28,066 bases of DNA from a virus, in IMG/VR virus record IMGVR_UViG_3300034198_003282, positions 1 to 28,066 of that record; one strand, 5' to 3'. Both the position numbers and the translations under genes were made by a program. This document shows, piece by piece, positions 1-28,066 of this stretch. Positions within the stretch are counted from its first letter, which is position 1. The number at the start of each line of letters is the position of its first letter. The notes below the pieces were generated by a model that saw only the letters and a program-made list of their open reading frames with translations, was not told the DNA's origin and did no database searches.

Positions 1-1
1 C

Positions 2-775
2 CGCACCGTGGAAGGAACGGACATCGGGACGTTCAACAAGATCATCGCGCAGTACGGGGATGACAGCGACGAAGCCCGCGTGGAGGTTAAGGGCGAGTTC
101 CCCAATAAAGGCGCAAACCAGTTCATCGGGAAGGATTTGTCGTACCAAGCGGCTCAACGCGAGGTGATACCCGACCCAGGCGCTCCCTTGGTGATGGGGG
201 TGGACGTAGCCCGGTTTGGCGAAGACCGCTCCGTCATTGCCTTCCGAAAGGGCCGAGACGCCCGGTCCATTCCATGGTTGAAGTTCAAATCCCTCGACAC
301 GGTTCAGTTGGCGACGATTGTGTCGGAACAAGCTCAGAAGCACGGTGTCAACGCAATCTTCGTTGACGGCAACGGCGTTGGCGGCGGGGTGGTCGATAAC
401 TTGAAGGCGTGGGGTTTCAGGGTCATCGAGGTGCAGATGGGGTCAACCCCCAACGATCTGGATATGTACTACAACAAACGAGTGGAACTGTGGGGCCACC
501 TGAAAGAGTGGCTGACCACCGGGGCCATTCCCAACGACACCGATCTCCAGACCGATCTGATCTCCCCCGAGTACCGATACCATCCGACCTCCAACCGCGT
601 TCAGTTGGAGAGCAAGGACCAGATGAAGCAGCGGGGTCTGGCAAGCCCGGATCACGCGGAAGCCTTGGCGATGACGTTCGCCGCTCCGGTGGCGAGACTT
701 AACTCGCCGCATTCCCGGCATAACAGCGTCGTTCGTAACCGCGTTGCGCGGGATACTGATTATGAGGTATTGTGA
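2..775 (+). CDS. Terminase large subunit, C-terminal nuclease part (5' end outside window)
   Basis: The reading frame is open to the left edge, so only the C-terminal part of the gene is present; the GTG at 8 is an internal codon, not a start. The protein matches the RNase H-like nuclease domain of phage large terminases, which cuts concatemeric DNA during packaging at the portal. Numbered from the codon at 8, candidate metal-binding acidic residues are D66 in GVDVARFGED, D120 in FVDGNGVG and D215 in SPDHAEAL, the usual three-motif pattern. The ATPase domain must lie upstream of the window. It is the first gene of the late plus-strand unit and lies directly before small proteins and the portal, the normal place for terL in podoviruses. 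The family call is firm; the exact subfamily and packaging type (cos or headful) cannot be read from this fragment. Confidence 0.9.
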   Translation, partial: RTVEGTDIGTFNKIIAQYGDDSDEARVEVKGEFPNKGANQFIGKDLSYQAAQREVIPDPGAPLVMGVDVARFGEDRSVIAFRKGRDARSIPWLKFKSLDTVQLATIVSEQAQKHGVNAIFVDGNGVGGGVVDNLKAWGFRVIEVQMGSTPNDLDMYYNKRVELWGHLKEWLTTGAIPNDTDLQTDLISPEYRYHPTSNRVQLESKDQMKQRGLASPDHAEALAMTFAAPVARLNSPHSRHNSVVRNRVARDTDYEVL

Positions 776-802
776 TTTTCCAAACGCATTGAGGAGATCT
801 TC

Positions 803-1051
803 ATGTCCTTCATAGGAAAGGCAATCCGCAGTATCGGGCGCGCGATTGGTCTCGTGCCATCGAAGAAGGCGTCCACGCCCCCGGCAACGCCGAACGCGCC
901 AACTGCAAAGGACATCGAGGCTGAAGTTACGCAGCGTCAGTTGGCGGCGATGATGGGCGGCAAGACCTCCACGATGCTGACCGGCGGCGATGGCGAGGAG
1001 CAGGACAAGCTGAAGACCAGCAAGGTGTTGCTGGGCAGCGGGAAGGACTGA
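803..1051 (+). CDS. Small hypothetical protein with conserved C-terminal tail (copy 1)
   Basis: This 82-residue protein has a good ribosome-binding site (gaggag, ending about 8 bases before the ATG). It starts with an amphipathic, basic helix-like stretch (MSFIGKAIRSIGRAIGL), followed by a Pro/Ala/Thr-rich linker and a C-terminal segment GGKTSTMLTGG...LKTSKVLLG. That C-terminal segment recurs in the next gene and, more weakly, in the one after. Small proteins with such a tail are, from memory, common between terminase and portal in tailed phages, but I know of no proven function. Position suggests a minor virion or head-assembly role; this is inference. No domain is recognised. Confidence 0.7.
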   Translation: MSFIGKAIRSIGRAIGLVPSKKASTPPATPNAPTAKDIEAEVTQRQLAAMMGGKTSTMLTGGDGEEQDKLKTSKVLLGSGKD

Positions 1052-1052
1052 C

Positions 1053-1265
1053 ATGGGCCAGGGCGCGTACATCGTCATGCGGAACAAGATGCAAAAGGCG
1101 CAAAGCCTTCCCGTCGCTCCGACCGATGACCAGATTTCCAATCAACAAACGCAAGACCAGCTTAACACCCTGTTGGGGGGTCGCACGTCAACGATCCTCA
1201 GTGGTTACTCTGGCGAAGACCCAAACAGACTCAAGACAAGCAAACTTTTGTTGGGAGGCGGATGA
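1053..1265 (+). CDS. Small hypothetical protein with conserved C-terminal tail (copy 2)
   Basis: This 70-residue protein starts one base after the previous stop codon and overlaps the next gene by four bases (ATGA), so it is probably translated by coupling. Its last ~38 residues (TQDQL..LLGGRTSTILSG..GED...LKTSKLLLGGG) align without gaps to the end of the 82-residue neighbour, about 22 of 38 positions being identical, while the N-terminal half is different. Codon choice differs in the shared part, so this is an old duplication or selection on the protein, not a recent DNA copy. Function is unknown. A virion or head-assembly role is inferred from its place between terminase and portal. Confidence 0.7.
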   Translation: MGQGAYIVMRNKMQKAQSLPVAPTDDQISNQQTQDQLNTLLGGRTSTILSGYSGEDPNRLKTSKLLLGGG

Positions 1266-1546
1266 TGTCTTTTGCGAATAGAAGGCGATTTGCTGGTTCA
1301 GCGCAGGCGCTCCGCGACAGGATCGCCGCGTTCTCGCCAAACGGGAAGACGACGTTTGCCCTCAAGATGCTCGACAATTTTCTGGCAAAGCAGAACAGGT
1401 CGCAACCGGCGGCGACGACAGCCGAACCGGCTGCTGGCGGCGCTGCGGGCGGCATGGGTTCTGCCCCGCTGTCTCCCAACGACCCGCGCAGCCTGACCGA
1501 TCCCCGTACCCGTTCAAACGTTTCCAAGACTTTGCTGGGGCAGTAG
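1262..1546 (+). CDS. Small hypothetical protein upstream of portal, weak version of shared tail (copy 3)
   Basis: This 94-residue protein overlaps the preceding stop codon (ATGA) and has a Shine-Dalgarno sequence ggaggcgg just before its start; a second in-frame ATG at 1265 is an alternative. The N-terminal half is basic and helical-looking, the middle is Ala/Gly/Pro-rich, and the end (DPRTRSNVSKTLLGQ) keeps the SK-x-LLG core of the tail found in the two genes before it. I recognise no domain. It ends three bases before the portal start, so it is part of the packaging/portal unit. It could be a minor head protein, but nothing in the sequence proves this. Confidence 0.65.
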   Translation: MMSFANRRRFAGSAQALRDRIAAFSPNGKTTFALKMLDNFLAKQNRSQPAATTAEPAAGGAAGGMGSAPLSPNDPRSLTDPRTRSNVSKTLLGQ

Positions 1547-1549
1547 CCG

Positions 1550-3307
1550 ATGGCTGAAGCGATGCCGCTCATGGGTCAAACGAAGACCTCCTCCCCTTTC
1601 GGCAATCTTCCGCCGAAGAAGAAAGACGAGGCGTCGGGCGACCCCAACGAGCGGCAACGCATCGCCGGGGAGTTGTTGCGCGAGTTCACGGTTTACGAAT
1701 CAAGGCGCGGCATCTGGGAGAAGCACTGGGAAGAGGTGGCGCGGAAGGTGCTGCCCTACTACTCGACCAGCTTCTACCAGCAGGGAAACATGGTTCCCGG
1801 CGTCAAGCGAAACCAGGAACAGTATGATGTGACGGCGAACGCCGCGCTCTGGAAATTCGCGGCGGCGATGGAGTCGATGTTGACTCCTGCCAGCAACAAG
1901 TGGCACCGCCTGCGCCATCCCGACCAGAACCTGATGAGACGCCGCGACGTTCAGTTGTGGTTCGATCAGGTCAACGACTCGATGTTCTACTACCGGTACG
2001 CGGCGCAGTCCGGTTACCAGGCGAACCAGAACGATGGCTACGTCAGCCTCGGCGCGTTCGGAACGTCCTGCCTGTTTACCGACGAGTTCAACAACCCGCT
2101 TGATCCCCGGATGAAGGGGCTGCGCTACCGCAACGTCCACCTGGGCGAACTGTTCTTCGCGGCGAACTTCCAGGGTCAGGTCGATACCGTCTACCGCCGC
2201 TTCAAGATGACGCTTCGGCAGATTAACCAGAAGTGGCCTGGGGCAATGGGCGACCGTTACCAGAGCCAGTTGAAGGACAAGCCGGAAACTGAAGTCCAGA
2301 TTGTGCATGTGGTTAAGCCCAACCCGGAGTTTAACCCGAAGCGGATCGACTCAAAGTCGTACCGGTACGCAAGTTATTACGTCCTCCGTGAAGGTGTGAT
2401 GTTGCTGCACCAGGGTGGGTATAGGTGCATGCCGTATGCCATCGCCCGGTATCTGACGGCACCCGGTGAGTTGTATGGCCGGTCGCCCGCCATGAACGTG
2501 CTTCCCGCGATCTCCGTCCTGAACGAAGAAAAGAAGACCCTCATCAAGCAGGGTCACAGGATTGTTGACCCCGTTCTGCTGGCGCACGATGACGGCATTC
2601 TGGATGGTTTCAGTTTGAAACCCGGTGCCATTAACTACGGCGGCGTGAGCGCCGAAGGCAGGGCGCTGGTTCAGCCTCTCCCGGTCGGCAATCCGATGAT
2701 CGGAAAAGAGTTGATGGACGACGAGCGAGCGGCGATCAACGATGCCTTCCTCGTCACCTTGTTCCAGATCCTGGTGCAGACGCCGCAGATGACGGCGACC
2801 GAAGTGCTTGAGCGCGCCCGCGAGAAGGGTGCCCTTCTGTCCCCCACGATGGGGCGGTTCCAGGCTGAGAGCATCGGCCCGCAGATCGAGCGCGAGTTCG
2901 ACCTTTTGTATTGGCAAGGTCTTATCCCCCCTCCCCCGCGCGCTCTGGTAGAAGCGGGCGTGGAGTACAAGGTCGAGTACGACAGTCCCCTCAACCGCGC
3001 GATGCGGTCGGACGAGGCGGCTGGCGTGATGCGCACCTTCCAGTGGGCGAGTGAGATCGCGTCCGTGACCCAAGACCCGTCCGTCATGGACTACTTCAAC
3101 ACGGATGCCATCATGCCGGAACTCCTGGCAATCAATGGCGCGCCGTACCGTTATGTCAGGTCGCCGGAAGAGATCGCGGCAATACGGCAGCAGCGCCAGA
3201 TGGCGCAGGCCCAGCAGCAGATGGTGCAGGCCCTCCCCGGTATCGCGGCCATTCAGAAGGCGGCTGCACCGGAAGGCACCGCACCTTACTCAGGACAGCC
3301 TGGATGA
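1550..3307 (+). CDS. Portal protein (T7-like head-to-tail connector)
   Basis: This 585-residue protein fits the T7 gp8-type head-tail connector family in length and in content. Such proteins form a 12-subunit ring at one capsid vertex, through which DNA enters and leaves and to which the tail tubular proteins attach. Recognisable parts include the N-terminal helical region with WEEVARKVLPYYST, a region near residues 105-125 (ALWKFAAAMESMLTPASNKW) typical of these connectors, YVSLGAFGTSCLF near 165-177, and a Gln/Ala-rich C-terminal tail (QRQMAQAQQQMVQAL). The stop codon overlaps the next start (ATGA), indicating translational coupling. Start chosen at the first ATG after the upstream stop. 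High certainty for the role; no defects seen. Confidence 0.93.
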   Translation: MAEAMPLMGQTKTSSPFGNLPPKKKDEASGDPNERQRIAGELLREFTVYESRRGIWEKHWEEVARKVLPYYSTSFYQQGNMVPGVKRNQEQYDVTANAALWKFAAAMESMLTPASNKWHRLRHPDQNLMRRRDVQLWFDQVNDSMFYYRYAAQSGYQANQNDGYVSLGAFGTSCLFTDEFNNPLDPRMKGLRYRNVHLGELFFAANFQGQVDTVYRRFKMTLRQINQKWPGAMGDRYQSQLKDKPETEVQIVHVVKPNPEFNPKRIDSKSYRYASYYVLREGVMLLHQGGYRCMPYAIARYLTAPGELYGRSPAMNVLPAISVLNEEKKTLIKQGHRIVDPVLLAHDDGILDGFSLKPGAINYGGVSAEGRALVQPLPVGNPMIGKELMDDERAAINDAFLVTLFQILVQTPQMTATEVLERAREKGALLSPTMGRFQAESIGPQIEREFDLLYWQGLIPPPPRALVEAGVEYKVEYDSPLNRAMRSDEAAGVMRTFQWASEIASVTQDPSVMDYFNTDAIMPELLAINGAPYRYVRSPEEIAAIRQQRQMAQAQQQMVQALPGIAAIQKAAAPEGTAPYSGQPG

Positions 3308-3582
3308 ACTTGATCGATCGCGCACGGCAGTATCTGGCGCGCAGACGAACGGCATACGTCAAGACGTTCCAAGGCCCGTTCGGCGAGGAAGTCCTCGCCG
3401 ATCTGGCTAAATTCTGCCGCGCAAACCAATCGACCTTCCATTCCGACCCCCGCGTCCACGCGGTGGCGGAAGGGCGTCGGGAAGTCTGGCTTCGAATAAG
3501 CCAGCATCTGAACCTTACAGACGACCAGTTGTGGCGGATGTACGGTCAACCAACCAGAACGGAGTTGAATAACAATGAGTGA
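3304..3582 (+). CDS. Bbp19-like small structural protein
   Basis: This 92-residue protein has the look of the Bbp19 family, named after a protein of Bordetella phage BPP-1: an N-terminal helix with a basic run (RARQYLARRRTAYV), FGEEVLADLAKFCRA, a central FHSDPR..A..EGRREVWLRI motif and a C-terminal L-x-L-x-D-x-x-L-W segment. The family sits between portal and scaffold genes in many short-tailed phages; its precise job is not known to me. It starts within the portal stop codon (ATGA overlap) and itself overlaps the scaffold gene by eight bases, so the three are likely translated together. The family call is from recall of the motif pattern, not a search. Confidence 0.75.
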   Translation: MNLIDRARQYLARRRTAYVKTFQGPFGEEVLADLAKFCRANQSTFHSDPRVHAVAEGRREVWLRISQHLNLTDDQLWRMYGQPTRTELNNNE

Positions 3583-4456
3583 GATGACCTCCGCAGTCAG
3601 CGGGCAAGGTGCAGGTACGACCGTTTCGGCGACCGCGCCAGTTCAGACAGGTGTGGTGTCGCAGGGTGCATCCGCTGCTCCGGTAGAGCAGCCGTCAGCG
3701 TTTTCGTGGGCGCAGGGTGCGGACGAACTCACGTCTGGCTACATCCAGAACAAAGGCTGGGACAACCCGCTGAAAGCCGTCGAGTCCTACCGCAACCTGG
3801 AGAAGTTGCTGGGTGCGGATAAGGCCAACAATGCTGTCGTAATTCCAAGAGCGGATGCCGACGCGAAGGAATGGGCGGCGGTTTACGACAAGCTGGGGCG
3901 TCCATCCGCGCCGGATGGTTACAAGGTCCAGTTGCCGGAAGGTGGCGACCCTGAGTTCCACAAGGCGTCGATGGGTAAGTTCCACGAACTTGGCCTGACC
4001 CAGAAGCAGGGTGAAACCCTGATGAACTGGTACAACGAGTCCGTCATGCAGCAGATGCAGCAGGTCGAGACGCGACGTGCCGAAACCTTCAATCAGGAAG
4101 AGGCTGCGGTTCGGCAGGAGTGGGGCGCGGCTTACACCCAGAATTTGGCGCAGGCGCAGAATGCGGCGCGCGGCCTTGGCCTCAACGCCGAAACAATCGA
4201 CGCGCTTGCAGACACACTTGGTCACAAATCGACGATGAACTTGCTGGCAAAAATTGGCACCCGCCTGGGCGAAGACAGCTTCGTGTCTGGCGACGTGAAC
4301 AATTCGTTTGGCAATGCCATGACCCCGGCGCAGGCGAAGGCGCAGATCCAGAGCCTGATGTCGGACAAGGACTTCACGACGAAGTACATGTCTGGAAACC
4401 AGGACGCCAAGGCGAAGATGGCGCAGTTGCACTCATGGGCATACCCGGAAGGTTGA
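3575..4456 (+). CDS. Capsid assembly scaffolding protein
   Basis: This 293-residue acidic, helix-rich, Gln/Ala-rich protein lies between the portal and the major capsid gene, the standard place of scaffold. Scaffolds co-assemble with capsid subunits inside the procapsid and are lost before DNA fills the head. Visible parts are a low-complexity Ser/Thr/Ala N-terminus (about 1-45), a conserved block with WDNPLKAVESYRNLEKLLGA (about 65-90), GRPSAPDGYKVQLPE (about 108-125), then long helices rich in Gln and Glu (about 140-220) and a C-terminal region with MTPAQAKAQIQSLMSDKDF, which in this family probably contacts the capsid protein. It overlaps the previous gene by eight bases; its stop overlaps a small gene (TGATG). 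Confidence 0.85.
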   Translation: MSEMTSAVSGQGAGTTVSATAPVQTGVVSQGASAAPVEQPSAFSWAQGADELTSGYIQNKGWDNPLKAVESYRNLEKLLGADKANNAVVIPRADADAKEWAAVYDKLGRPSAPDGYKVQLPEGGDPEFHKASMGKFHELGLTQKQGETLMNWYNESVMQQMQQVETRRAETFNQEEAAVRQEWGAAYTQNLAQAQNAARGLGLNAETIDALADTLGHKSTMNLLAKIGTRLGEDSFVSGDVNNSFGNAMTPAQAKAQIQSLMSDKDFTTKYMSGNQDAKAKMAQLHSWAYPEG

Positions 4457-4665
4457 TGAGCATGGAAAAGCTGGAAGCCTGGGTTCGCTGCCTTGAGTTG
4501 GCAGCGACGGTCAGCGCGCGCACGGGAGATCACTCCCCGGACGGCATTGTCAAAATCGCAACCCACCTGTATAACTCCTTTGAAACGCCATCGGGGGGTG
4601 CAGAACCCGCCGACGTTGCGGACAAGCCAAGGCGCGGTCGCCCTCCAAAAAACCTGGGAGACTAG
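4456..4665 (+). CDS. Small protein with AT-hook-like C-terminal tail, between scaffold and capsid
   Basis: A 69-residue reading frame starts at the ATG that overlaps the scaffold stop (TGATG) or at a second ATG at 4462; a longer frame reaching back to 4120 is an artefact running across the scaffold gene. The first ~40 residues look helical (EKLEAWVRCLELAATVSA), followed by a Pro/Glu-rich linker and a basic end, DKPRRGRPPKNLGD. The RGRPPK core matches an AT-hook, a minor-groove DNA-binding motif. Tight coupling to scaffold supports real translation. The role is unknown; DNA binding during packaging or a small capsid-assembly role are both possible. Confidence 0.6.
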   Translation: MSMEKLEAWVRCLELAATVSARTGDHSPDGIVKIATHLYNSFETPSGGAEPADVADKPRRGRPPKNLGD

Positions 4666-4774
4666 CCGAAGCCCTGTGATGAAAACGGTGTGATTGGCCC
4701 CGTTGGGACAAGCCAAGGCGAGCAGCGGCCTCAACCGCGCGTCTTTGTGTTAACAACAACGAAAGGGCCTTCAC
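4666..4774 (+). other. Intergenic gap before the major capsid gene with a direct repeat
   Basis: This 109-base gap is the longest in the head region. It holds GACAAGCCAAGGCG at 4707-4720, which is also present at 4621-4634 at the end of the small AT-hook gene; with one gap the match extends to about 20 bases. The ribosome-binding site GAAAGG of the capsid gene is at its end. I see no convincing sigma70 promoter in it. Confidence 0.5.
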
Positions 4775-5731
4775 ATGTCAGTGAACGTCAATCAGGCGTT
4801 TGTCCAACAGTACTCGACGAACATTATGATGCTCCTGCAGCAGCAGGGGTCGCGTCTCCGTAATACGGTGATGAACTATTCCTTCGTGGGTAAGGCCGCT
4901 TCGATGGCTGAACAGTTCGGTCAGGTGTCGCCTGTCCGCAACCAGAGCCGTCACAGCGACACCCCGCTGATCTCCACGCCGCAGGACAAGCGTTGGATCT
5001 ACCCCAACGACTACGACTGGGCGGATCTGATCGACCAGCAGGACAGGCTGCGTATGTTGATCGACCCGGCTGGTCCGTACACCCAGGCTGGCGTCATGGC
5101 GATGGGTCGTGCCATCGACGACGAAATCATCAGCGGCTTCTTCAACGCCAACAACACGGGTGAAAACGGCACGGTTTCGACTTCGACCCTGCACGCTTTC
5201 AACTCGAACTCGCAGTCCATCGCCGCAACAACCGGCGCTGCCGCTGCTACCGGCCTCAACATCGCCAAGCTGCGAACGGCGAAGCGTCGTCTGATCGAAG
5301 CGCAGGTTGACGTGGACAGCGACCCGCTGTTTGCGATCATCAGCGCCAAGCAGCACGACGATCTGCTCAACGAAGCGCAGGCTGTCTCGCTCGACTACAA
5401 CACCCAGCCGGTGTTGGTGAACGGCAAGATTTCCTCGTTCATGGGCTTCAACTTCATCCTGTCTGAGCGTATCCCCGGCGGTTCCGGCTTCAACGCCGCA
5501 ATCAACCCGGCCATCGCTACCGGCTCGTCGGACGGCAACTATACCACTGGCTCGCGCTGGATGGTTCCGTGCTTTGCCAAGTCTGGCATGGCGGTGGGTA
5601 TGTGGAACGACATCCAGGCTGCGGTTGATCGTCGTCCCGACAAGCGTAACTCCTGGCAGGTCTACGTCACCGCAACGGTTGGCGCGGCCCGTCTTGAAGA
5701 GCGCCGTTGTCTTCTCATCAACTGCGTCTAA
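4775..5731 (+). CDS. Major capsid protein
   Basis: This 318-residue protein forms the capsid shell. It is recognised from its family pattern: N-terminal VNQAFVQQYSTNIMMLLQQQ, then PQDKRWIYPNDYDWADLIDQQDRLRMLIDP, and YTQAGVMAMGRAIDDEIISGFF in the middle. These are typical of HK97-fold capsid proteins of BPP-1-like and related podoviruses. The C-terminal part contains GSRWMVPCFAKSGMAVGMWNDIQAAVDRRPDKRNSWQVYVTATVGAARLEERR, the usual closing beta-rich region. A 109-base gap precedes it, the largest in the head region, with gaaagg as ribosome-binding site eight bases upstream. It is followed after ten bases by a cement-like protein. High certainty. Confidence 0.92.
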   Translation: MSVNVNQAFVQQYSTNIMMLLQQQGSRLRNTVMNYSFVGKAASMAEQFGQVSPVRNQSRHSDTPLISTPQDKRWIYPNDYDWADLIDQQDRLRMLIDPAGPYTQAGVMAMGRAIDDEIISGFFNANNTGENGTVSTSTLHAFNSNSQSIAATTGAAAATGLNIAKLRTAKRRLIEAQVDVDSDPLFAIISAKQHDDLLNEAQAVSLDYNTQPVLVNGKISSFMGFNFILSERIPGGSGFNAAINPAIATGSSDGNYTTGSRWMVPCFAKSGMAVGMWNDIQAAVDRRPDKRNSWQVYVTATVGAARLEERRCLLINCV

Positions 5732-5741
5732 GAGGTGACAC

Positions 5742-6212
5742 ATGCCCGCATATATTTCGGCTGAACTTTCAGGAACGAACGGCGCGTCCGGTTCGGTCCT
5801 GACCACTGCCCCGGCTGGTTACAAGCCGCGTGCAACGGTGCAGGGAGGGCGCGTCAAGCGCCTTCGCGGCACCTTCACGCTGTCGGCCACGGCGGTCACG
5901 ACCTCCGACACCTTGGTGATCGGAACGCTGCCCGCTGGCTCGACGTTCGCCTTTGGCGTCATCACGGCTTCGGCCACGATGGGCGCTTCGGCAACGCTTG
6001 CCATCGGCACGACCGGCGCAACCGGCAAGTACCGCGCCGCTGCGACGTTTACCGTCGCCGACACGCCGACCATGTTCGGTGTGAACACGGCGGTGGGCGC
6101 TGCTGACCCGGCTCTGTCTGCCGACGAGCAGGTCTTCATCACGATTGCCGCCGCGTCTCTCCCGACCGCTGGCACGCTGATCGTGGACCTGTTCTACTCG
6201 GCCCCGAACTAA
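5742..6212 (+). CDS. Capsid decoration/cement protein (Bbp16-like)
   Basis: This 156-residue protein is rich in Ala, Thr, Gly and beta-strand patterns with no long charged helices, and directly follows the major capsid gene with its own ribosome-binding site (agaggtgac). In BPP-1 the gene after the capsid (Bbp16) encodes the cement protein that clamps capsid subunits from outside; position, size and sequence character here agree. Visible blocks are an N-terminal segment (SAELSGTNGASGSVLT), RVKRLRGTFTLSATAV around 38-55, repeated ATLAIGTTGATGKYRAAATF, and a C-terminal DLFYSAPN. The gene ends eight bases before a strong hairpin. The family assignment is by context and recall. Confidence 0.7.
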   Translation: MPAYISAELSGTNGASGSVLTTAPAGYKPRATVQGGRVKRLRGTFTLSATAVTTSDTLVIGTLPAGSTFAFGVITASATMGASATLAIGTTGATGKYRAAATFTVADTPTMFGVNTAVGAADPALSADEQVFITIAAASLPTAGTLIVDLFYSAPN

Positions 6213-6220
6213 GGAACTGA

Positions 6221-6246
6221 GGGGGCGGGAGCGATCCTGCCCCCTT
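6221..6246 (+). terminator. Hairpin terminator after the capsid/cement genes
   Basis: A 10-bp stem (GGGGGCGGGA at 6221-6230 with TCCTGCCCCC at 6235-6244, one G-T wobble) is closed by a GCGA loop, a very stable GNRA tetraloop. The downstream tail is only TT-AA-CCC-TT, so it may be a leaky terminator or an RNA-processing or stabilising hairpin. It follows the highly expressed capsid genes, the same relative position as the late terminator of T7. Confidence 0.7.
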
Positions 6247-6266
6247 AACCCTTCAAGGAGAGAAAC

Positions 6267-6467
6267 ATGCCTTATTTCTTTGGTATCAATGTCGGCGCTG
6301 GTGTGAACGGCGGCACGACCGGCATTCTTGAGCAGGCGACCACGACATCGCGCGATGTCGAAGTGGCTATCAACACGAACGCCAACGTCCCCGACCGCGC
6401 GCAGCTTCTTCAGTGCCTCCAGGCGCTGGAAGTCTACATCGCCGGCAAGGCCGGAAAGAACTGGTAA
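6267..6467 (+). CDS. Small conserved hypothetical phage protein
   Basis: This 66-residue protein has an excellent ribosome-binding site (aaggagag, ending six bases before ATG) right after the hairpin. The sequence MPYFFGINVGAG...TTTSRDVEVAINTNANVP...QLLQCLQALEVYI resembles small proteins I have seen in many tailed phages between head and tail genes, but I know of no function. The first half looks like beta strands, the second like a single amphipathic helix. It may be a minor structural or assembly protein. Four bases separate it from the next gene. Confidence 0.65.
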   Translation: MPYFFGINVGAGVNGGTTGILEQATTTSRDVEVAINTNANVPDRAQLLQCLQALEVYIAGKAGKNW

Positions 6468-6470
6468 CCC

Positions 6471-6794
6471 ATGACACTTCGACGCGCAGATGATGAAGCG
6501 TATGTTCTCGGCATTGGCCTGACGGCAACCGGCAACGCCGTCAAAATCCGTGGCGGAACGTATATTTTCTACGTCAGCGGAACCGCCGGTGGCGGCACGG
6601 ATTTCAGGCTTGAAATTCTTAACCCGGCAGGCGTGTGGTCAAGGGTTCAGGTCTTCACGGGTAGCGTCGTGTCGTTTGCCGCCGCCAACATTCCAATAGC
6701 ACAAACCGGCATCGAACTTCCGCCCGGAGACGTGCGCATTGCGATTGTAGGTGGCGCGGGATCCATCAACGCCTACCTCATCGGTCTCGGCTAG
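6471..6794 (+). CDS. Small beta-rich structural protein candidate
   Basis: This 107-residue protein is mostly predicted beta strand, with Gly-rich turns. The central block KIRGGTYIFYVSGTAGGGTDFRLEILNPAGVWSRV and the later ELPPGDVRIAIVGGAG give the pattern of a small beta-sandwich, as in many phage head-decoration or neck proteins. I recognise no named family with confidence. It starts four bases after the previous gene and ends ten bases before the next, in the same unit between capsid and tail genes, so a virion location is likely. No signal peptide or membrane segment is visible. Confidence 0.6.
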   Translation: MTLRRADDEAYVLGIGLTATGNAVKIRGGTYIFYVSGTAGGGTDFRLEILNPAGVWSRVQVFTGSVVSFAAANIPIAQTGIELPPGDVRIAIVGGAGSINAYLIGLG

Positions 6795-6804
6795 GAGATA
6801 GAAC

Positions 6805-7494
6805 ATGCCCGTCATTACCGCAGGCAACACGGCATCGGCGACCATTGCAGGCGATCAGACCGTCACCATCGTGGTGAACCACAACAGCAGCGGGCGCATC
6901 AATTTTGTGTCCGTTGAAGGTGGCGGCTTGGCGATTGCTGGCGCGGGCCAGAGCGGTCGGTCGTTTGGTCCCCAAGCGACGACGCAGACTTTTGGTCCCT
7001 ACGGTGTGGCTGGCACGTTGACGGTGTTCGCCGACCAAGGTTCGGTCGATTACACAATCAACGCATCCACCTTCCAGAACGTCAGCGTCGTTGCCGGATA
7101 TGCGCAGACGGCGGGTACGTTCTCGTCCACCGGCACGGGTGCAAAGACACTGACCGCCACAACGGCTAACGTTGTTGTCGGCGCGACCACGACTGGTTTA
7201 ACCACTCTGACGCGCCTGGACACGTTTACCGTCATCTCGACCGACAGCAGCGGCACCCCAGGCGCGGCGACTAACAACAACCTTTCCGGTCGAGCGGCTT
7301 TTGCGGCTGCGGCATCGACTTGCGTCATCACCAACTCCAAGGTGACGGCAACGTCCAAGGTGTTCGTCAGTCTGGCTGGCGGTGACGCAACCCTCACGTC
7401 CGTCCGCGTCACACCGGCAGCGGGTTCGTTCACGGTCACAGGCAACGCAGCGGCTACAGCAACCACGATCTTTGACTTCCTCGTGGTGAACTAA
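6805..7494 (+). CDS. Beta-rich virion surface protein candidate (head fibre or decoration type)
   Basis: This 229-residue protein is rich in Thr, Ala, Ser, Val and Gly and nearly free of charged helices, typical of surface-exposed phage structural proteins. It has a ribosome-binding site (aggaga). The N-terminal ~95 residues (TVTIVVNHNSSGRINFVSVEGGG...) look like one beta domain. The C-terminal part (CVITNSKVTATSKVFVSL...VRVTPAAGSFTVTGNAAATATTIFDFLVVN) follows a pattern I know from the C-terminal knobs of several phage fibre and decoration proteins. Its stop codon overlaps the start of the tail tubular A gene (TAATG). The assignment to head or tail is open. Confidence 0.55.
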   Translation: MPVITAGNTASATIAGDQTVTIVVNHNSSGRINFVSVEGGGLAIAGAGQSGRSFGPQATTQTFGPYGVAGTLTVFADQGSVDYTINASTFQNVSVVAGYAQTAGTFSSTGTGAKTLTATTANVVVGATTTGLTTLTRLDTFTVISTDSSGTPGAATNNNLSGRAAFAAAASTCVITNSKVTATSKVFVSLAGGDATLTSVRVTPAAGSFTVTGNAAATATTIFDFLVVN

Positions 7495-8057
7495 TGGCGC
7501 AGAACGCGGTCGATCTTTGCAACACGGCGCTACAGCGCGTTGGTGCAACGTCGATTATGAGCCTTCTGGATAACAGCCCAGAGGCTCGCGCGTGTAACCT
7601 CGCCTACGACACAAACCGCCGCGACGAGATCAGGAAGCACCGATGGAACTTCGCAATCAAACGCGCGGTTCTCGCCCCTGACAGCACGGCCCCCCTGTTC
7701 GACTACACTTACGCCTTCACGCTGCCAAGCGATTGCTTGCGCGTTCTCCGTCCCTCGACCGTCGATCTGGATTGGCAGGTAGAAGGGCGCAAGATACTGA
7801 CCAACGACAGCGACACGTTGAGGCTGAAATATCTGGCCGACATCACGGACCCGGCGCAGTGGGATTCTTCGTTTTACAACGTCTGCTCCATGGCGCTGGC
7901 CGTTGACATCAGCGAGCGCCTTACGCAGTCGAACACGAAGAAACAGATGCTGATTCAAGAATATGATTTCGCGGTGCGCATGGCACGCCGCATGGACGCA
8001 TTCGAGAGCGGGCCTGAAAACGCCGTTGAAGACACCTGGCTGGTAGCGAGGTTATGA
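7494..8057 (+). CDS. Tail tubular protein A (T7 gp11-like adaptor)
   Basis: This 187-residue protein fits the T7 gp11 family (about 200 residues), a ring that joins the portal to the nozzle. The N-terminal AVDLCNTALQRVGATSI is a hallmark, followed by ARACNLAYDTNRRDEIRKHRWNFAIKR (helical hairpin contacting the portal) and FTLPSDCLRVLRP near 75-88. The C-terminal helix LTQSNTKKQMLIQEYDFAVRMARRMDA is also typical. It starts in the stop codon of the previous gene and is followed, one base after its stop, by the tail tubular B gene, the usual gp11-gp12 pair. Confidence 0.9.
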   Translation: MAQNAVDLCNTALQRVGATSIMSLLDNSPEARACNLAYDTNRRDEIRKHRWNFAIKRAVLAPDSTAPLFDYTYAFTLPSDCLRVLRPSTVDLDWQVEGRKILTNDSDTLRLKYLADITDPAQWDSSFYNVCSMALAVDISERLTQSNTKKQMLIQEYDFAVRMARRMDAFESGPENAVEDTWLVARL

Positions 8058-8058
8058 C

Positions 8059-10119
8059 ATGCCTCGTACTACATGGACGCAGAACAACTTCAATGCCGGG
8101 GAATGGTCGCCGCTAACGTATGGCCGCAGTGACGTTGGCAAATACACCAACGCGCTTGCGACATGCCTCAACTACGTCCCGACTACGCAAGGTGGCCTGA
8201 CCCGCAGACCCGGCACCAAGTACGTCGCCAACACCAAGTCCAACGGCGTGGTGCGCCTGGTGCAATTCGAGTTCTCGATCACCCAGGCTTACATCCTTGA
8301 GTTTGGCAACCTATACGTCCGGTTCTACACGCTGGGCGGGCAGTTGCTGTCTGGCATGTCGCCTTACGAAATCGCCACGCCGTACACCACGGCGGATCTG
8401 GCGGATTTGTCGTTCACGCAGAGCGCCGACGTTCTCTATATCGCGCACCGGAACTACAAGCCGCGCAAGCTGTCGAGGGTTGGCCCGACCAACTGGACGT
8501 TGACGGCGATCACAACCAAAGACGGTCCGTATGGTCCGTTCAACACGATTGTTGGTTTGGGTGCCACCACCTTAACTCCCAGCGTCACGACCGGCACTGG
8601 CACGCTGACAGCCAGCACGTCGATCTTCACGACCGAAGACGTGGGGCGGCAGGTGCGCATACAGCACACCTCGACGTGGGGCAGCGCCACGATCACGTCC
8701 TACACGTCCGGTACGGTGGTCAACATCACGGTCAACAACAATTTCGGCGCGACCACGGCGTCCAGCGTCTGGCGATTGGGGTCTTGGTACGGGACAGAGG
8801 GGTCTTCGGCCACGGCGCGTTACCCTGGTGCCGTGACGTTTAACCAGGATCGCCTGACCTACGCCTCGACGTGGACCGACCCCAACCGCATCGACGCTTC
8901 CAATTCCGGCGACTACGAGAACTTCGCGCCGACAAAGACAGACGGCACGGTGGTTGACTCGAACGCTTTGGCGTTCTCGCTCAACTCGTCCAAGGTCAAC
9001 GCCATCAACTGGCTGATCTCCGACGAGTGGGGTCTTCTGGCGGGCACGGCGTCATCCGAATGGGTTGTCGCCGCGTCAACGACGCAGGTGGCGCTCACAC
9101 CGACCAACGTCAACGCGAAGCAGATCACGAACTACGGTGGCACCAACGTCCCTCCGGTCAGGATCGGCAAATCGACGCTGTTCGTCCAGCGCACCAAACG
9201 CAAGGTGCGAGAGATGACGTACCAGTTCACGCTGGGCACGTTCCAGGCTCCCGACATCTCGTTGGTGTCCGAACACCTGACAAAATCAGGCATCAAACAG
9301 ATGGCGGTGCAGCTTGCCCCGCAATCGACGGTGTGGCTTGTCACCAACGACGGCGTTCTGGTCGGCATCATCTACGACAAGGACCAGGACGTTGTTGGCT
9401 GGCACCGGCATCAGTTGGGCGGTTTTTCTGACGTTGCACAGACCCTACCCCCCGTGGTCGAGAGCATCGGCGTCATCCCAAACACCAACATTGACCGCGA
9501 TGATTTGTGGATGGTTGTGCAGCGGACCATCAACGGTTCGACGGTGCGGACAGTCGAACTGATGCAGAAGTTCTGGGAAGACGGCGACACGTTGCCGGAT
9601 GCGTATTTCGTGGACTGCGGCGCGACTTATTCCGGCGCGGCGACGAACACCATCACAGGGCTGACGTGGTTGGTCGGCCAGACTGTCAGCGTCTTGGCGG
9701 ACGGTTCGGTTCATCCCAACTGCCTTGTCAGCGCAGGCGGCGCTATTACGCTTCAACGCAATGTCACCAAGGCGCAGATCGGTCTGGGGTACAACTCCAC
9801 CGGCAAGACGATGCGCATTGAAGCGGGCGGCGCAGATGGTCCTGCGCAGGGCAAGTTGAAGCGCATACACCGCTCGATCTTCCGGTTCTTCCAGAGCGTC
9901 GGCCTCAACGTCCAGGCGACCAACGGAAGTTCCTATCCGCAGCCGTGGCGCACCAGCGCCGACCTCATGGACAACCCCGTTGCGCTCTACACGGGCGACA
10001 AACGCTGGAGTTGGGAGGGGTCGTATGAATTGGAAGGTCAGGTGTCGTGGACGCAGAGCGATCCGTTGCCTTCAAACGTGCTGATGGTTTCAGCGCAACT
10101 CGACACGCAGGATGGTTGA
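8059..10119 (+). CDS. Tail tubular protein B (T7 gp12-like nozzle)
   Basis: This 686-residue protein corresponds to the T7 gp12 nozzle, which forms the hexameric tube at the tail tip. The N-terminal WTQNNFNAGEWSPLTYGRSDVGKY and NYVPTTQGGLTRRPGTKYV are diagnostic. A beta-rich insertion lies at about 165-250 (TLTPSVTTGTGTLTASTS...), then RYPGAVTFNQDRLTYASTWTDPNRI around 255-280 and a beta-propeller-like part (EWGLLAGTASSEWVV, DDLWMVVQRTINGSTVRTVE). It ends with MVSAQLDTQDG, eight bases into the next gene. The length is within the normal range of 650-900. Confidence 0.92.
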   Translation: MPRTTWTQNNFNAGEWSPLTYGRSDVGKYTNALATCLNYVPTTQGGLTRRPGTKYVANTKSNGVVRLVQFEFSITQAYILEFGNLYVRFYTLGGQLLSGMSPYEIATPYTTADLADLSFTQSADVLYIAHRNYKPRKLSRVGPTNWTLTAITTKDGPYGPFNTIVGLGATTLTPSVTTGTGTLTASTSIFTTEDVGRQVRIQHTSTWGSATITSYTSGTVVNITVNNNFGATTASSVWRLGSWYGTEGSSATARYPGAVTFNQDRLTYASTWTDPNRIDASNSGDYENFAPTKTDGTVVDSNALAFSLNSSKVNAINWLISDEWGLLAGTASSEWVVAASTTQVALTPTNVNAKQITNYGGTNVPPVRIGKSTLFVQRTKRKVREMTYQFTLGTFQAPDISLVSEHLTKSGIKQMAVQLAPQSTVWLVTNDGVLVGIIYDKDQDVVGWHRHQLGGFSDVAQTLPPVVESIGVIPNTNIDRDDLWMVVQRTINGSTVRTVELMQKFWEDGDTLPDAYFVDCGATYSGAATNTITGLTWLVGQTVSVLADGSVHPNCLVSAGGAITLQRNVTKAQIGLGYNSTGKTMRIEAGGADGPAQGKLKRIHRSIFRFFQSVGLNVQATNGSSYPQPWRTSADLMDNPVALYTGDKRWSWEGSYELEGQVSWTQSDPLPSNVLMVSAQLDTQDG

Positions 10120-10552
10120 CGTGGTTCATGTAATCCCTTTCGAGGCCAAACATTTTTACGACATCGACGTGCAGCCCGCGCAGGCTTACGTCCGTGATTA
10201 CGTCAGCCGCGAACACATCGAGAGCCTGGAGAAGCTGAACTCGTACACCGCCGTCACCGATGACGGTAAGCTGCTTATGTGTTTCGGCTTCGTTGAGATT
10301 TTCCCAACCCGCGCGCTGATGTGGGGTTTTCTGAGCGCAACATCGGGAAACCACATGACGGCGATGACGCGGATTGGAAAGTATTTGCTGGAGCAGATCC
10401 CCCACCGCCGCGTGGAGATCGAGGTCGATTGCGAGTTCGAGCAAGGCCACCGCTGGGCGCGCATCCTGGGGTTCGAACTTGAAATAGACCGCCTGAAGTG
10501 TTTTCGCCTCGATGGTGGCGACAGCGCCCTCTACTCAGCGGTGCGGCCATGA
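10112..10552 (+). CDS. gp13-like virion-associated protein with GNAT-like fold
   Basis: This 146-residue protein resembles the T7 gp13 family, which has an acetyltransferase-like fold and is found before the internal core proteins in many podoviruses. Visible features are VIPFEAKHFYDIDVQPAQAYV at the start, the strand-turn-strand AVTDDGKLLMCFGFVEI, and the C-terminal HRWARILGFELEIDRLKCFRLDGGD, which matches the end of GNAT domains (A-R-x-L-G-F) seen across this family. Acetyltransferase activity is not known for these proteins; T7 gp13 is needed for particle assembly. It overlaps tail tubular B by eight bases and the next gene by four. Confidence 0.75.
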   Translation: MVDVVHVIPFEAKHFYDIDVQPAQAYVRDYVSREHIESLEKLNSYTAVTDDGKLLMCFGFVEIFPTRALMWGFLSATSGNHMTAMTRIGKYLLEQIPHRRVEIEVDCEFEQGHRWARILGFELEIDRLKCFRLDGGDSALYSAVRP

Positions 10553-10947
10553 GTTTTTTCGGCAAGTTAATTGAAGGCGAAAACAAGGCGATTGCCTACG
10601 AGTACAACGCCAAAGTCGCCCGCCAGAACGCAGTGATCGCGCGCCAGCAGGGCGTGGCTGCGGTCGAAGCGCAGCAGCGTCAAGTCGCGCGCGTGATGGG
10701 TTCTGCGATGGCGTCCTACGGCGCTTCCGGCGTCAGCATGGACTCCGGTTCTCCTATCGACGTTCTGGTGGATTCCGCGCGCATGGCAGAATTGGACAAG
10801 CTGACAACACAGTACAATTACGAACTCAAAGCGGTTGGTTACGAAGCTAACGCCAAACTCGACCTCCTCGGAGCCAAGTCCGCGCGAACCTCCGCGTTCT
10901 TTGAGGCTTTGGGCGAAATAGGCAAAGCCGCAGCAGCAGGAGGATAA
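10549..10947 (+). CDS. gp14-like internal virion protein (ejection protein)
   Basis: The 132-residue frame starts at the ATG overlapping the previous stop (ATGA); a 17-residue longer version from 10498 lies wholly within the upstream gene and lacks support. The sequence is helical and Ala-rich, with YEYNAKVARQNAVIARQQG, ARVMGSAMASYGASGVSMDSGSPIDVL and LTTQYNYELKAVGYEANAKLDLLGAKSA, a pattern shared with T7 gp14-type proteins. In T7 this protein leaves the capsid first and forms a pore in the outer membrane. It is shorter than T7 gp14 (196 residues). A strong ribosome-binding site for the next gene (aggagg) lies at its 3' end. Confidence 0.75.
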   Translation: MSFFGKLIEGENKAIAYEYNAKVARQNAVIARQQGVAAVEAQQRQVARVMGSAMASYGASGVSMDSGSPIDVLVDSARMAELDKLTTQYNYELKAVGYEANAKLDLLGAKSARTSAFFEALGEIGKAAAAGG

Positions 10948-10950
10948 CCC

Positions 10951-13551
10951 ATGCCCGTCATCCAAACATACGATCAGCAGGTTCTCCCGCAGGGCCAGTT
11001 CAACGTCCAGGCGACCCCCGAACAGATGGGCGCTGGCATTGGCCGCGCCATTTCGGATCTTGGCGACACGTTCACCAAGATCGAGCAGGATAAGGGTCAG
11101 GTCTGGGCGTACAAGGCGTCCGGCGACGAATACGAGAAACTGCGCCAGCGTTTCGACCAAGACATGAACGGCCTTGACCCGAATGATCCTGAGTTCAACG
11201 TAAAACTCGGGAACATGACGAGCAACTTCCAAGCTCAGATCGACAAAGCGACAGCGGATCTTGTGTCGAATGCGCCATCGTCATACGCCGCTCGCGCCGT
11301 TGAAATGCAGATGCTCAACAACAAGCGGTCGTTGATGGGCGCGGCGGTGACCCAGCAAGCGAACGTGGTCGCCGATTACACGAAATCACAACTCAGCGAC
11401 AGCGTTCTGCAAGACCAGAAGTCGGTGGCTCTGGACCCAAGCGACGACAACTTCAACCGTATCCTCAATGCCCGCAAAGCCATGATTGGCGGGCTGAACA
11501 ATATATCTCCAGCGAAAAAGGCGGAATGGATACGAGACACCGCGCGCGATCTTGCCGTCGTTCAGTTAACGACCCTCGCCGTGAACAACCCGGACTTGTT
11601 GCTGAAAAGCATCAGTAAGGATGGCGGGAAAATTGTTGCCCCGAAAACCGTCACGCCTGAGTTTCAGAAGTCCGCTGAGAGCGCGGGCCTCAGTCAGGCA
11701 GAAGCGGCTTTTGCCTGGGCGGTGTATGGTCAGGAAAGTTCATACGGCAAAGCCAACACCGACAAACCGAACTACGCCGATGCGATTGGGCCGATGCAGG
11801 TCACGCGCGAGACGTTCAATGGTTTAAAGGCGCAGGGGGCCATTCCCGCCAACGCGGATTTCAACAACAAAGCCGACACGATGAACGCTGGCTTGGTGCT
11901 TATCAAGCAGTTGTCGCAAAAGTACAACGGTAACATAGACAAGATCGCGGCGGCGTATTATAGCGGTCCCAAGGCGGTCAACGCTGACGGCTCGATCAAT
12001 ACGCACTTCCGCGACCTGAAAAACGACAAGGCTCCGACCGTTGGGGAATATGTCCGCGATGTTCGCGCCCGCATGGGCATGGCAGGGCCGCGCAACATCC
12101 TGCCGCAAGTCCAGATGCTCCCCGATGAAACCATCGTTGCTTCGCGCCCTCAGATTGCTGGCGCGGAGCATTTATCCCCGCTTGATCTGATAACGATAGC
12201 CAGGAAAGGCGAAGCCGCTCGCGGTTCAGAACTTGCGACTGCGCGCGCCGAAATCACCAGCGCCATACCCGACATCAAGACCACTCTTCTGAGCGGCGAG
12301 AGTTATCCCGGCCTGAACGACGGACGTTTCTCGCTTGGCAACTTGGTCGAGAAGTTTGGTCCTGAAAGCGGCAAGCAGCTTTACGACGAGATCGAGTACT
12401 ACAAGCAGGTCGGCAGCTTCTCCCAGCAGATGTCCGTCATGCCGATTGCGCAGGCCGCTCAGATGATGAGCGATTTGGAACCAGAGCCTGGGCCAGGATA
12501 CGCCGACAAACTGCGCGCGCTGGCGGCAAAGAAAGAGGCATACGCAAATATCCTCAAGGCGCGCGAAGAAGATTACATGGGTTGGGCGATGACGCAGCAA
12601 TCGCTGAACGTCAAACCGCTCGATTTGACCGCGCCCGACAAGTTCCGCGAATCCTTCGTGGCGCGCATACCCGCCGTCATCGCAGCGCGGGAAAGCTACG
12701 GCGTCAAAGCAAACATGTTCTCGAAGAACGAAGTCGAGATGCTTGGCGAGTTTATGAACCGTCTCAACCCGCAAGACCAGATCAAGTACATCAGCGAAAT
12801 GCGAAAAGCGACCGTCGGCAAGAACGAATGGTTCCTGTCTGCGATGCGACAGCTTGCGCCGAAAAACACGATGCTGGCCTTTGCCGCCGTCACATCCACC
12901 AAGAAGGGCACGGTTGAGACGGCTTCCGGCAAACAGACCGGCGACATGGTTGCGCAGTACATCCTTGAGGGAACGCGCATCCTGCAAGGCCGCGACCTTG
13001 GCGACCAAACAAAATCTGGCAAGCCGCTGGAAATACGCGAGACGAATTTCAGAGCGTACTTCTGGTCTGCGGTTGGCGACAACGCCTTCAACAGCCCCAA
13101 CGCAGACCTATCCAGCCGCATGGCGGAAGACACCTATCAAGCGTCCAAGAACTATCTCGCGGCGCATATGTTCCGCACCGGCAAGGTCAAAGGCGGCATC
13201 AGCAGCATAGATGTCAAAGACGCCGTGAACGCCGTGACCGGCGGCATTGTGTCGAAGAACAACAGCCGGTTATTTCTGCCGTGGGGTATGTCGGAAGACT
13301 CGTTCGAGCGGTCGTTCCCCTCGGCGTTGCAGAACGCGCTCAAGTCCAGCGGTCTTTCCGGCACGTCGCTCGACGCGCCAGACGCCTACCATTACGCCAA
13401 CGTTGGCGAGGGGAAGTACCTCGTAATGAACGCAGGCAGGGCGCTCCAAGGCAAAAACGGCGCTGTCATCGTGGACATTGGTCCGACCAAGGAAGAACTA
13501 CCGTCGTTTTACAGGCAGCTTGCGCCGTCGGCGGTGAACAATGGGCGTTGA
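10951..13551 (+). CDS. Internal virion protein with soluble lytic transglycosylase domain
   Basis: This 866-residue protein carries an SLT-type lysozyme domain at about residues 235-380. The catalytic glutamate is E262 in AVYGQESSYGKA, followed by the expected AIGPMQVTRETFN and IAAAYYSGPKAV motifs. Such virion-borne enzymes cut peptidoglycan locally so that DNA can pass into the host. The N-terminal 230 residues are helical (IGRAISDLGDTFTKIEQDKGQV) and the C-terminal 480 residues are helical and Gln/Lys-rich, consistent with an ejection protein of the inner core. In T7 the SLT domain sits at the start of gp16; here it is in the middle of the protein that occupies the gp15 position. It overlaps the next gene by 11 bases. 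Confidence 0.85.
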   Translation: MPVIQTYDQQVLPQGQFNVQATPEQMGAGIGRAISDLGDTFTKIEQDKGQVWAYKASGDEYEKLRQRFDQDMNGLDPNDPEFNVKLGNMTSNFQAQIDKATADLVSNAPSSYAARAVEMQMLNNKRSLMGAAVTQQANVVADYTKSQLSDSVLQDQKSVALDPSDDNFNRILNARKAMIGGLNNISPAKKAEWIRDTARDLAVVQLTTLAVNNPDLLLKSISKDGGKIVAPKTVTPEFQKSAESAGLSQAEAAFAWAVYGQESSYGKANTDKPNYADAIGPMQVTRETFNGLKAQGAIPANADFNNKADTMNAGLVLIKQLSQKYNGNIDKIAAAYYSGPKAVNADGSINTHFRDLKNDKAPTVGEYVRDVRARMGMAGPRNILPQVQMLPDETIVASRPQIAGAEHLSPLDLITIARKGEAARGSELATARAEITSAIPDIKTTLLSGESYPGLNDGRFSLGNLVEKFGPESGKQLYDEIEYYKQVGSFSQQMSVMPIAQAAQMMSDLEPEPGPGYADKLRALAAKKEAYANILKAREEDYMGWAMTQQSLNVKPLDLTAPDKFRESFVARIPAVIAARESYGVKANMFSKNEVEMLGEFMNRLNPQDQIKYISEMRKATVGKNEWFLSAMRQLAPKNTMLAFAAVTSTKKGTVETASGKQTGDMVAQYILEGTRILQGRDLGDQTKSGKPLEIRETNFRAYFWSAVGDNAFNSPNADLSSRMAEDTYQASKNYLAAHMFRTGKVKGGISSIDVKDAVNAVTGGIVSKNNSRLFLPWGMSEDSFERSFPSALQNALKSSGLSGTSLDAPDAYHYANVGEGKYLVMNAGRALQGKNGAVIVDIGPTKEELPSFYRQLAPSAVNNGR

Positions 13552-14914
13552 TCTCCTCACCGAAGACAACGAATACCTGCTGTCTACGCTTGGTTCGAAT
13601 GATCCAGCCACGCAGATCACGCCGGGAGACTATTTTTCCGGGTTTCTCGAAGCGGGCGTAAAAGGCGCGGTCGGCGGTTTGGCTGCGGTCGAGCGCACCG
13701 CGCTCGACGCCGTTAATGCGGCGAATATGTACGACCCGATACTTCCCGACGTACCGTTCCTGACCCCTGCCTTAAGGGCGTCCGGCGCGTTGGGGGAAGC
13801 CTACAAGGCTGGCAGCGGCGGCGTTGCGTTCGAGGATCAACTGAAGGCCACGGAAGCCTGGGCCAAGATGGACCCCCGCACGATGGGCGGCGGCGCGATG
13901 GTTCTCGGTAGCCTGACGCGCGGCGTCACCATCTTCGGGCTTGGCACTCTTGCAGGTGGCCCCGTGGCTGGCGCTTCCACGCTGGGCGTGACAGAGGGAT
14001 ACCAGACGTTCCGCGATCTGCGGGGAGAAGGCGTTGACGCAGGCACGGCGGCAGGCGCTGCGGCGGTAACGGGTTTGACGGCTTTTGGCGGCGCATTCGT
14101 CCCAGCGTCTCTCGCCACCAAGTCGCTGCTTTACGCAGGCGCTTCTGGTGCCGCCATCAACACGGCTTTTGGCGCAGCATCGCGCGGCACAGTGAGCGCC
14201 GTCCTTGACGCCAACGGCTACACCCAGATGGCCGACCAGTACCGCGCCTTGGACGGCGAAGCCGTCGCGGCGGATCTCATCATCGGCGCGTTCTTTGGCG
14301 GCGTGTCGCGGTTTGCTGGCGGGGACGGAGCGCCGCCTAAGCCGACCACGAATGAAGTCCTTGACGCGATGGAAGCGCGCCGGATGGCAGAGAATGCTCG
14401 CGGCACGGCGGGCATCCCCATAGACCCCGCGACCGCAAAGCTGGACGCAGAATTGAGCGACCGCGCGCTGGCGTCGATCCTGACCGGCAAGCCCGTGGAC
14501 ATCGACGGCAGCGAAGCCACGCGCATCGTGGAAAATTCGCTTATCGACCCGCAGCGCATGGATATGCAGCGTACCTTTGAAAAGGCGATGCGGGACGAAT
14601 ACGGCCCGCTTTTGGATACGCCGGAAATGCTGCCAGAGCCGCAAGCCGTTGAGGTTGCGCCGCGCGCAGCGCCCGACGTGGCTCCAGAAGCCGCACCAGC
14701 CGCAGCACTTCCCGATTTCGACCCTGTGGTCGCGTCACAGATCGACCACCTCACGATGAACACGCCAGACCTGGAGATCGACATGCCCTATGGCGGCGGA
14801 AAAATCCGGGCGGCTGAATTGAAGCAGAAGATTGCTGAGAACATGCAGACCGCAGAGAAAGAGTCGAACCTGTTTAACGTGGCAGTTGCCTGTTTTCTGA
14901 GGACCGGCGCATGA
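13541..14914 (+). CDS. Putative internal virion protein with glycine/alanine-rich hydrophobic core
   Basis: This 457-residue protein lies between two large internal virion genes and overlaps both (11 and 4 bases). Residues about 115-260 form a run of hydrophobic, Gly/Ala-rich segments (VTIFGLGTLAGGPVAGAS, AAAVTGLTAFGGAFVPASLA, LLYAGASGAAINTAFGAA, AADLIIGAFFGGVSRFAGG) that could insert into membrane. A Pro/Ala-rich linker lies at about 363-395, followed by a short helical end. I recognise no named domain. Context and membrane-active look suggest an ejection protein that helps form the periplasmic or inner-membrane part of the DNA channel; this is inference. Confidence 0.65.
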   Translation: MGVDLLTEDNEYLLSTLGSNDPATQITPGDYFSGFLEAGVKGAVGGLAAVERTALDAVNAANMYDPILPDVPFLTPALRASGALGEAYKAGSGGVAFEDQLKATEAWAKMDPRTMGGGAMVLGSLTRGVTIFGLGTLAGGPVAGASTLGVTEGYQTFRDLRGEGVDAGTAAGAAAVTGLTAFGGAFVPASLATKSLLYAGASGAAINTAFGAASRGTVSAVLDANGYTQMADQYRALDGEAVAADLIIGAFFGGVSRFAGGDGAPPKPTTNEVLDAMEARRMAENARGTAGIPIDPATAKLDAELSDRALASILTGKPVDIDGSEATRIVENSLIDPQRMDMQRTFEKAMRDEYGPLLDTPEMLPEPQAVEVAPRAAPDVAPEAAPAAALPDFDPVVASQIDHLTMNTPDLEIDMPYGGGKIRAAELKQKIAENMQTAEKESNLFNVAVACFLRTGA

Positions 14915-17900
14915 GGCCAGAATGTGAAACCGCCATCAAGACGGCGGCGCAGCGCGAATTGAGCAAAACGGAACTCGAAGCAATCGAGGAACGCATTAAT
15001 GCGGCGTTGCGCGACCTTTCGGTCAAGGACGAGGCGACGTTCCTGTCTATGCCGAAAGAACAGCGCCTGGTCGAAGCGGCCAAACTCGCCAAGGAATGGA
15101 TGCTCAAGGACGTGGTTCGCGCCCATGAGCAGTCGATCCAGGAAGCCGCGCGCAAGAACGACCTTTTCAATCGCGTCAGGATGACCAAGCCGGGGGCCGT
15201 TGGGCAGACATCGTACCTAGCCAACCGCATCATGGCGGTCGAAAACCGGACGCGCGCCATCGCAGCGAACTTTAACCGCCTGTTTGAAGGCTTCAGGGAA
15301 GCCGACACCGGCAAGGTCTTCGGCTTAATCCAAGACCCGGCCAAACAGCTTGAAATCGTCAAATCGCTTTACGGCGAGCCGTCGACGCCGGAAGCAAAAC
15401 GATTTGCCGACAGCACAAAAGCGGTGATGGACGCTCTGGCTGAAAGGTTTCAGCGCGCGGGCCTGACGCTGAACAAGCGTGAAGATTATCGCACGCCGCA
15501 GCCGCAAGATCCCGGCAAGGTCGCTGGCGTCAAACGCGACGAGTGGGTCAGCGACCACTTGGGATGGATCGACCGCCGCCAGTACGTCAAGTCGGACGGT
15601 TCTCGCATGAGCGAAGACGAAATTCGCGAAATGCTGAAGGAATCATACCGCAACATTGCGACGGACGGCGCGAACAAACGCGCGGAAGACGACAACGCCA
15701 CGGTCATCAAGTCGATGATTGTAGGAGCCAACAAGAACGCCCCACGGCGGCTGTTCTTCAAGGATGCGGCTTCGTGGTCAGCGGCCATGAACAAGTACGG
15801 CGTGACGAACAACCTGTATCAACTCATTCAGTCGCACATCCACTCGATGTCCAAAGACATCGCTATGGCCGAAGAGTTTGGCCGCAACGCACAGAACAAT
15901 TTCAACCAGGCGCTTGCGATTGCCAAGGTAGGTGATCTCGAAGCTGGCGCTGACGGGAACAAGTTGAACGCGCTGTCTGCCAGAACGGCGCACATGTACG
16001 ACGCTTACGTCCACCCGATGCGCCCTGAAAACGCCAATATGGCGAACACGATGGGCAATCTTCGCGGCTACATCAGTTCAGTGATGCTGGGCGGCGGCTG
16101 GATTTCATCTTTGCCTGATATTTCAACGATGATGCTGTCGGCGTCCGCCAACAACTTGCCCCAGATGCGCTTGTTCCGCAATTTCGTGATGGCGATGGCC
16201 CCAGGCGCAGAAAAAAACGATTTCCTGCACAAACTCGGCATTTGGTTTGAAGGGTTTCAGAGCGCGCACAATCGTCTCGCGGAAGAACAGTTTTCGTTTG
16301 GGTGGGGCCAATTCATGGCCGACACTCAATACAAGCTGATGATGCAGAACGCTTTTGACCGTGGAACAAGATCGGCCAACGCCATGGTCGTGATGCAGAC
16401 GATTGGCAAATTTACCCGCTCTCACGACGCCTTGGCGGCAGCAGACGGCGAAGCGAGATTTCTTGACGGCATGGGCGTCACGCAGGATTTGTGGGACGTG
16501 TGGCGGTCAGCCGATCTTGAAACCGGGCCGCGCGGTTTTACAGAACTGCTTTCCGCCGGAAAGATTTACGAGATACCGGACGCAAAACTCGACTCCATAG
16601 TCGAGAAGCGCGTGCAGGCGCGCAGCGAAACTCTGAAGGCTGAGATCGACCGGCGCAACGACCAGACCGCCAAAGAAAAAGAGTGGTACACAAAGGCTCG
16701 GGACAGGTTCGATGAGTCGCGGAACCGCGCTAACCGAATGCTGCGTGAGTTCGATGAGCGCCGCCAGAAGTACGTCGGTGACGCCAAGGAGATGGCCGAA
16801 GCGAACGCCGAACTCCTGCGCGCGAAGCTGGAGCGCGCGGAGGTCGAGCACGACATCGCCGGATACCTGAAGACGGAGACGGCCCAGGACCGCATTCAGC
16901 GGTTCCTTGAGCGCGTCGAGGACGGCGAGAACGTCGAGCGCCAGTTGGTCAAGGAGCGCGACCACCCCGACCGACTGCCCGACGCGGTGGTCGAGCGTTA
17001 CCAGAAGACACCATCCATCGGAGAGCGCGCGGCCAAAGGGGTTGAAGACTATGGCCGCAGCATCAACCGCACGGCTGAGAACCTGGGCGCGCGCAGGGCG
17101 AGGACCGAAGCGCGCATCAAGGCGGCAGAGAAGCGCATCGAGGAGATGAGCAAGAAGTACGACGCGGAAGTCCAGCGCAAGGCCAACGCGGTGGGCAAGC
17201 GTTTCGCCGCTGCCCTGAAAGACCTTCAGGAGATGGGCGAGCGTTACAAGGAACGCGCCGTAAAACGCAAGGAATACGCCGACGCCTTCCAAGCCAAGGT
17301 TGGCAAACTGCTCGGCGAAGAGCGGATAAAGATTAAGGACCAGGCAGCGGAGAAACTTCTTGAGGTGGCGTATGGCTACACTCAGAAGGCCGCGCGCGGT
17401 GCGTCAGGGGCCAGCATTGATGATCGCGTGGCGCTTGGATTAACCAGAAATCCGGCGGGGACGTTCTGGGGCGAAATGTTGCGTTTCGGCCTCCAGTTCA
17501 AGTCCGTGCCGCTTGGGGTATTCCGGGCGCAATTCGAGAACGTCAAAAACATGCCGACCGTTGGCGCAAAATCAGCCTATGCCGCCAAGTTGGTGGCCTA
17601 CACGATGCTGGCCGGTGCGGTAGGCTTGCAGATCAAAGCCCTTCTTAACGGCCAAGATCCCACAAACATGGACCTTTCGACCGAAGAAGGGCGCGCGTTC
17701 TGGATCAGAGCGATGGCATCCGGCGGCGGTCTTGGCTTTTACGGCGATCTTCTGGCGAACACCCAGAACCCTTACGGGCGCGACGGGGTAGCGGCGTTGT
17801 TGGGGCCAGCACCTGGAATTGCGGTCGATCTCGGCAAGCTGGCGCTCAACGAAATCCCGACCAAATTGTCCGAAGACAAGCCGGATGAAGCCGCCCTCAA

Positions 17901-18126
17901 ATCAGTGCAGTTCATCCGGCGCAACGCTGTGCCATTAATGAACACTTGGTACTTAAAGGGGGCGTTCAATCGCCTTGTTTACGATCAGCTTCAAGAAACG
18001 CTTGTCCCCGGCACCGTGGACCGTCACCAGAAGCGGATGGAAAGCAAGGGGGCGTCCTACTGGTGGGAGCCAGGGGAAACAGGCCCCGACCGCGCCCCGG
18101 ATTTAACCAAAGCCTACGAAGAGTGA
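14911..18126 (+). CDS. Large internal virion protein with long coiled-coil region
   Basis: At 1071 residues this is the largest protein here and takes the place of T7 gp16, the last core protein ejected into the host. It begins in the stop codon of the previous gene. Residues 1-560 are helical with conserved-looking motifs (WVSDHLGWIDRRQYV, YISSVMLGGGWISSLPDISTMM near 387-408). Residues about 563-806 are extremely charged, with long Arg/Glu/Lys heptad-like stretches (ARSETLKAEIDRRNDQ, RAKLERAEVEHDI, RARTEARIKAAEKRIEEM), indicating coiled coil. A hydrophobic segment (YTMLAGAVGLQIKALL) lies near 895-912. No enzymatic motif is seen. The assignment as ejection protein rests on length, place and composition. 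Confidence 0.75.
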   Translation: MRPECETAIKTAAQRELSKTELEAIEERINAALRDLSVKDEATFLSMPKEQRLVEAAKLAKEWMLKDVVRAHEQSIQEAARKNDLFNRVRMTKPGAVGQTSYLANRIMAVENRTRAIAANFNRLFEGFREADTGKVFGLIQDPAKQLEIVKSLYGEPSTPEAKRFADSTKAVMDALAERFQRAGLTLNKREDYRTPQPQDPGKVAGVKRDEWVSDHLGWIDRRQYVKSDGSRMSEDEIREMLKESYRNIATDGANKRAEDDNATVIKSMIVGANKNAPRRLFFKDAASWSAAMNKYGVTNNLYQLIQSHIHSMSKDIAMAEEFGRNAQNNFNQALAIAKVGDLEAGADGNKLNALSARTAHMYDAYVHPMRPENANMANTMGNLRGYISSVMLGGGWISSLPDISTMMLSASANNLPQMRLFRNFVMAMAPGAEKNDFLHKLGIWFEGFQSAHNRLAEEQFSFGWGQFMADTQYKLMMQNAFDRGTRSANAMVVMQTIGKFTRSHDALAAADGEARFLDGMGVTQDLWDVWRSADLETGPRGFTELLSAGKIYEIPDAKLDSIVEKRVQARSETLKAEIDRRNDQTAKEKEWYTKARDRFDESRNRANRMLREFDERRQKYVGDAKEMAEANAELLRAKLERAEVEHDIAGYLKTETAQDRIQRFLERVEDGENVERQLVKERDHPDRLPDAVVERYQKTPSIGERAAKGVEDYGRSINRTAENLGARRARTEARIKAAEKRIEEMSKKYDAEVQRKANAVGKRFAAALKDLQEMGERYKERAVKRKEYADAFQAKVGKLLGEERIKIKDQAAEKLLEVAYGYTQKAARGASGASIDDRVALGLTRNPAGTFWGEMLRFGLQFKSVPLGVFRAQFENVKNMPTVGAKSAYAAKLVAYTMLAGAVGLQIKALLNGQDPTNMDLSTEEGRAFWIRAMASGGGLGFYGDLLANTQNPYGRDGVAALLGPAPGIAVDLGKLALNEIPTKLSEDKPDEAALKSVQFIRRNAVPLMNTWYLKGAFNRLVYDQLQETLVPGTVDRHQKRMESKGASYWWEPGETGPDRAPDLTKAYEE

Positions 18127-18129
18127 CTT

Positions 18130-18143
18130 CCCGCCGTCGCGGG
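18130..18143 (+). other. Short GC hairpin before the tailspike gene
   Basis: CCCGC (18130-18134) pairs with GCGGG (18139-18143) around a CGTC loop, in the 55-base gap between the large internal protein and the tailspike. There is no T-tract, so a role as terminator is weakly supported; it could be an mRNA processing or stability element, or chance. Confidence 0.3.
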
Positions 18144-18181
18144 TGTTGTGATAAAAACAATCCAAACAGGAGACGCCTACA

Positions 18182-20860
18182 TTGACTGTCTCAACAACGA
18201 CATCCCGCGCAGACTACAACGGCAATGGCACGACCACGGCTTTCGCCGTGCCGTTCTATTTCCTGGACAACAGTCACCTGACGGTGCTGCGCACTCAGAT
18301 CACCACGGGCGTCATCACGACCCTGGCGCTGACCACCAACTACACAGTCACGGGCGCAGGCGTCTTCGCTGGCGGCACGGTGACGTGCCTTGTTGCGCCG
18401 ACCGCAGACCAGAAACTCTCCATCCTGCGCAACGTCCCGCTGACGCAGTTGAATACCTACGTCCCCAACGACCCCTTCCCCGCAGCCAGCCACGAACAGG
18501 CGCTCGACAAGCTGACGATGGAAGTGCAGCAGTTGGATGAGGCGCTCGACCGCGCGTTGACGTTGCCCGCCAACACGACAGCCGGAACCGTTTCGACCTC
18601 TCTTCCGACGCCAGCGGCCAATCAAGTGATCGGCTGGAATAACGCCGCGACGGGGCTTCAGAACATCGACGCCCAGACGCTGGCGACCATCGTGACGAGC
18701 GGCAACGCCTACACCGACATGTTCAGCGGCGACGGCGTGCAGACGGCGTTCAATCTCAGCAGCAACCCCGGTTCTGTCAGCAACCTGTCCGTCAGCATCA
18801 GCGGCGTGGTTCAGCGTCCGACCGTTGACTACACCTGGGTTAGCGGAACGACCCTGACATTCACGGCAGCACCTGCTTCCGGCACCAACAACATTCTCGT
18901 CCAGTACACCAACGCGCTCCCGCAGGGTGTGTCGGTCAAGGACGCGCAAACCTTCGATACCGTCGCCACGGTTACAGCGAGTTCCGTCGATGTCAGCGTG
19001 AACCACATCCGAACGGCTGGTTATTACGCCACCGGAGATGGAGGCGGCGCGCTGTACAAGCGGGTTACCTCGGGTTCCACTGGCGCTGGTACGCCCCGCA
19101 TAACATCCAACAGCGGCGTGGTGATCTGGGAACTGTCCGCCGACCCGATCCTCAACGTCCAGCAGTTCGGTGCCTACAACGACGACACCAATGCCGCGAC
19201 AACGACGGCGGCTTTCCAAGCTGCGGCGGCGTTCAGCAAAACCGTCTACGTGCCGCGCGGCACGTTTGCCATCAACGGCACGGTGGTCATCTCGCTGAAC
19301 GGCGCGTTCTGGTTTGGGGCGGGCCAGGACAACTCGACCATCACGTCATCATCGGCGTCTGCGCCGATGTTCACGATTAACGCTTTCTTGCAGGGCGTGC
19401 AGTTCCGCGACATGTTCCTGACCCGCAGCGTTGCGGCAACATCTGGCGGTCACGGCATCTCGTCCGGTGGCGTCTCCATCGGCAAAGCAACATTCGAGAA
19501 CCTGCGCATCAAGAACCAGTGGAACGGCATGAACCTCGGCCCGACCGATTGGAGCAAGATCAGCCACGTTACATGCGAGAACAATTACAACATTGGTTTT
19601 GCGATTGTTTGCACCGCCACTGACGGAACGTCCCAGTGGTATCTTCAGAACTGCCTCGCTCAGTTCAACACGACCCAGGGTTATCTCTGGCAAGCGGTTA
19701 GCGGCCCAGCGCAGATGCTTGTCGGCACGATGGAGAACTGCGCAACCTATGCCAACACGGGGGTCGGCTGCGGGTTCATCGGTTTGGCTGGCGTGCCGCT
19801 CAACGACGTGCGCATCGACGGTGGCTTCTACGGCGATTCCGGCAACTCGGAAATCTACCTCGACACCTACGGCGATCAGCACATGATCGCCAACGCCTTT
19901 GTCGAACTCGCCGGAACCGGGCTCACTGGTCGGACGTTCTCGACGCCAGCTTCAAACATCGGCAACGGCGTTGAATGTACGGCGAATAACAGCGGCGTTC
20001 TGATAAGCAACCTGCACATCAACGGATGCAGCCGAAACGGTATTCGGTCTTCAGCCGGTACGATCAACGTCGCCAACACGCGCGTCACGAATTGCGGTCA
20101 GTCGGCAACGGCTGGCGAGCGCAACGGCGTTTATGCTTCGGCTGGGCGAGCCACAGTTGTCGGCGGGCGGTTCAGCAATACGTCAGGCGTTTCGCAATCG
20201 TTTGGCGTCCGCGCAGCAGACGGTTCCAACATAACAATCGTTGGCGCAGACCTGACCAACAACGGCACGTCGGCAACCAGTTTCGACGCCAACGGTACGA
20301 GCGCAACGATTGTCGGCTGTCTGCCGAACACGCTTAACACTGAAGTCCCCATCATCCAAGTCAACGCTGGCACCGCCGCTGCCCCGACCATCACGACGGA
20401 TGGCGACCCAAACACCGGCATCTACTTCGTCGCCGCCGACAAGGTTGGCGTTACCACTGGCGGTACGCTGCGCGCCACGTTTAGCGACAACGGCAGCGTG
20501 GCAATCGGATCAGCCAACACCATCCCTGGCGCGACCGGGTACTCGGCGTTTTTGTCGCTCGCCTCAAACAACGCTGGCATCGGCAGTCCTGCCGCAAACG
20601 AGATCGGTATTGTCTGCGCGAACACGGAAGTTTTGCGATCCACATCAACGGGCAACAAACTCATTGGCAACCTCGGGTTTTACAATACGACCCCGATTGC
20701 GCAGCCAAACACGACAGGCACCACGACCGGCTTCACCGCCGGGACCGGAACTGCCGTCAACGACGCCAGCACGTTTACCGGTGGCGTCGGCACACGGGCG
20801 TATCGCATCAGCGATATTGTCAAGGCGTTGAAAGACCTCGGTTTGATTGCGTCATCATAA
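18182..20860 (+). CDS. Tailspike with beta-helix (pectate lyase-like) domain
   Basis: This 892-residue protein is the likely receptor-binding or polysaccharide-degrading spike. It starts at TTG with a good Shine-Dalgarno sequence (aggag, nine bases upstream); no in-frame ATG lies near. Residues 1-125 are a virion-anchor domain (SRADYNGNGTTTAF, ILRNVPLTQLNTYVPNDPFP, a helix QALDKLTMEVQQLDEALDRAL). A related beta unit repeats at 180-243 (FSGDGVQTAF...). From about 322 (LNVQQFGAYNDDTNAATTTAAFQ..., YVPRGTFAINGTV) a right-handed beta-helix follows, to about 700. The C-terminal part (GTAAAPTITTDGDPNTGIYF, then SDIVKALKDLGLI) resembles trimerisation ends of tailspikes. The substrate cannot be read from sequence. 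Confidence 0.85.
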   Translation: MTVSTTTSRADYNGNGTTTAFAVPFYFLDNSHLTVLRTQITTGVITTLALTTNYTVTGAGVFAGGTVTCLVAPTADQKLSILRNVPLTQLNTYVPNDPFPAASHEQALDKLTMEVQQLDEALDRALTLPANTTAGTVSTSLPTPAANQVIGWNNAATGLQNIDAQTLATIVTSGNAYTDMFSGDGVQTAFNLSSNPGSVSNLSVSISGVVQRPTVDYTWVSGTTLTFTAAPASGTNNILVQYTNALPQGVSVKDAQTFDTVATVTASSVDVSVNHIRTAGYYATGDGGGALYKRVTSGSTGAGTPRITSNSGVVIWELSADPILNVQQFGAYNDDTNAATTTAAFQAAAAFSKTVYVPRGTFAINGTVVISLNGAFWFGAGQDNSTITSSSASAPMFTINAFLQGVQFRDMFLTRSVAATSGGHGISSGGVSIGKATFENLRIKNQWNGMNLGPTDWSKISHVTCENNYNIGFAIVCTATDGTSQWYLQNCLAQFNTTQGYLWQAVSGPAQMLVGTMENCATYANTGVGCGFIGLAGVPLNDVRIDGGFYGDSGNSEIYLDTYGDQHMIANAFVELAGTGLTGRTFSTPASNIGNGVECTANNSGVLISNLHINGCSRNGIRSSAGTINVANTRVTNCGQSATAGERNGVYASAGRATVVGGRFSNTSGVSQSFGVRAADGSNITIVGADLTNNGTSATSFDANGTSATIVGCLPNTLNTEVPIIQVNAGTAAAPTITTDGDPNTGIYFVAADKVGVTTGGTLRATFSDNGSVAIGSANTIPGATGYSAFLSLASNNAGIGSPAANEIGIVCANTEVLRSTSTGNKLIGNLGFYNTTPIAQPNTTGTTTGFTAGTGTAVNDASTFTGGVGTRAYRISDIVKALKDLGLIASS

Positions 20861-20869
20861 GGTTCAGAT

Positions 20870-21469
20870 ATGCCCCAACAGGTAACAAACGACGTTATTG
20901 CAGCGAATGCGGTTACAGCAACCAGTGTTGCCACCGACGCCATCGTCACTGCGAAGATCTTGGATGCCAACGTGACGCCCGCCAAGCTGTCACAGCCCTT
21001 CACCTTGGCTACGGTGCAGGCGACGACCAGCGGTACGGAAAAGGATTTTGCCATCCCTGCCTGGGCGAAGCGCATCCGCGTCCTGCTGAATGGCGTGTCG
21101 TTGAATACAGCGCAGCCGCGCGTCAGGCTTGGTACATCGGGCGGCATTGTAAACACCGGTTACAACGGATCTGGCAGCGTCATTTCGAGCGCGGTGGTGA
21201 CGGCAACGTTGTCGGCTGGTTTCGACGTGTACCTGAACGCTGGCGCGGCTACAGCTGATTTGTACCACGGCGCATTTGAGATCAGCTTGGTCGATGCAGC
21301 CACCAACACATGGTCGGTCTACGGAGTGTTCTCCACGTCCAACGTCGCGCGCACGCACACGACGGCGGGAACCATCGCTCTCGCTGGCGCGCTGACCACG
21401 GTTCGCCTCACATCGACCAACGGCTCCGACGCCTTCGACGCTGGTTCCGTGAACGTGCTCTACGATTAG
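20870..21469 (+). CDS. Accessory tail fibre / receptor-binding protein candidate
   Basis: This 199-residue protein follows the tailspike by nine bases. Its first ~45 residues contain repeated short units (NAVTATSVATDAIVTAKILDANVTPAKL) of the kind found in shafts and trimer stems of tail fibres. The rest is a beta domain with FAIPAWAKRIRVLLNGVS and a later IALAGALTTVRLTSTNGSDAFDAGSVNVLYD, matching a C-terminal domain I know from many phage tail proteins. It is probably a small trimeric fibre or an accessory subunit attached near the spike. The host target is unknown. Confidence 0.65.
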   Translation: MPQQVTNDVIAANAVTATSVATDAIVTAKILDANVTPAKLSQPFTLATVQATTSGTEKDFAIPAWAKRIRVLLNGVSLNTAQPRVRLGTSGGIVNTGYNGSGSVISSAVVTATLSAGFDVYLNAGAATADLYHGAFEISLVDAATNTWSVYGVFSTSNVARTHTTAGTIALAGALTTVRLTSTNGSDAFDAGSVNVLYD

Positions 21470-21479
21470 GAGATGCCCA

Positions 21480-21686
21480 ATGACTGAACTCGACCCCATA
21501 CAGTTTGGCGAACTGAAGAAGCACGTTCAGTTGTTGGAAAATCAGGTTACGGAACTCCGTGAAGACGTGAAGAAATTGCTGGAGATGGCAAACAAATCCA
21601 AGGGAGGACTTTGGATGGGACTGACGTTCGCGTCGATGTTTGGCGGCGTCATTTCCTGGATCATTGGACACATCAGGATAGGGTGA
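21480..21686 (+). CDS. Holin-like protein with coiled coil and one membrane segment
   Basis: This 68-residue protein has an N-terminal charged heptad-rich stretch (FGELKKHVQLLENQVTELREDVKKLLEMA, about 9-37), a basic turn (NKSKGG), and one C-terminal hydrophobic segment of about 20 residues (LWMGLTFASMFGGVISWIIG). This is the plan of XhlA-like and related small phage lysis proteins. It lies three bases before the endolysin gene, which supports a holin or holin-partner role: making holes in the inner membrane to release or activate the lysozyme. A Shine-Dalgarno sequence ggag precedes the ATG. No second holin is visible in the window. Confidence 0.7.
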   Translation: MTELDPIQFGELKKHVQLLENQVTELREDVKKLLEMANKSKGGLWMGLTFASMFGGVISWIIGHIRIG

Positions 21687-21689
21687 TTT

Positions 21690-22205
21690 ATGCGGGAGAA
21701 TTTCAGGAGGGCTTTCGAGGCGGTCCTTAAACACGAGGGTGGTTACTCGGCCCACCCTCTCGACCCAGGCGGCGTAACCAACCTCGGCGTTACCAAGAAC
21801 GTCTGGCAGCATTGGGTAGGGCATCGGGTCAGCAACGACCAGATGCTGGCCCTCACGAAGGAAGACGTTGAGCCGCTTTACCGCGCCCACTTCTGGGACC
21901 GGATACGCGGCGACGAACTGCCGTCAGGCATCGACTACGTTATCTTTGACGCTGCCGTTAACTCTGGGCCAACGCGGGCCATCCGCTGGGCGCAGCAGGT
22001 GCTGGGCGTCGAACAGGACGCCAAGCTGGGACCAAGGACGATGGCCGCGATCCAGAAGGCAGACCGCCACAAGTTCATAGATGATTACTGTCTGAGGCGG
22101 TTGGGCTTCATGCAGCGCCTTCCGATCTGGACCACCTTCGGCAAGGGGTGGCGGCGGCGGGTCGATGAGGTCGAGGTTGCGGCCAGATCATTGGTCGCAA
22201 CCTGA
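21690..22205 (+). CDS. Endolysin, GH108-type N-acetylmuramidase
   Basis: This 171-residue protein hydrolyses peptidoglycan glycan strands at the end of infection. The family is recognised from LKHEGGYSAHPLDPGGVTNLGVT, with E16 in HEGGYS as catalytic residue, then YRAHFWDRIRGDELPSGIDYVIFDAAVNSGP (about 69-100). The second half (RAIRWAQQVLGV..DAKLGPRTMAAI) is the peptidoglycan-binding segment typical of this family. There is no signal peptide or N-terminal membrane anchor, so export depends on the holin just upstream. No Rz/Rz1 spanin genes are seen after it; the next stretch holds inverted repeats and the convergent integrase gene. Confidence 0.92.
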   Translation: MRENFRRAFEAVLKHEGGYSAHPLDPGGVTNLGVTKNVWQHWVGHRVSNDQMLALTKEDVEPLYRAHFWDRIRGDELPSGIDYVIFDAAVNSGPTRAIRWAQQVLGVEQDAKLGPRTMAAIQKADRHKFIDDYCLRRLGFMQRLPIWTTFGKGWRRRVDEVEVAARSLVAT

Positions 22206-22219
22206 AACCTATTGATTTG

Positions 22220-22262
22220 GCGGGGAAACTGATTCACATTGAGACACAACAACATTCCCCGC
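22220..22262. repeat. Inverted repeat after the endolysin gene
   Basis: GCGGGGAA (22220-22227) and TTCCCCGC (22255-22262) are perfect inverted copies 27 bases apart. This is the first of three inverted repeats in the short gap between endolysin and integrase. It could help terminate or stabilise late mRNA, or bind a protein; nothing more can be said. Confidence 0.45.
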
Positions 22263-22289
22263 GTCGGTGGTGTTCCTCCCTCCACCGAC
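22263..22289. repeat. Second inverted repeat before the late terminator
   Basis: GTCGGTGG (22263-22270) pairs with CCACCGAC (22282-22289) across an 11-base loop. It directly abuts the previous inverted repeat and lies seven bases before the terminator stem, giving a series of hairpins at the end of the late transcript. No T-tract follows it. Confidence 0.45.
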
Positions 22290-22293
22290 ACAC

Positions 22294-23415
22294 CTAGCCC
22301 CGCTCTCCCTCCAGAGCGGGGCTTTTTCTTTGCATTGCGATCATGATGCGGTCGGCGGTGGCGGTGGCCGCAGCCGTTGCTGCTTCCTCAACCAAGTGAG
22401 CATACCGCTTCGTGGTCTGCGTGGACTTGTGGCCCAGGAGTTCGCCGATCTGGCCCAGCGTCAGACCAGCGGACAGGGCCGCAGACGCAAACGAGTGCCG
22501 CAGGTCGTGCATCCGCAGGTCGGGACAACCAGCCTCAGTCCGCACCCGCTCCCACAATTTCTGCGGGGTCAGGATGCCGGTAATGGTGCCGGATGTGCGC
22601 GGCAGGCGGTCCAGAACGTCGCGCGCTGGCTCTGGCAGGTAGACCTGTTTCTCGCCCGTCTTGGAGTCTGGAAGGTGAATTGAGGCTCCGCTAATCCACT
22701 CCCAGCGCGCCGCCGCGATCTCGCCCTTGCGCGCGCCGGTCAGGATCAGGAGGTACAAGAACGCCACGGACGCCGGGTTGGCGGCGGCTTCCCGGTCCAA
22801 TATCTCGGCAATGCGTGCCGTCTCCTCGCCCGTCATGTAGCGGCGGCGTTTGTTTTCCTTGTACCGCTTCACGCCCCGGACGGGGGATCTCTCGATCCAC
22901 TCCAGCGGGCGGCAACCGAAGTTGAACATGCCCGACAGGAACGCCAAGACGCGGTTGGCTTCGATGGGGGTGCCCGCCATCCCTTCGTGGATGTCGGCAA
23001 TCATGGAGTACGTCACGTCGGCCACCTTCATGCGGCCAAGGCGTGGCTCGATGTGTAGCTTCCACTGCCTCTCGTAAGTGCTACCACTTTTGATACGCGA
23101 GGCGTGCCGTTGGTAGTACTCCTTCCAGAGGTCGGCGACGGTGGGGGCGGCGCGCTCCTCGGCGCGGTCGCGCGATGGGTCGCGGCCAGCGGCCACTTCG
23201 GCCAGCCACTCCTGCGCCACACGTCGCGCCTGGACCAGCGTGATCTGCCCGTGGGTGCCCAGCTTCGGCTTCCTCTGCTCGCCGCCCTTGGTGCGGTAGA
23301 ACAGGTAGAACCCGGCGCTCTCTTCAAAGACCCGCAGGTGCAGCCCGCGCACGGTCTTGTCGCGCAGGATGTCACCGGGCTTGGCGGTCCTGATATTCTT
23401 TTCGTTGAGTTCCAT
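22294..23415 (-). CDS. int: Tyrosine-family integrase
   Basis: This 373-residue site-specific recombinase inserts the phage into the host tRNA gene. Residues 1-90 match the N-terminal arm-binding domain of P4-type integrases (RDKTVRGLHLRVFEESAGFYLFYR), 91-180 the core-binding domain (VADLWKEYYQRHASRIKSGSTYERQW), and 190-373 the catalytic domain. All catalytic residues are visible: R229 (TGARKGE), K252 (DSKTG), H303 and R306 (HDLRHSFAS), H329 (LGHK) and the nucleophile Y338 (TTKRYAHL). The start ATG has an aggagg ribosome-binding site that abuts one of the TGGTC repeats. Its promoter candidates lie in the attP region just upstream. The 3' end overlaps the late terminator. Confidence 0.95.
   Translation of the reverse strand: MELNEKNIRTAKPGDILRDKTVRGLHLRVFEESAGFYLFYRTKGGEQRKPKLGTHGQITLVQARRVAQEWLAEVAAGRDPSRDRAEERAAPTVADLWKEYYQRHASRIKSGSTYERQWKLHIEPRLGRMKVADVTYSMIADIHEGMAGTPIEANRVLAFLSGMFNFGCRPLEWIERSPVRGVKRYKENKRRRYMTGEETARIAEILDREAAANPASVAFLYLLILTGARKGEIAAARWEWISGASIHLPDSKTGEKQVYLPEPARDVLDRLPRTSGTITGILTPQKLWERVRTEAGCPDLRMHDLRHSFASAALSAGLTLGQIGELLGHKSTQTTKRYAHLVEEAATAAATATADRIMIAMQRKSPALEGERG
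22296..22328 (+). terminator. Rho-independent terminator of the late unit
   Basis: A perfect 11-bp stem, AGCCCCGCTCT (22296-22306) with AGAGCGGGGCT (22313-22323), has a 6-base loop and is followed on the plus strand by TTTTCTTT. It stops late transcription before it runs through the integrase region. The stem lies inside the last codons of the convergent integrase gene (residues SPALEGERG). In the minus direction no T-tract follows, so it acts mainly for the plus strand. Confidence 0.9.
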
Positions 23416-23424
23416 CGACCCCTC

Positions 23425-23504
23425 CTGGTCGCATACTGGTCGCGCTGGTCAGTGAAGAACCGTGAGCGCCGTATGCCGTAACACACTGATCTGAATATGG
23501 TCAG
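23425..23504. repeat. TGGTC repeats, integrase arm-type site candidates (P arm)
   Basis: Four copies lie between the integrase start and the tRNA fragment: CTGGTCGC at 23425, CTGGTCGC at 23436, CTGGTCAG at 23445 and ATGGTCAG at 23497. The last two extend to TGGTCAGTGA. The first three are spaced 11 and 9 bases, about one helical turn. All have the same orientation. A fifth copy lies beyond the core at 23646. This fits arm-type sites for the integrase N-terminal domain. Confidence 0.6.
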
Positions 23505-23523
23505 TGATGCAGGGTGATGTCAA
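23494..23523 (-). promoter_or_regulatory. Sigma70-like promoter for integrase (inner)
   Basis: On the minus strand a perfect -35 TTGACA (23518-23523) is followed after 18 bases by CATATT (23494-23499, 4 of 6 matches to the -10 consensus). The -10 overlaps the TGGTCAGTGA repeat at 23497-23507, so binding of integrase or another protein there could repress it. The start of transcription would lie about 70 bases before the integrase ATG. Confidence 0.5.
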
Positions 23524-23549
23524 TATATCCAAACAAGAAAGACTGTTAA
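23522..23549 (-). promoter_or_regulatory. Sigma70-like promoter for integrase (outer, overlapping the att core)
   Basis: On the minus strand TTAACA (23544-23549, 5 of 6 matches) and TATATT (23522-23527, 5 of 6) are 16 bases apart. The -35 is the complement of the anticodon-loop sequence of the tRNA-Asn fragment, and the -10 overlaps the -35 of the inner promoter. Whether both, one or neither is used cannot be told from sequence. Confidence 0.5.
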
Positions 23550-23587
23550 TCGTGTTGTCGCAGGTTCGAGTCCTGCTCGGGGAGCCA
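23541..23587 (+). other. attP: attP core: 3' half of a tRNA-Asn(GTT) gene
   Basis: These 47 bases read as the 3' part of a tRNA: GACTGTTAATC is the anticodon arm with loop CTGTTAA (anticodon GTT, Asn), GCAGG-TTCGAGT-CCTGC is a perfect T arm, and TCGGGGA-G-CCA is the 3' acceptor strand, discriminator and encoded CCA. No D arm or 5' acceptor strand (expected TCCCCGA) lies upstream, so it is not a full tRNA gene. Tyrosine integrases commonly use tRNA 3' ends, and the phage copy restores the host gene after integration. It lies 125 bases before the integrase start. Confidence 0.88.
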
Positions 23588-23609
23588 ATGTTTTCAAGCA
23601 CTTGGCTCC
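23581..23609. repeat. Inverted repeat overlapping the tRNA 3' end
   Basis: GGAGCCAA (23581-23588) and TTGGCTCC (23602-23609) are perfect inverted copies around 13 bases, so the tRNA 3' end forms one arm. It may act as a terminator for the restored tRNA transcript or for the minus-strand transcript ending after the helix-turn-helix gene, or be part of the recombination site. Confidence 0.5.
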
Positions 23610-23642
23610 GCTTCCTTAACCACGATCAGAACCTTTGGCCGC

Positions 23643-23843
23643 TTACTGGTCGCTGCCAACCACGCTACGGCGCAGCGCCTGCTCCTCGTAAGCCTGGACC
23701 TCGGCAATCGGATACAGGATCTTCTTGCCGATCTTCAGAAAGCCGGGGCCTTCGCCCCTGTGTCTCCAGTTGGCTAGCGTGCCGGGACTCATGCGCAGAC
23801 GCGAAGCCAGTTCGGGCACAGTGAGGTATTGGGGGTTGGTCAT
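23643..23843 (-). CDS. Small helix-turn-helix DNA-binding protein, excisionase-like (AlpA/HTH_17 type)
   Basis: This 66-residue protein has the winged-helix pattern of AlpA and small excisionases: LTVPELASRLRMSPGTLANWRHRGEGPGFLKIGKKILYPIAEVQAYEEQ. The helix-turn-helix is at about 8-27, followed by W-R-x-x-G-x-G-P and the wing K-I-G-K-K-I-L-Y. I chose the ATG at 23843 because GGAAGGAG precedes it by six bases; a start further upstream would run through the primase end without such a site. It follows the primase stop by two bases and faces the attP region. Role as recombination directionality factor is inferred from size and place; it could also be a transcription regulator. Confidence 0.75.
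   Translation of the reverse strand: MTNPQYLTVPELASRLRMSPGTLANWRHRGEGPGFLKIGKKILYPIAEVQAYEEQALRRSVVGSDQ
23646..23653. repeat. TGGTC repeat on the far side of the att core (P' arm candidate)
   Basis: CTGGTCGC is identical to the copies at 23425 and 23436, and ACTGGTCGC is shared with the second. It lies 58 bases past the end of the tRNA fragment and encodes the last residues (SDQ) of the excisionase-like protein. Only one copy was seen on this side. Confidence 0.45.
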
Positions 23844-23845
23844 GG

Positions 23846-25999
23846 TTACTCCTTCCAATCGTGGGGACCGCCGATCCAGCGTTCCCAATCGGCCCGAAGA
23901 ATTTCGAGTCCGGGGTTGATAAACGAGTAGGTGCTCTCACCAGGCGCGCCGTCTTTGCGCACCTTGGAATAGCTGGGCGCGACGGCGCGCAGATTGCGGA
24001 AGATGTCTTTCTTGCCGGGGAGGCGCGAGCGGATGTTGCGCTGCACAGCCCAAGTCTTGAAGGCATCGGTTAAGCGTGACGTTGCGACGGACGCTGGCAG
24101 CGACCCCTCGAACCCGCCGCCGACCAGTTCGTCGATGGTGATGCAATCCAGCCACCACTCGAAGAAAGGCTCGAGGCTCTGGTGCTTCTGCTGCGTCAGG
24201 CCGGTGGTGGCCGGGGCTTTATTCAGGTCCGTGCCGTCAATGTTGTAGTCCATAAGATACCGAAGCAGGCAGGCGTACCCGCCCTGCTCCATGCCGACGC
24301 GCATGTCCTCGAAGAACTTCCTGTCCTGCTTCCTGGCGTTGCCGACGTTGAAGACCGCGAAGCGGCGCTCGTCTACGGTGGCCGGGACCAGCCAGTTGTC
24401 GTTGCCAAGGATCGCCACGCGGGTCAGGTTATCGACCCGGTACGGCTCCATGCCTTTGCGCTCGATGACGTGTTCCGACCCGGTAATCAGACCCTTCAGC
24501 TTGCCCTCGGCGCGCTTGTCGCCAGCCCACGACGCCTCGTCTAGGACGAAGAACAGGTTGCTCTCAAGGTGGGAATTAAAGTTGGACAGCAGGTAGCGTT
24601 CATCGTCAGCCACCAGGAAGTGGGTGCCCAGCAGGAAACCCACGCGCTCGACCAGCGCATTTTTTCCGGTGCCCTTGTCGCCTTTAAAGACGAGCGCCGT
24701 CAGCGGCTTTTTCCCTGGGCGCTGGATCAGGTGGGCGAAATAACTGGTCAGCCAGTGCGCGCTCGCTTCCTTGCCCTCGCATACGTTTTGCAACATATGT
24801 TCCCGAAATGCATGGACGGACGGGTGGTCCGACGTGTCGGCTGGGGCAACGGTAAAGCCGCGCCATAGGTTGTAGAACCTGGCGTGCAGATTGTTGAGCG
24901 GCGAGAAGACCACGCGGTCGTATTCCCGGCGCTGGGCATCCGCCATCCATAGCTTGCTCAGCGGCACAGACTTGTCGTTCACCATGATGGTCTTGTTGGC
25001 GAACCAGGCGTGCATGTCGCTGGGGGAAAGACGGATGGTGTCGAACCGACCGTGGATGTCCGTGGTTTCCTGAAGGACGAACGCGCCCGACTTGATAAAG
25101 GCGTACTCGTCGTTAAGGGCGCGCACCGGGTGCGGTGGATCTTCGTCTTTACCGTCTTTGTTCTCGACCTTCTCGAACGCAGCTTCCGGCGCGCGGCTTC
25201 CCACCGGCTCGCGGCCATAGCGGTAGGCGTTGCGCACTTTGGTCCGAAGATCGGCGTCACTCCACGGCGGGGAGCATCGTTCGTTCCACTCGTCCCTGAG
25301 AAGTTCAAACGCGCGCTCTTCCGCGCATCCAAAATCTTTCAGGGCGGCGACCACCTTGAACGTCGTGTGATCGCCGCCCTGCCCCTCAATAGCTACGAGA
25401 GCATCGGCCAGATATACACGAGCGCGATCATCTGCACGACTGCTTGAAACACCGCCCACAGGAGCAGGAACATCACGACGTGATCCGTCGTCAACCCCAC
25501 ACCTCTCGACCATCCATTCCGGCGCGCGCTGAACCTGGAGCGCATTCGCCCGGTATAGTCTGCCGTCGATTTCAGAATCGGGTCCAACAACATACCCACC
25601 CCGTGACCTGATGTCGATGCCAGGTCCGAATTTGTTGACACCCTGACGGACGGGCGCGGGGACGGAGTAAATGAGATGTCTTCCTCCGCTCGGGGTGGAT
25701 TGCTCGAAGGTGGCTGGTAGTTCGTGTCCTTCAAGTTCGAGAGTAATGATCGTATGCTCGCCATTGTTCGCTCCTTTCGTATCAACATCCACCACCAACA
25801 ACGCTTCGTTGTCTTTGTACCGCGTCGTACTGATACCGATGTTCCGCGTACCGTCCTCGAACCACCGCTGGATCTGCGCGCGGTCGCGCGTGGCGCGGTT
25901 CGGGAAATCGTTGATGACGGGCAGCTTGCTATTGGGCCGCACCGGAAACACATGAAAACCACGCGCTGCGAGATCAAGCGCCCTTGCCAACCTGCTCAT
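23846..25999 (-). CDS. Primase-helicase: prim-pol domain fused to SF3-type ATPase
   Basis: This 717-residue replication protein has an N-terminal bifunctional primase/polymerase domain (about 1-170): GFHVFPVRPNSKLP, catalytic acids in VVDVDTKG (D71, D73), then STPSGGRHLIY (101-111, with H108) and GIDIRSRGGYVVGP (127-140). A linker with a helical region (about 190-265) leads to a phage/plasmid-type helicase ATPase with Walker A GDKGTGKN (440-447) and Walker B LFFVLDEAS (482-490), followed by AILGNDNWLVPATVDERRFAVF, containing sensor-like residues. It would prime and unwind the phage DNA for the polymerase next to it. Its start overlaps the polymerase stop (ATGA), indicating translational coupling. 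No defect seen. Confidence 0.88.
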   Translation of the reverse strand: MSRLARALDLAARGFHVFPVRPNSKLPVINDFPNRATRDRAQIQRWFEDGTRNIGISTTRYKDNEALLVVDVDTKGANNGEHTIITLELEGHELPATFEQSTPSGGRHLIYSVPAPVRQGVNKFGPGIDIRSRGGYVVGPDSEIDGRLYRANALQVQRAPEWMVERCGVDDGSRRDVPAPVGGVSSSRADDRARVYLADALVAIEGQGGDHTTFKVVAALKDFGCAEERAFELLRDEWNERCSPPWSDADLRTKVRNAYRYGREPVGSRAPEAAFEKVENKDGKDEDPPHPVRALNDEYAFIKSGAFVLQETTDIHGRFDTIRLSPSDMHAWFANKTIMVNDKSVPLSKLWMADAQRREYDRVVFSPLNNLHARFYNLWRGFTVAPADTSDHPSVHAFREHMLQNVCEGKEASAHWLTSYFAHLIQRPGKKPLTALVFKGDKGTGKNALVERVGFLLGTHFLVADDERYLLSNFNSHLESNLFFVLDEASWAGDKRAEGKLKGLITGSEHVIERKGMEPYRVDNLTRVAILGNDNWLVPATVDERRFAVFNVGNARKQDRKFFEDMRVGMEQGGYACLLRYLMDYNIDGTDLNKAPATTGLTQQKHQSLEPFFEWWLDCITIDELVGGGFEGSLPASVATSRLTDAFKTWAVQRNIRSRLPGKKDIFRNLRAVAPSYSKVRKDGAPGESTYSFINPGLEILRADWERWIGGPHDWKE

Positions 26000-27966
26000 T
26001 TGCGATACCTGAACCCCCGCCAGCCTTCAGCCGCCAGCGGCAAATCTTTTGCCCACGATGGGGGCGTTGCCACAATCTTCTCTATCTTCTTCAGCGTGTC
26101 GGCTGGCGCTTCGCGCGACACCTCGACCACGATCTCGTCGTGGACGTGCATCACGATCTGATAGCCAGCGGCTTCAAGGCGCAGCATCGCCTCTGCCAGA
26201 AGATCACGCGCCACCGCCTGGGTGACGTTCTCCGCCAGCGACCCGCCGTAGGTAGACGTTTCTTCCCAATGATTGCCAAGGGATACGGCGTGATAGTGCA
26301 GCGCGCTGCGCGGCTCTCCCCATGGCGTCGGGGTCTGCCGGATCATCGGGTACGGATAACACAGCACCCGACCGCTTGGCAGTTTGCACCAGAGGAACGA
26401 ACCTTCCCGCCTGAACGCTACCTCGCGCCCCGGATGACCAGCGAACGTCGTGGTGTCCGCGTCGATGGCGTCGATCGCTGCGGTTTCCAGTTCGCGCCAG
26501 TACTGCGCGATCTTCGGATGAGACGCGCGCCACTTGGTCTTGATGTCGTCGGCGCGCTGGTCATCGACGTTGACGCCATAGACCCGCGCCATGCTCTGGA
26601 ATGCGCCAACACCACCACCGAACCCCAGGGCGAGGACTGCGACCTTACCGATCTGTCTCTCGTCCTTGGTCACGGCGTCGATGGGTTTGCCGTAGATACC
26701 GGCGGCAGCGTGTTCGTATATCTTTCCGTGGGTACGGAAGATGTCGAGAACCTTCTCCTCACCCGCCAGCCACGCCAGAACGCGCGCTTCGACCGCTGAG
26801 AAATCGACCGCGATTAACTCACAGCCTTTGTCTGCGGTAATCATACCGCGCACACAATCAGCCAGCGCTGCCATCACAGGTCCGTAGTAGATGTCGATGT
26901 AATCCCGATCCGCGATGTTCTTGATGATGTCCTCGATGTGATCGGGCTTTATATCGGGACGCGGGCGCGGAAGGTTTCCAGGCTGCACGCCACGGTGCGC
27001 CCAGCGCCCGGTGGTAGCGCCGTGGTACTGGAAGCTGTCGTTCACGCGATGGGTGTCGCGGCCAGCCCGATCCCGCATCGCCGCGAGTTTCGCCGTCGAA
27101 GACTTCGCGGCTTCACGCCGGATATTCAACGCCTCGCGTACATTTTCCGGCAGTGACGTTGTGTTCAGCGCGTCCAGCACATCGGCTTTTCCGACGCTCT
27201 CAAGAGCCACGCCCTGCTTCTTGATCCACTTCACCAGCGCCTGGACCTCGGTGCAGCGACCGACCTCGCCGTTGGTGACGTGCAACATCTCGGCGTCGAG
27301 CCGTTGTTTCTCCGCGTTGACCAGCCAGATCGCGCTATTGATTGCGCTCACATCAACGCGGATGCCGCGCTCGTTTATCTTCCGGTCGAGCAACCAGACC
27401 TCGCGTTCCTTCGGCGACAGCTTCATCAGCCGCTTGTCCAGTTCTCGCTCCACCGCCACGTCTTGGCGGCAGTAGTCGAACAGGCGCTCAAACTTCTCGG
27501 GGTTGTCGGAGTAGGACCAGAGCGTGCCGTCTGGCTTTGTCCGCGCAAGCTGCATCATCACGCGCGAGCCAGCCATGTCCTTTGTCTCGGCGATACCCAG
27601 CGCAGGAGCGGCCTTCTCAAGAGACGCTGGCAGACCCATCGCGTAGCACTGCGCCATCGTGCAGCGCATCTGCTCTGGCTTCAGGCGCGGCCATCCGTAT
27701 TTCGGCACGCACACGTTGTTCCAGATCGCGAGTTCGAAGGGTGCATTGTGCGCCACCACCTCGCCGCCGCGCTCGACGTGTTCAAAGAGTTCCGGGCAAT
27801 CGGTCAGCGCGCCGCCAATGTCGGCGATGAGGCTCACCTCATCGTCGCCAAACACAAAGCCCAGGCAATGGACTTTCGTTGACGGATGACGGGTATAGTT
27901 GTCCAGACCCACCACGGGCAGATCCGCCTCGCTGGCTGTCTCGAAGTCGATGTGAAGAATGTTCAT
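25996..27966 (-). CDS. DNA polymerase, family A, with 3'-5' exonuclease domain
   Basis: This 656-residue replicative polymerase resembles T7-like phage enzymes in length. The exonuclease domain shows Exo I DFETAS (D7, E9), Exo II HNAPFELAIW with E78 where D is usual, and Exo III YCRQD (Y165, D169). The polymerase domain has motif A AVDFSAVEARVLAWLAG (D388), motif B RQIGKVAVLALGFGGG (R437, K441, F449, as in E. coli Pol I rather than the Tyr of T7) and motif C HVHDEI (D610, E611). It has only a weak ribosome-binding site and starts 21 bases after the methyltransferase gene, so it is probably in the same operon; it overlaps the primase gene by four bases. Confidence 0.93.
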   Translation of the reverse strand: MNILHIDFETASEADLPVVGLDNYTRHPSTKVHCLGFVFGDDEVSLIADIGGALTDCPELFEHVERGGEVVAHNAPFELAIWNNVCVPKYGWPRLKPEQMRCTMAQCYAMGLPASLEKAAPALGIAETKDMAGSRVMMQLARTKPDGTLWSYSDNPEKFERLFDYCRQDVAVERELDKRLMKLSPKEREVWLLDRKINERGIRVDVSAINSAIWLVNAEKQRLDAEMLHVTNGEVGRCTEVQALVKWIKKQGVALESVGKADVLDALNTTSLPENVREALNIRREAAKSSTAKLAAMRDRAGRDTHRVNDSFQYHGATTGRWAHRGVQPGNLPRPRPDIKPDHIEDIIKNIADRDYIDIYYGPVMAALADCVRGMITADKGCELIAVDFSAVEARVLAWLAGEEKVLDIFRTHGKIYEHAAAGIYGKPIDAVTKDERQIGKVAVLALGFGGGVGAFQSMARVYGVNVDDQRADDIKTKWRASHPKIAQYWRELETAAIDAIDADTTTFAGHPGREVAFRREGSFLWCKLPSGRVLCYPYPMIRQTPTPWGEPRSALHYHAVSLGNHWEETSTYGGSLAENVTQAVARDLLAEAMLRLEAAGYQIVMHVHDEIVVEVSREAPADTLKKIEKIVATPPSWAKDLPLAAEGWRGFRYRK

Positions 27967-27987
27967 GTGAGCAATTGTTCCAATGTT

Positions 27988-28066
27988 TCAACGACCAAGG
28001 TAGGCTTCGATGAAGGCTTGCGCGACTTGCGGGACGATGGCGTTGCCGTAGGCGCGCAGGCGTCCC
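27988..28066 (-). CDS. DNA methyltransferase, C-terminal fragment (runs off the window)
   Basis: Only the last 25 residues lie in the window (GRLRAYGNAIVPQVAQAFIEA, then YLGR). The R-L-x-x-Y-G-N-A-I-V-P-Q-V-A pattern is typical of the C-terminal end of phage DNA methyltransferases, notably cytosine-5 enzymes, where this helix closes the catalytic domain. The catalytic motif lies outside, so the methylated base and target site are unknown. It is the first visible gene of the minus-strand operon. It could protect phage DNA from host restriction; inference. Confidence 0.7.
   Translation of the reverse strand, partial: GRLRAYGNAIVPQVAQAFIEAYLGR

Follow-up and report, generated by a model that had tools for sequence, protein, structure and literature searches.

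A predicted phage attachment site built on the 3' part of tRNA-Asn(GTT), with a host link to Methylocystis through related phages

Results

Gene content of the integration locus

The window, by which we mean the whole 28,066-base stretch analysed here, is a virus record of about 60% G+C, a linear fragment in whose full length no terminal repeat was found. Its left side encodes terminase, portal, capsid, tail, internal virion protein and endolysin, followed by a convergent integrase gene, an intergenic region containing the tRNA fragment described below, and, on the right, genes for a small HTH protein and replication functions (Table 1). The portal protein finds its nearest relatives in a 38.7-kb uncultured phage (52%) and in Stenotrophomonas, BcepC6B and HTVC010P-type phages, and no DNA-level likeness was found among phages of the GenBank collection. 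A related phage, L155 (IMGVR_UViG_2896377244_000001, probably isolate-derived), carries a complete tRNA-Asp gene at 5674-5749, between terminase and portal.

The integrase is intact, having its arm-binding domain and the complete R-H-R-H-Y set of catalytic residues. Its reading frame starts at 23415 on the minus strand, leaving a gap (23416-23540) of exactly the 125 bases that the original prediction had placed between integrase and tRNA fragment. The likelier start of the HTH_17 reading frame is the ATG at 23843. Two adjacent promoter-like sites for int occur at 23494-23549 on the minus strand, compared with 0.3 expected in shuffled sequences. The one nearer int is a candidate promoter that integration would leave attached to int; the -35-like hexamer of the upstream site lies inside the anticodon-loop core, so that integration would put this hexamer in the recombined core. 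We also considered that int might be expressed solely from the circular form, as attP parts int from xis, but this is unnecessary, the P arm itself containing a promoter-like site.

Table 1. Features of the integration locus and of duplicated tRNA-Asn ends in Methylocystis genomes
Feature	Coordinates	Strand	Remarks
Phage endolysin (Glyco_hydro_108)	21690..22205	+	Left phage side
Tyrosine integrase, 373 aa	22294..23415	-	Arm-DNA-bind_3 and Phage_integrase domains; R229, H303xxR306, H329, Y338 present
Terminator-like stem-loop	22296..22323	+	Between convergent lysis gene and int
P arm, two putative arm-type sites TGGTCGC	23426..23443	+	11-base period; start -115 from core
Candidate int promoter, sigma-70-like TTGACA-18-CATATT	23494..23523	-	Between core and integrase; consensus match only
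tRNA-Asn(GTT) 3' part	23541..23587	+	Block common to attP and attB; would restore host tRNA after integration
Inferred crossover core, anticodon stem-loop, GACTGTTAATC	23541..23551	+	Kept in related attP including tRNA-Lys; all that L007 keeps
P' arm, putative arm-type sites TGGCCGC/TGGTCGC	23636..23653	+	11-base period; start +95 from core start
HTH_17 protein, likely excisionase	23643..23888	-	PHROG 66 (excisionase)
Phage primase/helicase (Prim-Pol, DUF5906)	23846..25999	-	Right phage side
Phage DNA polymerase A	25996..27966	-	Right phage side
Duplicated tRNA-Asn ends, Methylocystis	G004:C53:51987-90461		L186-L188; 38.4 kb
Duplicated tRNA-Asn ends, Methylocystis	G210:C21:69356-86690
Duplicated tRNA-Asn ends, Methylocystis	G027:C6:395922-410762
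Duplicated tRNA-Asn ends, Methylocystis, further	G098:C1:788792-794434
Duplicated tRNA-Asn ends, Methylocystis, further	G248:C1:2349067-2350368

The tRNA-Asn block

The 47 bases at 23541-23587 read GACTGTTAATCGTGTTGTCGCAGGTTCGAGTCCTGCTCGGGGAGCCA and constitute a 3' tDNA fragment that reaches the end of the tRNA and has no 5' half, as originally described; ARAGORN likewise finds no whole tRNA in the window. The fragment contains the loop CTGTTAA with anticodon GTT at 23545-23547, a T arm (GCAGG-TTCGAGT-CCTGC, 23560-23576) in which all five stem pairs form, the acceptor 3' strand TCGGGGA (23577-23583), and then G73 and CCA. Because the 47-mer differs from genuine tRNA-Asn genes of several genera by only one to three mismatches, and recurs unchanged at the same place in two other virus contigs (L002, L003), it is not a chance resemblance. 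Chimeras joining the block to the 5' halves of four Beijerinckiaceae/Methylobacteriaceae tRNA-Asn genes are each called as tRNA-Asn(gtt) by ARAGORN, and the acceptor 5' strand of these four genes is TCCCCGA, precisely the strand that had been predicted for the host. Integration would thus be expected, by prediction only, to restore a functional tRNA.

Arm-type repeats

A script seeking repeats of 11-base period on either side of the core located one tandem pair in each arm, and such GGNCGC pairs number two only in the whole window. Paired repeats are the arrangement expected of arm-type sites for an integrase that binds two kinds of site, and with 23541-23587 as core they would delimit a complete attP of about 228 bases. 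The geometry recurs in relatives: tandem pairs lie at -115/+95 in the window, L006, L011, L197 and L205, at -114/+95 in L008, at -130/+116 in L203 and L206, and at -126/+114 in L209, with the P arm at -115 in L007 too. Since the sequence between the arms has diverged widely (the flanks of window and L008 differ at 26-27% of positions), function probably maintains this spacing. The repeats of the two arms mostly change in step: they read TGGTCGC, but AGGTCGC in L008, TGGTAGC in L197 and TGGTCAC in L209. The outer site of the window's P' arm (23636-23642) reads TGGCCGC, compared with TGGTCGC in L005 and L006, possibly an arm mutation.

Blocks of related phages and the probable crossover position

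We compared this intergenic region over eight integrase relatives in virus contigs, plus more from a profile search. A tRNA 3' part occurs at the same place in every close relative whose upstream region is available, except L007. The window, L002 and L003 have one block allele in common. L006, with an integrase 96% identical, has another, differing by six changes that include a compensated T-stem pair, and this second allele is also present in L008 and L012 (integrase 76%) and in L197-L200 (65%). Compensated variants of the T stem among the blocks comprise GCAGG/CCTGC, GTAGG/CCTAC and CCTGG/CCAGG. More distant relatives (L203, L205 and L206, integrase 51-54%; L209, 42%) have 3' fragments of tRNA-Lys(CTT) instead, some 135-200 bases upstream of int. 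The core common to Asn and Lys blocks is ACT[G/C]TTAATC, which differs at one base. Because this sequence is common to both kinds of block, and the first 5'-side mismatch to the host falls immediately before GACTG, we infer a crossover at the anticodon loop.

A more speculative reading, which we consider somewhat less probable than not, is that the phage acquires the whole tRNA block anew from its host, integrating at the anticodon loop but excising at a point further 3' within the repeat. The block would then record the tRNA-Asn allele of the last host, and a single change at anticodon position 34 would allow a move to tRNA-Lys. Divergence of block versus flank reaches significance on the xis side only (p 0.0006; int side, p 0.13), and for this reason the reading draws mainly on the compensated changes and on the exact Methylocystis match described below.

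In L007 (IMGVR_UViG_3300033571_011710, 3780-3900), whose integrase is 85% identical, both the 3' half of the tRNA and the P' arm have been lost. It retains GACTGTTAATC alone of the block, the junction falls at the end of the excisionase reading frame, and that frame now stops inside GATTAACAGTC. L007 is either a natural attP-deletion phage or one with an 11-base-core site needing a phage tRNA.

Host assignment

That the integration target is a tRNA-Asn gene, as had been proposed, is supported through the relatives, whose blocks equal the tRNA-Asn 3' end of Methylocystis. The GTAGG allele carried by L006, L008, L012 and L197-L200 matches exactly every one of the 41 copies found, which come from 35 of the 39 Methylocystis genomes; these include M. 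suflitae and the bog MAG bog_906. The window's own allele behaves differently. A bacterial tRNA-Asn with identical last 47 bases, which the original prediction had led us to seek, was found in 0 of 84,980 species; the exact 47-mer was likewise absent from 397, 367 and 303 genomes of the family, order and class to which Methylocystis belongs, the family and class genomes also having no copy with one mismatch or fewer, and a pattern covering the window and L011 alleles found no match in the 367 order genomes. Similar alleles, among the matches listed, occur with two mismatches in Beijerinckiaceae and Methylobacterium and with one in Paenibacillus (L062, L090); we set the latter aside as probably a coincidence, as the phage's relatives infect proteobacteria. 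The block as a handle for finding the host therefore succeeds through the relatives and fails for the window's own allele.

Because the window block joined to a Methylocystis 5' half also gives a well-paired tRNA-Asn (ARAGORN), Methylocystis itself is possible as the window's host. Judged from sequence, phages of this group appear to use tRNA-Asn, Methylocystis is the best guess at a host for carriers of the GTAGG allele, and the host of the window phage is likely a Methylocystis-related alphaproteobacterium, a link made through the relatives.

The related prophages expected beside tRNA-Asn genes did not appear: the 397 family genomes hold no integrated copy with a close integrase (E <= 1e-80, a strict threshold; with a single genome for each species, few prophages are sampled), and a portal search of the same genomes returned relatives of 28-32% only, not this phage. 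Several Methylocystis genomes do have tRNA-Asn 3' ends duplicated 1.3-38 kb apart on one strand (Table 1), apparently other integrated elements in the same gene. Those in G004, G210, G027 and G098 were rejected as relatives, their integrases being at best 25-27% identical and otherwise 0 of 10 window proteins matching.

Form of the DNA and alternative explanations

Phage genes flank the block here and in sister contigs, a block occurs in 14 of 16 records and always as a single copy, and no tRNA-Asn gene was found in the relatives' loci examined. L003/L226 and L007 share the order endolysin, int, attP, xis, primase, polymerase, as does L006 as far as its locus reaches; L012 has this order too. 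Given one block per record and a constant gene order, the DNA is in excised, replicating or packaged form (indistinguishable among these), which agrees with the excised or virion form first suggested. Assemblers do err at tRNA fragments and the record is a linear fragment, but the idea that mis-assembly joined two elements at the tRNA repeat is exceedingly improbable, since the same junction occurs in three other, independent metagenome records (L002, L003, L006), apart from the gene order of L007 and L012. Nor is there any appreciable chance that the block is a regulatory RNA derived from a tRNA, or a truncated tRNA gene of the phage. The tRNA-Asp of L155 shows that tRNA genes can occur in phages of this group, but no relative has the 5' half, arm repeats flank the block on both sides, and it keeps a fixed position beside int that is occupied by tRNA-Lys blocks in distant relatives.

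It is somewhat less far-fetched, though still very unlikely, that the block is a remnant attP, inherited from an ancestor that was temperate, in a phage that now lives lytically in practice. L007 keeps int with neither tRNA 3' half nor P' arm, the window's P' arm has one substitution (TGGCCGC) absent in L006, and the family genomes yielded no integrated relative. Against this, the catalytic residues of the window's integrase, both arms, the core and the tRNA pairing are all intact, and the block changes, compensated across relatives and matching real host genes, suggest continued use. The claim that attP lies in a tRNA-Asn 3' half has held up in each of these respects (intact integrase, arm repeats on both sides, tRNA blocks of relatives), and we are highly confident that the site serves as attP for a temperate, podovirus-like phage that would integrate in a host tRNA-Asn(GTT) gene via the window's own integrase.

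Discussion

In the model that we favor, the integrase would bind the paired repeats at 23426-23443 and 23636-23653 plus the core, and strands would be exchanged between the anticodon-loop sequence GACTGTTAATC and its counterpart in the host tRNA-Asn(GTT) gene. The phage-borne 3' part would then make the tRNA whole at the attL side, and the host's own 3' part would be displaced to the far end, beside int. The restored tRNA would have the excisionase-like and replication genes as its neighbours, and the integrase would lie at the opposite end, assuming that the HTH protein acts as excisionase and that integration itself proceeds as predicted.

The site class, the mechanism and the switching of targets are already established. 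Mizuno et al. (2013) described cyanophage and pelagiphage contigs with an integrase and an exact tRNA 3' fragment of 39-46 bases, used for host inference (PMC3861242). The window resembles these contigs in having an integrase with a tRNA 3' fragment, and HTVC010P of that set has a related portal; that set involves tRNA-Leu or tRNA-Val with exact host matches, whereas here the gene is tRNA-Asn and an exact match exists for the sister phages only, in Methylocystis. In the anticodon-centred 'A' tDNA sites of Islander, used by tyrosine integrases, attP spans about 250 bases and includes a 3' tDNA fragment, the crossover is in the anticodon loop, and integrase lineages switch target tRNA genes (PMC4383910). 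The window's attP is like this class in size, 3' tDNA fragment, probable crossover position and target switching, and unlike those cases in that its lineage, found in genomes of podovirus type, alternates between tRNA-Asn(GTT) and tRNA-Lys(CTT), which have ACT[G/C]TTAATC in common.

Among mycobacteriophages, Boilgate (tRNA-Lys att) has a 43-base core with a few mismatches that restores the tRNA, and paired putative arm-type sites; in the Fionnbharth type the core is only about 10 bases long, leaves the tRNA unrestored and needs a phage tRNA of the same isotype (PMC10865867). The window is like Boilgate in its long core with a few mismatches, predicted to restore the tRNA, and in its paired putative arm-type sites. 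Tested against the Fionnbharth type of tRNA-dependent lysogeny it was rejected, as its block is predicted to restore the tRNA and the window has no tRNA gene. The 11-base core of L007 compares with the 10-base core of Fionnbharth, and tRNA-dependent lysogeny was set aside for L007 as well, no tRNA gene being found in its 22.9 kb contig.

New here are the phage group and its connection to Methylocystis, as well as the exact geometry of the arms and a change of target, between tRNA-Asn and tRNA-Lys, that keeps a common anticodon-loop core. In the literature searched, no temperate phage of Methylocystis with an integrase site was described. Methylocystis, a genus of methane-eating bacteria, is a widespread consumer of methane. 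The tRNA-Asn 3' end that relatives of the window have in common with it connects to a host a group of viruses that would otherwise be unplaced, and the precise geometry of the arms allows this attP to be tested directly and perhaps to serve as a tool for integration in methanotrophs.
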